Shown here: in pieces, positions 1-60,201 of the stretch
How the letters are laid out: each line of letters begins with the position of its first letter
Numbering within the stretch: the stretch's first letter is position 1
From: Polyangiaceae bacterium
Lineage (GTDB): Bacteria > Myxococcota_A > Polyangia > Polyangiales > Polyangiaceae
NCBI GenBank assembly: GCA_009781005.1
Contig: WQYX01000019.1
Span: 1-60,201 of the forward strand
Length of the DNA stretch: 60,201 nt
Direction: 5' to 3'
Position numbers and translations under genes: made by a program
Notes under the pieces: model-generated
What the model saw: the letters and a program-made list of their open reading frames with translations, nothing else
Databases searched by the model: none
Told to the model about the DNA's origin: nothing

Positions 1-147
1 AGTCGTTTGGTCAGCCGACTGTCACCAAAGTCGGCTCCCTCAAAGTCATTGTATGCAACCATCGGCCAGCTTTGATCATGCTTGGGCTCACAAGAAAAGA
101 AAATTGTGTAGGATCCTTAGGGGGGGCGGAGCCCCCACGAAAAGATG

Positions 148-210
148 GTGCCGTTCGGGCGCTGCTTCGCAGCGCGTTCGGCTTCTGCGCGAACTTCTGC
201 CGAACGGCAC
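148..210. repeat. compound palindrome upstream of the NTF2-like gene
   Basis: Outer inverted repeat GTGCCGTTCGG (148-158) pairs with CCGAACGGCAC (200-210). Inside it is a perfect 7-bp hairpin GCGCTGC-TTC-GCAGCGC (159-175) and a GTTCG/CGAAC pair (176-194). A G-run/C-run hairpin (about 120-136) lies just before it. The structure ends one base before the first ATG of the next gene, so it would form that gene's 5' leader. The role is unknown; it resembles the interspersed palindromes found elsewhere in the window. Confidence 0.6.
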
Positions 211-211
211 T

Positions 212-616
212 ATGACGATGACCATGGATGTTAAACATTGCATTATTGAGCTCGAAAAGACTGCTCTCGATCGCTGGTGCAGAGGCGATCCTTCGGGGTT
301 TCTTGAAATATCGGCCGCGGACGTTGTCTACTTCGACCCATTTCTCCCAACACGGCTCAATGGGTGGCGTGAGCTTTCCCACTATTACGAAAGTATCCGC
401 GGAAAAATCTTTGCGCTGCATCACGAAATGATTGCGCCGCTCGTCCAAGAAATTGGCGACGCAGCCATCCTGACTTTTCAGTTCATTTCGAGCGGTGACG
501 ACCATGCCGCCGAGTTGCGCTGGAATTGCACGGAGGTTTATCGTCGGCAAACCGAAGGTTGGCGAATCGCGCAAACCCACTGGTCCTTCACCAGCCAAGG
601 CACACAAGAGGAATAG
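212..616 (+). CDS. NTF2-like / SnoaL-like fold protein
   Basis: Protein of about 134 aa. It has the pattern of the NTF2-like superfamily (DUF4440 or CaMKII-association type): an N-terminal helix followed by a residue stretch with YFDPF and LNGW, then a beta-rich second half with AILTFQF and a closing strand GWRIAQTHWSF. Such cone-shaped folds bind small ligands or act as simple enzymes, and the sequence gives no catalytic assignment. Three in-frame ATGs (212, 218, 224) follow the palindrome directly and no strong Shine-Dalgarno is visible, so the exact start is uncertain. An upstream extension to 53 would read through the palindrome and looks non-coding. It is probably cytoplasmic, because no signal peptide is seen. 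Confidence 0.7.
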   Translation: MTMTMDVKHCIIELEKTALDRWCRGDPSGFLEISAADVVYFDPFLPTRLNGWRELSHYYESIRGKIFALHHEMIAPLVQEIGDAAILTFQFISSGDDHAAELRWNCTEVYRRQTEGWRIAQTHWSFTSQGTQEE

Positions 617-754
617 ATCGCACCTGCGAGGGGGAACGCTCGGTCAGAACTGAGTCTCTCGGGCTTTTGCAAGCAGTTTCGAACGTCGCACAAAGATGCG
701 TCGCATGATGTCGTACGTGAACGGCGTACGTGGAAAAACAGGGCTCGATCCGAG

Positions 755-784
755 TTGACGTCGTGCAGCGTCGTCCCGTACGTT
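755..784 (+). promoter_or_regulatory. candidate sigma70-type promoter for the cold-shock gene
   Basis: TTGACG (755-760) is followed after 18 bases by TACGTT (779-784), a good -35 with a weak -10. This would give a leader of roughly 80-90 nt before the cold-shock start at 874, consistent with the long leaders usual for csp genes. The 617-873 interval holds no credible gene. Assignment is by eye only. Confidence 0.35.
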
Positions 785-873
785 ACGAATCCTCGAACGG
801 CAGCGCTCTGCATTCCAGGACGCTTACTCGAGGCAAGTACCATAATTCGAATATGTGAAGTGGAGGCATCCCA

Positions 874-1095
874 ATGGCAGTGGGCAAGGTGAAGTGGTTC
901 AACGACGAAAAGGGCTGGGGCTTCATCAAGCAAGATAGCGGCCCTGATGTCTTCGTTCACTATTCGCAGATCTCTGGCGATGGCCGCCGCCGTCTCTTCG
1001 AGGACGAGACTGTCGAATTCGAAATCAAGGAAGGCCCAAAGGGCCTCCAGGCGATCAACGTCATTCGTCAGGCCGGCGCGCAGCTCGGCGCCTAG
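874..1095 (+). CDS. cold-shock protein (CspA family)
   Basis: A 73-aa single cold-shock domain, a small beta-barrel that binds single-stranded RNA and DNA and acts as an RNA chaperone. The RNP1 motif KGWGFI is at residues 13-18 and RNP2 VFVHY at 26-30, with the expected KVKWFN start at 5-10. A Shine-Dalgarno GGAGG (862-866) sits 7 bases before the ATG, which fixes the start. The length is normal for the family, with a few extra residues after the domain. The TAG stop lies inside the CTAG that flanks the following mobile element (family D), so the element inserted at the stop codon without changing the protein. Expression under cold or growth-phase control is inferred only from family behaviour. 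Confidence 0.95.
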   Translation: MAVGKVKWFNDEKGWGFIKQDSGPDVFVHYSQISGDGRRRLFEDETVEFEIKEGPKGLQAINVIRQAGAQLGA

Positions 1096-1455
1096 TGCCT
1101 GTCCCTAGATACGGGACTCAGAGCATGTTTACCAGCCGTTGCGAGCGAATCGAGGCTAGGGCGGAGCGCGAGGAGCCCGCGCAAGCGTACTTGTCGTACG
1201 TGCGCAGGCACCCGAGCGCCCAACCGACGCATCGATTCGCGCCGCAGACTGTAGAACACGCTCTAAGGTGCAAGCGATGGAGACCACGGGGCGCCTCGTC
1301 AGCGTGATCGTTGACTTTGACGTTTGACGTGAACGGCGACGGCGACGAACCGGTTTTTTCGTTCACGTCGTCGTCAAACGATCACGTCAACGTCAACGAG
1401 GGGCTCCACATAAAACGCGCGCTTGTCGCCTCGGTCCGGAATTCAGGGACACGCC
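1096..1455. mobile_element. family D element (MITE-like) with a nested family A copy
   Basis: The termini form an imperfect 15-bp inverted repeat: TGCCTGTCCCTAGAT at the left and its near complement ending at 1455, sharing TGTCCCT. Both ends are flanked by CTAG (1092-1095 and 1456-1459), which looks like a 4-bp target duplication; the left CTAG contains the csp stop codon. Inside are a family A hairpin (1121-1263) and a second large imperfect inverted repeat (about 1290-1412) sharing CGTGAACG and CCTCGT arms around AACCGGTTTTTT. No transposase gene is present. CTAG-type duplications are typical of IS5-type transposition (family knowledge); the source transposase is unknown. Confidence 0.6.
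1121..1263. repeat. family A hairpin element, copy A1 (inside element D)
   Basis: 143-bp imperfect palindrome with termini GAGCATGTTTACCAGCC and GTAGAACACGCTC. The apex carries GTAC-TTGTC-type loop sequences. Flanking triplets are TCA on the left and TAA on the right, so the target duplication is not preserved as in most A copies. It lies in the opposite arm orientation to A2, A3 and A5. Confidence 0.85.
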
Positions 1456-1523
1456 CTAGCTAGCGAGAGCCATGGCTTTCGAGCTCAACGTGACGTGTGC
1501 GCATCGCCATGGGACTTTCAAAT

Positions 1524-1709
1524 ACAGCGCAACCGAGTTGCGCTGTAAGCCGCTTCGATTTGACGCGATCTCGTCGTTGGGGCATTTGTACTCTTAAAAG
1601 GAGTACAATCTCCCCGCGATGCCGCAGCCGGGGGCTCCCCTGGCGGCGCGCAGGAAGGCGGGCCGGCGCCGTAGGCGCCGCCCGCCGACGAGCACCGCCC
1701 AAGGGGAGC
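1524..1709. other. cluster of hairpins in gene-free DNA
   Basis: Three separate inverted repeats occur here: a perfect 10-bp stem ACAGCGCAAC-CGA-GTTGCGCTGT (1524-1546), an 8-bp stem TTGTACTC/GAGTACAA (1586-1608), and a large GC stem around GGCGCC-GTA-GGCGCC (1657-1686) nested within GCTCCCCT/AGGGGAGC arms (1634-1709). No ORF here has credible coding character. It may be a patchwork of decayed palindromic elements. Confidence 0.6.
1550..1583. repeat. family B half-element (fragment B1)
   Basis: 34 bp matching one arm of family B (CCGCTTCGATTTGACGCG, then the TCGTTGGGGC block seen in full copies). The partner arm is missing, so this is a truncated relic. Confidence 0.7.
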
Positions 1710-1753
1710 ACGCGCGGCGAGCCGAAGGCGAAACGCGCGGTGGGGTCCACTCA

Positions 1754-1896
1754 GAGCGAGTTCAACAGCCTGCTGCGCAAATCGATACGTCGGTTGGGCG
1801 CTCGGGTGCCTGCGCACGTACGAAAAGTACGCTTACGCGGGCTCCTCGCGCTCCGCCCTAGCCTCGATTCGCTCGCGACGGCTGCCCTACACGCTC
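1754..1896. repeat. family A hairpin element, copy A2
   Basis: 143-bp element with termini GAGCGAGTTCAACAGCC and GGCTGCCCTACACGCTC. It is flanked by TCA (1751-1753) and TCA (1897-1899), a 3-bp direct repeat. The right flank is one base from the stop codon of the metallophosphoesterase gene on the minus strand. Confidence 0.9.
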
Positions 1897-1900
1897 TCAA

Positions 1901-2821
1901 TCAATAACTGAGGATCGGCACGTCTGCGATGCGAAAGGTCACGGTTTCCGGTTCGTAGACGCGCGCCTTGACGGACGACAAGGTTCCTTCCGCGTCGAAC
2001 TCGTAGACGTTGAAGCCTGCCATCTTGTGCTCGTTGTCGTGATGAAGCGACGCGCTCGTTGCGCCGAGCACGAGAAGTTCACCTGCACGCGTCACGAGCG
2101 GCCTCCGTTGACGAACATGGAGATGGCCATGAAGAACGATGCCCTTGTCGAGATGCGCGAGCGCCGCGGCGAGCGCACGCGCGTCCCACAGACCCTCGGC
2201 CATCGTTTTCAATTTCGATCGCGGGTTATGTAGAGGATGATGCAAAGCGATAACGGGGGTTCGCTTCTTCACTTCGTCGTGCGCGAGAATGCGCTCGAAG
2301 GCTGCAATCTGCACACGTCCGAGCTCGCCCGAGGCAATGAACGGAGGCCGGGGCACCGCGCTCGACAGACCGATGATCGCAACGGGGCCGCGAAGCTTGA
2401 CGAATGGAAAACGGCCGAGCGGGATCGACGCAGCGAGCTCGGGCAGATCGCTCTCGACGTACGGCGCGAAGAACGAACCGAAGCGTCGCGATCGCAGAGC
2501 ACCGCGCGTGTAGAGATCATGGTTTCCCGGCACGATGGAGATCTGATCCGAACGCAAACCGAGCTCGGCTTCGAGCAGAGCGCGTGCGGTCTCGAACTCG
2601 CCTTCGAGCGCGAGGTTCGTCAGATCGCCCGTGATGATCGCGTGATCGACCCGCGCGCGCGCAATCTCGCGCGTGACGGCACGGGCATAGGCCACCTTGT
2701 GCTGGTGATTGCGCTTTACCTTGAGGTTGACCCATCCGGTGAAACGCTTGTTGAAAAACCGAGTCAGGCCCGCGCCTTCGAGTGCGAGCACGTGAAGATC
2801 GGAGAAGTGCGCGATGCGCAT
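1901..2821 (-). CDS. calcineurin-like metallophosphoesterase
   Basis: 306-aa cytosolic metallophosphoesterase. The five metal-binding blocks are all visible: HFSDLHV (residues 5-11), GDLTN near 65, GNHD near 98, an HHP block and a terminal GHLHVRQ. These coordinate two metals for phosphoester hydrolysis; the substrate cannot be read from sequence (the family includes Icc-type cyclic nucleotide and other phosphodiesterases). The ATG at 2821 overlaps the TGA that flanks repeat A3, so the present 5' leader is the hairpin itself. Without the element, the start would lie 12 bases after the stop of the upstream FGE-like gene, suggesting the two were one operon. There is no good Shine-Dalgarno in either arrangement. 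Confidence 0.88.
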   Translation of the reverse strand: MRIAHFSDLHVLALEGAGLTRFFNKRFTGWVNLKVKRNHQHKVAYARAVTREIARARVDHAIITGDLTNLALEGEFETARALLEAELGLRSDQISIVPGNHDLYTRGALRSRRFGSFFAPYVESDLPELAASIPLGRFPFVKLRGPVAIIGLSSAVPRPPFIASGELGRVQIAAFERILAHDEVKKRTPVIALHHPLHNPRSKLKTMAEGLWDARALAAALAHLDKGIVLHGHLHVRQRRPLVTRAGELLVLGATSASLHHDNEHKMAGFNVYEFDAEGTLSSVKARVYEPETVTFRIADVPILSY

Positions 2822-2823
2822 GA

Positions 2824-3013
2824 GAGCGTGTTTACCAGCCTGCTGCGCGAAATCGATTCGGTTTTGACGGCGCCTTCGGCGCTGTCGGCCCGCCTGCGGC
2901 GGGACCTCAGGTGGGCGCTGCGGTGCCTGCGCACGTACGAAGAGTACGCTTACGCGGGCTCCTCGCGCTCCGCCCTAGCCTCGATTCGCTCGCGACGGCT
3001 GGTAACCACGCTC
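2824..3013. repeat. family A hairpin element, copy A3 (with internal insertion)
   Basis: 190-bp element, longer than the usual 143 bp because about 47 bp carrying two small GC hairpins is inserted in the left arm. It is flanked by TGA (2821-2823) and TGA (3014-3016). The left TGA overlaps the start codon of the metallophosphoesterase. It separates that gene from the FGE-like gene, which are otherwise only 12 bases apart. Confidence 0.9.
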
Positions 3014-3026
3014 TGAGGCTTGAAAT

Positions 3027-4001
3027 CTAATTCAGCGGTGCGCTCGCCGCGACCGAATACGCGCATCGGAAACCGATCTCGCGTGTGGCCAAAACCGACG
3101 CGTTGCGTGCGGCCGTTCGAAGCATGAAGAGCCCGTCGCGGTACGATCCACCGCGAACGACGTGCCCGTCGCCGCCTTGCGAAGGTCCCGTGGGATCGGT
3201 CTCTCGGGAGCGCGGATAGCCGAAGCCATCTGCATCGCGATCGTAGAGATCATGCACCCATTCAGCGGCGTTGCCGGCCATGTCGTAGAGCCCCGTGCTC
3301 GTCGCGCCGTCCGGGAACGAGCCCGCGGGTGCGAGACCAAGGAAGCCGTCCGAGCCGTCCGTCGGATCGACCGCGAACGCACCATGGTTGGCGAGGTGTC
3401 CGTTTTCGAGATCACCCCACGGGAAGACGTGTTTCCCCCCGCCGCTCGCAGCGAAGTCCCACTCTGCTTCCGTTGGCAAGCGGCCGCCCAACCACGTGCA
3501 ATATGCAACCGCATCGTCCCAGCGCACGTGCGTGACCGGAAAGTCGGGTCGATCGTAGCGTGCGTCGCCCCTCGCAAACGATGGCGGCGGGCAGACTCCG
3601 ATTTCTTCGCATTGCCTGTACGCGCGCACCGTCACCTCCGTGCGATCGATCTCGAACGGCGAAAGCGTGACTTCGTGCGCGTGGCCCTCGGCGCGAATGA
3701 CGGGTGCGGGGCTCCATGCGCGAGAGCTGTCTTCGCAGTCGGCGCCGAGCGCTTCGCGCGCGCACATCGCGACGGCACGGACCATCTCCTTCGGCGTCGA
3801 GCCCATGACAAAGCGCCCGCCAGGCAACCGTACGCGCCCTTCGACGGCAGGGCGCAGCGCCACGACACCGTTGGCGGGCGCGCGGCTGTCGCCGCGTTCG
3901 AAGCCGAGTTGGAAACGCGCGACGCGTTGAGGACGATGCGACAGCGCGAGACGCGAAGGCGATGCGTCGGGCTCGCCGCCCTCATGACAACTCGTTGCCA
4001 T
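3027..4001 (-). CDS. FGE/SUMF1-fold lipoprotein, catalytic cysteines absent
   Basis: About 324 aa with a C-terminal formylglycine-generating-enzyme (SUMF1) domain. Recognisable blocks are LPGGRFVMGS, DRTEVTVRAYRQC, FPVTHVRWDDAVAYC, GGRLPTEAEWDFAA, GLYDMAGNAAEWV, VVRGGSY and IGFRCAYS. True FGEs carry two catalytic cysteines just after the GGS block; here that segment reads YRDGLFMLRTAARN with no cysteine, so sulfatase activation is unlikely and a structural or binding role is more plausible. A hydrophobic stretch ending MATSC looks like a lipoprotein signal, but the first in-frame ATG (4001) lies inside it and no ATG, GTG or TTG occurs shortly upstream. The real start is probably just upstream, overlapping the end of the small gene at 4034, possibly with a non-standard codon. 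Stop is TAG at 3027. Confidence 0.78.
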   Translation of the reverse strand: MATSCHEGGEPDASPSRLALSHRPQRVARFQLGFERGDSRAPANGVVALRPAVEGRVRLPGGRFVMGSTPKEMVRAVAMCAREALGADCEDSSRAWSPAPVIRAEGHAHEVTLSPFEIDRTEVTVRAYRQCEEIGVCPPPSFARGDARYDRPDFPVTHVRWDDAVAYCTWLGGRLPTEAEWDFAASGGGKHVFPWGDLENGHLANHGAFAVDPTDGSDGFLGLAPAGSFPDGATSTGLYDMAGNAAEWVHDLYDRDADGFGYPRSRETDPTGPSQGGDGHVVRGGSYRDGLFMLRTAARNASVLATREIGFRCAYSVAASAPLN

Positions 4002-4033
4002 GAATACGGCGAAGAGGAGTGCGCCCCGCGCGA

Positions 4034-4288
4034 TTACGCGGCGCCGTTCTTCCGCACTCGGACAAGGGATTCGAGTTCGCCTGCAAGGCTCGCCGCCATC
4101 GCGCTCGCCATGCGGCAACTGGGCGGCGCCCTGTCCGTCGAATTGCCCGAAGCATGACCGTCGAGCAGCTGCTCGATCTCCTGAGCGAGCTTCAGTGCTC
4201 GCGATAAATTGTCCCTCACGTCGCTCCCGCGGGCGTAACAGAGTTCCGGTCCCCCGAGTGGTATCACGCTCTCGTTTTGAGGACTCAT
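4034..4288 (-). CDS. small helical protein of unknown function
   Basis: 84 aa, no recognised family. The middle is an amphipathic helix (DNLSRALKLAQEIEQLLDG), followed by a second Ala-rich helical segment and a basic tail VRKNGAA. The start ATG is supported by a GAGG Shine-Dalgarno 7 bases upstream. It overlaps the likely true start of the downstream FGE-like gene, so the two are probably translated together. It has no signal peptide or membrane segment. It is considered real because of the ribosome binding site and the helical pattern. Confidence 0.6.
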   Translation of the reverse strand: MSPQNESVIPLGGPELCYARGSDVRDNLSRALKLAQEIEQLLDGHASGNSTDRAPPSCRMASAMAASLAGELESLVRVRKNGAA

Positions 4289-4389
4289 GGGAATGCCTCA
4301 TCATCTAACTCGTTTTGCTGAACTCGTCATCGACGATCGCCGCTTTTTTCGTTTTCGGGTAAAAGAAATTCGCTTTGCGATCATCCGAT

Positions 4390-5274
4390 ATGAATCGTGT
4401 TCTGGCACGCTTTCTGGCTCGCTCGGCGCGCGCGTCGTTCGTGATGGTTTGTGCCTTGTTTTCCCTTGCTGGATGTATGCGTACACCTTCTCCGCTTTCG
4501 CCACATATCCAGGGATCGATTGGCTTACCGCATGACGGTGTACTCACAGGTGCGCACGAACTTCCATGCAACACGGGTTCAATCCGCTGTCTTCGCCAGA
4601 ACCATCGACACTTCGGAACGCCGCGTTTCATCGCCGGCATTCAGCGCGCGGCCGCGAAAGTCGCTTTCGCAAGACCGTCCTCAATGCTCACGGTTGGCGA
4701 CGTATCAGCAAGAGGCGGAGGCCGTATTTCGTCGCACGCCTCACACCGAACGGGACGCGACGCCGATCTTCTCTTTTACTTCGTGACGCTCGAAGGTGTG
4801 CCCGTAACGACACCTGACTTCCTCCGCGTCGGCAACGACGGTCTCGCGTGGGATCCATCGAGTAAGCGATTCCTCCGTCTCGACGTCGAGCGCGAGTGGG
4901 CGCTCGTCAAAGCTCTCATCTCGGATGACGACGCGCGCATCCAGTGGCTCTTCGTGAGCAGACCCGTTCGAGCCATGCTTCTCGAGTGGGCGCGCGCGCG
5001 CGGCGAGTCGACCGAGACTCTCGCGCGCGCCATGGACGTGCTGCTGCAACCGGGGCCTCCCGCGCAGCCGCACGACGATCACATTCACGCGCGCACGGCG
5101 TGCGATCCCGACGAAACGGCTCATGGATGCGAGCCGTTTGGACCGGTCCGTCCGTGGATTGCCGCGTTCGATGAGGCGTCGGCGCGAACGATTGCACAGG
5201 CCGACTCGATGCAAGTGCTGCTCGAGGCCATCCTCCGTCCCCTCGATTCTTCGGATGTGCACGCCAGCCGCTGA
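4390..5274 (+). CDS. mepA: penicillin-insensitive murein endopeptidase, MepA-like lipoprotein
   Basis: 294-aa M74-family LAS metallopeptidase that cleaves peptide cross-links in peptidoglycan in the periplasm. Zinc and active-site motifs are present: SSHASHRTGRDADLLFY (His and Asp ligands) and the late HDDHIHAR block. A lipoprotein signal with LAGC at about residue 25-28 suggests anchoring to the outer or inner membrane. The ATG at 4390 is preferred over the upstream TTG because it starts the basic part of the signal peptide. The gene is divergent from the small ORF at 4288, and the 101-bp gap is AT-richer and probably holds both promoters. The downstream methyltransferase starts 20 bases before this gene ends. 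Confidence 0.88.
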   Translation: MNRVLARFLARSARASFVMVCALFSLAGCMRTPSPLSPHIQGSIGLPHDGVLTGAHELPCNTGSIRCLRQNHRHFGTPRFIAGIQRAAAKVAFARPSSMLTVGDVSARGGGRISSHASHRTGRDADLLFYFVTLEGVPVTTPDFLRVGNDGLAWDPSSKRFLRLDVEREWALVKALISDDDARIQWLFVSRPVRAMLLEWARARGESTETLARAMDVLLQPGPPAQPHDDHIHARTACDPDETAHGCEPFGPVRPWIAAFDEASARTIAQADSMQVLLEAILRPLDSSDVHASR

Positions 5275-6175
5275 CAACGTCCTCGTTCACGGTGACGCGC
5301 GCACTCTCGGCGCAACACTCGCATCCGCGAGCTTCGATCTCGCGTATCTCGATCCACCCTTCAAAGTCGAGAAGTCATTCGGCGCGCGTCTCACGCGAGG
5401 CGGTCGCGCAAGCGGTCCCATCGCGTACGAGGACACCTGGCCGTCGCTCGCAGCTTACCTCGCGTGGCTCGAAGAGCGTGTCGCCATCGTTCGTGATCTG
5501 CTCTCGGCGCACGGCACGATGTGGCTGCATCTCGACGCGCGCGCCGTGCACGAAGCGAAGGTGCTCTGCGATCGCATCTTCGGCAAGAAGTGCTTTCGCG
5601 GCGAAGTGATCTGGGTACCAGGCAACGGCAGCAAGAGCCGAAGTGGGCCCGGCATGGGCCATCAGACGCTGCTCCTCTACGCGCGTGGAAGCGATCCCGT
5701 GTGGAACGGCAAGGATCCGGCGCTTCGGGCGCCGTTCGCGGCGACGAGCCAATCTATGCATTTTACACGCACAGACGAGAACGGGCGGCGCTATCGCGAT
5801 CGGATCGTGAGCGGCAAAACGTACCGCTATTATGCGGACGAAGGCCGCGCGCTCGGCAGCGTGTGGACGGATTGCCCGGCCATGACCGCGAACACGCCTC
5901 TTCGTCGTGAGACAACGGGTTACCCAACACAGAAGCCACTCCGGTTACTCGATCGCATCGTGCGAGCGTCGAGCTCGGAGGGATCGCACGTGCTCGATCC
6001 CTTTTGTGGATCGGGCACGACGCTCGTGGCCGCGGCGAGCACCGGGCGCCGCTTTGCCGGATGCGACGTGGGCGCCCTTGCGATCCGCACAACGCGTACA
6101 CGTCTTGATGCCGCCCGCGTGGGTTACACATTCCTCGATGCTTTGCATGTAAAGCATCAATTAGAACGCGTTTGA
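5255..6175 (+). CDS. DNA methyltransferase (N6-adenine/N4-cytosine type)
   Basis: 306 aa. Motif IV DPPF is at residues 33-36 and motif I (LDPFCGSGTTLV) lies near the C-terminus, giving the beta-class order of solitary and type III-like amino-methyltransferases. The target-recognition region sits between them. No restriction gene is adjacent, so it is probably an orphan regulator or a housekeeping methylase; specificity cannot be read. The start ATG overlaps mepA by 20 bases. The last three residues (E-R-V) and the TGA stop come from hairpin element C1. Without the element, the frame would run on for about a dozen codons into the convergent dps gene, so the insertion shortened and altered the tail. 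Confidence 0.88.
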   Translation: MCTPAADNVLVHGDARTLGATLASASFDLAYLDPPFKVEKSFGARLTRGGRASGPIAYEDTWPSLAAYLAWLEERVAIVRDLLSAHGTMWLHLDARAVHEAKVLCDRIFGKKCFRGEVIWVPGNGSKSRSGPGMGHQTLLLYARGSDPVWNGKDPALRAPFAATSQSMHFTRTDENGRRYRDRIVSGKTYRYYADEGRALGSVWTDCPAMTANTPLRRETTGYPTQKPLRLLDRIVRASSSEGSHVLDPFCGSGTTLVAAASTGRRFAGCDVGALAIRTTRTRLDAARVGYTFLDALHVKHQLERV

Positions 6176-6305
6176 TAACCGTCGCGAGCGCCGCGAGGCC
6201 AAGGCGGGTCCGAGGAGCCCGCGTAAGCGTACGTTGTTGTACGTGCGCAGGCACCGCAGGACCCAACGCGGGCATCGCGGCGCGCAGCAGGTTAGCAAAC
6301 GCGTT
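6164..6305. repeat. family C hairpin element, copy C1
   Basis: 142-bp imperfect palindrome with termini AACGCGTTTGATAACC and GGTTAGCAAACGCGTT. It shares the family A apex (GTACGTGCGCAGGCACCGCAG) but has different ends. It is flanked by TTAG (6161-6164) and TTAG (6306-6309), a direct repeat that includes the dps stop codon (TAA on the minus strand). It sits between two convergent genes and supplies the methyltransferase stop. Confidence 0.9.
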
Positions 6306-6782
6306 TTAGCGCAGGTGGGCTTCGACGAACCACAGATCCTTGTCGACCGCGCGTGAGACTTCGGTGAAGAGATCCGCCGTGTCCTTGTCTCCGAGTTTGT
6401 CGGCTTCATCGATGGCTGCGCGGACCTTCGCGCCGTACGCAGCAAGGGACAGAGAGACCGCTTCCACGTGCGCGCGACCGTCCGGAAGGTCCACCGAAGG
6501 TGACTTGAGCGACGAGCGCTTGACGACGGAGCCGAGCAAGCCGTCGGCGACTCCTCCGAGTTGCACCGCGCGCTCTGCGAGATCGTCGACACCGCAAGCA
6601 ACGTGCTCCGCAACAGAGTCGAAGAGCTCGTGCAGCGCGATGAAGTTCGGCCCCTTGACGTTCCAGTGCGCGTGCTTGACTTGGCCATGTAGATCGATGC
6701 CATCGGCAAGACGCGCATCGAGAATTTTCACGATGGCGGCGCGAACATTCTCCGGCAAATCATTCTTCGTTTGATGCATCAT
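6306..6782 (-). CDS. dps: Dps-family ferritin-like DNA-protection protein
   Basis: 158 aa, the usual Dps length. These proteins form dodecamers that oxidise iron with hydrogen peroxide and protect DNA under stress. The family signature HWNVKGPNFIALHELFD (residues 39-55) is followed by DDLAERAVQLGG, which together supply the ferroxidase ligands at the dimer interface. The start is one of two adjacent ATGs (6782 or 6779) with a purine-rich AGGGGG upstream. The gene is 49 bases downstream of pdhC on the same strand, but the functions are unrelated. Its TAA stop is the target duplication of element C1. The N-terminus is short, with few lysines, so strong direct DNA binding is uncertain. Confidence 0.92.
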   Translation of the reverse strand: MMHQTKNDLPENVRAAIVKILDARLADGIDLHGQVKHAHWNVKGPNFIALHELFDSVAEHVACGVDDLAERAVQLGGVADGLLGSVVKRSSLKSPSVDLPDGRAHVEAVSLSLAAYGAKVRAAIDEADKLGDKDTADLFTEVSRAVDKDLWFVEAHLR

Positions 6783-6831
6783 ACATGTTCCCCCTCTGTA
6801 TTGATTCGACTCGAACGCCGGCTAACCCGTT

Positions 6832-8193
6832 CTAACCGGTGAGGATCCGCATGGGGTGCTCGATCAGCGACCGTAGCTCCGCGAGAAAAGCTGCACCCAC
6901 GGCGCCATCAACGACGCGGTGATCGCACGAGAGTGTCATTGCGAGCTTCTTGCCGGGGACAACGACACCGTCGCTCACGACCGGTTCGCTGCGAACTTGG
7001 CCGATGGCGAGAATGGCACCCTCGGGCGGGTTGATGACGGCCGAGAACTCGTCGATACCGAACATGCCGAGGTTCGAGATGGAGAAGGTCCCGTCGGTCA
7101 TCTCTTCGGGCCTGAGTTTCTTCGCGCGCGCGCGTGCCGCGAGATCTCGGATCTCGTTTGCGACAGCGACGACGCTCTTCTGATCGGCGTTGCGCACGAC
7201 GGGCGTGACGAGGCCGTCGGGGATGGCGACGGCGACGGAGATGTCGATGCGATGATGGATAAGGATCGCGTCGTCGGAGAACTGCGCGTTGCACTCCGGT
7301 ACGCGAACGAGCGCCGTTGCCACCGCTTTGACGAGAAGATCATTGAGGCTGATCTTGAACGGCTTGTCGTCCGTCTTCTTCTTGCCCTCGGCGAGCTCGC
7401 CGTTGACGAGCTCGCGCAGCGCCGACAGCGGCTCGGCGTTGACGTCGATGGTCAAGTAGAAGTGAGGCACCGTCTGCTTCGACTGGACGAGGCGCCGCGC
7501 GATGGCCTTGCGCATCTGCGAAAGCGGACGCACTTCAGGCGCGGCAAAGGCAGACGCCTCGGGCGTGCGCGCGACGGGCGCACTCACTCCACCACCGCTC
7601 GGACGCGTTCCGAGCGTGTCGAGATCTGCGGGGACGAGGCGCCCGTGCTCGCCCGAGCCCTGCGCGTTCGTGAGATCGATGCCACGTTCGCGCGCGGCCC
7701 TGCGGATGTAAGGAGACGCGAGGACGCGGCCGCCCGCGACGCCGTCGATAACGGGCGCCATGTCGGCGTCGCGTTCGGTTCGCGTGAGGACGCTGCCACG
7801 GCTCACCGGACCGCCCGCAGGTGCAGCGGGCTTTGTTTCTGCTGCCGGAGGCGCGGCACTTGGTGCGGGTTCCGCTGCTGGAGGAGGTGCTTTTTCTGCG
7901 GGTGGTGCAGGCGCTGCGGCCGTTGCCTTCGCGACGAGATCCGTGATGTCGTCGCCGGCAGCGCCAACAACGGCCACGGCTTGACCGAGCTTCACGTTCG
8001 CGCCGGCCTGCACGAGGATTTTGAGGAGCGTGCCGCCGTCGAAGGCACGAAACTCCATGGTTGCTTTGTCGGTTTCGACCTCTGCGAGCAGATCATCGAC
8101 GGCGATGTTGTCGCCTTCGTTTTTGTGCCACGCAACGAGGATGCCCTCCTCCATGGTGGGGGAGAGCTTGGGCATGTCGAGGATCTTCGCCAT
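6832..8193 (-). CDS. pdhC: pyruvate dehydrogenase E2, dihydrolipoyl acetyltransferase
   Basis: 453 aa. It transfers the acetyl group from E1 to CoA and forms the core of the complex. One N-terminal lipoyl domain (residues 1-75, lipoyl lysine in ETDKATMEF) is followed by an Ala/Pro linker, a peripheral-subunit-binding domain (SPYIRRAARERGIDL) and the C-terminal catalytic domain with the terminal DHRVVDGA motif. The start MAKILDMPKLSPTMEEG is canonical; a longer upstream frame overlaps pdhB and is not used. It is the third gene of a tight pdhA-pdhB-pdhC operon, with 11 bases to pdhB. No E3 gene is in the window, so the lipoamide dehydrogenase must be encoded elsewhere. Confidence 0.95.
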   Translation of the reverse strand: MAKILDMPKLSPTMEEGILVAWHKNEGDNIAVDDLLAEVETDKATMEFRAFDGGTLLKILVQAGANVKLGQAVAVVGAAGDDITDLVAKATAAAPAPPAEKAPPPAAEPAPSAAPPAAETKPAAPAGGPVSRGSVLTRTERDADMAPVIDGVAGGRVLASPYIRRAARERGIDLTNAQGSGEHGRLVPADLDTLGTRPSGGGVSAPVARTPEASAFAAPEVRPLSQMRKAIARRLVQSKQTVPHFYLTIDVNAEPLSALRELVNGELAEGKKKTDDKPFKISLNDLLVKAVATALVRVPECNAQFSDDAILIHHRIDISVAVAIPDGLVTPVVRNADQKSVVAVANEIRDLAARARAKKLRPEEMTDGTFSISNLGMFGIDEFSAVINPPEGAILAIGQVRSEPVVSDGVVVPGKKLAMTLSCDHRVVDGAVGAAFLAELRSLIEHPMRILTG

Positions 8194-8204
8194 TCTGTCC
8201 GCCT

Positions 8205-9224
8205 TCAGGCTTGAGCCGAGGAACTCGGGTTCTGTGCTGCGCGCCCGCGCGCGATCGCGCGCTTGACCGCGGAGACGACGCGCCCCGCTTGCGGCATGCA
8301 AAGCTGTTCGAGCTTTGCGTTGTACGGCATGGGCGTGTCGAAGGTCGTCACGCGAAGGATCGGCGCGTCGAGCCAGTCGAACGCGAGACGCTGTACCCGA
8401 TCCGCTACCTCGGCGCCGACGCCGCCGTAGGGCCAGCCTTCGTGCACGACCACGCAATGATGCGTCTTTCGCACCGAATGCACGATGGTGTCTTCGTCGA
8501 GCGGCCGGAGCGATCGAAGGTCGACGATCTCGACCGAGATACCTTCTTTTTCGAGGGCAGCAGCCGCTTCGACCGTCACGTGCGTCATGCGCGAATAAGA
8601 GACGAGCGTGCAGGCGGTGCCCCGGCGGATGATTTCGGCTTTGCCGAGGGGCACGACGACGTCGCCGTCAGGGACTTCGCCTTTGATGCTGTAAAGCGTC
8701 TCCGATTCCATGACGAGCACGGGGTTGTCGTCGCGAATGGCGGCCTTCAACATGCCCTTGGCGTCGGCAGGGAAGGCAGGTGCAATCACTTTGAGGCCGG
8801 GCACGGTAGCGTAAAAGTGCTCCATGGCTTGGCTGTGCTGGCTGCCAACCTGCACGGCGCTCGCGTTCGGCCCGCGGAAGACGATCGGGCAATTGAATTG
8901 GCCGCCCGACATCTGCCTAATCTTTGCGGCTCCATTGAGGATTTGATCGAATGCAATGGCCGAAAAATTCCATGTCATAAATTCGATGATGGGGCGGAGG
9001 CCCACCATGGCCGCACCCACACCGATGCCTGCAAATCCACCTTCTGCAATGGGCGTGTCGATCACACGCTGCGGCCCGAATTTGTCGAGCATGCCTTCGC
9101 TGACTTTGTACGCACCTTGGTAATAACCAACCTCTTCTCCCATGAGAAAGACGCGGTCGTCGCGCACCATCTCTTCGATCATGGCTTCGCGAAGGGCGTC
9201 CCGGAACCGGATGACACGTGCCAT
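8205..9224 (-). CDS. pdhB: pyruvate dehydrogenase E1 component, beta subunit
   Basis: 339 aa, normal for the beta subunit of the heterotetrameric E1. It begins MARVIRFRDALREAMIEEM and contains GEEVGYYQGAYKVSEG, the IDTPIAEGGFAGIGVGAA block and RGPNASAVQVGSQHSQ, all typical of PdhB. It completes the thiamine diphosphate site with the alpha subunit and binds the lipoyl domain of E2. It lies 15 bases downstream of pdhA and 11 upstream of pdhC, so one transcript is expected. The final residues (PSSSAQA) are low-complexity. Confidence 0.95.
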   Translation of the reverse strand: MARVIRFRDALREAMIEEMVRDDRVFLMGEEVGYYQGAYKVSEGMLDKFGPQRVIDTPIAEGGFAGIGVGAAMVGLRPIIEFMTWNFSAIAFDQILNGAAKIRQMSGGQFNCPIVFRGPNASAVQVGSQHSQAMEHFYATVPGLKVIAPAFPADAKGMLKAAIRDDNPVLVMESETLYSIKGEVPDGDVVVPLGKAEIIRRGTACTLVSYSRMTHVTVEAAAALEKEGISVEIVDLRSLRPLDEDTIVHSVRKTHHCVVVHEGWPYGGVGAEVADRVQRLAFDWLDAPILRVTTFDTPMPYNAKLEQLCMPQAGRVVSAVKRAIARGRAAQNPSSSAQA

Positions 9225-9239
9225 CGTTTTCTTTCCTCG

Positions 9240-10274
9240 TTAGGCCGCAAACGGGCCATCGTAGGTCGTTTTCTCTAAAACCGAAACATCAGGCTCTGGA
9301 CTCTCTTCAGCAAATTTCACGGCATCCGCCACCTGGGCTTCCACTCCATCTTCAAGAGTCTTGAGGCGCGCTTCACCATAGCCATCCCGCACGAGCTCCG
9401 TTCGCGCACGCATGATGGGATCGCGCTTCTTGTGTTCTTCGAGTTCGGCTTGCGTACGATATTTCGCCGGATCGCTCATGGAGTGACCGCGGTAGCGGTA
9501 GGTGCGGATTTCAACGAGCGTGGGGAGGGAGAGATCGCGCGCGCGTGCCACGGCTTCGCCGATGCGGTGCTCGACGCTGAGAACGTCGTCGGCAAAGAAG
9601 CGATCGCGATCCATGCCGTAACCGAGAGCTTTCATGGACACGTCTTCGATGCTCATCGTGCGCGAGAGCGGCGTGCCCATGGAGTACTCGTTGTTTTCGC
9701 AAATGAAGACGATGGGCAGCTTCCAGAGCGCTGCGAGAGACACGCCTTCGTGGAAGCCGGCAATACTGACTGCACCGTCGCCAAAGAAGCAGAGCGTGAC
9801 CGTGCCGTCGGCGCGGTACTTCGATGCGAAGGCGACGCCCGCGGCGAGCGGAATGTGGCCACCCACGATGGCATGGCCGCCGAGCATCCTGCTCTTGGCG
9901 TCGAACATGTGCATGGAACCGCCGAGGCCACCCGAGCAGCCCGTTGCCTTGCCATAGAGTTCCGCCATCATCGCGCGCGGGTTCATGCCTTTGGCAATGG
10001 CAATGCCGTGATCTCGGTAGGTGGTCACGACGTAGTCTTCGGGTTTGAGTGCTGCGATGGCGCCGACGCCCACCGCCTCTTGTCCGATGTACAGGTGCAA
10101 GAAGCCGCCGACCTTTCCTTTCGCGTACGCGCGCGCGGCCTCCTCCTCGAGCCGGCGGATGAGCAGCATGCGCTGATAGAGATCTGCGAGGTGATCGAGC
10201 TCGGCGCTCGGTCGCGTAAGTGGAACGGGTGATTCGGGAGCTTTTTGATCGGTTGAAGGCATGAGAATGTTCAT
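9240..10274 (-). CDS. pdhA: pyruvate dehydrogenase E1 component, alpha subunit
   Basis: 344 aa. It decarboxylates pyruvate with thiamine diphosphate. The cofactor motif is clear: GDGAVSIAGFHEG followed by ICENNEYSMGT, and the phosphorylation-loop-like YRYRGHSMSDPAKYR is present. It is the first gene of the pdh operon. The start is ambiguous: ATG 10274 (chosen), ATG 10262 and an upstream TTG at 10304 are all in frame, and no strong Shine-Dalgarno separates them. Element C2 lies about 90 bases upstream on this strand, between pdhA and the kinase gene. Confidence 0.93.
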   Translation of the reverse strand: MNILMPSTDQKAPESPVPLTRPSAELDHLADLYQRMLLIRRLEEEAARAYAKGKVGGFLHLYIGQEAVGVGAIAALKPEDYVVTTYRDHGIAIAKGMNPRAMMAELYGKATGCSGGLGGSMHMFDAKSRMLGGHAIVGGHIPLAAGVAFASKYRADGTVTLCFFGDGAVSIAGFHEGVSLAALWKLPIVFICENNEYSMGTPLSRTMSIEDVSMKALGYGMDRDRFFADDVLSVEHRIGEAVARARDLSLPTLVEIRTYRYRGHSMSDPAKYRTQAELEEHKKRDPIMRARTELVRDGYGEARLKTLEDGVEAQVADAVKFAEESPEPDVSVLEKTTYDGPFAA

Positions 10275-10360
10275 GAGTGGATTGGTAAAAGCACCTTCGC
10301 GCAAAATAAGTTTTGTAGTCGAGGCACGCTTTTAGTGAAAGGGGCGTTGGGCCTGCGGCG

Positions 10361-10501
10361 AACGCGTTTGCTAACCTGCTGCGCGCCGCGATGTCTTCGT
10401 TGGGCCCTGCGGTGCCTGCGCACGTACAACAACGTACGCTTGCGCGGGCTCCTCGGGCCCGCCTCGACCTCGCGTCGCTCGCAACGGTTATCAAACGCGT
10501 T
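10361..10501. repeat. family C hairpin element, copy C2
   Basis: 141-bp palindrome with termini AACGCGTTTGCTAACC and GGTTATCAAACGCGTT and the shared GTGCCTGCGCACGTAC apex. The flanks show no clear direct repeat, so this copy may be older or recombined. It lies between the kinase gene and the pdh operon, which run in the same direction. Confidence 0.88.
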
Positions 10502-10530
10502 CGGTGCTGCGCGCAGTGCGGCCGGAGCTC

Positions 10531-11928
10531 TCAGTCGTCGTGAAGCGACGAGGCCGGACTGGCGTGTTCGGGTGATCCGGTGTCCTCCTTTGGAGCCTCC
10601 GCATCGGGCGGCGACGCATCCGTCACCGATCCAGAGCGCACGGGAGTGTGCGGCTTGTGCGACGTGCCTGCGACAGCAGGTGACGGCGGCGCGGATGCCG
10701 AAGCATCGCTCGCTGCATCTTGTCTCGCCAAGCTGTCGTCTCGTGTTTTTCGCCCCCATAAAAACAGCGCCACGATGACGAGCACGGCCGCGGCCGCGGC
10801 GATGTTCTGCGCTCGCTCCGTGCGCTTGCGAGTGTAAAGCGTCAGCCGAACTGGCGTCTCGGCGATGATCGGCCGCTCGTTCGTGCGCTGGATGCGCTCC
10901 GCATGCGCGACCCGCGAGCTCAATGGACGCCGGTCCATCTCGACACCGTCGATGTTGATCCCCGGCAGCTCCGGTCGCAAAGGTTCCGCGGGCGGATCGT
11001 TCTCGAGCGAGGGCCATTCGATGGCATGCGCGACGGCGTCGCCAAGTTCCGCGCACGAGGAGAACCTGCGAGTAGGATTTTTTGCGAGCCCCCTATCGAA
11101 CACCTTCGTGAGAGCGCGCGCGATGGCGGGACTGCCGATGCGAGCGTCGACAGGGGCGGGGGGATCGCTCGCAACGTGGCCCACGGTCACGAGCGGATCG
11201 TCGCTGCCGAACGCGCGCACACCCGTTGCAGCTTCGTAGAGCGTTGCTGCAAGTGCAAACTGGTCCGACGCGGCGCTGAATTCGCCCTTCGCGAGCGCCT
11301 CGGGTGCGGTGTACGCCGGCGTGCCGAGGACCGTGTTCTGTCGCGTGATCGTCGACTCGGGGATGCGCGCGATCCCGAAATCAGCGATTTTGGCGCCCGT
11401 GCGACAGAAGAGAATGTTTTCCGGCTTGATGTCGCGATGGATGACGCCTGCTTCGTGCGCGAACGAGAGCGCGGAGCCAAGCTCTCGTGCGAGCCGCGCA
11501 ACTTCGACGAGCGGCAGAGGCCCGGTGCGCAGCCGGTCGCGGAGCGACTCGGGACCGTCCTGATCCGACGTGCTGCTGTCGTGGCTCTCGGGGCCGCGGA
11601 CGTATTCGAAGACGAGGAAGAGGCCGACCGCGTTGTCCTCGCCCATGTCGTGGAGCGTGACGATGTTCGGGTGGCTAACCGCCGCTGCTGCACGCGCCTC
11701 GTGGCGCATGCGCACGAGGAGCTCGTCGCGAACCCAAGGAGGCAGCGCGAGATCATCGCGCAACACCTTGATGGCGACCCCGCGACCGAGCACCGTGTCA
11801 CACGCGAGCCACACGCGGCCCATGCCGCCTTGGCCGAGCAGGCGCAGGACCTCATAACGACCGATCATTTTGGGTCGCTGCTGTACCTCGGGGAGCTCGG
11901 GAGGGCGGGGAGGGGCGGGCGAAATCAT
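10531..11928 (-). CDS. membrane-anchored Ser/Thr protein kinase (Hanks type)
   Basis: 465 aa. The catalytic domain has GQGGMG (residues 32-37), the ATP lysine K54 in VAIKVLRD, HRDIKPENILF, DFGIA and GTPAYTAPEA. After a linker, a single transmembrane helix (AAAAAVLVIVALFLWG) precedes a low-complexity Ala/Ser/Pro/Asp tail outside the membrane. There are no PASTA or other sensor repeats. The ATG directly follows the TAA stop of the peptide-transporter ATPase (TAAATG), so the two are probably translationally coupled. That suggests, without proving it, a link between peptide uptake and phospho-signalling. Confidence 0.92.
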   Translation of the reverse strand: MISPAPPRPPELPEVQQRPKMIGRYEVLRLLGQGGMGRVWLACDTVLGRGVAIKVLRDDLALPPWVRDELLVRMRHEARAAAAVSHPNIVTLHDMGEDNAVGLFLVFEYVRGPESHDSSTSDQDGPESLRDRLRTGPLPLVEVARLARELGSALSFAHEAGVIHRDIKPENILFCRTGAKIADFGIARIPESTITRQNTVLGTPAYTAPEALAKGEFSAASDQFALAATLYEAATGVRAFGSDDPLVTVGHVASDPPAPVDARIGSPAIARALTKVFDRGLAKNPTRRFSSCAELGDAVAHAIEWPSLENDPPAEPLRPELPGINIDGVEMDRRPLSSRVAHAERIQRTNERPIIAETPVRLTLYTRKRTERAQNIAAAAAVLVIVALFLWGRKTRDDSLARQDAASDASASAPPSPAVAGTSHKPHTPVRSGSVTDASPPDAEAPKEDTGSPEHASPASSLHDD

Positions 11929-12963
11929 TTACATGTGCGGGTTCCAGCACGCCGCCTTGTGGCGGGTGCCTAGCGTTTTCTCAGATAGAATTGGGATCTC
12001 ACGATCACACATCCCTTCGATGGCGCGCGGACAGCGAGGATGGAAGGTGCAGCCCGGCGGGGGTTCGATCGCCGAGGGTGCGTCGCCGGGGACAACGATG
12101 CGAAGTCGTTTCTTTTCTGGATCTGGTGTCGGGATGGCTGAGAGAAGGGCGCGCGTATACGGATGCAAAGGCGCCGCGTAGATTTGCGCTGACGTACCTT
12201 GCTCGACGATCTTGCCGAGATACATCACGCAAACGCGCTGGCTGATGTGACGTACGATGCGCAGATCGTGCGAGATGAAAAGCAATGCGACGCCGAGTTC
12301 GTCTTGCAGATCCATGAGCAGGTTGACGATCTGCGCCTGGATTGAAACGTCGAGTGCGCTGATGGGTTCGTCGCACACGATGAACTCCGGTTTTACGGCG
12401 AGAGCGCGCGCAATGCCAATGCGCTGGCGTTGTCCGCCGGAGAATTCGTGCGGGTAGCGATCCATCATGTCCGGACGCAAGCCCACCTTCACGAGCAGGC
12501 TCTCGACCATGGCCTCTTCTTCCGTCTTCGTGTTGGCAAGCCTGTGAATTTGGATCGCCTCACCGACGATCGCTCGCACGGTCATGCGCGGATTCAGACT
12601 CGAGTACGGATCCTGAAAGATGATCTGCATCTTTCTGCGAAGCGGCCGGAGCTCTCTCTGCGAGAGCGGCACGATGTCGCGTCCGTCGTAGACGACGCGG
12701 CCGAACGTGGGTTCGACGAGGCGCAGGAGAAGGCGGCCGAGCGTGCTCTTTCCACATCCGCTCTCGCCAACGAGGCCGACGGTTTCTCGACGCCGCACGC
12801 GAATCGACACGTCGTCGACAGCACGCAGCACGCGCTCGCCGCGCGAGAGCAGACCTCGACGAACAGGGTAGTACTTGCCGACGTGATCGGTGGCGACGAG
12901 CGTGTGCGGCCCGCGAGCCGCGTTGCCATACTCATCCATCGCGACGTTCTCGCTCTCGCCCAT
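11929..12963 (-). CDS. oligopeptide/dipeptide ABC transporter ATPase (OppF/DppF type)
   Basis: 344 aa. Walker [10 protein letters not shown], the Q-loop [11 protein letters not shown], signature FSGGQRQR and Walker [10 protein letters not shown] are intact. The C-terminal oligopeptide-type extension with [10 protein letters not shown] and a late Cys is present and may hold an iron-sulfur cluster in this family. It couples ATP hydrolysis to peptide import together with the upstream OppD-like ATPase; permease and binding-protein genes are not in the window. It is separated from the OppD-like gene by hairpin element A4, and the start ATG (12963) lies 4 bases from the A4 remnant. It is followed directly by the kinase gene. 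Confidence 0.93.
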
Positions 12964-12969
12964 TCTTGA

Positions 12970-13000
12970 GAGGGTGTTTAGCAGCCGTCGCGAGCGACGC
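12970..13000. repeat. internally deleted family A remnant next to A4
   Basis: 31 bp beginning GAGGGTGTTTAGCAGCC and running into the GTCGCGAGCGA arm, preceded by TGA (12967-12969) and followed directly by the TAA that flanks A4. It looks like a collapsed older copy into whose edge A4 inserted. Confidence 0.65.
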
Positions 13001-13003
13001 TAA

Positions 13004-13083
13004 GAGCATGTAGGGCAGCCGTCGCGAGCGAATCGAGGCTAGGGCGGAGCGCGAGGAGCCGCAGCAGGCTGCCCTACACGCTC
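13004..13083. repeat. family A hairpin element, copy A4 (apex deleted)
   Basis: 80-bp copy with termini GAGCATGTAGGGCAGCC and GGCTGCCCTACACGCTC. The apex with its GTAC loop is missing. It is flanked by TAA (13001-13003) and TAA (13084-13086). The complementary TAGGGC/GCCCTA change in both arms keeps the stem paired. It lies between the two ABC ATPase genes, two bases from the stop of the upstream one. Confidence 0.85.
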
Positions 13084-13088
13084 TAAGA

Positions 13089-14156
<1,068 letters not shown>

Positions 14157-14181
14157 GTCCGCTCATGGTAAGATTTTTTGC

Positions 14182-14868
14182 GTGATCGGGTCGAGCGCGA
14201 GTTTCCTTCCTGTCCTTGTTGCGGCCGCTGTCACTCTCGCGTCGTGTGCACCGCGCGCGCGCATGTGCGTCGCTACTTCGGAATGTCCGGCGGAGGCGGC
14301 GTGCGTTGCGGGTCGCTGTCAGCTCGACAAGCCCGACGTCAAGCCCGCGCTCGAAACCGCAAGCCGGTGGGTCGTGCGCCCCGTCGACATTGCGTTCGTT
14401 CGCAAGGGCGACAACGCCGACCCTTCGCTTCCGCCCGCGTTCGTGCTCGGCAAAGAGGGCGGTGTACTCCTTCTTCGTTTCTCGGTGACCTTGCCGAAGC
14501 ACGTCAACATCGTTGAAGCGTATGTCGTGCTTCACCGCGCCGAGGAGATCGACGCCGATCCCGAAGCGGTGATTTTGCGTACCACGCGCATCGTCGAGCC
14601 ATGGGTCAGCCGGTCCGTCTCATGGGGGCGGTTGCCGCGGCTCGAAGACACACGCGCACCGGCCACGCGTTTCGAGCCAAACGGATCGTCGATCGTGCGG
14701 CTCGACGTTCGCGATCTCGTGCGTGGTTGGAGCCGCCGTGATCCGACGGATCAGGGCGTCGCAGTGATTGCGGACAGTGCGAGTTCGACTCGGGTGGCCT
14801 TTGCGTCTCGCGTCTCCGGCACAAGCTCACCGAACGTGGAGCCGTACCTCGAGCTCTATATCCAGTAA
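14182..14868 (+). CDS. DNRLRE-domain lipoprotein
   Basis: About 228 aa. A lipoprotein signal ends at LASC, followed by a short Cys-rich block ([18 protein letters not shown]) of a kind common in myxobacterial surface proteins. The rest is a beta-rich DNRLRE-like domain, including [36 protein letters not shown] and a closing VEPYLELYI. Such domains are found in extracellular or cell-surface proteins. GTG 14182 is chosen because GGTAAG lies about 10 bases upstream and it begins the signal peptide; an in-frame ATG at 14155 would overlap the divergent ABC gene's own start codon. Confidence 0.72.
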
Positions 14869-15020
14869 AAAACTGGTTGCGTTCGAAGATTCGAGTTGCG
14901 CTCTTCGTCAGAACCTTTGAACCTGGCAGTGGTGCAACTCTTGACCGTTGCCGCATAGCAGTTGAACCTAAGAAGATAAGCTGACGCTTCCATCACCCGC
15001 GTTGGCAAGGAGAATGGACG

Positions 15021-15356
15021 ATGCGAGTGTCGAAGGCTCTGGGCTCTGTGGTTGCGGTGGGGATCGCGATGGCGGCGATTTTGTCGAGCGCTCCGTCGCA
15101 AGCGCACGATCACGATAGGGATGAATTTCTCCTCAATGTCGACTGTCATCACGGTGATGTACGCGTGACGGCGGTGAGGCCGTGGCACACGAACGACAGA
15201 GCCCCCTGGCGGTGGGACAGGGGCGAGAGGATCTTTGTTGACGAGCACGAAGCAAGGTTCAGGGGCGATAGGTGCGACGGCACAATCAAGGCGTACATCT
15301 GCAGGGGCGAACAGTGCAGAGGCCCGATCTTCGTCCCGGTCCGTCCTTCTCGTTAA
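15021..15356 (+). CDS. small secreted protein of unknown function
   Basis: 111 aa with a clear signal peptide (SKALGSVVAVGIAMAAILS, probable cleavage after SQA). The mature part starts His/Asp-rich (HDHDRDEFLL) and contains four cysteines (DCHHGD, RCDG, ICRGEQC) that could form two disulfides. No family is recognised. A purine-rich GGAG occurs about 9 bases before the ATG. The flanking gaps (14869-15020 and 15357-15505) show no further gene. Confidence 0.72.
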   Translation: MRVSKALGSVVAVGIAMAAILSSAPSQAHDHDRDEFLLNVDCHHGDVRVTAVRPWHTNDRAPWRWDRGERIFVDEHEARFRGDRCDGTIKAYICRGEQCRGPIFVPVRPSR

Positions 15357-15505
15357 CGCGGTCATACTTTCCATACTTTTAGGGTGCCCGTCTGCCACAG
15401 CGAATGCCGTGGTGGATGGGGCCCTTTTTCGCGTCTGTGCGGCAGTGACCGTCGAACTGCGCCCGATCATGATCGCTCTCACGCGGCCTGGTTAGGATTC
15501 GTTCC

Positions 15506-17764
15506 ATGCCGTCGAGGTCGAGCGTTGCCGCCGAGATCGGAGCGGTTGCGGCGAGCGTTGAGAAGAAGTTCCAAGAAGGACGGCGCGTTCTCGCGTTCTC
15601 AGAGTATCTCGATTTGTTCGCGACCGATCCGACACGCTTCGCGCGCGACGCGAGCCGCTACGTACGCGACTGTTTCGACCATTACGGCACCGTGCAAGAG
15701 GCCTTACCGTGGGGCAAGTTCACGCGCTACCGGCTTTTCGAGCTGCCGTGGGACGAGACGCAATCGCACCACGCGCTCGTCGGACAAGAACACGTCCAAG
15801 AAGAAATCTACCGTTCCCTTTCGAACTTCGTGCGCGAGGGTCGACCGAACCGTCTCATCTTGCTCCACGGCCCCAACGGTTCGGCCAAAAGCACCGTTGT
15901 TGCGTGCATGATGCGCGCGCTCGAACACTACTCCACGCTCGACGACGGCGCGCTCTACCGCTTCAACTGGGTCTTCCCGTCGAACAAGACGCTCCGTGGA
16001 AGCCTTGGCTTTGGCTACAGGGAGGAGGATCGGGCCACGCAGACGGCAACGTTCGCGCATCTGCCGGACGAACAGATCGACGCCAAGCTTCTCGTCGACG
16101 TCCGCGATCATCCGCTCTTCCTCGTGCCCGTCGACGATCGCGCCAAGCTACTCGATCGAATGGTCGCCGAGGCCGGCGTTCCGCCTGGCGACGCGTTCTC
16201 CGATTGGATCATGCGCGGAGAGCTTTCGCACAAAAGTCAGCAGGTCTTCGAGGCGCTTCTTTCGAGTTACGGAGGCTCGTATACCGACGTGCTCAAGCAC
16301 GTGCAGGTGGAGCGCTACTTCATCTCGCAGCGTTATCGCGTCGGCGCGGTCACCGTGGGTCCGCAGATGAGCGTGGACGCGTCCGAGCGTCAGATCACGA
16401 TGGATCGCTCGCTCACGGCACTTCCGCCGTCGCTTCAGGCAATCACTCTGTACGAGGCAAAGGGCGAGCTCGTCGATGCCGCCGGCGGCGTTCTCGAGTT
16501 CTCGGACATCCTCAAGCGGCCACTCGATGCGTTCAAATACCTTCAGCTAAGCATCGAGACGGGCGAGGTCGCTTTGAGCCAACAGAACGTCACGCTCAAC
16601 TGCGTGATGACGGGCAGCGCGAACGAGCTTCACCTCGACGCATTCCGCGAGCACCCGGAGTTCGCGAGTTTCCGCGGACGGCTCGAGCTCGTTCGCACGC
16701 CGTACCTTCGGAGCTACGTCCAAGAGCAGAAGATTTATGACACGCACGTCGTGCCTCATATCCGTCGGCACGTCGCCCCGCACGCAACGGCCATGGCCGC
16801 CGAGTTCGCGGTGCTCACGCGCATGCGCAAGCCGAACACGGACAAGTTCCCGCGCGCGCTGGCGAGTGCGCTCTCAGGTCTTTCGGCCGTGGAGAAGATG
16901 GATCTCTACGCCACGGGCCGCGCGCCCGAGCGCCTCGAGCCGGACGCGCAAAAAATTCTTCGAGCCAATGTGCGCGAGGTGTTCGAGGAGAGCGACGCGT
17001 ATCCAATCTACGAAGGTCGCATTGGCGCGAGCCCGCGTGAGATGCGCGTCGTTCTTTTCGACGCGGCGCAGTCGGCGATCTTCAAGTGCCTTTCGCCGCT
17101 CGCGGTGCTCGAGCAGATCGAGCAGCTTTGCACGCACAAGGCCGAATTCGAGTGGCTTCAGCAAGATAGCCAGGCAGGCGGATATCACGACGTGAAGCTA
17201 TTTCGCGAAACACTCTTCGCGCGCCTTCTCGTCTCGTGGGAAGAGGAGCTCTATGCGGCGAGCGGGCTGGTGGCCGAGGAACAGTACGACGATCTGTTCG
17301 AGCGCTACGTGCAGCACGTCAGCGTCTGGACCAAGAAGGAGCACATTCGCAACAAGATCACGGGCGAGTACGAGGAGCCCGACGAAGGCATGATGCGGGA
17401 GGTCGAGCGCCTCCTGGGTATCAAGGGTGACGTGGCCGAAGCGCGCGCGCAGATGATCAGCACGATCGCCGCGTGGGCCATCGATCACCCCGGGCAAAAG
17501 GTCGACGGACGCAACGTCTTCCCGCAACATCTGCGACGCCTGCACGACGCCATCTTTGCCGGCAAGCGCATGGAGGTGGCGCGCCGCGCGCGTGACATCG
17601 TCGTTGTCGTGCGCGACGAAGGCTCGGGCCTCGACGACAGTCATCGGCGTGAGGCGCGCACGGTGTTGGACGGCCTGGCGACGCGCTTCGGATATTGTGA
17701 TAACTGCGCGGCCGACGCCGCGAGCGTGCTCGTGCGCAGACGCTACGGCGACATCCTCGTGTGA
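15506..17764 (+). CDS. prkA: PrkA-family serine protein kinase with AAA domain
   Basis: 752 aa, longer than the roughly 630-645 aa usual for PrkA/YeaG. An N-terminal AAA-type ATPase module has Walker A GPNGSAKST (residues 122-130) and a PrkA-specific YLDLFATDP start. The C-terminal kinase-like PrkA domain contains the conserved KEHIRNKITGEYEEPDE block. Family members phosphorylate proteins under nutrient stress or sporulation, usually in an operon with a YeaH-like and a SpoVR-like protein; neither partner is here. Instead, the next gene is a MATE transporter whose GTG start overlaps the TGA stop (GTGA). Start is ATG 15506. Confidence 0.9.
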   Translation: MPSRSSVAAEIGAVAASVEKKFQEGRRVLAFSEYLDLFATDPTRFARDASRYVRDCFDHYGTVQEALPWGKFTRYRLFELPWDETQSHHALVGQEHVQEEIYRSLSNFVREGRPNRLILLHGPNGSAKSTVVACMMRALEHYSTLDDGALYRFNWVFPSNKTLRGSLGFGYREEDRATQTATFAHLPDEQIDAKLLVDVRDHPLFLVPVDDRAKLLDRMVAEAGVPPGDAFSDWIMRGELSHKSQQVFEALLSSYGGSYTDVLKHVQVERYFISQRYRVGAVTVGPQMSVDASERQITMDRSLTALPPSLQAITLYEAKGELVDAAGGVLEFSDILKRPLDAFKYLQLSIETGEVALSQQNVTLNCVMTGSANELHLDAFREHPEFASFRGRLELVRTPYLRSYVQEQKIYDTHVVPHIRRHVAPHATAMAAEFAVLTRMRKPNTDKFPRALASALSGLSAVEKMDLYATGRAPERLEPDAQKILRANVREVFEESDAYPIYEGRIGASPREMRVVLFDAAQSAIFKCLSPLAVLEQIEQLCTHKAEFEWLQQDSQAGGYHDVKLFRETLFARLLVSWEEELYAASGLVAEEQYDDLFERYVQHVSVWTKKEHIRNKITGEYEEPDEGMMREVERLLGIKGDVAEARAQMISTIAAWAIDHPGQKVDGRNVFPQHLRRLHDAIFAGKRMEVARRARDIVVVVRDEGSGLDDSHRREARTVLDGLATRFGYCDNCAADAASVLVRRRYGDILV

Positions 17765-19128
17765 CAACATCGACGCATTCCGATCTCGTACGTGAAGTTC
17801 GGCGCTTAGCTTTTCCGGCGATTGTCCATTCGCTTTTGCAGACGCTCGTCTTCGTCGTCGACCGCGTGATGCTCGGGCAGCACAGCGGCACGTCGCTCGC
17901 GGCGATGCAGCTCGGTGGATCGATCGAGTGGTCGATCTGGAGCGTGTTCGCGTCGTTCGAAGTCGGCACCATCGCGCTTGTTGGATGTCACGTGGGCGCG
18001 GGCGATCGGAGATCGGCGCGCAGGGCTGCATGGATCTCGATTGCGTTGGCCATGACCATCGGATCGCTTCTCGCGATCATGACGCCGATCGTTCTCTCTG
18101 CCTTGCCGTGGCTTGCCCAGAACGTCTCGGCGCAGTCCATGTCGGAAGCGCGCGCCTATTTGTCGGTGACCATGGCCGCCTCGCCCGTGGTGTTCGTTGC
18201 GATGACGGCCATCGCGACGTTGCAGGCCGGCGGCGACACGAAGACGCCGCTCGCCATCGGCGTCGTCGCCAATATCGTGCACATTGCATCGAACCGCGTG
18301 CTCATCCTCGGTCTCGGCGCGGTGCCGGCCATGGGTGCGCGTGGCGCTGCGATCAGCACTGCGATGGCTTTCGGTCTCCAGGGTTTTCTCGCGACGATCG
18401 CCCTGTCGAGTCGGTCGCGTCCGGTGTCTCTGCGGCGGCACCAGAAGCAGTTCGAAGGCGACGTGCGCGGGCGATTCGATGAAGCGCGCAGGCTGACGCG
18501 CATTGCGTTCCCGGCGCTCGTCGAGCGCGTCGTCTACCACGCTGGCAACGTTGGCTTCGTACTCATGATTGCCCGGCTCGGCGATGCGGCGATGGCGGTC
18601 AATCAGTCGCTCATCAGCGTTGAGTCGATTTGCTTTCTCTCCGGCGACGGCTTCGGCATCGCGGCGGCAGCTCTCGTCGCGCAAAAACTTGGTGCAGCAA
18701 AAGCCGACGATGCGCGCAAGGTCGCGTGGATCGCGACGCGCGATGCGGCTCTCACGCTCACTGTCTTCGGTGCGCTGGCGTTCGTCTTTCGCGATCAAGT
18801 CTTGCCTATTTTTTCGAAGAGTCATGATGTGCTCGCGACAGGTCGCGGGGCGATGCCAGTCTTGGCATTCGCGCAGCCCTTCATGGCAACGGGGATCGTG
18901 CTCGCGCAGTCGGTTCGCGGAGCGGGTCACACGCGTGCGGCGCTCGGCGTGAGCATCGTCGGAGCCGTGTTCGTGCGCTTGTCGATGACGTGGCTCTTCG
19001 CCATCAAGCTTGGTTTTGGTCTTGCGGGCGTCTGGGTGGGTTCCACGCTGGATTGGGTCGTCCGGAGCGCTCTTCTTGGCGCCCTTGCTTCACCGATCCT
19101 GGGGCGGCGAACGACAAGTTCGATGTGA
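17761..19128 (+). CDS. MATE family efflux transporter
   Basis: 455-aa integral membrane protein with about twelve hydrophobic segments in two repeated halves. Family motifs are visible: FVVDRVMLGQHSG in helix 1-2, LQAGGDTKTPLAIGVVANIVHI in the first half, and the MARLGDAAMAVNQ-like and SGDGFGIAAAALVAQKLGA segments in the second. MATE proteins export cationic drugs or metabolites in exchange for sodium or protons. The GTG start overlaps the prkA stop by 4 bases, so its expression is tied to that kinase. The N-terminus (TTSTHSDLVREVRRLAFPA) is short and cytoplasmic. Confidence 0.9.
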   Translation: MTTSTHSDLVREVRRLAFPAIVHSLLQTLVFVVDRVMLGQHSGTSLAAMQLGGSIEWSIWSVFASFEVGTIALVGCHVGAGDRRSARRAAWISIALAMTIGSLLAIMTPIVLSALPWLAQNVSAQSMSEARAYLSVTMAASPVVFVAMTAIATLQAGGDTKTPLAIGVVANIVHIASNRVLILGLGAVPAMGARGAAISTAMAFGLQGFLATIALSSRSRPVSLRRHQKQFEGDVRGRFDEARRLTRIAFPALVERVVYHAGNVGFVLMIARLGDAAMAVNQSLISVESICFLSGDGFGIAAAALVAQKLGAAKADDARKVAWIATRDAALTLTVFGALAFVFRDQVLPIFSKSHDVLATGRGAMPVLAFAQPFMATGIVLAQSVRGAGHTRAALGVSIVGAVFVRLSMTWLFAIKLGFGLAGVWVGSTLDWVVRSALLGALASPILGRRTTSSM

Positions 19129-19145
19129 CCAAGTTAGAATGTGGC

Positions 19146-19934
19146 ATGACTTTCCGCCTCGTCGACTCGCATTGCCATCTCGACACCGAGTACTTCCCCG
19201 AAGGTCCGGATGATGCGCTCGCTCGTGCGGTCGCCGTTGGTGTGCGCGGCTTCGTGGTCGTTGGCGTGGGGCCCGATCTCGAGCCCGCTCGACGTGCCGT
19301 GGCGCTCGCTCGGCGAAAGCCCGAATGCGTTAGCGCAGTCGTCGGCGTTCACCCTCACAACGCAACGTCACTCAACGATGAAGTCCTTGGTGAGCTCGCG
19401 ACGCTCGTGCGCATGCCCGAAGTCGTTGCTGTTGGCGAGATCGGCCTCGACTACCATTACGACTACTCGCCACGTGAAGTTCAGCGCGCCGCATTCGCTC
19501 GCCTCATCGATCTCGCGCGGCAGGTTGGAAAACCCATCGTGGTTCATACGCGTGAGGCTGCTTCCGACACGATCGACGTGCTTCGAAGTTCGGGCGCGCG
19601 TGATGTCGGCGGCATCATCCACTGCTTCAGCGAGGACCGCGCGTTCGCAGAGAAGGCCTTCGATCTCGACTTTGACGTCTCTTTCTCGGGCATCGTCACG
19701 TTCAAGAACGCCGCGGCCGTTCACGAAGTTGCAGCCAGCGCACCCGTTCATCGCATTCTCGTCGAGACCGACAGTCCGTATCTCGCGCCCGTGCCCATGC
19801 GAGGTAAGCCATGCGAGCCGGCGTTCGTCGTCCACGTGGCAAAGCGTGTTGCCGCGCTTCGCGGCGTGACCTTCGAGGCGATTGCCCAGGCCACGACGCA
19901 GAACGCCGAGCGCCGCTTCCGCCGCTCTTTCTAA
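19146..19934 (+). CDS. tatD: TatD-family metal-dependent deoxyribonuclease
   Basis: 262 aa. The metal ligands of the TIM-barrel amidohydrolase fold are visible: DSHCHLD (residues 7-13), VGEIGLDYHYD, a PIVVHTREA histidine, GIIHCFSED and the ETDSPYLAP aspartate. TatD enzymes are 3'-5' exonucleases active on DNA and take part in DNA repair or fragmentation. The ATG at 19146 begins the conserved strand. The stop overlaps the stop of the convergent epmA gene by 3 bases. Despite the name, it is not part of the Tat system found at 46.5-47.9 kb. Confidence 0.93.
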   Translation: MTFRLVDSHCHLDTEYFPEGPDDALARAVAVGVRGFVVVGVGPDLEPARRAVALARRKPECVSAVVGVHPHNATSLNDEVLGELATLVRMPEVVAVGEIGLDYHYDYSPREVQRAAFARLIDLARQVGKPIVVHTREAASDTIDVLRSSGARDVGGIIHCFSEDRAFAEKAFDLDFDVSFSGIVTFKNAAAVHEVAASAPVHRILVETDSPYLAPVPMRGKPCEPAFVVHVAKRVAALRGVTFEAIAQATTQNAERRFRRSF

Positions 19935-20878
19935 AGTTCGCCATCGGTAAATGCCATGACGTCGCCGATCCTCGTCGTGCCGCAGACGAGCGCCACGAGA
20001 CGATCGAAACCGATCGCGTTGCCGGCGCTCTCCGGCATGCCGCGCGCGAGCGCATCGAGAAAGCGCTCGTCGATCGGATAGACCGCTTTTTTGTGCCGAC
20101 GCCTTTCGATCTGATCGCGCTCGAAGCGTGCGCGCTGTTCGCGTTCGTCGGTAAGCTCGCCGAAGCCGTTGCATAGCTCGACGCCGGCGACGTAGAGCTC
20201 GAACCTCTCCGCGACGCGTGGAACACCAGGTTTTCGGCGCGCGAGAGATGCTTGTGTTGCGGGATATTCCGTGACGAAGACAGCGCGATCGAGCTCGGCG
20301 AGGCGCGGTTCGACATCTTCGATGAGCAGTCGGAAAAAGCGTTCCTCATCGTGCTCCGCAAGGCGCAGCGTCTCTTCCGGCTTCGTCTTCGCCCAGCGCT
20401 CGAAGGCCTCGAGAACCGTGATGCGAGCAAAGGGTGGACGTACGTCGATACGGCGGCGGCCAATCTCGACGAAGCCACCCGTGACACGCGCGACGAGTTG
20501 CTCTGTGTCACGCATGATCCCTTCGACGCCCGCGTGCGGTCGGTAAAATTCTAAAATGGTGAATTCGGGATTGTGGCGTTCTCCATCCTCGCCAGCACGG
20601 AAGGCGTGCGTGATCTGAAAGATGCGCCCGTGACCTTCGGCGAGCAGTCGCTTCATCTGGTACTCGGGCGACGTGGCGAGGAAGCGCGACTCGAAAGCGG
20701 TCGCAGATGCACCTTCGGTCGCGGCGACGCCTGTGGGGACAACTTGGAAGGCATCGAGGTGAAGATCGAGCCCAGGGCAGGGGACTGCGAGCGGCGTCTC
20801 CACCTCGAGGTAGTCACGTGAGGCGAAGAACGCGCGCGTCTCGGCGAGGATGCGTGCACGTTGCACAAGAAGTTTCAT
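19931..20878 (-). CDS. epmA: EF-P lysine ligase (EpmA/GenX, LysRS-like)
   Basis: 315 aa, a class II lysyl-tRNA-synthetase-like protein lacking the anticodon-binding domain. Motif 2 (ITHAFRAGEDGERHNPEFTILEFYR) and motif 3 (GNAIGFDRLVAL) are present, as is VELCNGFGELTD for substrate binding. EpmA attaches beta-lysine to elongation factor P; the partner EpmB (lysine 2,3-aminomutase) and efp are not in the window. ATG 20878 is preferred to an upstream start because it begins the conserved domain and follows a GGTGAGC-like ribosome site. Without element A5, this start lies about 15 bases after the TetR stop, so tetR-epmA was probably one transcript. Confidence 0.9.
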   Translation of the reverse strand: MKLLVQRARILAETRAFFASRDYLEVETPLAVPCPGLDLHLDAFQVVPTGVAATEGASATAFESRFLATSPEYQMKRLLAEGHGRIFQITHAFRAGEDGERHNPEFTILEFYRPHAGVEGIMRDTEQLVARVTGGFVEIGRRRIDVRPPFARITVLEAFERWAKTKPEETLRLAEHDEERFFRLLIEDVEPRLAELDRAVFVTEYPATQASLARRKPGVPRVAERFELYVAGVELCNGFGELTDEREQRARFERDQIERRRHKKAVYPIDERFLDALARGMPESAGNAIGFDRLVALVCGTTRIGDVMAFTDGEL

Positions 20879-20893
20879 GGGAAGCTCACCTAA

Positions 20894-21037
20894 GAGCATG
20901 TTCGACAGCCTGCTGCGCGAAATCGATTCGTCGGTTGGGCGCTGCGGTGCCTGCGCACGTACGAAAAGTACGCTTTCGCGGGCTCCTCGCGCTCCGCCCT
21001 AGCCTCGATTCGCTCGCGACGGCTGGCGAACACGCTC
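20894..21037. repeat. family A hairpin element, copy A5
   Basis: 144-bp element with termini GAGCATGTTCGACAGCC and GGCTGGCGAACACGCTC. It is flanked by TAA (20891-20893) and TAA (21038-21040). The right flank overlaps the TAG stop of the TetR gene on the minus strand. It separates tetR from epmA, which are otherwise about 15 bases apart. Confidence 0.92.
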
Positions 21038-21711
21038 TAAGATCTGAGTCCGCGCAGCAGCACATCGGCGAGCTGCGTTGCGGCTCGAGCGAGCGCGCCT
21101 TGCTCGGCACGGCCAAGAGCCCACGTGAGCGTGACGCCGTCGAGCGCACCGAAGATCACGCGCGCGGCAATGTGCGGCGAGACGTCGTTGCGGAAGTCGC
21201 CCGAGGCCTGGCCGTCCGAAATGATGTGCGCAATCGCGTCGAGGTAAGCGTTGAATTTTGGCGCCGCGAGCTCTTTGAGCATCTGGGTCGATTGGCGAAG
21301 GATGACCGTGATGATTTCGGCCATCTCGCGTTCCTCCGCGAGCAGACCGAGTTGCATGTCGATGACGGCGTGGAGCCGCTCGGGTGCCGTTTGCAGTTTC
21401 TCGCCCTTCATAGACGCGAGGAGCTTCTCCACGCGATCTTCGAACAGCGAAACGAGCACGTCTTCCTTCGAACGGAAGTAGAGATAAATCGTCCCGTCGG
21501 CGACGCCGGCTGCTCTGGCAACGTCGCTCACCCGAGTTGCGTGAAAACCATTTTTGGCAAAGACGCGCACCGCAGCTTGGAGGATGCGATCACGCTTGTC
21601 GCCGTTGCGGCGGCGTTTCCCTTGACGATGCGCTTCGGACGGGCACGCGCTCCTACGTCCAGAGGTTTTTTTGGCGGTTCGTTTGCGCAAACTGAGTGAG
21701 GATTCACTCAT
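21037..21711 (-). CDS. TetR/AcrR family transcriptional regulator
   Basis: 224 aa. The N-terminal helix-turn-helix is canonical: RDRILQAAVRVFAKNGFHATRVSDVARAAGVADGTIYLYFRSKEDVL in overlapping pieces from about residue 40 to 85, after a basic low-complexity lead (KRTAKKTSGRR). The C-terminal ligand domain resembles the FadR-like subgroup that senses acyl-CoA or other lipids (inference). A 7+7 bp palindrome overlaps the ATG and may be the autoregulatory operator. ATG 21711 is preferred over an upstream TTG. The stop TAG is formed at the junction with element A5. Confidence 0.9.
   Translation of the reverse strand: MSESSLSLRKRTAKKTSGRRSACPSEAHRQGKRRRNGDKRDRILQAAVRVFAKNGFHATRVSDVARAAGVADGTIYLYFRSKEDVLVSLFEDRVEKLLASMKGEKLQTAPERLHAVIDMQLGLLAEEREMAEIITVILRQSTQMLKELAAPKFNAYLDAIAHIISDGQASGDFRNDVSPHIAARVIFGALDGVTLTWALGRAEQGALARAATQLADVLLRGLRS
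21693..21710. promoter_or_regulatory. candidate TetR operator overlapping the tetR start
   Basis: Palindrome TGAGTGA-N4-TCACTCA (plus-strand reading), 7-bp arms with a 4-base spacer. It lies immediately at the ATG of the TetR gene and covers its first codons. TGAxTGA/TCAxTCA arms resemble operators of FadR-type TetR regulators (family knowledge), so negative autoregulation is plausible. Binding is not shown. Confidence 0.45.
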
Positions 21712-21771
21712 TGAGCTGGCGCCTACCAAAGCGTCGAACGAGGGTCAACAGCGGCAAAAGCGGCCGGCCGA

Positions 21772-22032
21772 TCAGCGTGTTGCCATGAGCAACATCCGCT
21801 CGGCGAATGCACCGATCTGCGAACCCATCCACGGGCCGAGCAGCACGAGCGCGCACACAACGGCGAGCAGGCGCGGCAGATGCGCAATCGTCGGATCTTG
21901 AATCTGCGACGCCGCCTGGAACGCAGCTACCACCAGACCGACGACCGCGGCGACACCGAGCACGGGCAGAGCAACGGCAACCGAAAGCAAGAGTGCGTTC
22001 TGCGCTTGCTCGAGCAAGATCGAAGGCGGCAT
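21772..22032 (-). CDS. type III export apparatus protein, FliQ/SctS family
   Basis: 86 aa, the standard length. It has two long hydrophobic helices (NALLLSVAVALPVLGVAAVVGLVVA and LLAVVCALVLLGPWMG, given in part) separated by the family loop FQAASQIQDPTIAHLP, which matches the conserved FQ-xTQIQ-xT pattern of FliQ/YscS. This protein is one of the inner-membrane export-gate subunits (with SctR and SctT) of flagella or injectisomes. No other type III gene is nearby, so it is an orphan here. The start ATG is 2 bases from the TCA duplication of element A6. Without the element, it would follow the lipoprotein stop by 2 bases. Confidence 0.78.
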   Translation of the reverse strand: MPPSILLEQAQNALLLSVAVALPVLGVAAVVGLVVAAFQAASQIQDPTIAHLPRLLAVVCALVLLGPWMGSQIGAFAERMLLMATR

Positions 22033-22037
22033 TGTCA

Positions 22038-22179
22038 GAAGGTGCTTACCAGCCTGCTGCGCAAATCGATACGTCGGTTGGGCGCTGCGCTCCGTGCTCA
22101 AAGGCCTTAAGCCTGTTCCGCCCGGTGCTCGCGCTCCGCCCTAGCCTCGATTCGCTCGCGACGGCTGGTAAACACCTTC
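22038..22179. repeat. family A hairpin element, copy A6 (alternative apex)
   Basis: 142-bp element with termini GAAGGTGCTTACCAGCC and GGCTGGTAAACACCTTC. It is flanked by TCA (22035-22037) and TCA (22180-22182); the right TCA is the TGA stop codon of the lipoprotein gene on the minus strand. The apex is the CTCCGTGCTCAAAGGCC type instead of the GTAC type, as in copy A8. Matching changes at both ends (AAGG/CCTT) keep the stem paired. Confidence 0.92.
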
Positions 22180-22515
22180 TCAATTGGCGTCGCCGGCATC
22201 GGGCGTATTCGCCTCCGGAGCCGCGTCATCTGCGCCGGGTACCGTGCCTGTCCCGAGGACGCACGGTGGCGCCGTCGCCTGCGTGCGATCTTGCGGGCAG
22301 CACCAGTCACCACCGTTCTGCCAGCCTGATGCTGCCTGGCTCCCCGCCATGCATATGAGGCCGTCCTTGCAATCGGCGTTGCCGTTGTTCCTCTCGCAGC
22401 GATCACCCTCGCCACCGTTCGAGCACGCCGCCATCGCAACGAACGCGGCGACGAGACCGCTTGCGCAGACACGCGAGAGAATGCGCGAAATTCGGAGGCG
22501 ATCGGCCCGTTTCAT
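22180..22515 (-). CDS. small Cys-containing lipoprotein, function unknown
   Basis: About 111 aa. A basic N-terminus (MKRADRLRISR) and hydrophobic segment end in AMAAC, a lipobox. The mature protein has six to seven cysteines in a pattern GDRCERNN-x-DCKDGLICM and DWCCPQD, like short disulfide-rich modules in myxobacterial surface proteins, then an Ala/Asp-rich tail. The ATG at 22515 is chosen because it starts the signal peptide; an upstream ATG at 22548 is possible. Its TGA stop is the duplicated target of element A6. Confidence 0.7.
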   Translation of the reverse strand: MKRADRLRISRILSRVCASGLVAAFVAMAACSNGGEGDRCERNNGNADCKDGLICMAGSQAASGWQNGGDWCCPQDRTQATAPPCVLGTGTVPGADDAAPEANTPDAGDAN

Positions 22516-22567
22516 CGGCACCTTGATGACACGGAATTGAACCCGCACGCAAGATCCATCACGCGCA

Positions 22568-22700
22568 CCTCACCCGCTGCGCGCCGCGATCTCTTCGTTT
22601 TTTCCGGCCCGTGCGTGCTCACGTACTTCAAGTACGCTCCGCGCGCTCCTCGGAAAAAGCCTCGACCTCGTGTCGCTCGCAACGGCTGTCGAACACGCTC
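22568..22700. repeat. family C/A hybrid hairpin, copy C3
   Basis: About 133 bp. The arms are family C type (CTGCGCGCCGCGATCTC and CCTCGACCTCGTGTCGCTCG) but the right terminus is family A type (GTCGAACACGCTC). The left outer end is lost. The apex has GTAC-TTCAA-GTAC. The right end abuts TTA (22701-22703), which is the TAA stop of pgsA on the minus strand. Confidence 0.82.
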
Positions 22701-23402
22701 TTAGTCACTTTGGCGTTGCTTCTCGTCCTTGGCTTCAACGGCCTGCGCGAAGAGCGTGACGTATTGGGCTGCACTCGCCACCGAGAAGATGAGTGACAGG
22801 TAGATGAGCACCTGCCCGATGTGGACGAAATCCACGACGCCAAGATCGAAGCCGAGGAGCGACAGATGGTACGGGTAGCCGGCGAGCAGCATGATGATGC
22901 CAATCATCTGCAGCGCTGTTTTCGTTTTGCCTTCTTGCCCCGCCGAGATCACGACGCCTTCACTCGCCGCAACACCGCGCAGGCCCGTGACGCTGATCTC
23001 GCGCGCAAGCACGATGATCACGACCCACGCGGGGATGCGCCCCATCGGCACCATCCAGACGAGGCACGCCATGACAATGAGCTTGTCGGCGAGCGGATCG
23101 AGCAATTTTCCGAACACGCTCTCGACACCGAGCTTGCGTGCGAGATAGCCATCGATCACGTCGGTCAGAGCCGCAGCAGTGAACACGAGTGCCGACCACA
23201 CGCCCGTCTTTGGTGTGTCTTTGTCCAAGAGCCAGAGGCAAAGCGGGATCATCACGATCCGCCCGAACGTGAGAAGGTTGGGGATGTTGACGGCATCTTG
23301 CGCGAGCGATCGCCGTACCTCTTTGCGGCGCTGCCGAGAGTCGAGCTGCGTCTGCGACTCGTCCGCTTCCACGACGCGACGATGTAGCACGGCGCGCGTC
23401 AC
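22701..23402 (-). CDS. pgsA: CDP-diacylglycerol--glycerol-3-phosphate 3-phosphatidyltransferase
   Basis: 233-aa inner-membrane enzyme that makes phosphatidylglycerol phosphate, the first committed step to acidic phospholipids. The CDP-alcohol phosphotransferase signature DGYLARKLGVESVFGKLLD (residues 84-102) with a further Asp at 106 is intact. It has about five to six hydrophobic helices. The N-terminus has an unusual basic extension of about 38 residues before the normal NIPNLLTFGRI start. The GTG at 23402 lies 3 bases from a family C half-element, so part of this extension may be an artefact of an altered leader. The TAA stop coincides with the target triplet of element C3. Confidence 0.9.
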   Translation of the reverse strand: MTRAVLHRRVVEADESQTQLDSRQRRKEVRRSLAQDAVNIPNLLTFGRIVMIPLCLWLLDKDTPKTGVWSALVFTAAALTDVIDGYLARKLGVESVFGKLLDPLADKLIVMACLVWMVPMGRIPAWVVIIVLAREISVTGLRGVAASEGVVISAGQEGKTKTALQMIGIIMLLAGYPYHLSLLGFDLGVVDFVHIGQVLIYLSLIFSVASAAQYVTLFAQAVEAKDEKQRQSD

Positions 23403-23404
23403 AC

Positions 23405-23427
23405 GCGACGGTTATCAAACGCGTTTA
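23405..23427. repeat. family C terminal fragment
   Basis: 23 bp matching one family C terminus (CGGTTATCAAACGCGTT). The rest of the element is missing. It is immediately upstream of the pgsA start. Confidence 0.65.
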
Positions 23428-23439
23428 GCTGCCGGCAAT

Positions 23440-25011
23440 TCAACTCCCGGCAACGATCACGCGGCCTTCTCCGGCAAACGCGATGAGACCGCGTTGCCCC
23501 GCCGGCGCTTCGTTTGGCGGCAACGCCCGCAGGGCGAGCCGGCCGAACCACGCGAGCACGGCTTCACGTCGAACGTGGAGGCCATAGCTCTTCGCCACGT
23601 CGAACAGAAGCACGCCGCCGAAAGTTTCGAGAAGGAGAGAGCCCTGGCCACGGAGCTGAACGACCGCCCACGATTCGCCGTCGCCCGCTGCGACGAGGTG
23701 GCTGTCGTGCGCGAGACTCATGTCCCAACCGCAGAGAACGTCGTCTCGCACGAAACAAAGTTCGTCGCGAAGGTCGAAGGGCGTAAGCTTATGGCCCTTG
23801 CGTGGGGCGAGCACGAGCTGACCGTCTCCCACAGCGTGAACCACGGGGTTTCGCGCTTGCTGTTCGAGCGCGTGGATGGCGAGGCCGCCCGTTGACACGC
23901 GGACCGCTTCCATGCGAGCCGCAAAACCTGGATCGTCTGCTCGCACGATCGCGACGCCAGATGTGTGGATCGCGATGTTGCTCGCATCCGCGACGATGCT
24001 CTGATTTGGCGAAGGAGTGTCGTCGGCGGGCGGGAAGGACGACGGCTGCGGCGTCAGACCCCTCCGCAACGTGTGCTTGTTGCCGGCGCCGTCACCGTGC
24101 AAAATGGCTTGTTTCTGACTTGGCGGTGGCACCATGGGATGGCGCAAGAGCGGGGCGACGTCCGCGTCGTCGAGGGCCGCGGACGAGGCCCCCACAATCA
24201 ACGTTGGTCTTTGTTCCTCGTTCGGTGCAGAGTCAATCTTTGGGGTTGCGCGCGCGTGGCCGTTCTCGAGCCCTGATCTGGTGCTCTCGGCTTCGACGGG
24301 TGTTCGTTGCCCGAGTTCGACGGGATGCCATGAACCCTCGACTGCGCGTGTGTCGCTTGCGGGTTCAGCAATCGCGAACCTGAGTTCGTTCGTATCGAGC
24401 TCCTCGAGTGCGGCTACAGCGGCGTCGCGGATCGCACGCGATGGAGAGGGTTCGTCGGTACCCGCGGTCATCGATAGCCGCTGCGCCATGCGCATAGCCA
24501 TCTGCGCGTGTCCACCTCTGTTGAATGCGTGCTCCGCCGCTGCCAGATCTCCGAGCCTATCGCACGCGAGGCCGAGATAACCCCACGCGCGTGCGTGATT
24601 CGGATTCAGCGCGAGCAACGCTTCGAGATCGTGCCGCGCGCGTGCGGGCTGCCCCGTCTTCAAGTAACAGAGCGCGAGATTGAGCAGGAGCGCCGTGTCG
24701 CGCGGGCTCTCGCGCTGAAGCTCCTCGTAGATCGAGATCGCACGCGGGTAGAGGCCGAGCCGGAAATAGACAACGGCGAGAAGATCCTGCCCTTTGGCGT
24801 CACGCGGTTGCAAATGGAGCGCGCGTTCGAGTTCCTCTTTGGCTTCGTGAACGCGGTTGTCCTTGAGTAACTCACTGCCGCGATAGAGATGAAAGAGGAA
24901 ATCCTCGTTGGTCTCGTCGCTGGTCTCGCTTGGTGAAGTGAGTGCGATTTCCCAACGGGCTGACAAGGGCTCGGGGTCAAAGGCTTCGAGGTCGCCGCGC
25001 GGTACACGCAT
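23440..25011 (-). CDS. TPR protein with C-terminal AIM24-like domain
   Basis: About 523 aa. The N-terminal third contains at least four tetratricopeptide repeats (KEELERALHLQPRDA, YPRAISIYEELQRESP, ARARHDLEALLALNPNHA, LAAAEHAFNRGG). A long, low-complexity linker rich in Pro, Ser and charged residues follows. The last 150 residues form a beta-rich domain (VVHAVGDGQLVLAPRKG, SWAVVQLRGQGSLLLETFGG, GLIAFAGEGRVIV) resembling AIM24-like proteins; that assignment is tentative. ATG 25011 is chosen because it begins 8 bases after the CPBP gene stop; a longer frame would overlap that gene. No signal peptide is seen, so it is probably cytoplasmic. Confidence 0.7.
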   Translation of the reverse strand: MRVPRGDLEAFDPEPLSARWEIALTSPSETSDETNEDFLFHLYRGSELLKDNRVHEAKEELERALHLQPRDAKGQDLLAVVYFRLGLYPRAISIYEELQRESPRDTALLLNLALCYLKTGQPARARHDLEALLALNPNHARAWGYLGLACDRLGDLAAAEHAFNRGGHAQMAMRMAQRLSMTAGTDEPSPSRAIRDAAVAALEELDTNELRFAIAEPASDTRAVEGSWHPVELGQRTPVEAESTRSGLENGHARATPKIDSAPNEEQRPTLIVGASSAALDDADVAPLLRHPMVPPPSQKQAILHGDGAGNKHTLRRGLTPQPSSFPPADDTPSPNQSIVADASNIAIHTSGVAIVRADDPGFAARMEAVRVSTGGLAIHALEQQARNPVVHAVGDGQLVLAPRKGHKLTPFDLRDELCFVRDDVLCGWDMSLAHDSHLVAAGDGESWAVVQLRGQGSLLLETFGGVLLFDVAKSYGLHVRREAVLAWFGRLALRALPPNEAPAGQRGLIAFAGEGRVIVAGS

Positions 25012-25018
25012 GCCGCAA

Positions 25019-25813
25019 TTAGCGTACACCTGGCGCACGCCTCGTGGCGAGCGCCGACCACGCAAACGACGCCGTTGCAATGGGCAAGACAGCCACGACG
25101 GCGGCGCTTCCGCCAAGCGCGCCAGCGTCACCGCCGCCCCATGAAGACGAGGCGACCTGAGCATCGAAAAGCCCTCCTTTCAGCAGTAATCCCAACGCGA
25201 AAAGCCAGGCCGCGTGCGCGCTCGCAGCCATCCAAGCTCCTCGGTCGTGGATCCAGAGTGTGCCGAAACCCATCCCAAGGACGAGCTCGACAAGGATGGG
25301 GCGAAGCGCTGCTCCGGGATCGCCGATAGCGGCCGCTGCGCCGACGATGCCACACGCGATGACCTTGAGAAGGGTCGTTGCGCGGGTGCCCTCGAGTGCG
25401 CGCAGAATGATGCCTCGGAATAAGAGCTCGGACCTTACAGCCTCGAGCCCGCTCGTCACGAGAGCGAGCGCCATCGACGCGAGCGCGACGTTCGCGCGTG
25501 CAAGGAGGACAGCGCGGCTCGCGACGAGAAAGCCGACGGTGATCGCTGCGGCTCCGAATCCGAACGCTGCACCGAGGACGATCCTCCTACTGGTTTTCGT
25601 GGTGTTCGGAGAATCCTTAGGATTCGTCCAAGCGACTCCCATGCGTCCGGTTCCCCACTCCGCGAGGATGGCCTGTGCAAGCATCGAGGCGAGCGACGCG
25701 CTCTCGAGAAGGATGCCTGCGAGGCGCGTGGCGGCGTAAACCCCGAGACCCCAAGCAACGACGCCGAACTCCGAGAGCGAAGTTTTTGCTCGAGCCATCC
25801 GCTTGTTCGCCAT
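25019..25813 (-). CDS. CPBP-family intramembrane protease-like protein
   Basis: About 264 aa with seven or so hydrophobic segments. The CPBP/Rce1-type motif is partly preserved: EAVRSELLFRGIILRALEG supplies the Glu-x3-Glu/Arg element, and a later ASAHAAWLFALGLL supplies a His. Family members cleave prenylated or bacteriocin-related proteins in the membrane, or are inactive. The first motif lacks the usual double Glu, so activity is uncertain. ATG 25813 (MANKRMARAK) is chosen because it begins just after hairpin B2; a much longer upstream frame would run through the repeat. The gene is followed by the TPR/AIM24-like gene after 7 bases. Confidence 0.65.
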   Translation of the reverse strand: MANKRMARAKTSLSEFGVVAWGLGVYAATRLAGILLESASLASMLAQAILAEWGTGRMGVAWTNPKDSPNTTKTSRRIVLGAAFGFGAAAITVGFLVASRAVLLARANVALASMALALVTSGLEAVRSELLFRGIILRALEGTRATTLLKVIACGIVGAAAAIGDPGAALRPILVELVLGMGFGTLWIHDRGAWMAASAHAAWLFALGLLLKGGLFDAQVASSSWGGGDAGALGGSAAVVAVLPIATASFAWSALATRRAPGVR

Positions 25814-25822
25814 ACTCGATGA

Positions 25823-25945
25823 GACCGCTTTCAAGTTGACGCGAGGTCGAGGCGGGGCCGAGGAGCGGACCGGAATAGCCTGCCTTGGCTTTGAGGACCG
25901 CACCGCAGGCCCCAACGATGAGATCGCGTCAACTTGAAAGCGGTC
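25823..25945. repeat. family B hairpin element, copy B2
   Basis: 123-bp palindrome, 59-base arms around TGCCTTGG. The terminal 22 bp of the two arms are perfectly complementary (GACCGCTTTCAAGTTGAC and onward). The right arm encodes the last residues (G-P-L-S-S) and TGA stop of the desulfhydrase-family gene; the left end is 10 bases upstream of the CPBP gene start. No target duplication is evident. Confidence 0.93.
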
Positions 25946-27032
25946 CTCGGAGATCTTCGCCCTGCGCGAGCAGGCCTGGAAGGCCGCCCGTGTGCAAGAA
26001 GAGCACGTCCGCGCCGCGAGGGATTTGGCCGCGACCGATGGCCTGCGCGAGTCCGAAGAGCGCCTTGCCCGTGTAGACGGGATCGAGCACCAGGCCGGTC
26101 GCGCGAGCAATGCGCACGATGAACCGTTTCTGTTCGTCGGACATGATCGCGTACGCGGGTCCCTTGGCGCTGTCGTCGACGATGACGCGCGCCGCTCCGT
26201 CCGGTGCGACGACATCGGAGCTGCCTGGTTCGATGAACGCGATGGGAGGCAGCGTGGGATCGATTCCGCGAGCTTCGATGCCGATGCGTGCGATGGTCTT
26301 CGTGAAGTACGTGCGATCGTCGCACACGGCAAATGCCCACGTCTCGCGGGCGACGCCAAAGCGTGCAGCGCCGACTGCGACGCCGGCTGCCGTTCCACCC
26401 GATCCGCATGCGTGCGCAACGACGTGGAACCGCGGGGCGTTGCCTGCATTGTACACGGAGCCACCGTGCGCGTCGGCCGTCAGACCAAGGTCGATTTGCT
26501 CCTTCGTCTCGCGCATCGCTTCGACGTAGCCCATCGCACCGAGGCCGTTCGAGCCGCCTTCCGGCACGACGTACGCTGCTTCGCCCAATTCGGCGAGCTC
26601 GACGCGAGCTTGCTCCATCATGCCATCGCGGGCGCGATATTCATCGGGTGAGATGAAACGGATCTCGGCGCCCACGAGCTGGTCGAGCAGCACGTTCCCC
26701 GTGAGCTCGAGAGGCGTCTCGCGTGCGCGCGCCGGATCGGGCACGCGTAAGAAAAGAACGGACCTCAATCCGAGCGCGGCGCACGTGATGGCAGTGGCGC
26801 GCGCGTGGTTCGACTGAAGGCCACCGCACGTGATGACGGTCATCGCTCGCTTGGCGCGTGCATCGGCGAGCAAAAATTCGAGCTTGCGAATCTTGTTGCC
26901 AGCTTCGGCGCCGCCCGTCATGTCATCGCGCTTCAGCCAGATGCGCGCGCCGATGATCTCGTCGAGCACAGGCCGGCGCACGATCGGCGTTGGACCGTGA
27001 ACGAGTGCGATTCGAGGAAGGCGCTCTGTCAT
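25929..27032 (-). CDS. PLP enzyme, ACC deaminase / D-cysteine desulfhydrase family
   Basis: 367 aa. A fold-type II PLP enzyme of the ACC deaminase/D-cysteine desulfhydrase group. The PLP lysine lies in the GNKIRKLEFLL motif and the SNHARA loop follows; the glycine-rich phosphate-binding segment CGSGGTAAGVAVG is present. Members either open aminocyclopropane carboxylate or release sulfide, ammonia and pyruvate from D-cysteine; sequence alone does not separate these. The ATG overlaps the stop of the biotinyl protein (ATGA). The C-terminus P-L-S-S is encoded by repeat B2, so the native tail has been replaced. Confidence 0.87.
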   Translation of the reverse strand: MTERLPRIALVHGPTPIVRRPVLDEIIGARIWLKRDDMTGGAEAGNKIRKLEFLLADARAKRAMTVITCGGLQSNHARATAITCAALGLRSVLFLRVPDPARARETPLELTGNVLLDQLVGAEIRFISPDEYRARDGMMEQARVELAELGEAAYVVPEGGSNGLGAMGYVEAMRETKEQIDLGLTADAHGGSVYNAGNAPRFHVVAHACGSGGTAAGVAVGAARFGVARETWAFAVCDDRTYFTKTIARIGIEARGIDPTLPPIAFIEPGSSDVVAPDGAARVIVDDSAKGPAYAIMSDEQKRFIVRIARATGLVLDPVYTGKALFGLAQAIGRGQIPRGADVLFLHTGGLPGLLAQGEDLRGPLSS

Positions 27033-27541
27033 CCGAGCGTAAAAAGTTTACCGTTGGCTTCGATGGTGGCGCCCTCGGCCACGTGGACTTCGAGCACGGT
27101 GCACGCGGCCTTTGCCTTGACCTCGTTCTCCATCTTCATGGCCTCGACGACGCACAGAGTTTGACCGGCAGCGACTGCATCCTTCGGGGCTACGAGGACG
27201 CGAACGATGCGGCCCGCCATCGGCGTTTTGATGATCTTGTCGCCGCCGCTTGCCGAACCTTTCTTCGCAGCGGCGGCCGCGCGCTGGCGCTCGGACTCCA
27301 CGCGAACGTACGTTCGATGGCCGTTTGCGATGGCGCTGATCTCTGGCGGAGATCCTTCGGTGGTCAGATCGACCACGCGGGTGCCGACGCGGACGGAGAG
27401 CGTCCCGTTGAAGGCGACGACATCGACGGGCACCGGTTTTTCGCCGACGTGTACGTCGAGCTCGCCCGAAGGCAGCTCGATCACGTTCACGACGGTTGGA
27501 GACGTGTCGGGGTTGGGATCGAGATTCACGTAGTAGCGCAT
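27029..27541 (-). CDS. biotinyl-domain protein (carboxyl carrier)
   Basis: 170 aa. The C-terminal 75 residues form a biotin attachment domain with AMKM at residues 134-137 (biotinyl lysine K136) and flanking glycines (PMAGRIVRVLV, VAAGQTLCVVEAMKM). The N-terminal 95 residues are beta-rich and resemble the pre-biotin region of acyl-CoA or oxaloacetate decarboxylase carrier subunits. The rest of a carboxylase is not in the window, so the partner must be elsewhere. The gene is coupled to the PLP enzyme downstream (ATGA) and lies 54 bases after the UDG gene. Confidence 0.85.
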   Translation of the reverse strand: MRYYVNLDPNPDTSPTVVNVIELPSGELDVHVGEKPVPVDVVAFNGTLSVRVGTRVVDLTTEGSPPEISAIANGHRTYVRVESERQRAAAAAKKGSASGGDKIIKTPMAGRIVRVLVAPKDAVAAGQTLCVVEAMKMENEVKAKAACTVLEVHVAEGATIEANGKLFTLG

Positions 27542-27595
27542 GCTTGAAGGCGACCTTCTTCTGAATTTCCTGGCTCGTCAAGCAAGTCGGTCAAG

Positions 27596-28483
27596 TTATT
27601 CTGGCTGCCTTCTCTTCTTTGGTTCCAAACCGAGCTCGCGCATGACGGCTTGCAGATCATCCCATGCTTGCTTTTTCGCGGTGGCCTGTTGCGGGCCCGG
27701 CCTGAGCAAATACGACGGATGGTACGTCGGCATCACGGGGATCTTTCCGCGGTAAAGCTTCCACTGTCCGCGCACCTTGGTGATGCCAAGCGTTGTCCCG
27801 AGGAGGGCACCGACTGCCGTGTTGCCGAGCGCGACGATCGCTTTTGGATCGACAATACTTAGTTGCTCATGCAGATACGGAATACAGGTGGCGATTTCAT
27901 CCGGCTCCGGCCGGCGATTGTTGGGGGGACGGCATTTGATGATGTTGCAGATGTAGACGTCCTTTTCGGGATCGAGCCCCATCGCGAGGATCATGCGGTC
28001 GAGCAGTTGTCCCGCGCGGCCAACGAACGGGAGCCCTCGCTCGTCTTCATCGGCGCCCGGAGCTTCACCCACGAAGCAAAGTTTGGCCTCGGCGCTGCCG
28101 CGTGAAAAAACGGTGTTCGTGCGCGACTCGGAGAGCCGGCACTTCACGCAGCCGCTCACTTCTTTTGCGATGACGGGCAGAGAACGCGCGGGCACCGAAG
28201 TTGTCGTTGAACTCGAGGTCGTCGAACTCGAAGTCGTCGAAGGCGCTGGCGAAGCGACGCGTGCGAAGGTTACGGGCGTGGGTATGGTGGTCTGCTCCGC
28301 AAGCAATTGCTGCGGCTCTGCGTGTTGCAGCGCTTCCGGAGCGCGATACCTTGTGATGGGCGAGCTCGGGCTGCGCGGCATGCGGGGAACCCCGGTTGCG
28401 CCGGTGCTCTCTTGCCACTCGAGATAGGCGCGCAAGGATGCCGCGACCGCCGCGAGCTCTTGCCGTGCCTCGTCGTCGGACAT
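27596..28483 (-). CDS. family 4 uracil-DNA glycosylase
   Basis: 295 aa. Removes uracil from DNA. Motif A GEAPGADEDERGLPF (residues 139-153) and motif B HPSYLL (255-260) are intact, and four cysteines (112, 115, 184, 200) match the [4Fe-4S] ligands of family 4 enzymes. The catalytic domain is about 190 residues; the first 100 form an extra N-terminal region ending in a Ser/Thr tract (residues 82-96), encoded by imperfect tandem repeats. Such extensions are variable in the family. It is first in a minus-strand run and is divergent from the cytochrome gene. Confidence 0.92.
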   Translation of the reverse strand: MSDDEARQELAAVAASLRAYLEWQESTGATGVPRMPRSPSSPITRYRAPEALQHAEPQQLLAEQTTIPTPVTFARVASPAPSTTSSSTTSSSTTTSVPARSLPVIAKEVSGCVKCRLSESRTNTVFSRGSAEAKLCFVGEAPGADEDERGLPFVGRAGQLLDRMILAMGLDPEKDVYICNIIKCRPPNNRRPEPDEIATCIPYLHEQLSIVDPKAIVALGNTAVGALLGTTLGITKVRGQWKLYRGKIPVMPTYHPSYLLRPGPQQATAKKQAWDDLQAVMRELGLEPKKRRQPE

Positions 28484-28579
28484 AGCTCTCGCTTACGGCG
28501 ACCATGGATGCGAAGCAAGGTCGCTCGCAGGGAGCCACCGGCGCGCGAGTCGCGAGCGTGCTCTGCTAAGGTGGCGCGC

Positions 28580-30199
28580 GTGTCGCGGCTCTTTCTTTTT
28601 CTGATTCTCTGTCTTCCTATCGCCGCATTTTGCGCGTGCGAAGGTTGCAGGAGCCCAACGCCTCCAAAGAGCGACGGCACGGCGATCGTCGACACACCCA
28701 CCGCTCGCCTTTTCCTCGTGTCGGATCTTGCGGGCGCGCTCGAACCGTGCGGGTGCGTGAAAGATCAACTCGGTGGGATGGACAACTTTGGCGCCCTGGT
28801 CCAAAACGAAAAGCCTGTCGCGAAGGGCACGGTCATCCTGACGTCCGGTCCACTCTTCTTCATGGACATGGATCTGCCGGCAGATCGCCGTTCGCAGGAG
28901 ATCACCAAAGCCGAGACGATCGCCGGCTCTCTGAGAACGTTGAACCTCGCCGCCTTTGCCCCGGCGCGAAACGAGTGGGCTGCGGATCACGAGATCTTGC
29001 AGAAGCTGCGCGAGGAGAGCGGTGCAGCCATGCTCGCTGCAAACGTGACACCCACGCCCGGCACGTGGATCGTCAAAGACATCGGTGGCTTCAAGCTCGG
29101 TGTCATCGGCGTTGCCGCACCAGACAAGGCGAAGGTCCCGCTCGACGGCGTCACTTCGCAAGCCCCTGCGGACGCCGTTCGCGCGGGTGTCGATGCGCTG
29201 AAGAAAGATGGCGCCATGGCGATCGTCGTGCTCGCTGCGGTCGGTCGTGGCGAAGCCAAACGCATTGCCGATGTCAATCCGGATCTTCTGGCGATCCTCG
29301 TTGGCTCTTCGGGCAAAAGCGGAGATGGGAACACGAGAGCGCCGGGGGCCGAACGCGTTGGCGACGTGCTCATCGTCGAGACGGCGAACCACCTTCAGAC
29401 CGTGGGCGTGCTCGATCTTCACGTGCGCGATGGCGGCCCTCCGGGTCTCATCAAGTTCGCGGACGCCACGGGCATCGAGCGCACGAGAAAGCGCGAGGAG
29501 CTGAACGAGCGCATTGGCGAGCTGCGCGTGCGCATTGCGACGTGGGAAACGGACAACACGATCGACAAGCGCGACGTCGATGCGCGCCGCGCCGATCTCG
29601 TCAAGCTCGAAGCTGAGCGCGACGCTCTTGACAAGGCGCCGCCGCCCGCAGCAGGAAGCTTCTTCCGGTATGCGATGCGCGACGTGCGCGACTACCTCGG
29701 CACCCACCAGGCCGTCAGGGCGCAGATGACTGCATATTACAAGCATGTGAACGAATCCAACAGGGCCGAGTTCGCCGATCGACGGCCCGTGCGGCCTGCG
29801 ACGGGCGAGCCCGGTTACGTGGGCGTTGATGCGTGCACGAAGTGCCACGAGGATTCGCGGCAGGTCTGGAACGAGACCTCGCATGCGCGCGCGTACGCGA
29901 CCTTGTCCAGCGCGTACAAGGAGTTCAATCTGGATTGCGTGAGCTGCCACGTGACGGGCTACGATCGCCCCGGCGGAAGCACGGTCACGCACGTGGACGG
30001 CCTGAAGAACGTGCAGTGCGAGGCGTGTCACGGACCCGGGCAGAACCACGCACAGAAGCCGAACGCCGTGAAGATTCCCGTCGCCAGGCCGGCGTCCAAT
30101 GTTTGCGTGTCGTGCCACCGCCCGCCCCATGTCCACGCCTTCAACGCGCAGGCGAGGATGAACGAGATCCTCGGGCCGGGCCACGGCCGACCAAAGTGA
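28580..30199 (+). CDS. tetraheme cytochrome c with phosphoesterase-like N-terminal domain
   Basis: About 539 aa, exported. A lipoprotein-like signal (FLFLILCLPIAAFCAC) precedes a domain resembling 5'-nucleotidase/metallophosphatase folds (LFLVSDLAGALEPCGC, then GVIGVAAPDKA and VNPDLLAILVG), although the usual DxH and GNHE metal motifs are not conserved. A coiled coil of about 60 residues (ERTRKREELNERIGELRVR and following) leads into a C-terminal domain with four CxxCH heme sites: CTKCH, CVSCH, CEACH, CVSCH, as in cytochrome c554-type proteins. GTG 28580 is chosen because AAGG lies 8 bases upstream. The TGA stop overlaps the GTG start of the next gene. Probably an electron-transfer component; partners are unknown. 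Confidence 0.85.
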   Translation: MSRLFLFLILCLPIAAFCACEGCRSPTPPKSDGTAIVDTPTARLFLVSDLAGALEPCGCVKDQLGGMDNFGALVQNEKPVAKGTVILTSGPLFFMDMDLPADRRSQEITKAETIAGSLRTLNLAAFAPARNEWAADHEILQKLREESGAAMLAANVTPTPGTWIVKDIGGFKLGVIGVAAPDKAKVPLDGVTSQAPADAVRAGVDALKKDGAMAIVVLAAVGRGEAKRIADVNPDLLAILVGSSGKSGDGNTRAPGAERVGDVLIVETANHLQTVGVLDLHVRDGGPPGLIKFADATGIERTRKREELNERIGELRVRIATWETDNTIDKRDVDARRADLVKLEAERDALDKAPPPAAGSFFRYAMRDVRDYLGTHQAVRAQMTAYYKHVNESNRAEFADRRPVRPATGEPGYVGVDACTKCHEDSRQVWNETSHARAYATLSSAYKEFNLDCVSCHVTGYDRPGGSTVTHVDGLKNVQCEACHGPGQNHAQKPNAVKIPVARPASNVCVSCHRPPHVHAFNAQARMNEILGPGHGRPK

Positions 30200-31941
30200 T
30201 ACGTCGAATCTTTGCGCGGATGCGGGTGAGCATCGCGTCGCTTCCACCGGGAGCACGCGCGGCGCTCCTCGTCGCCTTCTTGCTCCACGCTTGCGGCATC
30301 TTCTGGGGAATGCCCGCATCGGACGCATGGGACAACGACGGAATCGCCCCGCGCGATTTTCTCCCGGGTCTTGCCGAGACGTTCGCGCCGGGCAGCTATT
30401 TCACCTATCCGCCGCTGCACCTTGCAATTCTCGCCGTGCTCACGCTGCCGGTCACGCTCGTGGCCGTCGTGCGCGCGAAGAGCATGAGTGTCCCCGACGT
30501 GCTCAGCGAGATCGTCGCGCCTTCGTACATGACGATGATGGCGATGACCGCGAGGTTCGTCGCACTCGGCATGTCGCTCGTGATCATCGTTGCACTCGCG
30601 AAGATCGCCCACGAGATTGCACCGCCCGAACGAAAATCGAGCGCAATGACATGGACGGCTTGGTTTTCGACGCTGGGCGCGCCATTCACGTTCTATTCGC
30701 ACACGTCGAACCTCGACGTGCCGTACCTCTTCTGGGCGTCGCTCGCGCTCCTCTGGCTGACGCGCGCCATTGTTCGCCGCGAGCCGAGAAGGCTCCGCAC
30801 CTTTGCGCTGCTCGCCGCGTGCGCCGTCGCCACCAAAGATCAGGCGTACGCCGTCTTTCTTTACGGAGCCCCCGCAGCACTTTTCCTCTGGATCGCGCTC
30901 GATCGATGGGCACGCGACAACGTGCGATCGATCGGAAAGGAGCTCGCGATCGGCGGGGCGATGGCGGCGCTCTTTCTCGCCTTCGTCGATGGCGCCATCA
31001 CCAACCCGTCGGGCTTTCGCAAGCGCGTTGCGTTCCTCTCGGGAGCCGCGAGCCAAGACTTCGCGACGTATTCGAAGGACGCTGCGGGTCGGTGGTTCGC
31101 GCTCGTCGATACGGTGCATGCATTTTACACGCACTATCCGATGGGACTCGCCGTCTTCGTGATGTTGGGTCTCGGCTACGCCGTCTATGCCGGGCGTAAG
31201 CAAGGTCGCCGAATGCTCGTCGGCGCGCTCGTTCCCGGCCTCGCGGCGCTTTCGTTTACACTCGCTTTCAACCTCGTCGCGCGTCGTGTGGAGGAGCGCT
31301 TCACGCTCCCGCAGATGCTCTTCATCAGCGTCTACGGCGGCCTCGGTATGTCGCTTTTGTGGACCTCGGCGATCGCGCGCACGCTCGCGCGCGCCGTCGT
31401 CCTTGTCGCGATCGGTTTCGGTCTCCACCGCGCAATGAGCGTCGACGCGATGCTCTTGCGCGAACCGCGCTACGAGACCGAGGCGTTCCTCCGCGCACAC
31501 GTCAACCCAGGCGACACCATCGAAGTGCACGGCCTCGGCACGTATCTGCCCCGCTTCCCGTCGTGGGCAACGGTCACGCGTGTCGGTCCCGATTCAACCG
31601 CCAAACGCGGAATTCTGCCGGGCGTCCGCGAGGTGCAGGCGACGCTCACGGACGTAGCCGCGCGCAGTCCACGATGGATCGTTGTCAGCTCTTGCTACGT
31701 CTGGCGTTTCGGAGAGCGCGACGACATGCCATGGCGGGCGACGTCAGGGCGCATTGTGCCGACAACGCAACGGCGCGACAACAACGACGAAGATGCCGTG
31801 CATTTCTTCCACGAGCTCTTTGGGCAGCAGCTCGGCTACCGCGTCGTGAACGACGCCTTCGTACCCGGCGACGGTTTTTTCCCTCCCGTCTATATGCACG
31901 GAAGTCTTGGGTGTCGCGTGTTCACCTTCGAACGCGACTGA
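30196..31941 (+). CDS. polytopic membrane glycosyltransferase-like protein (GT-C type)
   Basis: About 581 aa with around ten hydrophobic helices. The first periplasmic loop carries an acidic pair (ASDAWDNDGIAPRDF) in the position of the GT-C catalytic Asp, followed by YFTYPPLHL, which is the usual layout of family 39/PMT-like glycosyltransferases that use polyprenyl-linked sugars. The C-terminal 150 residues are soluble. Substrate is unknown. The GTG start overlaps the cytochrome stop (GTGA), suggesting co-expression; glycosylation of a secreted partner is conceivable but not shown. Confidence 0.75.
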   Translation: MIRRIFARMRVSIASLPPGARAALLVAFLLHACGIFWGMPASDAWDNDGIAPRDFLPGLAETFAPGSYFTYPPLHLAILAVLTLPVTLVAVVRAKSMSVPDVLSEIVAPSYMTMMAMTARFVALGMSLVIIVALAKIAHEIAPPERKSSAMTWTAWFSTLGAPFTFYSHTSNLDVPYLFWASLALLWLTRAIVRREPRRLRTFALLAACAVATKDQAYAVFLYGAPAALFLWIALDRWARDNVRSIGKELAIGGAMAALFLAFVDGAITNPSGFRKRVAFLSGAASQDFATYSKDAAGRWFALVDTVHAFYTHYPMGLAVFVMLGLGYAVYAGRKQGRRMLVGALVPGLAALSFTLAFNLVARRVEERFTLPQMLFISVYGGLGMSLLWTSAIARTLARAVVLVAIGFGLHRAMSVDAMLLREPRYETEAFLRAHVNPGDTIEVHGLGTYLPRFPSWATVTRVGPDSTAKRGILPGVREVQATLTDVAARSPRWIVVSSCYVWRFGERDDMPWRATSGRIVPTTQRRDNNDEDAVHFFHELFGQQLGYRVVNDAFVPGDGFFPPVYMHGSLGCRVFTFERD

Positions 31942-31956
31942 ACCGCGTTGAGCCCG

Positions 31957-33516
31957 CTACTCTTCGCCTTCTTCGCCGGCGGGTTCGTCGTTGTCGTCCT
32001 TGTCGTCGGGTGCGCTTTCGATATCCGGCAACGCGATGGTGTCGAGCGCTTTGTCGAGTTCAGCGCGCCGCGCGACGAAGGCATCGCGATCCGATGCCGG
32101 TAAGACGCGCACGCCATCCAGCTTCAGCGTTAGGGGATCGATGAAGACGCCATCCCTCTTCACTGCAAAGTGCAAGTGCGGGCCTGTGGCACTCCCTGTT
32201 TTGCCGACGTAACCAATGAGTTGGCGCGGCTCGATGTGCTGGCCCGCGTGCAAGCCCGTGACGAAGCGCGAGAGGTGACAGTACCCCGTCCTTAGACCAT
32301 TCGCGTGATCGATCTGAATCATGTTTCCGCATCGTCCGCCGTCACCTACTGTCGCGACCGTCCCCGCGCCGGCTGCGAACACCGGCGTGCCCGTGGATGC
32401 ACCAAAGTCGACGCCGTTATGCGGCAAGATCGTGTGCAAGACGGGGTGCATACGCCTCGGATTGAAGCGCGAAGTAATGCGCGCGAACGGCAATGGTGAG
32501 CGGAACGTGCCGCGGTAAGGTCGTTGGCCTCTGGCGTCGTAGAACGCGAGCCGCGCCGGACGCCGCCTGGTGCCCTCGTTCTCGTAACCGTAGATGCGCA
32601 AAGTTACACCGGACCTCGGCACGAATTCGAGCGCGCTCACGCGATAACGCGCAAATTCGCCCTCGACCCAATCTTCGGTGCCGATCACGCGAATGCGAAC
32701 ACCAGATTTCAACGCGGTGAGATCGATATGGCCTTCGAGCGCGTCGTCGATGGCTTCGATGGCCTCCTCGCGCAGACCCGCAGCGGCCACTGCCTTGCCA
32801 ACATCGGTGCCGATGACGATGGCCGAAGCAATCCTCCGGTGCTCAACATGAAGATCGAGCTTTTTCGTATTGAGACGCTTCGTATTCTCGTCGATCCTGG
32901 CTTGCCACACGTCGACCGGTGAAGCGATGAACTCGAAGGCGACGATGGATCCGTTCGATCGATCACGCGCGAGAAGGAACGACTCCTTCGGTGTGTGGTC
33001 TTCCTTTGGCGCCGCGGACGAGTTTTTCCGCTCCGGCCGATCGATGCGGAGGGTGCCGTCGAACGCGCGCGCGAGCCGCTTGATCTCCGTTCGCGCAACA
33101 CCGGCCTGCACGAGAGCCGTGGAAAGGGATCTCTTGAAGGACCCTTCGATGATCTCGATTCCGGGATCGGACTTCATGGTCACGACGCGCCAGACTTTGA
33201 TGAAGGGTGCACCCGCGTCCACAGGGGCGGCGAAGGGTGGCGCGGCGTCGGCTTCTTTTGGCGCCGGTGCCGCCGAAGGCTCCGTTGTAGTCACCGTCGC
33301 GATGTTGCCCGCGCGTGGCAACTCTGCATGACGTGGTGCGAAAAGAACGAGCAAGCCGCCGGCCAGGACGAGCCCGCCCATGACTCCAACGGCGACGCGC
33401 TGGCCTCGATCGAGACCGCGCTCGATTTGCCGCGATGTCGTCGCGCCAACTTGAAAGCGGTCGAGCACGTGCGGTGTGGTTCCTGCGGGCGGCGTCCTCT
33501 CGCTCTCGTCGCTCAC
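31957..33516 (-). CDS. M23-family peptidoglycan peptidase with membrane anchor
   Basis: About 519 aa. A basic cytoplasmic lead and one transmembrane helix (VAVGVMGGLVLAGGLLVLF) precede a periplasmic region and a C-terminal lysostaphin-like M23 domain with HNGVDFG, YCHLSRF and GPHLHFAV, which give the zinc ligands. It cleaves peptide bridges in peptidoglycan. The layout resembles MepM/YebA-type enzymes with an N-terminal extension. GTG 33516 is preferred over a TTG at 33591. Residues near the anchor (DRFQVGATTSRQIERG) are encoded by a sequence that matches a shrunken family B element. The tail is acidic (DDKDDNDEPAGEEGEE). Confidence 0.87.
   Translation of the reverse strand: MSDESERTPPAGTTPHVLDRFQVGATTSRQIERGLDRGQRVAVGVMGGLVLAGGLLVLFAPRHAELPRAGNIATVTTTEPSAAPAPKEADAAPPFAAPVDAGAPFIKVWRVVTMKSDPGIEIIEGSFKRSLSTALVQAGVARTEIKRLARAFDGTLRIDRPERKNSSAAPKEDHTPKESFLLARDRSNGSIVAFEFIASPVDVWQARIDENTKRLNTKKLDLHVEHRRIASAIVIGTDVGKAVAAAGLREEAIEAIDDALEGHIDLTALKSGVRIRVIGTEDWVEGEFARYRVSALEFVPRSGVTLRIYGYENEGTRRRPARLAFYDARGQRPYRGTFRSPLPFARITSRFNPRRMHPVLHTILPHNGVDFGASTGTPVFAAGAGTVATVGDGGRCGNMIQIDHANGLRTGYCHLSRFVTGLHAGQHIEPRQLIGYVGKTGSATGPHLHFAVKRDGVFIDPLTLKLDGVRVLPASDRDAFVARRAELDKALDTIALPDIESAPDDKDDNDEPAGEEGEE
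33414..33462. repeat. family B remnant inside the M23 peptidase coding sequence
   Basis: 49 bp with ends GACCGCGCTCGATTTGCCG and its counterpart CAACTTGAAAGCGGTC, matching both family B termini (one or two mismatches each) with the centre deleted, as in copy B4. It is read in frame by the M23 gene and encodes about 16 residues just before the membrane helix. Confidence 0.65.
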
Positions 33517-33612
33517 GGCGCAACGGGCATAGTCGCAGGTGGACGCTGCGACAAGTCGCTGAGCGGGAAAGTCCCTCCCCGAGCGTTTCAATCGTCAATA
33601 AGGTGTATTCAA

Positions 33613-34344
33613 ATGACGATGAATGAGCGCGTGAAACAACTCCTCGTCCTCGGGCGCGAGCACTACGAAAAGCGCGAATTCGACAGGGCCGAGCAGATGC
33701 TTCGCCTGGTTCTCGAAGAAGAAGATCGCTGCGCCGACGTTCACGACATGCTGGGGATCATCGCGCACTCTCATGGAGACTTCCGAGTTGCGGAGAGTCA
33801 TTTCGAGCGCGCACTCGAGATCAACCCGGCATATACCGAGGCGGCACTGAATCTCGCGGTCACGTACAACGATCGTGGCAAGTACGACAAAGCGCGTGAA
33901 ATCTACACGCGTATCAAGAAAGGGCCTGCAGACGCTGCGTTCGGTCTCGATCCGTTCGTGCGAGGCAAGATCGCCAACATGCACGCTGATCTCGGCAAGG
34001 CCTACCATGACGCGGGGCTCATTCACGAAGCCATCGCCGAGTACGAAAGGGCAACGCTACTTTGCCCCGAGTTCGCGGATTTGCACGTAAGGCTCGGGGT
34101 GCTGCTTCGCGAGGTCAATGATTTGTCGAATGCGCGCGTGCACTACGAAGCGGCGTTGAAGGCGAAGCCGGCGTATGTTCCTGCGCGCGTGCAGTTGGGT
34201 GTGACGCTGCTCGCGCTCGGCGACGCGGTTGCCGCGGAGGAGCAGTGGAAGCAGGTGATCAAGGTGGAGCCAGACAACTCGCAGGCGAAGATGTACCTGC
34301 GAATGCTCGATCGGAATCGCAGCGACAAGCCACCGACCGTTTGA
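33613..34344 (+). CDS. tetratricopeptide-repeat protein
   Basis: 243 aa made almost entirely of TPR units: about six helix pairs, including EKREFDRAEQMLRLVLEE, GDFRVAESHFERALEINP, GKYDKAREIYTRIKKG, GLIHEAIAEYERATLLCP, DLSNARVHYEAALKAKP and GDAVAAEEQWKQVIKVEP. TPR proteins are scaffolds for protein assembly; no enzyme domain is present. AAGGTG lies 8 bases before ATG 33613; a second ATG (33619) is also possible. The TGA stop overlaps the TTG start of the DUF2062 gene (TTGA). Confidence 0.88.
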   Translation: MTMNERVKQLLVLGREHYEKREFDRAEQMLRLVLEEEDRCADVHDMLGIIAHSHGDFRVAESHFERALEINPAYTEAALNLAVTYNDRGKYDKAREIYTRIKKGPADAAFGLDPFVRGKIANMHADLGKAYHDAGLIHEAIAEYERATLLCPEFADLHVRLGVLLREVNDLSNARVHYEAALKAKPAYVPARVQLGVTLLALGDAVAAEEQWKQVIKVEPDNSQAKMYLRMLDRNRSDKPPTV

Positions 34345-34811
34345 GAGCGAGGGGCGCGCACGACAAGCGACAACTTCTTCGTCGCACGGCGGGCGCGGCG
34401 TGGCGCAGACTCAAAGGCGGTGAGCTTACGCCGAGGCGCGCCGCGCTGAGCATCGCTTTGGGGCTCGCGATCGGAGTCACGCCGCTCTGGGGCCTGCACT
34501 GGCTCATCGTCGTCGCCGTGTGCGTACCATTTCGTCTCGATGCACCTCTCGCGTATATCGCCGCGAACGTGTCGCTTCCATTCGTCGCGCCGTTCATCAC
34601 GTTCGCGGAGCTCGAGATCGGTGCACGCGTGATTCGTGGCGCGTGGCTCGCGCTCACCCCCGAGCAAGCACGGCATATCGACATCGCAACCATGCTCGTC
34701 GAGGGCGTCGTCGGCACGGTCTTCCTCGCCGTCGGCTTCGCGGCCGTTGGCGGGTTGCTCACGTATGCCTTCGTTGCGTGGCGAAGGGCGGCGCGTGCCG
34801 CCCCGAGATGA
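34341..34811 (+). CDS. DUF2062 membrane protein
   Basis: About 156 aa. After a basic N-terminus (RRTAGAAWRRLKGGELTPRRAA) comes the DUF2062 core: AALSIALGLAIGVTPLWGLHW, a PFRLDAPLAYIAANVSLPF segment and a last helix. Two to four membrane helices are predicted by eye. The family is of unknown function and is often near cell-envelope genes. The TTG start overlaps the TPR gene stop (TTGA); an upstream frame would overlap that gene entirely. It ends 47 bases before pntAA. Confidence 0.75.
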   Translation: MRARGAHDKRQLLRRTAGAAWRRLKGGELTPRRAALSIALGLAIGVTPLWGLHWLIVVAVCVPFRLDAPLAYIAANVSLPFVAPFITFAELEIGARVIRGAWLALTPEQARHIDIATMLVEGVVGTVFLAVGFAAVGGLLTYAFVAWRRAARAAPR

Positions 34812-34858
34812 AAAGGTATTCCCAGATTGCGGCATTCTGGCTTAGTTTCGCGAGCGCC

Positions 34859-36058
34859 ATGAGGGTTGGAGTGCTCACCGAGCAGCGTGCGTCCGAGAAA
34901 CGCGTGTCGATCGTGCCAGATTCGGTCAAGCGTCTCGCACAAAAGAAAATCGAAATCGTCGTCGAGAAGGGCGCCGGAGCAAAAGCCCTTGCGAGCGATG
35001 CGGACTACGAGAAGGAGGGCGCGAAGGTGGTCTCGTCGGCGGCCGACGTCCTTCAGGCAGCCGACGTCGTCATGCGCGTGCAGGTACCATCCCAAGACGA
35101 AGTTTCTCTCCTTCGTGAAGGTTCGGTGCTCGTCGCGCCGCTCGTCCCGCTCGTCAACCATGATCTCGTTCGGTCGCTTGCCGCGCGCAAGATCACGGCG
35201 CTCGCACTCGACGCGATCCCGCGCACGACGCTCGCGCAGATGATGGACGTTCTCTCTTCGCAAGCAACCGCTGCCGGCTACCACGCCGTGGTTCTTGCGG
35301 CGACTGCGCTTCCGCGCTTCTTGCCCATGCTCATCACCGCAGCAGGAACCATCGCTCCCGCAACGTTGCTCGTTCTGGGCGCGGGCGTCGCGGGCCTCTC
35401 CGCCATTGGCACGGGCAGGAGGCTTGGCGCGCGCGTCGAGGCGTTCGATGTTCGCAAAGTTGCCAAGGAGCAGGTCGAGAGCCTGGGGGCGAAGTTCGTG
35501 GAGGTCGACGCAGACGCGGACGCCGAGGCAGCGGGGGGCTACGCCAAAGAGGTCTCCGACGCGTACAAGGCGAAGCAGGCCGAGGTGCTCGCGCGTCACG
35601 TTGCGCGCGCGGACGCGATCATCTGCACCGCGCTCATTCCGGGCAAGCGCGCTCCTGTGCTCGTGACAGAAGACATGGTCGCGTCCATGAAGCCGGGCTC
35701 CGTCATCGTCGATCTCGCTGCCGAGCAAGGTGGCAACTGCGCTTTGACGGAGGCAGGAAAGACCGTCACGAAACATGGCGTCAACATCCTTGGCGCCGAG
35801 AATTTGCCGAGCCAAATCGCCGTTCACGCAAGTCAAATGTGGTCGCGCAACATGGAAAAGTTTCTCTTACACGTGTCGAAAGGGGGCGAGCTCCAGTTGA
35901 ACGACGCCGACGAGATCGTCCGCGGCTGTCTCATCACGCAGGGCGGTGAGATCGTAAACGATCGCGTTCGCGACGTGCTCGGGCTCGCAAAACTCGAAAG
36001 GCTCGCAAAGAAGGAAGAGACAGCCAAAGAGGATGCAACGAAAGGAGGTGCAGCGTGA
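34859..36058 (+). CDS. pntAA: NAD(P) transhydrogenase alpha-1 subunit (NAD-binding)
   Basis: 399 aa, the soluble dI component of the three-subunit proton-translocating transhydrogenase. The alanine dehydrogenase/PNT-like fold is clear: MRVGVLTEQRASEKRVS, the LVLGAGVAGLSAIGTGRRLGA nucleotide-binding loop (in part) and the mobile-loop region before IICTALIPGKRAPVLVTEDM. Together with pntAB and pntB it transfers hydride between NADH and NADP+ while moving protons. ATG 34859 matches the conserved start. GTG of pntAB overlaps the TGA stop, with an excellent Shine-Dalgarno AAAGGAGGTG inside this gene's end. Confidence 0.93.
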   Translation: MRVGVLTEQRASEKRVSIVPDSVKRLAQKKIEIVVEKGAGAKALASDADYEKEGAKVVSSAADVLQAADVVMRVQVPSQDEVSLLREGSVLVAPLVPLVNHDLVRSLAARKITALALDAIPRTTLAQMMDVLSSQATAAGYHAVVLAATALPRFLPMLITAAGTIAPATLLVLGAGVAGLSAIGTGRRLGARVEAFDVRKVAKEQVESLGAKFVEVDADADAEAAGGYAKEVSDAYKAKQAEVLARHVARADAIICTALIPGKRAPVLVTEDMVASMKPGSVIVDLAAEQGGNCALTEAGKTVTKHGVNILGAENLPSQIAVHASQMWSRNMEKFLLHVSKGGELQLNDADEIVRGCLITQGGEIVNDRVRDVLGLAKLERLAKKEETAKEDATKGGAA

Positions 36059-36372
36059 GCAGCGACCAACTTCTCTTCATTTTCCATCTCTACGTCTTCG
36101 CTCTCGCGGGGTTCGTTGGCTACCAGGTCATCTCGCGTGTCCCGCCGCTTCTTCACACACCGCTCATGAGCGGCACGAACGCCATCAGCGGCATCTCCCT
36201 CGTTGGTTCGCTCGTGGCCGCCGGCAGCAAGCATGATCTGCTTTCGTCGGTTCTCGGTTTCGTTGCCGTGACGTCCGCGTCGATCAACGTGATCGGTGGC
36301 TTCATGATCACAGACCGAATGCTGCGCATGTTCCGCAGAAGCCCCGCGCCCTCGAGCGCGAAGAAGGATTGA
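36055..36372 (+). CDS. pntAB: NAD(P) transhydrogenase alpha-2 subunit (membrane)
   Basis: 105 aa, the small membrane half of dII with three to four helices. It contains the conserved SGTNAISGISLVG block and the IGGFMITDRMLRMF end. The GTG start overlaps the pntAA stop (GTGA) and is preceded by AAAGGAGGTG, the strongest ribosome binding site in this region. It ends 5 bases before the ATG used for pntB; an in-frame TTG would overlap its stop. Confidence 0.94.
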   Translation: MSSDQLLFIFHLYVFALAGFVGYQVISRVPPLLHTPLMSGTNAISGISLVGSLVAAGSKHDLLSSVLGFVAVTSASINVIGGFMITDRMLRMFRRSPAPSSAKKD

Positions 36373-36377
36373 AGATC

Positions 36378-37817
36378 ATGGCGCCTTTGGAGCTGCTCAT
36401 CGAGCTCGCGTATTTCGTCGCGTCCATTCTCTTCATCCTCTGCCTTCGTGGCTTGTCTTCGCCGGAGCAGGCACGTCGAGGCATCTTCTACGGCGAGCTC
36501 GGCATGCTCATCGCGGTCGTCGCCACGCTCGCCAAGAGCGAGATCGTCTCGTACGAGTGGATCATCGCTGGCATCGTGCTCGGCGGAGCGATCGGCACCG
36601 CCATCTCGCTCCGCATCCCCATGACGAAGATGCCCGAGCGAATCGCGTTCAGCCACGCGTTCGGCGGTCTTGCGACGTCGCTCGTCGGCGTCGTTGAATT
36701 TCACAAGCTGAAAGGGATCACCGCCACCACCGCCATACTCGCGGGCGAAGGCGGTCACCACCTCGACCGGATCACGATGACCGCGCTCGGCTTCGAGGTC
36801 TTTCTCGGCGGGATCACGTTCACCGGTAGCATCATCGCGTTTGGCAAGCTTCAGGGGATCATCACCGGTGCGCCGGTGACTTGGCGTGCACAGAACGTCA
36901 TGAACATCGGCGCATTCTTCGGCGCGCTCGCTTTGCTCCTCTACCAAGTCGTGTTGCCGAGCACGGCGCCCGTCTGGATGTTCTTCACGCTGTACGCAAC
37001 GGGCCTCGCGCTCGGTATCCTCGCTGTTCTTCCCATCGGTGGCGCGGACATGCCCGTCGTCATCTCGCTGCTCAATTCCTACGCAGGTCTCGCCGCATGC
37101 GCGATGGGCTTCGCGTTGGATAGCAAGATCCTCATCATCTCCGGTGCGCTCGATGGCTCGAGCGGCTTCCTCCTCTCGATGATGATGAGCAAGGCGATGA
37201 ACCGATCATTTTCGAACGTGATCTTCGGCGCGTTCGGAACGGGTGACAGCGGTGGAGTCGCGCAGCTCGGGCCCGCGAGGAGCTTCAATGAAGCCACGGT
37301 CCAAGATGCCGCCGCCGTGCTTCAGGCTGCGCAGTCGGTCATCGTGGTGCCGGGTTACGGCATGGCCGTCTCGCAAGCCCAGCACGCGGTGCGCGATCTC
37401 GCTGCTGCACTCGAGAAGAACGGGACCGAAGTCCGTTACGCCATCCACCCCGTGGCCGGTCGCATGCCAGGGCACATGAACGTGCTGCTCGCCGAGGCCA
37501 ACATCTCTTACGATGCGCTCTTCGATCTCGACATGATCAACGACGACTTCGCACGCACCGATGCCGTGCTCGTCGTGGGTGCCAACGACGTCGTCAACCC
37601 CGCGGCGAAGACGGATAAAACAAGCCCCATCTACGGCATGCCCGTCTTCAATGTTGAACAGTCACGCAGCGTGATCGTCCTCAAGCGAACCATGAACCCA
37701 GGGTTCGCTGGTGTTGAAAACGAGCTCTTTTTCCAACCGAACACGATGATGGTGCTCGGCGATGCGAAGAAGACGATTCAGGGGCTCGTCGCCGAAGTCA
37801 AAGGCGGGAGTCACTAA
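36378..37817 (+). CDS. pntB: NAD(P) transhydrogenase beta subunit
   Basis: 479 aa. About eight or nine N-terminal transmembrane helices (including the conserved FSHAFGGLATSLVG and LNSYAGLAACAMGF segments) and a C-terminal NADP-binding dIII domain (VIVVPGYGMAVSQAQHAV, HPVAGRMPGHMNVLLAEA, GANDVVNPAA). It completes the proton channel and binds NADP(H). The ATG is preceded by AAGGATTGAAG. The TAA stop (37815-37817) is the target duplication of element A7, and a second element A8 follows in tandem. Confidence 0.95.
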   Translation: MAPLELLIELAYFVASILFILCLRGLSSPEQARRGIFYGELGMLIAVVATLAKSEIVSYEWIIAGIVLGGAIGTAISLRIPMTKMPERIAFSHAFGGLATSLVGVVEFHKLKGITATTAILAGEGGHHLDRITMTALGFEVFLGGITFTGSIIAFGKLQGIITGAPVTWRAQNVMNIGAFFGALALLLYQVVLPSTAPVWMFFTLYATGLALGILAVLPIGGADMPVVISLLNSYAGLAACAMGFALDSKILIISGALDGSSGFLLSMMMSKAMNRSFSNVIFGAFGTGDSGGVAQLGPARSFNEATVQDAAAVLQAAQSVIVVPGYGMAVSQAQHAVRDLAAALEKNGTEVRYAIHPVAGRMPGHMNVLLAEANISYDALFDLDMINDDFARTDAVLVVGANDVVNPAAKTDKTSPIYGMPVFNVEQSRSVIVLKRTMNPGFAGVENELFFQPNTMMVLGDAKKTIQGLVAEVKGGSH

Positions 37818-37960
37818 GAGCGTGTAGGGCAGCCTGCTGCGCGAATCGATTTGTCGGTTGGGCGCTGCGGTGCCTGCGCATGTACGAAAAGTACACTTAC
37901 GCGGGCTCCTCGCGCTCCGCCCTAGCCTCGATTCGCTCGCAACGGCTGGTAAACATGCTC
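37818..37960. repeat. family A hairpin element, copy A7
   Basis: 143-bp element with termini GAGCGTGTAGGGCAGCC and GGCTGGTAAACATGCTC. It is flanked by TAA (37815-37817, the pntB stop codon) and TAA (37961-37963). Apex type is GTAC-GAAAA-GTAC. Confidence 0.93.
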
Positions 37961-37963
37961 TAA

Positions 37964-38106
37964 GAGCGTGTAGGGCAGCCTGCTGCGCGAAATCGATTCG
38001 TCGGTTGGGCGCTGCGCTCCGTGCTCAAAGGCCTTAAGCCTGTTCCGCCCGGTGCTCGCGCTCCGCCCTAGCCTCGATTCGCTCGCGACGGCTGTAGAAC
38101 ACGCTC
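37964..38106. repeat. family A hairpin element, copy A8 (tandem with A7)
   Basis: 143-bp element with termini GAGCGTGTAGGGCAGCC and GGCTGTAGAACACGCTC, flanked by TAA (37961-37963, shared with A7) and TAA (38107-38109). The apex is the CTCCGTGCTCAAAGGCC type, different from its neighbour. The following 190 bases to the next gene contain no credible ORF. Confidence 0.93.
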
Positions 38107-38298
38107 TAAGACACGTTCTGGCAATCATGTGCATCATGCACGCAAGATCGGGTGCAAACGCAAGAGTCGGTGAAATGTGAGATGTCCAAGCTTGCGAGCG
38201 AACGGCCCGCAGCTAGGAAGGCCGAGTGAGGGATACTACACGTATCTTGAACGAAACCGACCGACGATGCGGGCCGTGCAGCCGCAAGATTGGGCACC

Positions 38299-38541
38299 TC
38301 ACGCGGCTGCGCCGGTGACGTCTGCGATGGCGGGGCCACTGGAGCGTTCTCGCTCGGAGTTTACGACGTCAAGGAGCTCGGCTTTCGTCGCGTAACCGAG
38401 TTCGAGGAGCGCGCGCATATAGCCATCTATATAGCCATGAGCGCGCGCGAGCCTTCCATACTGCTGACCGGATGCCTTTGCCATGAAGACATCCGCGAGC
38501 ATGGTCCGGAGCTCCGTCAACATCTCCACCTTCGATTTCAT
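38299..38541 (-). CDS. small helical protein of unknown function
   Basis: About 80 aa with no recognised family. It is alpha-helical and charged (KSKVEMLTELRTMLADVFMAK, QYGRLARAHGYIDGYMRALLELG in part), followed by KAELLDVVNSERERS and an Ala-rich end. GGAGG lies 5 bases before ATG 38541, which decides the start; longer upstream frames run over the divergent gene's promoter. No signal peptide or membrane helix is seen. Divergent from the membrane protein at 38661. Confidence 0.6.
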   Translation of the reverse strand: MKSKVEMLTELRTMLADVFMAKASGQQYGRLARAHGYIDGYMRALLELGYATKAELLDVVNSERERSSGPAIADVTGAAA

Positions 38542-38660
38542 ACGCGCCTCCATCCTGCGTTCGGTATCGGAGTGCGCACGCGCGGGCCAAGTTTTCATGA
38601 ATCCCAGCACCATGAAATAGTGGTGGCAAGACACGCGTTCGGCTACACGAGGGCTCCAAC

Positions 38661-39938
38661 ATGGCGGAATCCGAGACGGAGACGCCTGCAAATGCCGTGA
38701 CCGAAAACGAAACGACCGCAGCAGCACCGTCAACGACAGAAGACGAAACCACGCAGCCTGAGAGTGTCGTCGAGACGAACACGCGAACGGGTGGCCCCCT
38801 TGCAGCATTCGAGGCCGTTTCGCGTTCCGCCCGTCTTGCCGATCTCGTGGCGATCGCGCGGGCGATCATCTCAGAGGCGGCAAAGGCGCGACGCACCGAG
38901 TGGAATTTCGTCGCGAAGGTCGCGGCAGCGGCCGACGACGCGAAGCTACCACGTGCCGATGTCGAAACTCCGTTCGGCAACGCGCTCAAAGTGCTCGGAT
39001 CCGGCCCTGATGACGAAGCCGAACGTGCGCTTGCCTGCGCGCTTGCAGCTCACGCCGTCGTTGGGGCACGTCGCGACGAGGACGATCGCACTGCGAGCGA
39101 TGTCCTCTGGCTCGCAACGCACTCCCCTTTCGACGCAACCTCGCTACTCGACCGCGCGCTCGGCGCCGACGCGGACCATCTCTGGATCGCCATCGCCGAT
39201 CGCGTGAAGCGCGTGCTCGTCGGCAAAGGTGCCGCTCTCCGTCGCGCCGAAATCATCGTTGCGTGTGCGGCGCTCACGAGCGCGACATCTTCACGTGCCC
39301 GCGCTCTGTCGCGCGAGCTCGTGACGTCCACGAAGGATCCGGTTCTCGTGCGCATCCTCACCGGCGTCGAAGATATCCCGGAGGTACGCCTCGAGGGTGA
39401 AGTCATGCCTGTGCCACGCGGTCCCATCGCGACCACGCTCCTCGCGCTGAGTGGTGTGCTCTTCGTCATTCACGGTGCACGACTCTTTGCGCGCCTTGCG
39501 CTCGGGTACGAACGCCCCGCGGAGCTCGTCGTATCAGCCCGCGGCGTTCGCCTCCATGCACGCACGCGAATGCTTGGGCGCACGCTGCGTGATCGCGAGC
39601 ACGTCATCGTGCGCGCTGGCCTGCTCCGCGTCGTGCGCGAGGTGCGTTATCCGCGCGCGGCGTTCTATGCGGGGCTTCTGGCGCTCGCCTTCGGCAGCTG
39701 GCTCGGTGTCCGCGCGTTGATGGATGGCGTGCGCGCCGCGTCGCCGTCGCTTTTGCTCGCGGGGCTCGCCATCATTGCACTCGGCATCGCCGCCGATTTC
39801 GTCCTCGGCAGTCTGCTTCCTGGCACGCGCGGACGCTGTCGCATCGCGTTCGTGCCGCGCGTCGGACGGACGCTGTGCATTGGCAACGTGGACGCCAAGC
39901 GCGCCGACGAGGCACTCGCAAGCACACTTAGACCGTAG
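38661..39938 (+). CDS. membrane protein of unknown function upstream of ccmC
   Basis: 425 aa. A low-complexity Glu/Thr-rich N-terminus (about 45 residues) leads into an Ala-rich helical domain (residues about 50-250) that looks like a degenerate HEAT/TPR-type solenoid. The C-terminal third has three hydrophobic segments (TTLLALSGVLFVIHGARLF, AAFYAGLLALAFGSWLGV, LLLAGLAIIALGIAADFVLG) with a beta-rich insert (ELVVSARGVRLHARTRM). No family is recognised. It is 36 bases from the ccmC gene and probably shares its transcript, so a role in cytochrome maturation is conceivable but not shown. Confidence 0.65.
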   Translation: MAESETETPANAVTENETTAAAPSTTEDETTQPESVVETNTRTGGPLAAFEAVSRSARLADLVAIARAIISEAAKARRTEWNFVAKVAAAADDAKLPRADVETPFGNALKVLGSGPDDEAERALACALAAHAVVGARRDEDDRTASDVLWLATHSPFDATSLLDRALGADADHLWIAIADRVKRVLVGKGAALRRAEIIVACAALTSATSSRARALSRELVTSTKDPVLVRILTGVEDIPEVRLEGEVMPVPRGPIATTLLALSGVLFVIHGARLFARLALGYERPAELVVSARGVRLHARTRMLGRTLRDREHVIVRAGLLRVVREVRYPRAAFYAGLLALAFGSWLGVRALMDGVRAASPSLLLAGLAIIALGIAADFVLGSLLPGTRGRCRIAFVPRVGRTLCIGNVDAKRADEALASTLRP

Positions 39939-39974
39939 CATCCACATCGTGTGGGACGTGCTAGCGTGCGCGCG

Positions 39975-40697
39975 ATGACGCAGCAGAAAAACCGCTTTGA
40001 TGGCTGGTTTCCGCCGCTGCTTGTCGTGACGACCGGGCTCATCGTCGCCACGATCTACGTCGCATTCGTTCGCGCACCCATCGAAGCGCGCATGGGCATC
40101 GTTCAGAAGATTTTCTACTTCCACGTCCCGAGTGCCTACTCGATGTACGTCGGCGCGATTGCCTGCTTCGTTGGCTCGGTGGGTTACTTGCTCAAACCAA
40201 CGGACGCGCGCGACGCATTCGCTCGCGCCGGAGCCGAAATCGCGATTGTGTTCGGCGCCATCGTGCTCGTCACGGGTCCCTTATGGGCTGCCAAGGCGTG
40301 GGGATATTTCTGGACGTGGGATCCGCGGCTAACAACGGCGATGCTGAGTTGGTTATTGTACGTCGCATACGCCGTGCTGCGGGCATTCGCGGGGGATGGT
40401 CCTGGCGAGAGCCGTTTCGCGGCGGCTCTCGGCATTCTCGGCGCCGCAAATCTTCCCATCATCCATTACAGCGTTCAGAAATGGGGTGGGCAGCATCCCG
40501 TTGTCGTTGGCAGCGGCGGTGGTGGGCTTGCCGACCCTGACATGAAGCTCGCCTTCGCTCTCGGAATGATCGCCTTTACCTTCTTCTCCATCACGCTTCT
40601 CTGGGCGCGCACGCGGCTCGAAATCATCAAGAGCCGCCTCCTGCGCGCAGAAGAAGACGCCATCGACCTCGGTCTCGATGATCGGACGGAGATATGA
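39975..40697 (+). CDS. ccmC: heme exporter / cytochrome c biogenesis protein CcmC
   Basis: 240 aa with six transmembrane helices. The heme-handling WWD-type segment WAAKAWGYFWTWDPRLT lies in the middle, and conserved histidines (FYFHVPSAY and IIHYSVQKW) flank it. CcmC inserts heme into CcmE during system I cytochrome c maturation; the tetraheme cytochrome at 28.6 kb is a possible client. ATG 39975 is preferred over an upstream GTG. The next gene (ccmD) overlaps its stop (ATGA). ccmA, ccmB, ccmE and ccmF are not in the window. Confidence 0.9.
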   Translation: MTQQKNRFDGWFPPLLVVTTGLIVATIYVAFVRAPIEARMGIVQKIFYFHVPSAYSMYVGAIACFVGSVGYLLKPTDARDAFARAGAEIAIVFGAIVLVTGPLWAAKAWGYFWTWDPRLTTAMLSWLLYVAYAVLRAFAGDGPGESRFAAALGILGAANLPIIHYSVQKWGGQHPVVVGSGGGGLADPDMKLAFALGMIAFTFFSITLLWARTRLEIIKSRLLRAEEDAIDLGLDDRTEI

Positions 40698-40960
40698 TGG
40701 AAAGCCAGCCAACCCAAGAGAGTCGATCGACCGAATTTGCTCCTGTTGAAGGCGGCACCGAGCAATACAAAGGTGGAACGCTGCTCGTCGCCGCATACGT
40801 GCTCCTGTGGCTCGTGCTCATGGGATATTTGTTTATGCTCTGGCGCAAGCAACGGGCATTGGGGCGGCGCCTCAGCGATCTCGAAGCCGCCATGGATCGC
40901 GCAGCCGCGGCCGCGGGGGAATCTTCCGCAAAGGCGCGCGAGACGGCGAATCAACCATGA
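40694..40960 (+). CDS. ccmD: CcmD-like heme-maturation protein
   Basis: 88 aa with one transmembrane helix (LLVAAYVLLWLVLMGYLFML) followed by the basic, coiled-coil-prone segment RKQRALGRRLSDLEAAMDR, the CcmD pattern. It is longer than the roughly 50-70 aa norm because of a polar N-terminus. CcmD stabilises the CcmA-CcmB-CcmC heme-release complex. It overlaps ccmC at ATGA and the next small gene at ATGA. Confidence 0.8.
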   Translation: MMESQPTQESRSTEFAPVEGGTEQYKGGTLLVAAYVLLWLVLMGYLFMLWRKQRALGRRLSDLEAAMDRAAAAAGESSAKARETANQP

Positions 40961-41091
40961 ACATGCCGGGACCGGAGCACCTTATCTTCATCCCCGGTGT
41001 TCTGCTCATCGGCATCGTCATTGGCTGGATTGTCGGCGGCCGGGCTGCGCGTGAACATATGGCCGCCAAACAAAAGCGCGCCCGGGAGTGA
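40957..41091 (+). CDS. 44-residue single-helix membrane protein
   Basis: 44 aa with one transmembrane helix (LIFIPGVLLIGIVIGWIVGG) and a basic C-terminus (REHMAAKQKRARE). The ATG overlaps the ccmD stop (ATGA), which argues for translation as part of the ccm transcript. No family is recognised. It may be an accessory subunit of the heme-delivery complex; that is inference from position and topology only. Confidence 0.6.
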   Translation: MNMPGPEHLIFIPGVLLIGIVIGWIVGGRAAREHMAAKQKRARE

Positions 41092-41122
41092 CAAGTCCGC
41101 GTTGCCGTGCAAGCTTCGGGGC

Positions 41123-42298
41123 ATGATCGACTTCGAACTCACCGAGGAAGAGCGAGCCCTCATTGACACGGCCAAGCGCTTTGCCAAAGAGCGTATTCTC
41201 CCCGTGGCTGCGGAGGCCGACCGCAAGTCCGAATTCCCGCGCGAAGTCTTCAACGAGGCATGGAAATTAGGACTCGCGAATCCCACGCTCCCAGCGGAAT
41301 ATGGAGGAGCGGGGCTGTCCGATCTCGATTCGGCAATGATCACCGAGGAGCTCGCCTACGGCTGTAGCGGTATCCAAACCAGCGTGACGGCGAACACTCT
41401 TGGCATGACACCCATCAAGCTTGCGGGCAGCGAAGAGCAAAAGAAAAAATATCTCGGCTGGCTCGTGAGCGAACCTATTTTCGTGAGCTATGCAACCACC
41501 GAACCCGGCGCGGGCAGCGACGTCGCAGGAATGCAAACGCGCGCCACGAAGCAGTCCGACGGAAGCTATGTCTTGAACGGCACCAAGGCGTGGATCACGA
41601 ATGCGAACTTCGCCAGCTTTTACGTGATCTTCGCAACGGAAAATCCGGAGCTCCGTCATAAGGGCATTGGCGCATTCATCGTGCATCGCGATCAAAAGGG
41701 CCTGTCCGTTGGCAAACACGAAGACAAGCTCGGTCAGCGTGCAAGCGACACGGCCATGGTCATGCTCGACGGCGTCGTCGTTCCTCCGTCGCAGGTGCTC
41801 GCACCGCCGGGCCATGGCTTCAAGGTGGCCATGGAGACCTTCAATCAGACGCGCCCCGATATCGGTGCAATTGCGGTTGGCATCATGCGTCGCTGTCTCG
41901 ACGAGTGCGTCGCGTATGCGAAGGAGCGCAAGACCTTCGGCACACCAATTGCCAATCACCAGCTCGTTCAAGCCATGATTGCGGAGATGGCCATTCGCAT
42001 TCAGGCAACGCGTCTGCTCGTTCACAAGGCGGCATGGAGTCTAGATAAGGGGATTCGTGATCCGCTCACGTCGAGCTGTGCGAAGGCCTACGGTGCGGAC
42101 GCAGCCATGCAGTCTGCCATGGATGCGGTGCAGATTTTTGGCGGCAATGGTTACGTCAAAGAATACCCTGTCGAGAAATTGATGCGCGACGCCAAGATCC
42201 TTCAAATTTACGAGGGGACGGCGCAGATCCAGCGCGTAGTCATTGCCAGGCAAGTTTTAGAGCATGTTTACGAGCCGTCGCGAGCGAATCGAGGTTAG
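41123..42298 (+). CDS. acyl-CoA dehydrogenase
   Basis: 391 aa FAD enzyme of beta-oxidation or amino acid breakdown; it makes the first double bond in acyl-CoA. Family blocks are clear: VSYATTEPGAGSDVAG, YVLNGTKAWITNA, KLGQRASDTAMVMLDGVVV, ERKTFGTPIANHQLVQ, FGGNGYVKEYPVEKLMRDAK and the catalytic Glu in IYEGTAQIQR. ATG 41123 begins MIDFELTEEE. The last 13 codons (E-H-V-Y-E-P-S-R-A-N-R-G plus stop) come from hairpin element A9. If the element and one TTA copy are removed in silico, the protein ends R-Q-V-L-G, the typical end of the family. Confidence 0.95.
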   Translation: MIDFELTEEERALIDTAKRFAKERILPVAAEADRKSEFPREVFNEAWKLGLANPTLPAEYGGAGLSDLDSAMITEELAYGCSGIQTSVTANTLGMTPIKLAGSEEQKKKYLGWLVSEPIFVSYATTEPGAGSDVAGMQTRATKQSDGSYVLNGTKAWITNANFASFYVIFATENPELRHKGIGAFIVHRDQKGLSVGKHEDKLGQRASDTAMVMLDGVVVPPSQVLAPPGHGFKVAMETFNQTRPDIGAIAVGIMRRCLDECVAYAKERKTFGTPIANHQLVQAMIAEMAIRIQATRLLVHKAAWSLDKGIRDPLTSSCAKAYGADAAMQSAMDAVQIFGGNGYVKEYPVEKLMRDAKILQIYEGTAQIQRVVIARQVLEHVYEPSRANRG

Positions 42299-42402
42299 GG
42301 CGGAGCGCGAGGAGCCCGCGCAAGCGTACTCTTCGTACGTGCGCAGGCACCGCAGCGCCCAACCGACGAATCGATTCGCGCAGCAGGCTGATAAACATGC
42401 TC
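42260..42402. repeat. family A hairpin element, copy A9 (inside the 3' end of a gene)
   Basis: 143-bp element with termini GAGCATGTTTACGAGCC and GGCTGATAAACATGCTC, flanked by TTA (42257-42259) and TTA (42403-42405). It lies in frame in the acyl-CoA dehydrogenase gene and supplies its present stop codon. Apex type is GTAC-TCTTC-GTAC. Confidence 0.95.
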
Positions 42403-42407
42403 TTAGG

Positions 42408-42938
42408 TTGAATCTCCAAGCAAAGACGATTGCGGCGATGCTCCTCGTTGGATTGGGCACTGCGGGAGCATGCTCGCTGAACGCGCCACGAGATATCGTT
42501 CCTGAGTCGCACGACATTCATGAGACCAGCACGCAAAACGACAGCGGCGCGGCCGTGCCGCGTGACGGATACGTGTATGTTGCAACTCGAGCGCACGCCG
42601 TCGTGGGCGTGGTGGGGGCCAGGCAGATCACAGTCCCCGAAGCTTCCCGCATCGCCGATCTCATCGCCAATGAGCTCGAATCGTGCGCCGTAAGCAAGGA
42701 GCGAGACGGAACGCTCGCCGTGGGTGCAGCGAGCCTCGTGCTCGTTGCGACAGCGCGTGGGACTGTCGTGAGCGATCTGCGTCTCTCACCGGGGGGGCCG
42801 GTGGCTGCAAACGCCCTCGAGTGCCTTGTGGCCCCGGTGCGCACCATTCAATTACCGAGCACTGATGCAGGGATCACCGCGCTCGCCTTGGACGCCACGT
42901 GGAACCCCGCTGTTGTTGACCACAAGGCACCGCCGTAA
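42408..42938 (+). CDS. lipoprotein of unknown function
   Basis: About 176 aa. Signal peptide QAKTIAAMLLVGLGTAGAC ends in a lipobox. The mature part has a short polar linker and a beta/alpha domain (VYVATRAHAVVGVVGARQIT, SRIADLIANELESCAVSKE, RGTVVSDLRLSPGG in parts). No family is recognised. The TTG at 42408 is proposed as start because it lies just after repeat A9 and begins the signal sequence; an ATG at 42438 would leave an incomplete signal. Before the insertion, this TTG overlapped the TGA that would have ended the dehydrogenase gene. The TAA stop is inside a perfect palindrome. Confidence 0.62.
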   Translation: MNLQAKTIAAMLLVGLGTAGACSLNAPRDIVPESHDIHETSTQNDSGAAVPRDGYVYVATRAHAVVGVVGARQITVPEASRIADLIANELESCAVSKERDGTLAVGAASLVLVATARGTVVSDLRLSPGGPVAANALECLVAPVRTIQLPSTDAGITALALDATWNPAVVDHKAPP

Positions 42939-42962
42939 ATGCAACCAAGTTGCATTTACGGC
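42932..42962. terminator. perfect hairpin spanning the lipoprotein stop codon
   Basis: 14-bp perfect inverted repeat GCCGTAAATGCAAC / GTTGCATTTACGGC with a CAA loop. The stop codon TAA (42936-42938) is inside the left arm. There is no T-run after it, so it is not a classical intrinsic terminator on either strand; it may stabilise mRNA ends or pause transcription. Confidence 0.6.
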
Positions 42963-42976
42963 GAGCCTTATATCTC

Positions 42977-43032
42977 GACCGCTTTCAAGTTGAAGGCCCC
43001 AACGATGAGATCGCGGCAAATCGAAAGCGGTC
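42977..43032. repeat. family B element, copy B4 (centre deleted)
   Basis: 56 bp: intact termini GACCGCTTTCAAGTTGA and CAAATCGAAAGCGGTC with only part of the inner arm (GGCCCCAACGATGAGATCGC) left. It is one base from the TAG stop of the minus-strand gene at 43034. It shows that B copies can collapse to bare ends. Confidence 0.85.
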
Positions 43033-43033
43033 G

Positions 43034-45133
43034 CTACTGCGCGGGTCGCGCGCATCGCGCGCCGAACTTGCCGTACTGGAACGTCACCTGAAAGGAAGCC
43101 CCGCCTTCGTACTGGTGACCCTCCCACGACCGGCCAATGGCAGTCGTTGATGGAATTCCGGTGTAGTGCGTTCCTGTCCCGTCCTTGCCTGAGCGCGTGC
43201 ACGTGGCCGCGCCTGGTGCGGGAGCCCCTGAGAAATCACAGAAGTCGCTTCCCGTTCCGGTAAAGTCGCCCGTGTATTCGACCATGTTCGCGAAGAGATC
43301 CATCCAGCTTTCGCCGTTGGCTTGTTTGGCTGACGCATCGTCGACCATGCGTCCTGGCGCGGCGATGAGCGATTCGTTGTCCAGCGATTTGTCGATGCCG
43401 AGCGGGAATTCGTAGAAAGTACCGGCTCCGTCTTCAGCAACGTTATAGAGCGTGTTTTGGCAGGTGAAGCCGCCGTTGCCGTAGATGCCGTTGCACCAGT
43501 TGTAATTCGGGCAGGGTTTGCCCAGGCCTCCGGCGCAGACGTTCGCTGCGGGAAACGGGTACGAATTCGTCGCCACGGTCCACACGTCCTGATAATCGGC
43601 TTTCAGTGCGAGCTCACCGCCGTCCCATGCGCAGAACGCCGCATACATGATTGGCATGGCGCAATTGAGTGACTTTTCGTCCGAAACCAACCGTGAAATC
43701 GGCCGTGTTGGAATTCCGTATTCTGAGAGATGTGCTGGATCCTGCCAATACGTGTTTGCGCTGTAGTTGCCCTCGCCGTTGTAGCAGCCTCGAATGCCGG
43801 CGTAGTTGTCGATGTCGATCGCCATGTGCGCCGTGAGACCAAGATCGCCTGACTGCGCTTGCGGATAAATAGACTGCAAAACGGGCGCATTTTTTATGAA
43901 ATTCGCGAGCTGCGAGGTTGGATTCGCTACCACGAACGCACCAACCCACGAGCGAATGTTCGGACCTGCCTGCGTAAGGAAGGTGCGGAAGCGCCCCGAG
44001 GTGATCTCGTACTTGTCCAGACGACGCGTTGTGCGTGTTGGTAGCGGAAGCGACTTGCAGCACGAATCGTGAACGGCGCCCGCGCTGCCCGTTTCCCCTG
44101 CACCGCAGGACGTGATACCGGCCACCTCCGCCGTGTTGCATGAAGGCGCCACGCACTCGCCTGCCGGCGAGCACGCGCCCGTCGCGCAGTCGCCGTTCAC
44201 CGCGCATTTCTTCGAATCTTTGCAGCGCGGCGCCGTGTACGTGAAGTCCCCATCCGTGACGCCGCTGCCTCCGCAGTCGACGTCCGACTCACCGCCGTTC
44301 TGCACGTTGTCGGCTGCCGTTGGCTGTACGCACACCGAATCCGTGCACGCGAGGGCGAGGCAGTCGTTGTTCTTCACGCACGTTTTGCCGAATGTGCAGC
44401 CAGGTGCATTCGGACCGCCGCAATCGATATCCGTCTCCCCTTGATCCTTCTTGCCGTCGGTTGCGCTCGGCGCGGCGCACTCGCCACTCTTGCAAACGCC
44501 TTCGCAGTCGTCGTCGAGCACGCATGCCTGTCCGGCCGTGCAAGGCTGGGCATCTTTTACCGAGCCACCGCAGTCGACGCCGGTTTCGCCGCCATTGCGC
44601 TTGCCATCTGCATGCACGTCGGCGGGCGGCGCGGCGCAGATCTTGTCGCAATAATCCGATGAGCAATCGGCCGCAGACTGGCAAACGTCGCCGTCGGCGC
44701 AGAGCGCCGACAGACCGACGCCGCACGTCTTCTGCGCGATCGGGGCGCATATACTGTTTGTGCAATCGCCGCTCGTGCACTCATCCTCACTCTGGCATGA
44801 CGAACCGTCGCACAGTTTGAGCGACGACTCGGCCTCCGTTTCGGCCCTGCACGGAGTGGCGATTGCATTGCACTTTCCTGCCACGCATGATCCGACGTTG
44901 CAGTCGTCATCGATGGTGCAGCTCTCTTGATCGGAGCATTTGCGAGCCGCCGACGCGCCGCACGCGTTGTTGTCGCTCGCATCCACGCCCACGTTGTTCG
45001 CGTTCGTGTGATTCGAATCCGCGCGGTTTGAATCCGTGTCGCTCGGATTTGATTTCGTATCGTTCGAGCTCCCCCCACACGACGCCGCCGCGATCACGAG
45101 TCCCAGTAGACTTCCAAGCCAAGGACGTTTCAC
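43034..45133 (-). CDS. Cys-rich repeat lipoprotein with degenerate FGE/SUMF1 domain
   Basis: 699 aa, surface lipoprotein (signal ending IAAASC). After an Asn/Asp/Ser-rich linker come six or more disulfide-rich modules of the type C-x-D-x-DC-x4-C-x4-C, several introduced by a GET-x-VDCGG or GES-DVDCGG segment. The last 320 residues resemble an FGE/SUMF1 fold: RLDKYEITSGRFRTFL, AAFCAWDGGELALKADYQDVW, SWMDLFANMVEYTGDF and a final FGARCARPA. The catalytic cysteine segment of true FGEs is not recognisable. Likely a surface adhesin or binding protein. The stop is one base from repeat B4. The 229-base leader region (45134-45362) shows no gene. Confidence 0.82.
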   Translation of the reverse strand: MKRPWLGSLLGLVIAAASCGGSSNDTKSNPSDTDSNRADSNHTNANNVGVDASDNNACGASAARKCSDQESCTIDDDCNVGSCVAGKCNAIATPCRAETEAESSLKLCDGSSCQSEDECTSGDCTNSICAPIAQKTCGVGLSALCADGDVCQSAADCSSDYCDKICAAPPADVHADGKRNGGETGVDCGGSVKDAQPCTAGQACVLDDDCEGVCKSGECAAPSATDGKKDQGETDIDCGGPNAPGCTFGKTCVKNNDCLALACTDSVCVQPTAADNVQNGGESDVDCGGSGVTDGDFTYTAPRCKDSKKCAVNGDCATGACSPAGECVAPSCNTAEVAGITSCGAGETGSAGAVHDSCCKSLPLPTRTTRRLDKYEITSGRFRTFLTQAGPNIRSWVGAFVVANPTSQLANFIKNAPVLQSIYPQAQSGDLGLTAHMAIDIDNYAGIRGCYNGEGNYSANTYWQDPAHLSEYGIPTRPISRLVSDEKSLNCAMPIMYAAFCAWDGGELALKADYQDVWTVATNSYPFPAANVCAGGLGKPCPNYNWCNGIYGNGGFTCQNTLYNVAEDGAGTFYEFPLGIDKSLDNESLIAAPGRMVDDASAKQANGESWMDLFANMVEYTGDFTGTGSDFCDFSGAPAPGAATCTRSGKDGTGTHYTGIPSTTAIGRSWEGHQYEGGASFQVTFQYGKFGARCARPAQ

Positions 45134-45362
45134 GATGAATTGTCTCCTGACGAAAGCCTATGAGAATTTGTCGCAGCGCAACAAGTTGTCCATCCTGGGC
45201 TCGAGTGTGGATAGGACTCCTTAGGGCTCCTTCTGTAGGTTGAAATGCCATTGATATTTCGGTGATTGGCTGTCCAGTTACAAGCACACGGCCGTGATCC
45301 CAGCGATCACGGAACACGCATTCATACCTTTGGGGCCCGTTCAGCACACGCAACCGCGCTGT

Positions 45363-46442
45363 TTAGGCCTTGGCGGCGAGCTGACCGCAGGCAGCGTCTA
45401 CGTCGCCGCCGCCGCTGTAACGCTTGTGAGTGAAGATCCCTCGTGCGGCAAGCACATCGCGAAACGCGGTTTCAATCCGAGTCTCCGTGCGCGCGAAGGG
45501 ATCCGCCGTATCGCTCTTGATAGGGTTGTACGGAATGATGCTGATGCGAGGATGGCGTCCCGTCTTCTCTCGAAATGCAATGACTCGATCCGCGAGCGAC
45601 GCAGCGTCTTCGGGTTGATCGTTGACGCCAGCGAGAAGCGTGACAGCCCACATCGGAGCAAGTCCCGTGAGCATCGTGTGCTCGGCAGTCGCCTCGAGAA
45701 CCTCGTCGAGCGAGTGCACGCGATCCATTGGCATGAGCCTGCGCCGAACGTCGGCCCGAGCCGAGCCAAGCGACAGCGCAAGGCGAACCCTCGGCGCTTC
45801 TCGCGCGAGGCGCCGGATGCCTGATGGTAGTCCCGCGGTGGAGACGGTGATCGCCCGTGCATCGATCGCGAGCGCGCTGGGATCTTGCATGACACCGATG
45901 GCACCAAGAACGCGATCGAGGTTTGCGAGCGGCTCGCCCATGCCCTGAAAGACAACGCCGTGTACGCGCATGCCGGGAGAAAGTGCACGCCGCACAATCC
46001 GAACTTGTTCGACGATCTCCCAAGTCTCGAGATTTCGTGACAGCCCCATGCTTCCTGTTGCGCAGAATGCGCAAGCGAGCGCGCACCCAACTTGTGAGCT
46101 CACGCAGACGGAGAAACGCGATTGGTGCTCGAGTGGAATGCGCACGGTCTCGACGACGTGGCCGTCCGTCGTTCGCAGCGTGTACTTCACGAACGGGTCG
46201 ATTTGACTTCGGCGCTCGGAGAGGATCTCGAGCGCGGGAACGAAACCTCTCTTCATCACCGTTTGCCGCGAGGATCGGCGAATGAGCGAGCTCGGCGTTG
46301 AGATGGTCTCGTCGCGATGGACTTGTGCGATGATCCTCCTTGCGTCGGCGAGCGGCAGTTCACCCATCGCCGCACAAAGTTCCTCCGGGCGGAGTCCTTG
46401 GAGCGGAATCTTTGGCAGCGCGTCCCCCGTCATCCGGGCCAT
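45363..46442 (-). CDS. rlmN: RlmN-type radical SAM rRNA/tRNA methyltransferase
   Basis: 359 aa. It methylates C2 of adenosine in 23S rRNA (A2503) and tRNA. The radical-SAM CxxxCxxC motif is visible in VGCALACAFCATGSMGLSRN, with QGMGEPLANL following. The second catalytic cysteine, which carries the transferred methyl group, is in the C-terminal SGGGDVDAACGQLA. These features separate RlmN/Cfr from other radical SAM enzymes; genomic context gives no hint of Cfr-type resistance. Start ATG 46442 (MARMTGDALPKIPL). It is divergent from tatB with 46 bases between starts. Confidence 0.9.
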   Translation of the reverse strand: MARMTGDALPKIPLQGLRPEELCAAMGELPLADARRIIAQVHRDETISTPSSLIRRSSRQTVMKRGFVPALEILSERRSQIDPFVKYTLRTTDGHVVETVRIPLEHQSRFSVCVSSQVGCALACAFCATGSMGLSRNLETWEIVEQVRIVRRALSPGMRVHGVVFQGMGEPLANLDRVLGAIGVMQDPSALAIDARAITVSTAGLPSGIRRLAREAPRVRLALSLGSARADVRRRLMPMDRVHSLDEVLEATAEHTMLTGLAPMWAVTLLAGVNDQPEDAASLADRVIAFREKTGRHPRISIIPYNPIKSDTADPFARTETRIETAFRDVLAARGIFTHKRYSGGGDVDAACGQLAAKA

Positions 46443-46488
46443 CCAGGCCCGCGTAGTTAGCAGACCCGTGTGCTACCGTGGCGGCGTC

Positions 46489-47010
46489 TTGTTCGGATTC
46501 AGCTTCTTCGAGCTCATCGTGGTCATCGTGGTGGCGCTCGTCGTCATCGGACCGAAGGATCTGCCGAAGATGCTGCGCAAGCTCGGACAGATGGCGAGCA
46601 AGCTTCGCCGCATGGCGTCGGATTTGCGTGCGGAGAGCGGCATTGACGAAGCGCTGCGCACCGAAGGACTCGCCGACGACATCGCCGAGATCCGAAAGCT
46701 TGCTCGTGGCGAGCTCGATGCCGTGCAGAGAGCCGCAACGATCGACGTCACGGATGCAGTCTACACACAACCGGCTGTGTATCGGGATGACGTTGTCGTT
46801 GCGCGTTCGCGCGAATATCCGCGCGACGGAGTCGACACGTTCGGTGCGCTACCCGACAACGCGATCGTCTACGCGGAGGGATTGCCAAAGTCCCCACTTG
46901 GTCGCGATCCACTTTATGTGCTCGGTGACGAAAATGCCGTTTTGCCCGAGGACGCGGCAAAAACGGGCGACGCGGAGACAGGCGACCGAGAGGACGCTGA
47001 GGCTCGCTGA
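46489..47010 (+). CDS. tatB: twin-arginine translocase subunit TatB
   Basis: 173 aa. The N-terminal hairpin typical of TatB (FGFSFFELIVVIVVALVVIGPKDLP, in part) is followed by an amphipathic helix (KMLRKLGQMASKLRRMASDL) and a variable acidic tail. TatB and TatC recognise folded proteins with twin-arginine signals. TTG 46489 is chosen because family members begin with one residue before FG; a GTG at 46468 is an alternative. Its TGA overlaps the tatC ATG (TGATG). No tatA is adjacent. Confidence 0.88.
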   Translation: MFGFSFFELIVVIVVALVVIGPKDLPKMLRKLGQMASKLRRMASDLRAESGIDEALRTEGLADDIAEIRKLARGELDAVQRAATIDVTDAVYTQPAVYRDDVVVARSREYPRDGVDTFGALPDNAIVYAEGLPKSPLGRDPLYVLGDENAVLPEDAAKTGDAETGDREDAEAR

Positions 47011-47858
47011 TGTCGACCGATCTCGCCCCTTCACGCAAGAGCAATCCCGACGACGAAAACCCCACTCACGTCGAACCCGAAGGCGACGTGAAGATGACGA
47101 TTTGGGAGCACCTCGCGGAGTTGCGCACCCGCCTCGTGCGTGCAGCCATTGCCATGTTCGTGGGAGCCATTGTTTGTTGGATCTTCCGTGAGAAACTCCT
47201 TTCGTGGCTCTCCGCGCCGTACATGGTCGCGTGGCGTGACAAGTTCCCGAACGATCCGCCGGAGCTGCAGACGCTCGCGCCCGCCGACGCATTTGTAAAC
47301 TACATGCAATTGTCGCTCGTGGGGGGTGTGGTGCTCGCCGCCCCCATCATCTTCTACCAATTGTGGGCATTCATCAGCCCGGGCCTTTACGCGCGCGAAA
47401 AGCGCTACATCATTCCGTTCGTCCTCTTTTCGACGAGCCTATTCCTCGCGGGTGTTGCGTTTGCTTATTACGTCGCATTCCCATTTAGCTTCCAGTATTT
47501 CTTTTCCCTGCTCGGCGACGTCGGCGGCGTCAAACTCACGTCGCGCCCGACCATGGAGTTTTATCTCGATTTCACGACTCGAATGCTCCTGGCATTCGGG
47601 TTCGTTTTCGAACTACCGCTCTTCATCGCCTTCCTCGCACTCGCCGGCATTGTCACGCCGCGCCAGCTCGTGCGCTTCAGCCGTTGGGCCATCATTAGCG
47701 CCTTCGTGATTGGCGCGTTCGTCACGCCGGGACCCGAGGTTTCGAGCCAAATCGCCGTCTCGCTCGCCTTGGTGGGACTCTACTTTATCAGCGTAGGCGT
47801 GGCATTCGTCGTCGCCAAGAAGCGCGACGACGAATCCTCAGAATCGAATAACGAGTAG
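47010..47858 (+). CDS. tatC: twin-arginine translocase subunit TatC
   Basis: 282 aa with six transmembrane helices. Family motifs include MTIWEHLAELRTRLVRAA, the periplasmic LQTLAPADAFVNYMQLS region, LWAFISPGLYAREKRYIIPF, and a FVFELPLFIAFLA helix with the conserved Glu. It forms the signal-peptide receptor of the Tat system. The TAG stop (47856-47858) shares its last base with the first base of element B5, which lies between this gene and the convergent rsfS. Confidence 0.95.
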   Translation: MSTDLAPSRKSNPDDENPTHVEPEGDVKMTIWEHLAELRTRLVRAAIAMFVGAIVCWIFREKLLSWLSAPYMVAWRDKFPNDPPELQTLAPADAFVNYMQLSLVGGVVLAAPIIFYQLWAFISPGLYAREKRYIIPFVLFSTSLFLAGVAFAYYVAFPFSFQYFFSLLGDVGGVKLTSRPTMEFYLDFTTRMLLAFGFVFELPLFIAFLALAGIVTPRQLVRFSRWAIISAFVIGAFVTPGPEVSSQIAVSLALVGLYFISVGVAFVVAKKRDDESSESNNE

Positions 47859-47979
47859 ACCGCTTTCAAGTTGACGCGAGGTCGAGGCGGGGCCGAGGAG
47901 CGGACCGGAATAGCCTTGTGTGGCTTTGAGGACCGCACCGCAGGCCCCAACGATGAGATCGCGTCAAATCGAAAGCGGT
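47858..47979. repeat. family B hairpin element, copy B5
   Basis: 122-bp palindrome with termini GACCGCTTTCAAGTTGACG and CGTCAAATCGAAAGCGGT. Left end coincides with the tatC stop codon; right arm encodes the last residues and TGA stop of rsfS on the other strand. It therefore forms the 3' end of two convergent genes at once. Confidence 0.93.
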
Positions 47980-48551
47980 ACGGGGATGCGCCGCGCATCC
48001 ATCCACAACGAATCGATATCGTATGCAGAGCGCGCATCATCTTGAAAGACGTGCACCACCACATCGCCGAAATCCATCAATACCCAGTTTGCGTGAGGCA
48101 GTCCTTCGACTGCGAGAGCACGTTTGTTGCGCTTGCGTAGAGCTTCTTCGATTGCGTTCGACAGCGCGGTGACATGGCGATCGCTGCGGCCCGACATGAG
48201 CACCAGGAAGTCAGCGTAGTCGACACGGCCAGCAACATCGATCACCTCGAGGCCCGATGCCTTCTTCTCGATGGCCTCGATTGCGATCGTGATGGCCATC
48301 TCGCGCGACTCGTCGCTCGCGATGCTCGTCGCGCCAGGAGTAGCCTTTTGCTCGATGCCGCGATGGGCCCCGGCGGGCGCCGCGCGCGGCGCGGCAGTCT
48401 TCGACGAACGATCTCGGACCTTCGCCGGACGCGAGGCTGCATCGGGGGCAACCGTTTGGTTGCGCGACGTCGTTTTGCTGGGCGCGCCGTGGGATGTGCG
48501 AAGCATCGGGCGGTTCGGCCCCTTGGGAGGCGGACGTTTGTTCACGGACAA
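47964..48551 (-). CDS. rsfS: ribosome silencing factor RsfS (with N-terminal extension)
   Basis: 195 aa. The C-terminal 110 residues form the RsfS/DUF143 domain (AIEAIEKKASGLEVIDV, DYADFLVLMSGRSDRHVTALSNAIEEAL, NWVLMDFGDVVVHVF), which binds ribosomal protein L14 and blocks subunit joining in starvation. An 85-residue basic, low-complexity extension (KRPPPKGPNRP and following) precedes it, longer than in most homologues. It is downstream of proA with a 34-base gap, the order seen in many bacteria where nadD or proB are also near. The last four residues P-L-S-I and the stop come from element B5. Confidence 0.9.
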   Translation of the reverse strand: MSVNKRPPPKGPNRPMLRTSHGAPSKTTSRNQTVAPDAASRPAKVRDRSSKTAAPRAAPAGAHRGIEQKATPGATSIASDESREMAITIAIEAIEKKASGLEVIDVAGRVDYADFLVLMSGRSDRHVTALSNAIEEALRKRNKRALAVEGLPHANWVLMDFGDVVVHVFQDDARSAYDIDSLWMDARRIPVPLSI

Positions 48552-48585
48552 GACAGCTCCTGAAAAATTAGTCGTTGGCGCAAGA

Positions 48586-49842
48586 TCATGCGCGAACGTG
48601 ACCCTCGCCGTCGACGATCCACTTCATGGTGGTGAGCGCTTCGAGCCCCATGGGACCGCGCCAGTGCACGCGGCTCGTGGCAATGCCAATCTCGGCGCCG
48701 AGACCGAATTGTCCGCCGTCATGGAAGCGCGTCGAAGCATTGACGGCGACGCACGCGGCGTCCACTTCGCGTCGAAAGCGTTCGGCGTGCGCGGCGTTTG
48801 GCGTGAGGATCGCCTCGGTGTGGCCGGAGCCGTACTCCGCGATGTGTGCGAGCGCGGCGTCGAGCCCGTCGACCACGCGCACCGCGAGCACCGTGTCTAG
48901 AAACTCGCGCCCCCAGTCGTCCTCCGACGCGGGTTTGGCAGCGGGAACGAGCGCGCATGTCTGCGCGTCACCTCGAAGTTCGCAGCCGGCACTCAAGAGC
49001 GCGTTGGCAACGGGTGAGAGCACGCGCGCCGCGTCCTTTGCATCCACGAGCAAACACTCGACCGCGTTGCAGACGCCGGGGCGCTGCATCTTCGCGTTCA
49101 TCACGACGCGCGTGGCCATCGCGATGTCGACGCCCGCATCGAGAAAGATGTGGCAGACGCCCTTGTAGTGCTGCACGACGGGCACGCGCGCGTTCTCCGT
49201 TACGTAGCGAATGAGTGCTTCACCGCCGCGCGGGATTGCGAGATCCACGAAGTCGCTCTGTTGAATGAGTGCCCTCACGCCGTCGCGATCGGTGAAGGGC
49301 AGCACCGCCACGGCGTCGCTCGGCAACCCCACGCTCTCGATCGCGCGCATCAATATCTCGGCGAGCGCTGCGTTCGATCGCGCAGCTTCCGAGCCTCCAC
49401 GCAAGACGACCGCGTTGCCGGCCTTGAACGTCAACGCGCTCGCATCCACCGTGACGTTGGGGCGCGCCTCGTAGATCATCGCAATGACTCCGAGCGGGAC
49501 GCGCACGCGTGCGATGCGAAGGCCATCTTCTCGCGTGGTGCGTGAAACGACTTCGCCCACGGGATCGGGCAGGGCGGCGATCTGTCGGACGCTCTCGGCC
49601 ATGCCGGCGAGACGCGCTTCGTCGAGCATGAGTCGATCGAGCAAGGCGCCCTTCGTGCCTCGGTCGCGCGCCGCTTCGAGGTCGGCGGCATTCGCTCTCA
49701 ATACGTCGGCCGCATGCGTGCCGAGCGCTCGCGCAATGGCTTCGAGTGCCGCGTCCTTTTCGGCGCGCGGGCGCGGCGAGAGCTTTCGAGCAGCATCACG
49801 GGCTTTCTTGCATATTGCACGAACTTGCTCATCGAGCGTCAT
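48586..49842 (-). CDS. proA: glutamate-5-semialdehyde dehydrogenase
   Basis: 418 aa. Second step of proline synthesis: reduces gamma-glutamyl phosphate with NADPH. Family blocks include PLGVIAMIYEARPNVTVDA, KAGNAVVLRGGSEA, VPVVQHYKGVCHIFLDAGVD and the catalytic Cys region RPGVCNAVECLLVD. ATG 49842 (MTLDEQVRAICKKA) is the usual start; an upstream ATG is in frame. rsfS follows after 34 bases. proB is not in the window. Divergent from thrC with about 110 bases between starts. Confidence 0.94.
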   Translation of the reverse strand: MTLDEQVRAICKKARDAARKLSPRPRAEKDAALEAIARALGTHAADVLRANAADLEAARDRGTKGALLDRLMLDEARLAGMAESVRQIAALPDPVGEVVSRTTREDGLRIARVRVPLGVIAMIYEARPNVTVDASALTFKAGNAVVLRGGSEAARSNAALAEILMRAIESVGLPSDAVAVLPFTDRDGVRALIQQSDFVDLAIPRGGEALIRYVTENARVPVVQHYKGVCHIFLDAGVDIAMATRVVMNAKMQRPGVCNAVECLLVDAKDAARVLSPVANALLSAGCELRGDAQTCALVPAAKPASEDDWGREFLDTVLAVRVVDGLDAALAHIAEYGSGHTEAILTPNAAHAERFRREVDAACVAVNASTRFHDGGQFGLGAEIGIATSRVHWRGPMGLEALTTMKWIVDGEGHVRA

Positions 49843-49953
49843 GGCCCGCGTATATAGCTCAATTGCCATGCTCATGACGCGGGAGAGGCGAGGAGCGCCG
49901 GGATGTGCCTACCCTTGGCCTGCGCGATCGCGCTATATGCGCGAGCGATCGTC

Positions 49954-51279
49954 ATGACCAAGCTGACCGCTCATTTTCGTTGCTTCCGGGGCTGCGCGGA
50001 GACGTTTCCACTCACGCGTGCGATCTACCGCTGTCCCACGTGCGACGGCCTCCTCGAAGTTTCCCACGATCTCGACGCCCTTCGCGAGACGAGTGGACCC
50101 ACGTGGCGTGCACGGTTCGACGCGCGCTGGGCACCGCACGCCGAAGATCTGCCGTTGCCCTCTGGCGTATGGAGCAAGCGTGAGTGGGTCGCACCCGAAA
50201 TTCCGAGCGACGCGATCGTGTCGACCGGCGAGGGAATGACGCCGCTCTATCCTGCGCGCCGCCTCGCGGCAGAAGCCTCGTTCGGCGAACTCTATGTCAA
50301 ACAGTGCGGGACAACGCACACGGGCTCGTTCAAAGATCTCGGAATGACGGTGCTCGTAAGCGTCGTCAACCAAGCCATGCGCGAAGGCACGCTCCGCGTT
50401 CGCGCCATCGCGTGCGCGAGTACGGGCGACACGTCGGCAGCGCTCGCGGCGTACGGTGCGGCGTCCGGTTTGCCAGTCGTCGTGTTCTTGCCGCGCGGCA
50501 TGATCTCCGTCGCGCAACTCGTTCAGCCTCTCGCCAACGGCGCGCGCGTCCTCGCGCTGGACACAGATTTCGACGGCTGCATGCGCGTCGTCAGAGAGCT
50601 CGCCTCGCGCGGGCTCATCTACCTTGCCAACTCGATGAATCCGCTTCGCATCGAAGGGCAGAAGACGGTCGCCATCGAGATCTCCCAGCAACTTGGATGG
50701 GAGCCGCCGGACTGGGTCGTTCTGCCGAGCGGCAACCTCGGAAACGCCGCGGCCCTCTACGCAGGCTTCTCCATGGCGAAATCGCTCGGCGTCATCGACA
50801 GGCTTCCGCGCCTCTGCATCGCCCAGGCCGCCAACGCGAATCCCATGTATCGTGCATTCATCGCGCACACCGACGTCGTCGAGCCTGTCGTTGCGAAGCC
50901 CACGCAAGCAAGCGCCATTCGAATCGGTGCTCCCGTGAGCGCACCGCGAGCCATGGCGGCACTGCATGCGATGAACGGCGTCGTGGAAGAAGCAAACGAG
51001 AACGAGCTTGCGGATGCGAGTGCGCGCGCAGACAAAACCGGCCTTTACACGTGCCCGCACACGGGCGTTGCTCTCGCGTGCGCCATGAAGCTTCGTGCGC
51101 GCGGCGTCATCGGCCCGCGCGATCGCGTCGTCGTCATCTCAACGGCGAGCGGGTTGAAGTTCACCGAGTTCAAGCTCGGTTATCACGAGCACAAACTTCC
51201 GGATGTCACTTCCACGCTCGCGAACGAGCCGGTGACGCTGCCCGCGGACGTCGAGACCGTCGCGCATCATCTTGCCTGA
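49954..51279 (+). CDS. thrC: threonine synthase
   Basis: 441 aa PLP enzyme that converts O-phosphohomoserine to threonine. An N-terminal zinc-ribbon-like lead (FRCFRGC, YRCPTCDG) precedes the fold-type II domain. The PLP lysine is in THTGSFKDLGMTV, and LPSGNLGNAAALYAG and the CPHTGVALA segment are typical. ATG 49954 is chosen because it begins the conserved lead; an earlier in-frame ATG (49903) would overlap the divergent proA promoter region. No other threonine gene is adjacent. Confidence 0.92.
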   Translation: MTKLTAHFRCFRGCAETFPLTRAIYRCPTCDGLLEVSHDLDALRETSGPTWRARFDARWAPHAEDLPLPSGVWSKREWVAPEIPSDAIVSTGEGMTPLYPARRLAAEASFGELYVKQCGTTHTGSFKDLGMTVLVSVVNQAMREGTLRVRAIACASTGDTSAALAAYGAASGLPVVVFLPRGMISVAQLVQPLANGARVLALDTDFDGCMRVVRELASRGLIYLANSMNPLRIEGQKTVAIEISQQLGWEPPDWVVLPSGNLGNAAALYAGFSMAKSLGVIDRLPRLCIAQAANANPMYRAFIAHTDVVEPVVAKPTQASAIRIGAPVSAPRAMAALHAMNGVVEEANENELADASARADKTGLYTCPHTGVALACAMKLRARGVIGPRDRVVVISTASGLKFTEFKLGYHEHKLPDVTSTLANEPVTLPADVETVAHHLA

Positions 51280-51281
51280 CG

Positions 51282-51533
51282 TCAGATCGCATCGGCATCG
51301 CCTGAGTCGTCGGCATCACCCGAATCATCGGCATCGCTTGCATCATTGGCGTCGCCTTCTTCGGATGCATCGGCCGCGTCGGATGTCTCGGGCGGTGCTG
51401 CGTCCTCTGTTGTTCCAGTGTCGGGTACCTCGACCGGGATCTTCGTGCGATCGAAGTCCGTCACGAGCTCGCATCCGAATGCGAGCGACGCAGTAACACC
51501 AACGAGCACGAGGCTGACTGTGGAGAGCTTCAT
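51282..51533 (-). CDS. small Asp-rich lipoprotein
   Basis: 83 aa. Signal peptide STVSLVLVGVTASLAFGC with lipobox. The mature part is short (ELVTDFDRTKIPV) followed by a long Asp/Ala/Ser tail (DADDSGDADDSGDADA) encoded by imperfect tandem repeats of about 24 bases. Similar acidic tails are common in myxobacterial lipoproteins. No function is suggested. It ends 3 bases from the thrC stop, so the two genes are convergent. It lies 12 bases downstream of the PEGA gene on the same strand. Confidence 0.7.
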   Translation of the reverse strand: MKLSTVSLVLVGVTASLAFGCELVTDFDRTKIPVEVPDTGTTEDAAPPETSDAADASEEGDANDASDADDSGDADDSGDADAI

Positions 51534-51545
51534 TCTCGCGTCCTC

Positions 51546-52817
51546 TCAGAACTGCACGTGAAGACCGGCGCCGCCGCCTGACGGCGTCACGTACGGTGTT
51601 GGAGTCATGATGACAGTGCGCTTCTTCTTCGCGTCCGCAACGGCCTTTGCTGGCGTTGCCTTTGCCGAAGTTGGTTGATCGTTCGAGAACCAAAGCACGG
51701 CGCTCGTGACGCCGAAGGTGATTGCGACGCCGAACATCATGTCTGCGACGAGAGCGCTGTTCTCGCCGCGATCGGCGCGGCTCGACGTCGGGTTCTTGTT
51801 GAAATCGCTCTGCTGCGACAGAGCCGCGATGCCGAAGCCCACTCCGACACCGGCGGCAGCAACGGCCACGGCGCCCGTGATGTACGCGGGGACCTTGCTG
51901 CGCGGGGGAGGGGGAGACGGCGCAGGCGGCGGCGGTGGTGGCGCGACGGGCGTTTCCGCGACGACGGGTGGAGGCGGCGGTGGTGGCGGCGCCTCCTTCT
52001 TCACGAGTTCGACGCGAACGTCTTGTTTGGATGCGTAACCAACGTCGATCTCCTTGTCGGCAGACTCGAAGCCGTCGGCGGACAAACGGATTGTGTGCTT
52101 GCCCGCCGGAAGTTCGAGATCCGTTGGCGTCGACTTCGTGCTCGGTGTCGTTGGCGCGGCTGGCTGCGTTGCCTCTGGCGCGGCTGGTTGCGGCGCCTTC
52201 GGCGCTGTCGACGCGGCGTTGACGGTGCCTTCGGCAGGACCGCCTGGCGGCGGGACCTCAGGTCCCGGATCCACGGTGATCGCCGCACCGGCTGGCGTGC
52301 TCTCGACGTGTACTTTGCCCGGCATGGCTTTGATTTCGTCGAGCCGCTTCTTCGCCTCTTCCACGCTTTCTTTGTTTGCGGCCGGATCGGCAATGAACTT
52401 TTCGAATGCCGCAACGGCGTCGGGGTATTGCTCGAGTTTGTCGTGACTGAGCGCGATGTAACGCTGGGCCTGGGGCGACGCCTTTGCCGTGTTCGATGCT
52501 TCGAAGTCCCCGAGCGCACCCGCGTAGTCGCCAGCCTTGAACTTCTTGTCGCCCGAAGCAAAGAGCGCCTTTGGATCCGCCGGCTTTGCCGGCTTCGTTT
52601 TCGTGGTCTTCGCGTGCGGAGGTGTCGCCGGCTTTGCGGGTGCGGGTGCAGGCGCCTTGCCTGGGGCAGGTGCCGCTGGGGCAGAGGGCTTCGGCGGCGG
52701 CGGTGTCTCAATTGTGCCTGCCGTGGGGGCAATCTGAGCCGACGCGGGAGCCACGGCGAGACCCATGGCGACTGCGATTGCGCTCGCGACGCCTCTCGAA
52801 TTCCCGAGCATCTTCAT
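51546..52817 (-). CDS. TPR-like and PEGA-domain protein, exported
   Basis: 423 aa. A signal peptide (NSRGVASAIAVAMGLAVAPASA) leads to a Pro/Ala/Lys-rich linker, a short TPR-like part (KKFKAGDYAGALGDFEAS, LEQYPDAVAAFEKFIADP), a PEGA-type segment (GKVHVESTPAGAAITVDPG and, after an insert, LELPAGKHTIRLSADGFESADKE), then a Pro-rich stretch, one transmembrane helix (YITGAVAVAAAGVGVGFGIAAL) and a second hydrophobic segment near the end. PEGA domains are found in surface proteins, often in myxobacteria. ATG 52817 is chosen because it begins the signal peptide; a longer frame would start within repeat B6. Confidence 0.8.
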   Translation of the reverse strand: MKMLGNSRGVASAIAVAMGLAVAPASAQIAPTAGTIETPPPPKPSAPAAPAPGKAPAPAPAKPATPPHAKTTKTKPAKPADPKALFASGDKKFKAGDYAGALGDFEASNTAKASPQAQRYIALSHDKLEQYPDAVAAFEKFIADPAANKESVEEAKKRLDEIKAMPGKVHVESTPAGAAITVDPGPEVPPPGGPAEGTVNAASTAPKAPQPAAPEATQPAAPTTPSTKSTPTDLELPAGKHTIRLSADGFESADKEIDVGYASKQDVRVELVKKEAPPPPPPPPVVAETPVAPPPPPPAPSPPPPRSKVPAYITGAVAVAAAGVGVGFGIAALSQQSDFNKNPTSSRADRGENSALVADMMFGVAITFGVTSAVLWFSNDQPTSAKATPAKAVADAKKKRTVIMTPTPYVTPSGGGAGLHVQF

Positions 52818-52837
52818 GGGCGCGGAACTTACACCAG

Positions 52838-53028
52838 AACAGTGTCCAGTTGATGCGATCTCATCGTTGGGGCCTGCGGTGCGGTCCTCAAAGCCATGCA
52901 AGGCTGTTCACTTCGCCTTCGGCTCCGTCGCTCTCAGTGTACTCCGTCCAGCACGCTGGACTCCGTACAGTTCGAGTCCGGTCGCATCCCATGCCCCGCC
53001 TCGACCTCACATCAACTGGACACCGTTC
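52838..53028. repeat. family B body with foreign termini, hybrid copy B6
   Basis: 191 bp. The inner left arm is family B (GCGATCTCATCGTTGGGGCC and GGTGCGGTCCTCAAAGCC), but the outer ends are a different perfect 14-bp inverted repeat (GTGTCCAGTTGATG at the left, CATCAACTGGACAC at the right). The centre is extended by unrelated sequence. It lies 6 bases from the stop of the epimerase gene. Confidence 0.85.
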
Positions 53029-53034
53029 CAATGG

Positions 53035-53454
53035 CTAGCCGTGCGTCTCGTCTGGTTCGACGAGCTCGATGAGCAACCCGCCGGTTGCTTTCGGATGAAG
53101 GAACGCGACCTTGTGTCCGCGCGCGCCTTTGCGAGGCTTTTCGTCGAGAAGCGCCACGCCAAGCGACTTCAGGGTTGAAAGCGCTTCGTCGATGCCCTCG
53201 ACCTCGATGGCGACGTGATGCAGTCCTGGTCCGCGCTTCTCGAGGAAGCGCTCGAGTCCTTCATTGCCCTCCGTTGGCGAGATGAGCTCGATGTTCGAGT
53301 CGCCGATCGGCATGAGGACCGCTTCGGTCTTCATGTGCGCAACCACGTCGCGCACGGTGGGCTCGAGTCCGAGCACCTGTTTGTATTTTGCAATTGTTTC
53401 GTCGACGTCCTTCACGCAAACGGCAACGTGGTCGATCTTCTTGATACGGATCAT
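53035..53454 (-). CDS. mce: methylmalonyl-CoA epimerase
   Basis: 139 aa glyoxalase-fold enzyme that interconverts (R)- and (S)-methylmalonyl-CoA in propionyl-CoA metabolism. The start IRIKKIDHVAVCVKDVDE supplies the first His ligand; GLHHVAIEVEGIDEAL supplies the second block and LIELVEPD the Glu ligand. The length is typical. The start ATG is divergent from the lipoprotein at 53557. The methylmalonyl-CoA mutase genes are not in this window. Confidence 0.93.
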   Translation of the reverse strand: MIRIKKIDHVAVCVKDVDETIAKYKQVLGLEPTVRDVVAHMKTEAVLMPIGDSNIELISPTEGNEGLERFLEKRGPGLHHVAIEVEGIDEALSTLKSLGVALLDEKPRKGARGHKVAFLHPKATGGLLIELVEPDETHG

Positions 53455-53556
53455 GGCGGCGGTCGCAGACGTTAGCCGAAGTCGCCTGCTCTCGCGCCTT
53501 TTTGAGGCATCTTCGAGGCCTGCTGCGGCGTCCTTCGTGCTAAGCTCCTCTGCTCA

Positions 53557-54186
53557 ATGACGCGCATGTTTCTTTCGATTGGGTTGATTGGCACCATGGT
53601 CTCGTCTTTGGGTTGCGCTCCCACGCTGTCGCAACCGTTTCAAGACATGAAGTCCCAGTCTCAACCCATTACGATTTATCGATTACAGAACTACGAGTCC
53701 CAAGCGTCAACGGGCGGCGTTGCCGCTCCCGGAATGCTCCCGCCGCAGATTCAGCAGTGGATGTCGGCCGGCGCGCAATTGCTTCCACCAGGACTCCTTC
53801 CTCCCGGACTTCTGCCTGGCACTGCCCTCACACCCGCCCCAAATGCATCGCGCTTTCACAATTTTCCCATTCTCGGCACCGTGGTCGTGACCGACAGCAG
53901 GCAGCGCGACGACATCATGAATCTCTTTGGGAGCGAATCGAACTTCGTTCAACCTCGCCAAGCGTGCATGTTTGCCGAGTTCGGTTTCCAGATTGGCCAG
54001 GGTCCTGCGCCCGGTTCGCCCGCAGGCGCTCCCGCGGGTGCGCCGCCTGCGGATATCCTTGTTTCGCTCTCTTGCGATCAAGTCCAGCTAATCAATTACA
54101 ATTGGCCGCACGGCACGAGGAACGGTCTTGGACCGGACACTTCAAAAAAGATCATCGCCATCGTCCAAAGAGCATTTGGCAGCTAA
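53557..54186 (+). CDS. lipoprotein of unknown function
   Basis: 209 aa. Signal peptide (MFLSIGLIGTMVSSLGC) with lipobox. The mature part has PITIYRLQNYE, a Pro/Leu repeat (LLPPGLLPPGLLPG), then ILGTVVVTDSRQRDDIMNLF, a Pro/Ala/Gly tract and a closing segment with ILVSLSCDQVQLINYNW. No family is recognised. The gene is followed by element B7 and then plsB on the same strand. Confidence 0.7.
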   Translation: MTRMFLSIGLIGTMVSSLGCAPTLSQPFQDMKSQSQPITIYRLQNYESQASTGGVAAPGMLPPQIQQWMSAGAQLLPPGLLPPGLLPGTALTPAPNASRFHNFPILGTVVVTDSRQRDDIMNLFGSESNFVQPRQACMFAEFGFQIGQGPAPGSPAGAPAGAPPADILVSLSCDQVQLINYNWPHGTRNGLGPDTSKKIIAIVQRAFGS

Positions 54187-54211
54187 CGGTCATCCATGAA
54201 AACAAAGCTAT

Positions 54212-54331
54212 ACCGCTTTCAAGTTGACGCGAGGTCGAGGCGGGGCCGAGGAGCGGACCGGAATAGCCTTGGTTGGCTTTGAGGACCGCACCGCAGGCCC
54301 CAACGATGAGATCGCGGCAAATCGAAAGCGG
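54212..54331. repeat. family B hairpin element, copy B7
   Basis: 120-bp palindrome with termini ACCGCTTTCAAGTTGACG and CGGCAAATCGAAAGCGGC. The right end is one base before the plsB ATG, so its GAAAGCGG may now act as the ribosome binding site. No target duplication is evident. Confidence 0.93.
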
Positions 54332-54332
54332 C

Positions 54333-57038
54333 ATGGCGTCGTATGAACCCAATCCGGTGCTGGCTTGGATTTACCATCGCTTCTTCGAGCATATCGGAGT
54401 CGATAAAGCTTGGGCCGATCGCGTTCGACAGGCCGAGGCACGTGGAACGGCCGTTTATATTTTACGCAATCTCTCCTTCGTAGACTTTCTCGCGCTCGAT
54501 TATCTCACCAAGCGCCTCGGCCTGCCGCAGGTGCGCTTCGCCAACGATCTTGGCCTGTGGGTTTTCGAGCCCATGGGGCGCGGATGGCTGTCAGCGCTCG
54601 AACCGCGCAGCGAGGCACGCGAGATCGAGCGCCTTCGGCGCGTGCTCGACGACGGTTTTTCGGCAGCATTGTTTCTGAAGCGTCCGCCGTCGTTGCTCGA
54701 ACCGTCGGCTGTCTCGCGCCAGCGTGGCGGCACCGTCACACCGCTGCCAACGCGCGGCAAGACCGAGGGCGACGCCTACCTTCGAGGGATCCTCGAAGCG
54801 CAGCGCGCGCAGAGCACACCGATTCTTCTCGTTCCGCAGGTCTTCGTGTGGACGCGCAACCCAGACGCGCGCAAGCAAAACGCTGTCGATGCGCTGTTCG
54901 GGCCGCGTGAGTGGCCGGGCAAAATCCGCACGGTCATGCAGTTTCTCGCGAATCGGCGGTACGTCACGCTTCGCGCCGGTGAGCCCGTCGACGTTCGCGC
55001 ATTCCTCGAGCAAGAGATGCATGGTCACGACGGAGAAGCGCCTACCGACGAGGTGCTCGTTCGTCGGCTCACGTACACGCTTTTGCGGCGTCTCGAGCGC
55101 GAGCGCCGCAGCGTCATCGGTCCGGCAAAAAAAAGTGCGGACCGTTTGCACGATCAGGTCGTGCGCAGTCCCCGCCTGCAGAAGTTCATTCGCAACATGG
55201 CAGGCGAAGGCGCGACGGAGCGGCGTGTGCTCGGTTTCCGCGCCCTGTCCATGCTGCGCGACATGGAAGCCGAGGTCGATCAAAATGCCGTACGCGCACT
55301 CAACGCTGCGTGCGACCACACCATCAAACGGATGTACGCGGGCATCGAGATCGACGAAGCAGGTCTCGCCCGTCTGCGCGAAGCCGCGAAGGATGGAACC
55401 CTCATCCTTCTGCCAAGCCACAAATCACACGTCGACTACATCATTCTGACGCGTCTCTTCTTCCGATCGAACATGCCCGTCCCCATCGTCGCGGCGGGTG
55501 ACAACCTCGCGTTCTTTCCGCTTGGCCCCATCCTGCGTCGCGCCGGAGCATTCTTCATCCGCCGAAGCTTCAAGGGCGATCGTCTCTACGGCGCCGTCGT
55601 CGACGCGTACATGCGTCGCCTGCTGATGGACGGATGGAGCCTCGAGTTTTTTCTCGAAGGCGGCCGCTCGCGAACGGGAAAGCTTCTACCGCCGAAGCTC
55701 GGGCTCCTGTCGATTGTCGTCGACGCCGTTCTTGGTGCAGAGAAAGGTTACAGCGCGCGCAGAGTCTTTTTCTGCCCGATCTCGATCGGCTACGAGCGCG
55801 TGGTCGAAGAGCGCTCGTACGTCCGTGAGCTCACCGGAGGCGACAAGCAGAAGGAAGATGTCGGCGGTCTCCTCCGCGCCGCCGAGACGGCGCTGGGTCG
55901 CTACGGACGGCTCAACGTGCAGTTCGGCGAGCTTCTCAACCTTCAACAGATCCTCGGCGAGATCGAACGCGAACGGCCCAGCGACGGTGCAACGAGTGAT
56001 CTCGCGAAGCTCACTCCCCCCAAGCGCCGAGCGCTCGTCACGCGCCTCGCCTACCGCGTGATGAACGAGATCAATCGTGTCACCGCCGTGACACCTGGCG
56101 CGCTCGTCGCCACAGCGCTTCTGACACACAAAAAAAAGGGGATCTCGCATCCGGATCTCGTCGCCGCGTGCGACCGCATCGCCCGTATCCTCGTCGGCTC
56201 GAAGGCCCGCTTCACCCCGTCGCTCGTCCGCGCGCGCACCGTGCGCGGTGCGCTGCCCGTTCTTCGTCACGAGGCCATCTGCGAAGCGTGCGAGCTTTTT
56301 CTCCGCGCCGGGCATGTCGAGGTGCACCGCCCGGGAGATCCGATCGGCGACAAGCGTTCGGTTCGCCCTGGTCCCGAAGCGTTCTACGTCGTGCCGGACG
56401 TGGCGCGCCTCTCGCTCGACATCGCAAAGAACCTCCTCGTTCATTTCTTCGTTTCGCGCGCCATGATCGCCATCCCGCTCACGGCGCGCGACGGCGCTCG
56501 TGCTCACGACGCGGCCGGCGCTTTCGACCACGCGTTGCTCGCCGAACGCACGCAAGCGCTCTCACGCCTGTTCAAGTACGAGTTCCAGTTTCGCGCAGAC
56601 GCATCCTTCGAAACCATCTTCGCCGAGACGCTTTCGGCCATGGAGTCGGACGGCGAAATCACGCGCGACGCTTCTGGCAACGTGCGCCTCGCGAGCGAAG
56701 GCGAAGGCCACGAACGTATGGTGCTCTACGCGCGCATGGTCCGTCACTTCGTCGAGGGTTACGCGGCCGCGGCGCGGTCGCTCGCGGCGCTGCTCAAAGG
56801 AGCACTCTCGCACAAGGACCTCGTCAAGCGCGCGATGGCCATTGGTGAACGCATGTTCCTCGCGGGCGAGATCGAATCGCGCGAAGCGGTGAGCCGCCCC
56901 ATCGTGGAAAACGCGCTGCTTGCATTCGTCGATCTCGGCTACCTCGCACGCACCGAGGGCAAACTGGCTCTGCCCGAGAGCTGCGCGACGAGCGAAGCCG
57001 TGCGCACGGTCGAAGGACGCGTCGCTAGTTACTTGTAG
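54333..57038 (+). CDS. plsB: glycerol-3-phosphate acyltransferase PlsB
   Basis: 901 aa, close to the roughly 800-aa norm for PlsB. It acylates glycerol-3-phosphate at the membrane, the first step of phospholipid synthesis. The acyltransferase blocks are intact: HKSHVDY (residues 363-369, catalytic His and Asp), GDNLAFFPLGPILRRAGAFFIRRSF and the EGGRSRTGKLLPPKLGLL segment. An N-terminal 300-residue region and a long C-terminal region are typical. ATG 54333 is exactly at the end of repeat B7, and no other start is nearby, so the leader of this essential gene is the hairpin. It ends 11 bases before the permease gene. Confidence 0.92.
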   Translation: MASYEPNPVLAWIYHRFFEHIGVDKAWADRVRQAEARGTAVYILRNLSFVDFLALDYLTKRLGLPQVRFANDLGLWVFEPMGRGWLSALEPRSEAREIERLRRVLDDGFSAALFLKRPPSLLEPSAVSRQRGGTVTPLPTRGKTEGDAYLRGILEAQRAQSTPILLVPQVFVWTRNPDARKQNAVDALFGPREWPGKIRTVMQFLANRRYVTLRAGEPVDVRAFLEQEMHGHDGEAPTDEVLVRRLTYTLLRRLERERRSVIGPAKKSADRLHDQVVRSPRLQKFIRNMAGEGATERRVLGFRALSMLRDMEAEVDQNAVRALNAACDHTIKRMYAGIEIDEAGLARLREAAKDGTLILLPSHKSHVDYIILTRLFFRSNMPVPIVAAGDNLAFFPLGPILRRAGAFFIRRSFKGDRLYGAVVDAYMRRLLMDGWSLEFFLEGGRSRTGKLLPPKLGLLSIVVDAVLGAEKGYSARRVFFCPISIGYERVVEERSYVRELTGGDKQKEDVGGLLRAAETALGRYGRLNVQFGELLNLQQILGEIERERPSDGATSDLAKLTPPKRRALVTRLAYRVMNEINRVTAVTPGALVATALLTHKKKGISHPDLVAACDRIARILVGSKARFTPSLVRARTVRGALPVLRHEAICEACELFLRAGHVEVHRPGDPIGDKRSVRPGPEAFYVVPDVARLSLDIAKNLLVHFFVSRAMIAIPLTARDGARAHDAAGAFDHALLAERTQALSRLFKYEFQFRADASFETIFAETLSAMESDGEITRDASGNVRLASEGEGHERMVLYARMVRHFVEGYAAAARSLAALLKGALSHKDLVKRAMAIGERMFLAGEIESREAVSRPIVENALLAFVDLGYLARTEGKLALPESCATSEAVRTVEGRVASYL

Positions 57039-57049
57039 TTTGCATCTTC

Positions 57050-58180
57050 ATGTCATCAACACGAGATGAGCCGCAGAAGGACAAGGAGCAACCGGACTCC
57101 CTCCTGGCGCGCGGGCTGAGTGGCCGGCGTCCGCTCGTACAGTGGGCTGTCCTCCTCCTCACGTCGGCGGTGCTGTCTATACTCCTTCGTGCCGTACACA
57201 TCCCCGCCGCGTTCTTGCTCGGCCCGATGATCGCGGGCATTGCCGTTGCGGTGATGCGCGCTTCGATCCGCGTGCCGCGGTGGTCTGCGATGTTGGCGCA
57301 GGGTGTCGTTGGCGGTCTCATCGCAAGCCGCTTCACGCCGAAGGTTCTTGGTGGCCTCGGCCGCGCCTGGAAGCTGGATCTCCTCGTGACGGCCGGTGTC
57401 GTTGGCGCAAGTAGCCTGCTCGGTTGGTCGCTCGCGCGACTGCGCGTTCTTCCCGGCTCAACGGCGATATGGGGCTCGGCGCCGGGCGGTGCCACTTCGA
57501 TGGTCGTGATGGCCGAAGAATCTGGGGCAGACGGCAGGCTCGTCGCCTTCATGCAGTACCTGCGCGTGCTGCTCGTCGCGCTCGCCGCGTCCGCGGTGGC
57601 TCACTTCGCTGTTCCCGGCGCCAGCCTGAGTCACGCGGCCTCGATGTTCGGGCAGTTTGATCTCGTACGCTTTGGCGGAACGCTCGTCATCGTGTTTGGT
57701 GGCGCCGTGCTCGGCCGTGTCTCGCGCATTCCTTCGGGGGCCATGCTGGTTCCGATCTTCATCGGTGGCGTCACGAACGCAACCGGATGGCTCACGCTGG
57801 AACTTCCGCCGTGGCTGCTCGTTGCGAGCTACGCGCTCGTCGGTTGGATGGTGGGCGTGCGGTTCACTCGGGAGATCCTCGTCTACGCGGCGCGCGCGGC
57901 ACCTCGCATTCTCGCGGCGATCGTCGTGCTACTCGTCATCTGCGGTCTCATGGGAGGCGCGCTGACGCTGTTCGCAGGAATCGATCCACTGACCGCGTAT
58001 CTCGCCACGAGTCCCGGCGGTGTCGACACCGCAGCCATCATCGCCTCGTCGTCGAACAAGGCCGATCCGCTCTTCGTCATGACTCTCCAGCTCACGCGCG
58101 CCATCACGATGCTCCTTCTCGGACCAACACTTGCGAAGCGAGTCGCACGCTCGTTTGCCGATGACGAGGGAGTTGGATGA
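57050..58180 (+). CDS. AbrB-family membrane permease
   Basis: 376 aa with about ten helices in two repeats, the AbrB-duplication family (formerly called ammonia monooxygenase-like). Repeated segments include HIPAAFLLGPMIAGIAVA and RIPSGAMLVPIFIGGVTNATG; GSAPGGATSMVVMAEESGAD and ATSPGGVDTAAIIASSSNKAD match the paired family motifs. Function is regarded as transport or regulation, substrate unknown. The TGA stop overlaps the ATG of the next gene (ATGA). Confidence 0.85.
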   Translation: MSSTRDEPQKDKEQPDSLLARGLSGRRPLVQWAVLLLTSAVLSILLRAVHIPAAFLLGPMIAGIAVAVMRASIRVPRWSAMLAQGVVGGLIASRFTPKVLGGLGRAWKLDLLVTAGVVGASSLLGWSLARLRVLPGSTAIWGSAPGGATSMVVMAEESGADGRLVAFMQYLRVLLVALAASAVAHFAVPGASLSHAASMFGQFDLVRFGGTLVIVFGGAVLGRVSRIPSGAMLVPIFIGGVTNATGWLTLELPPWLLVASYALVGWMVGVRFTREILVYAARAAPRILAAIVVLLVICGLMGGALTLFAGIDPLTAYLATSPGGVDTAAIIASSSNKADPLFVMTLQLTRAITMLLLGPTLAKRVARSFADDEGVG

Positions 58181-59913
58181 TACGGTCATGCGTGTGGCCA
58201 TCGTGGAGGCCGGAGCACGTTCTGTTCGAAGACGAGGACTTGTTCGCGGTCCATAAACCGCCGGGCGTGCCGAGTCAGGCCGCGCAGCCAGACCGACCCG
58301 ATGATCTCGTCACGCGCCTGAAGCTCTTTCTCATGGAGCGCGATGGTCTTGCGAGGGAGCCGTACCTCGGGATCCACCAGCGGCTCGACCGAGACACGAG
58401 TGGCGTCATCGTCTTCACCAAACGCAAGAGTGCGAATGCATCGCTCGCCGAACAGTTCGAGCGACGCGAGATCGACAAGCGTTACGTTGCGGCCGTCCGC
58501 GGCCTGCCTTCCCACGCGCGTGAAACAGTTCTCGTCGATCACCTGCGACGCGTAGAAGATCATGTCGAGGTGGTGCGTGGGGTGCGCGCGCTCGGAGGCC
58601 GCGGAGGCATTCAGCGCGCCGTCACTCGCTTGCGCGTTCGGGCTCGCACGGACGACCGCGCGATTGTCGATCTCGTGCTCGAAACCGGTCGCATGCACCA
58701 AGCTCGCGTGCAGCTTGCCCATGTGGGCGCGCCCGTTGCCGGCGATCCGATCTACGGCGGAGCGCCCGCGCCGCGGCTCATGTTGCATGCTGCATCTATC
58801 GCGTTTTTGCATCCGCGAACGGGCAAGCGCGTCGTCATCGCCGACCGTGATACTTCTGCGCTCGAAGCTTGGGTCGCGAGAGGCGATCTCGGCGCCAGGA
58901 TCTACGACGACGATGCAGCGCTCGATGCAGCGATGGCGCTGGCGGTCGAGAGGCGGTGGGGGCTTGGCCGAAGCGACGGAAAAACGACCGCGTTCCGGCT
59001 CATCAACGAAGACGGCGACGCGCTGCCCGGGCTCGCCGTGGATGTTTATGGCGAGCACCTCGTCGCGCAAATCTACGCGAGTGAAATCTGGAACGACCAT
59101 CCGGCGCGCCGCGACCGCGTGCTCGACCGGCTGCACGCGCTCGGATTCCGCGGCGTCTATCTAAAGATTCGTCCGAAGCAAGCCAACGTCTTGGTCGACA
59201 CGCGCCGTGAAGACATCGCGCCCGCTTCTCCGGTGCGCGGCGAGGCGGCGCCCGAAATCGTCACGATTCACGAAGAGGGCACTCCCTTCTGCGCGCGCCT
59301 GTCCGACGGACTGTCAACCGGCATCTTTCTCGATCAAAGGCAAAACCGAAGGCTTTTGCGATCCCTCGCGAAGGGTGCGCGAGTGGCCAACGTCTTTTCG
59401 TACACGTGTGCATTCAGCGTCGTCGCGGCACTCGGTGGCGCATCGCGCACGGTCAGTGTGGATGCTGCGGTCGTCGCCCTCCTACGCGGTCGCGAGAACT
59501 TCGCAGCGGCAGGCGTCGATCTCGATGGCGGCAACGCGTCCTTGCATACGTTCATTGCCGAAGACGCATTCTCATGGCTCTCACGCGTCCATGCGAAGGG
59601 CGACGCCTTCGACCTCGTCGTGCTCGATCCGCCGAGCTATTCGTCGACGAAGAAGCGACGTTTCGTTGCGGAGAGCGATTACGGTGAGCTCGTCGCGCTC
59701 GCCGTCCGCGTGCTCGCACCCGGCGGCAAGATCATTGCGTGTTGCAACCATCGCGGCGTCTCGCGCACGAAATTCCGGCGTATGGTTCATGCGGGCGTGC
59801 GCATGGCGGGGCGCGAGCTCTTGCAGCAGAAGGATCTGCCTGATGGGCAGGACTTCCCGCCTCCGTTAGGCAAAGAGCCTTTCATGAAGAGCGTGCTCGT
59901 GACGGTTCGCTAG
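58177..59913 (+). CDS. fused RluA-type pseudouridine synthase and RlmI-like methyltransferase
   Basis: 578 aa. Residues about 10-220 are an RluA-family pseudouridine synthase with the catalytic Asp in HQRLDRDTSG (D71), KRYVAAVRG, and RMHQARVQLAHVG. Residues about 260-578 resemble RlmI/RlmL-type SAM methyltransferases (NVFSYTCAFSVVAALGGA, DLVVLDPPSYSSTKKR). RlmI normally has an N-terminal PUA domain; here the synthase domain takes its place. The fusion suggests coupled modification of one RNA. The ATG overlaps the permease stop (ATGA). The TAG stop is directly followed by element B8. Confidence 0.88.
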   Translation: MIRSCVWPSWRPEHVLFEDEDLFAVHKPPGVPSQAAQPDRPDDLVTRLKLFLMERDGLAREPYLGIHQRLDRDTSGVIVFTKRKSANASLAEQFERREIDKRYVAAVRGLPSHARETVLVDHLRRVEDHVEVVRGVRALGGRGGIQRAVTRLRVRARTDDRAIVDLVLETGRMHQARVQLAHVGAPVAGDPIYGGAPAPRLMLHAASIAFLHPRTGKRVVIADRDTSALEAWVARGDLGARIYDDDAALDAAMALAVERRWGLGRSDGKTTAFRLINEDGDALPGLAVDVYGEHLVAQIYASEIWNDHPARRDRVLDRLHALGFRGVYLKIRPKQANVLVDTRREDIAPASPVRGEAAPEIVTIHEEGTPFCARLSDGLSTGIFLDQRQNRRLLRSLAKGARVANVFSYTCAFSVVAALGGASRTVSVDAAVVALLRGRENFAAAGVDLDGGNASLHTFIAEDAFSWLSRVHAKGDAFDLVVLDPPSYSSTKKRRFVAESDYGELVALAVRVLAPGGKIIACCNHRGVSRTKFRRMVHAGVRMAGRELLQQKDLPDGQDFPPPLGKEPFMKSVLVTVR

Positions 59914-60120
59914 GACCGCTTTCGATTTGCCGCGATCTCATCGTTGGGGCCTGCGGTGCAGTCAGTAGCGGCCCCATCCGCGCCGCTCGCTGCGCTCGCT
60001 GCGCAGCCTTCCCCTTGTCACGTGCTCGTCAGGGCCGAAGCGGCCCTTCCTGCGCACGGACGGGGAAGGCTGTTCCCGGTCCGCTGCTCGGCCCCGCCGG
60101 GAACCCCGAGCAGGTTGCGG
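59914..60120. repeat. family B hybrid element, copy B8
   Basis: Begins with the family B terminus GACCGCTTTCGATTTGCCG and inner arm CTCATCGTTGGGGCC, then diverges into a different GC palindrome (AGCCTTCCCC / GGGGAAGGCT arms and a GGCCGAAGCGGCC core). A recognisable right B terminus is missing, so the right boundary is approximate. The rest to 60201 shows no gene. Confidence 0.7.
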
Positions 60121-60201
60121 ACCGAGTATTTTGGCCGAGTTGCGAGTAGCGCGAGGCGCTCCGACGAGAGCTGCTTGTGCAGCTTGAGGAGGAGCAACGA
60201 A

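What the first reader, a model, noticed from the sequence alone, without database searches (positions are those of the whole stretch)
42257..42411. In silico excision of A9 restores the normal end of acyl-CoA dehydrogenase
With the element and one TTA removed, the reading frame is CAA GTT TTA GGT TGA, giving R-Q-V-L-G-stop, the usual acyl-CoA dehydrogenase end. With the element present, the protein gains E-H-V-Y-E-P-S-R-A-N-R-G before a stop within the hairpin. This is a clear case of insertion into an existing gene, with the element supplying a new tail. The excised form also makes TTG of the next lipoprotein gene overlap TGA (TTGA), matching the coupling seen elsewhere in the window.
Basis: partly seen in the sequence, partly recalled or inferred. 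Interest (0 to 1): 0.72.

Follow-up and report, generated by a model that had tools for sequence, protein, structure and literature searches.

The report
Mobile repeat rewrites an enzyme's tail
A small jumping DNA element (a MITE apparently moved by an IS5-type transposase) landed two codons before the stop of an acyl-CoA dehydrogenase gene and replaced its last amino acid with a 12-residue tail; this is well supported but fairly ordinary, and most sister copies spare their neighbours by landing exactly on stop codons or just behind genes.

Summary
Element A9 (42260-42402, 143 bp, ends GAGC..GCTC) is flanked by TTA/TTA target duplications. Removing element plus one TTA gives CAA GTT TTA GGT TGA and a 380-aa protein. 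Relatives without the element end there: all 29 orthologs read are 379-382 aa, and all 11 same-genus ones end in Q-[VLI]-[LF]-[GAS](G)-stop. The window protein is 391 aa, with QVL-EHVYEPSRANRG. The element also split a probably coupled junction (excised TTGA here, GTGA/ATGA in five relatives). A9 belongs to a MITE family with about 335 exact ends in this genome and 71 in a termite-gut relative; ten other same-genus genomes have no match. IS5-family transposase fragments in the same genome carry the same end, GAGCATGTTTACCAG. A9 is not typical: 32 of 62 paired copies sit exactly on a gene's stop codon, which the TNA duplication recreates, and 13 more lie within 60 nt after a stop. A second tail-donating copy was found: a cytochrome c assembly gene reads through a whole element (339 aa versus 278-299 in relatives). 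Kind: new member of a known kind (bacterial MITE fused to an ORF).

The parts
41123..42298 (+). acyl-CoA dehydrogenase (MCAD-like), 391 aa, extended by the element
   Evidence: Pfam PF02771/PF02770/PF00441; closest solved structures are medium-chain ACADs; orthologs 379-382 aa
42257..42259 (+). left target-site duplication TTA, in-frame Leu codon 379 of the gene
   Evidence: sequence; TNA duplications identical on both sides in 58 of 62 paired copies
42260..42402 (+). MITE A9: 143 bp imperfect palindrome, ends GAGCATGTTTACGAG / CTGATAAACATGCTC
   Evidence: RNA fold -80.6 kcal/mol, z -6.45; 5 of 144 positions differ from the family consensus
42260..42298 (+). element part read as the new C-terminal tail EHVYEPSRANRG plus TAG stop
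   Evidence: translation; predicted disordered, residues 383-391 pLDDT <50
42403..42405 (+). right target-site duplication TTA
42406..42411 (+). original last codon GGT and stop TGA of the dehydrogenase, now orphaned
   Evidence: matches the ortholog ends G-stop / A-stop
42408..42938 (+). downstream probable lipoprotein gene, TTG start overlapping the old TGA
   Evidence: homologue just downstream in most same-genus relatives, 42-62% aa identity; no Pfam match
42264..42938 (+). alternative ORF: ATG inside the element's end, in frame with the lipoprotein (+48 aa)
   Evidence: ORF list, translation; judged an unlikely start because it would bury the signal peptide (inference)

Best explanation
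A9 is a non-autonomous IS5-type MITE that inserted into a TTA (Leu) codon two codons before the stop of an acyl-CoA dehydrogenase gene and duplicated TTA. The ribosome now reads 12 codons of the element's left arm (EHVYEPSRANRG) before meeting a TAG built into the element, so the enzyme ends in an 11-residue-longer, probably disordered and tolerated tail. The insertion also moved the lipoprotein gene 146 nt away from the stop codon with which its start had overlapped and put a strong hairpin between them, which probably ended translational coupling. Shown here: empty-site form in relatives, TSD, multicopy family, tail sequence, shared end with IS5-family transposase fragments. Inferred: mobilisation by that transposase, tolerance of the tail, loss of coupling.
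For: Relatives without the element end at 379-382 aa with the expected C-terminus and, in most of the genus, the lipoprotein homologue next door. Clean TTA/TTA duplication. The family has TNA duplications, identical in 58 of 62 paired copies. Hundreds of ends in this genome and 71 in G009, no match in ten other same-genus genomes. IS5-family transposase fragments (NF033580, E 9e-41 to 2e-11; DUF4096 and DDE_Tnp_1) lie beside ends GAGCATGTTTACCAGGA, or GAGCGTGTTCGACAGC in sister ISs. The last helix ends at residue 382 and the tail is predicted unstructured. A second fusion in G000:C1: cytochrome c assembly protein of 339 aa versus 278-299 aa in relatives.
Against: No element-free strain of the same species was available; the nearest empty site is 92% identical at protein level. 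The tail has not been seen as protein. No full-length IS with both ends was recovered because copies break the contigs. The lipoprotein ORF remains intact, so loss of expression is not shown. The closest relative G009 lacks the overlapping start.
Confidence: 0.93

Rival explanations
1. The element was kept because it is useful: its hairpin and tail uncouple the two genes or terminate/stabilise the mRNA, so this is an adaptive regulatory insertion.
For: Very stable hairpin; copies concentrate at gene 3' ends; orientation bias among stop-landed copies, 25 versus 8.
Against: 3' ends are also the most harmless places for any TNA-targeting element; no intrinsic terminator was detected at A9; A9 lies in the minority orientation; nothing shows fixation.
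Confidence: 0.12
2. The extended end is an assembly artefact: a repeat joined two contigs wrongly.
For: Repeat copies break contigs elsewhere in this draft genome (contigs begin or end inside copies).
Against: Both flanks match one syntenic locus (dehydrogenase then lipoprotein) in relatives, and the duplication is exact.
Confidence: 0.03
3. The element is a REP/BIME-type or protein-coding palindrome (RPE-like) selected to be translated, rather than an IS-derived MITE.
For: Palindromic, about 150 bp, long open frames, two gene fusions.
Against: TNA duplications, ends shared with IS5-family transposase fragments, and most copies outside coding sequence.
Confidence: 0.05

Closest known systems
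IS5-family (IS1031-like) MITEs
   Same: Short palindromic non-autonomous element, ends beginning GAGC, 3-bp TNA duplication, ends shared with IS5-family transposase fragments in the same genome
   Different: This family, from a Polyangiaceae lineage, was not matched here to any named element (ISfinder was not available); inner TIR hexamers vary and often differ between the two ends of one copy
Bacterial MITE-ORF fusions (ERIC/RU, Correia 107-bp form; reviewed in PMC2229807 and PMC10969869)
   Same: Element frame fused in frame to a host ORF
   Different: Here the fusion supplies only the last 12 residues and a stop, in a conserved metabolic enzyme, with an explicit TSD and empty sites in relatives
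Rickettsia palindromic elements (RPE)
   Same: About 100-150 bp palindromes that can be translated inside genes; the C1 cytochrome c assembly copy resembles this
   Different: RPEs often insert in frame inside genes with a conserved peptide; here about half of the copies sit on stop codons and only two coding fusions were confirmed

Membership tests
MITE (non-autonomous IS derivative) | Short, multicopy, terminal inverted repeats, no transposase gene | tested here: met
   143 bp; 335 exact TIR-pattern matches in the genome; paired lengths mostly 140-159 or about 190 bp including TSDs
MITE (non-autonomous IS derivative) | Target-site duplication | tested here: met
   TNA on both sides, identical in 58 of 62 paired copies; TTA/TTA at A9
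MITE (non-autonomous IS derivative) | Ends shared with an autonomous element in the same genome | tested here: met
   GAGCATGTTTACCAG beside IS5-family transposase fragments L089, L096, L098; whether an intact autonomous copy exists is unknown
MITE (non-autonomous IS derivative) | Actually mobilised by that transposase | not testable with these tools
   needs a transposition assay
IS5 family, IS1031-like subgroup | IS5-type transposase | tested here: met
   NF033580 transpos_IS5_3, E 9.4e-41 for the L092 fragment, which passes the cut-off; shorter fragments match below it
IS5 family, IS1031-like subgroup | 3-bp TNA duplication at a complete IS copy | tested here: inconclusive
   only single IS ends recovered; TNA flanks some (L087, L094, L098) and not others (L086, L089, L096, L099)
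Rickettsia palindromic element | Frequent in-frame insertions inside coding genes | tested here: not met
   32 of 62 copies on stop codons, 13 within 60 nt after a stop; one of 62 has its stop deep inside the element
REP/BIME | 20-60 nt units linked to a RAYT transposase | not tested
   unit length (143 bp) and TSD argue against; RAYT was not searched

The most novel reading that the evidence does not exclude
The TNA-targeting IS5-type element uses stop codons as safe landing sites: TGA and TAA are themselves TNA targets and are rebuilt by the duplication, and TAG is rebuilt by T-TA plus the element's first G, so the element can spread through a gene-dense genome at gene ends without changing proteins. 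A9 would be a near miss that shows the cost.
Probability: 0.3. Interest if true: 0.55.

Novelty: new member of a known kind. Interest (0 to 1): 0.4.

Why it matters
It gives a clean before/after pair for how a small mobile element rewrites the end of a conserved metabolic enzyme. The family around it, abundant in two small genomes and undetected in ten same-genus genomes, suggests how a 3-bp target that doubles as a stop codon may let a repeat fill a gene-dense genome with little damage.

Tried and rejected
A two-ended family-wide pattern was badly built and is uninformative; it was replaced by a nucleotide search, which found only weak partial matches outside the two genomes. A second apparent +39 tail (L045) was rejected because the open frame there runs antisense to a likely real gene whose stop is the TSD. 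No Rfam family (best match far below its gathering score), no sigma-70-like promoter and no terminator-like site at A9. Stop-codon enrichment was checked against three nulls: all TNA sites (expected 3.4%), non-coding TNA sites (13.5%), and TNA sites in a stop codon or within 60 nt after it (53.5%). Against the last the excess is modest (32 of 45, p = 0.012), so a stop-specific targeting mechanism is not claimed. Literature searches for stop-codon landing by MITEs returned no direct precedent among the titles and abstracts listed; this is not proof of absence.

Full report
Observation. The sequence is as described. The element lies at 42260-42402, with TTA at 42257-42259 and 42403-42405, followed by GGT TGA. 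The present sequence gives a 391-aa protein ending QVLEHVYEPSRANRG and a TAG inside the element. Joining the flanks with one TTA gives 380 aa ending QVLG, and the TTG of the next gene then overlaps the TGA. Four-base overlaps occur elsewhere in the window, for example ATGA at 27029-27032 and GTGA at 36055-36058.

Test on relatives. The protein was searched in 58 genomes of the same genus, family and order, and the ends of 29 orthologs were read. All are 379-382 aa. All eleven same-genus orthologs end in Q-[VLI]-[LF]-[GAS] and then stop (two with one more G), and none has the element at this site. The nearest, G009 (92% aa identity), reads GRQVLG-TGA and has the lipoprotein homologue (62% identity) directly downstream. 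The same locus appears in the named record WQZB01000089 (Polyangiaceae bacterium Emb289P4bin44); sample code Emb289 is the gut of the termite Embiratermes neotenicus (PMC7024585).

The element family. A9's best sisters are 96-97% identical, and A9 differs from the consensus of 18 aligned copies at 5 of 144 positions, so it is probably not old. The exact TIR pattern occurs 335 times in this genome and 71 times in G009, with 0 for the reversed control. Ten other same-genus genomes have no match to the element, and beyond the genus only weak partial matches were found. Typical copies are 143-144 bp between TNA duplications; the base before the TSD is mostly C and the base after it mostly G, so the target is about C-TNA-G. 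IS5-family transposase fragments in the same genome abut the ends GAGCATGTTTACCAGGA (L089, L096, L098) or GAGCGTGTTCGACAGC (L086, L094, L099). These fit the IS1031-like part of the IS5 family, known for 3-bp TNA duplications (general knowledge, not tested against ISfinder). No complete IS was recovered.

Where copies land. In 1.66 Mb sampled from both genomes, with genes called by a codon-usage script, 62 copies had both ends. In 27 the duplicated TNA is exactly the TAA or TGA stop of a neighbouring gene. In 5 more the stop is TAG, made of TA plus the following G, and is present on both sides. That is 32 of 62, against 13.5% expected if copies fell on flank-weighted non-coding TNA sites (p about 1e-12). 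Against TNA sites in the stop codon or in the 60 nt after it, the expectation is 53.5% and the excess is small (32 of 45, p = 0.012). The safest reading is that copies survive mainly at gene 3' ends, where the stop codon is the commonest target, with at most a mild further bias. The G009 stretches were chosen to contain copies, which should not affect the fraction of copies on stops. The same classification on the loci of the best matches to A9, which partly overlap this sample, gave 9 of 20 on stops.

How unusual A9 is. It is the only one of the 62 whose neighbouring gene now stops deep inside the element. One further fusion was confirmed outside that set, in a copy with a different, GGA-like flank: a cytochrome c assembly protein (PF01578) at G000:C1:9523-10542 reads through a whole element, 339 aa against 278-299 aa in relatives, and keeps its GTGA overlap with the next gene. 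So tail donation recurs but is rare.

Consequences. The AlphaFold model of the 391-aa protein (mean pLDDT 89.6) ends its last helix at residue 382, and residues 383-391 are below 50. The closest solved relatives are medium-chain acyl-CoA dehydrogenases. A disordered extension beyond the last helix is therefore the likeliest outcome; tolerance is inferred, and the tetramer was not modelled. The inserted RNA folds strongly (-80.6 kcal/mol, z -6.45) and ends a few bases before the lipoprotein's TTG, so reduced coupling is likely but not shown.

Known kinds. MITE frames fused to host ORFs are described for ERIC, Correia and RPE elements (PMC2229807; PMC10969869). This is a new member of that kind, in a family for which no name was found here.

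Noticed in passing
window 25817-25951, 47852-47986, 54205-54339, 42978-43031; 36 copies of 100-200 bp in 1.26 Mb sampled: A second, unrelated palindromic repeat (ends ACCGCTTTC..GAAAGCGGT, mostly 121 bp) also abuts genes: 23 of 36 copies have a stop codon overlapping or within 5 nt of the element's end.
   Followed up: partly
L066 9523-10542 (G000:C1): Cytochrome c assembly gene with a whole element read through in frame near its C-terminus; the stop and GTGA overlap with the next gene are kept.
   Followed up: yes
62 paired copies, G000 and G009: The inner TIR hexamer comes in several versions, and in G000 29 of 45 copies carry different versions at their two ends (16 matched, 6.9 expected by random pairing), as if ends were exchanged between sister families.
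   Followed up: partly
33 gene-copy pairs where the copy sits on the stop: Orientation bias relative to the gene, 25 in one orientation and 8 in the other; A9 is in the rarer one.
   Followed up: no
window 6157-6308 and 10361-10502: A diverged subfamily with ends GAACGCGTTTGATAACC; gene 5255-6175 has its stop codon inside the copy at 6157.
   Followed up: no
G000 and G009: The two genomes that carry the family are the smallest of the twelve in the genus (4.8 and 4.2 Mb against 6.6-11.9 Mb); G009 comes from a termite gut.
   Followed up: partly
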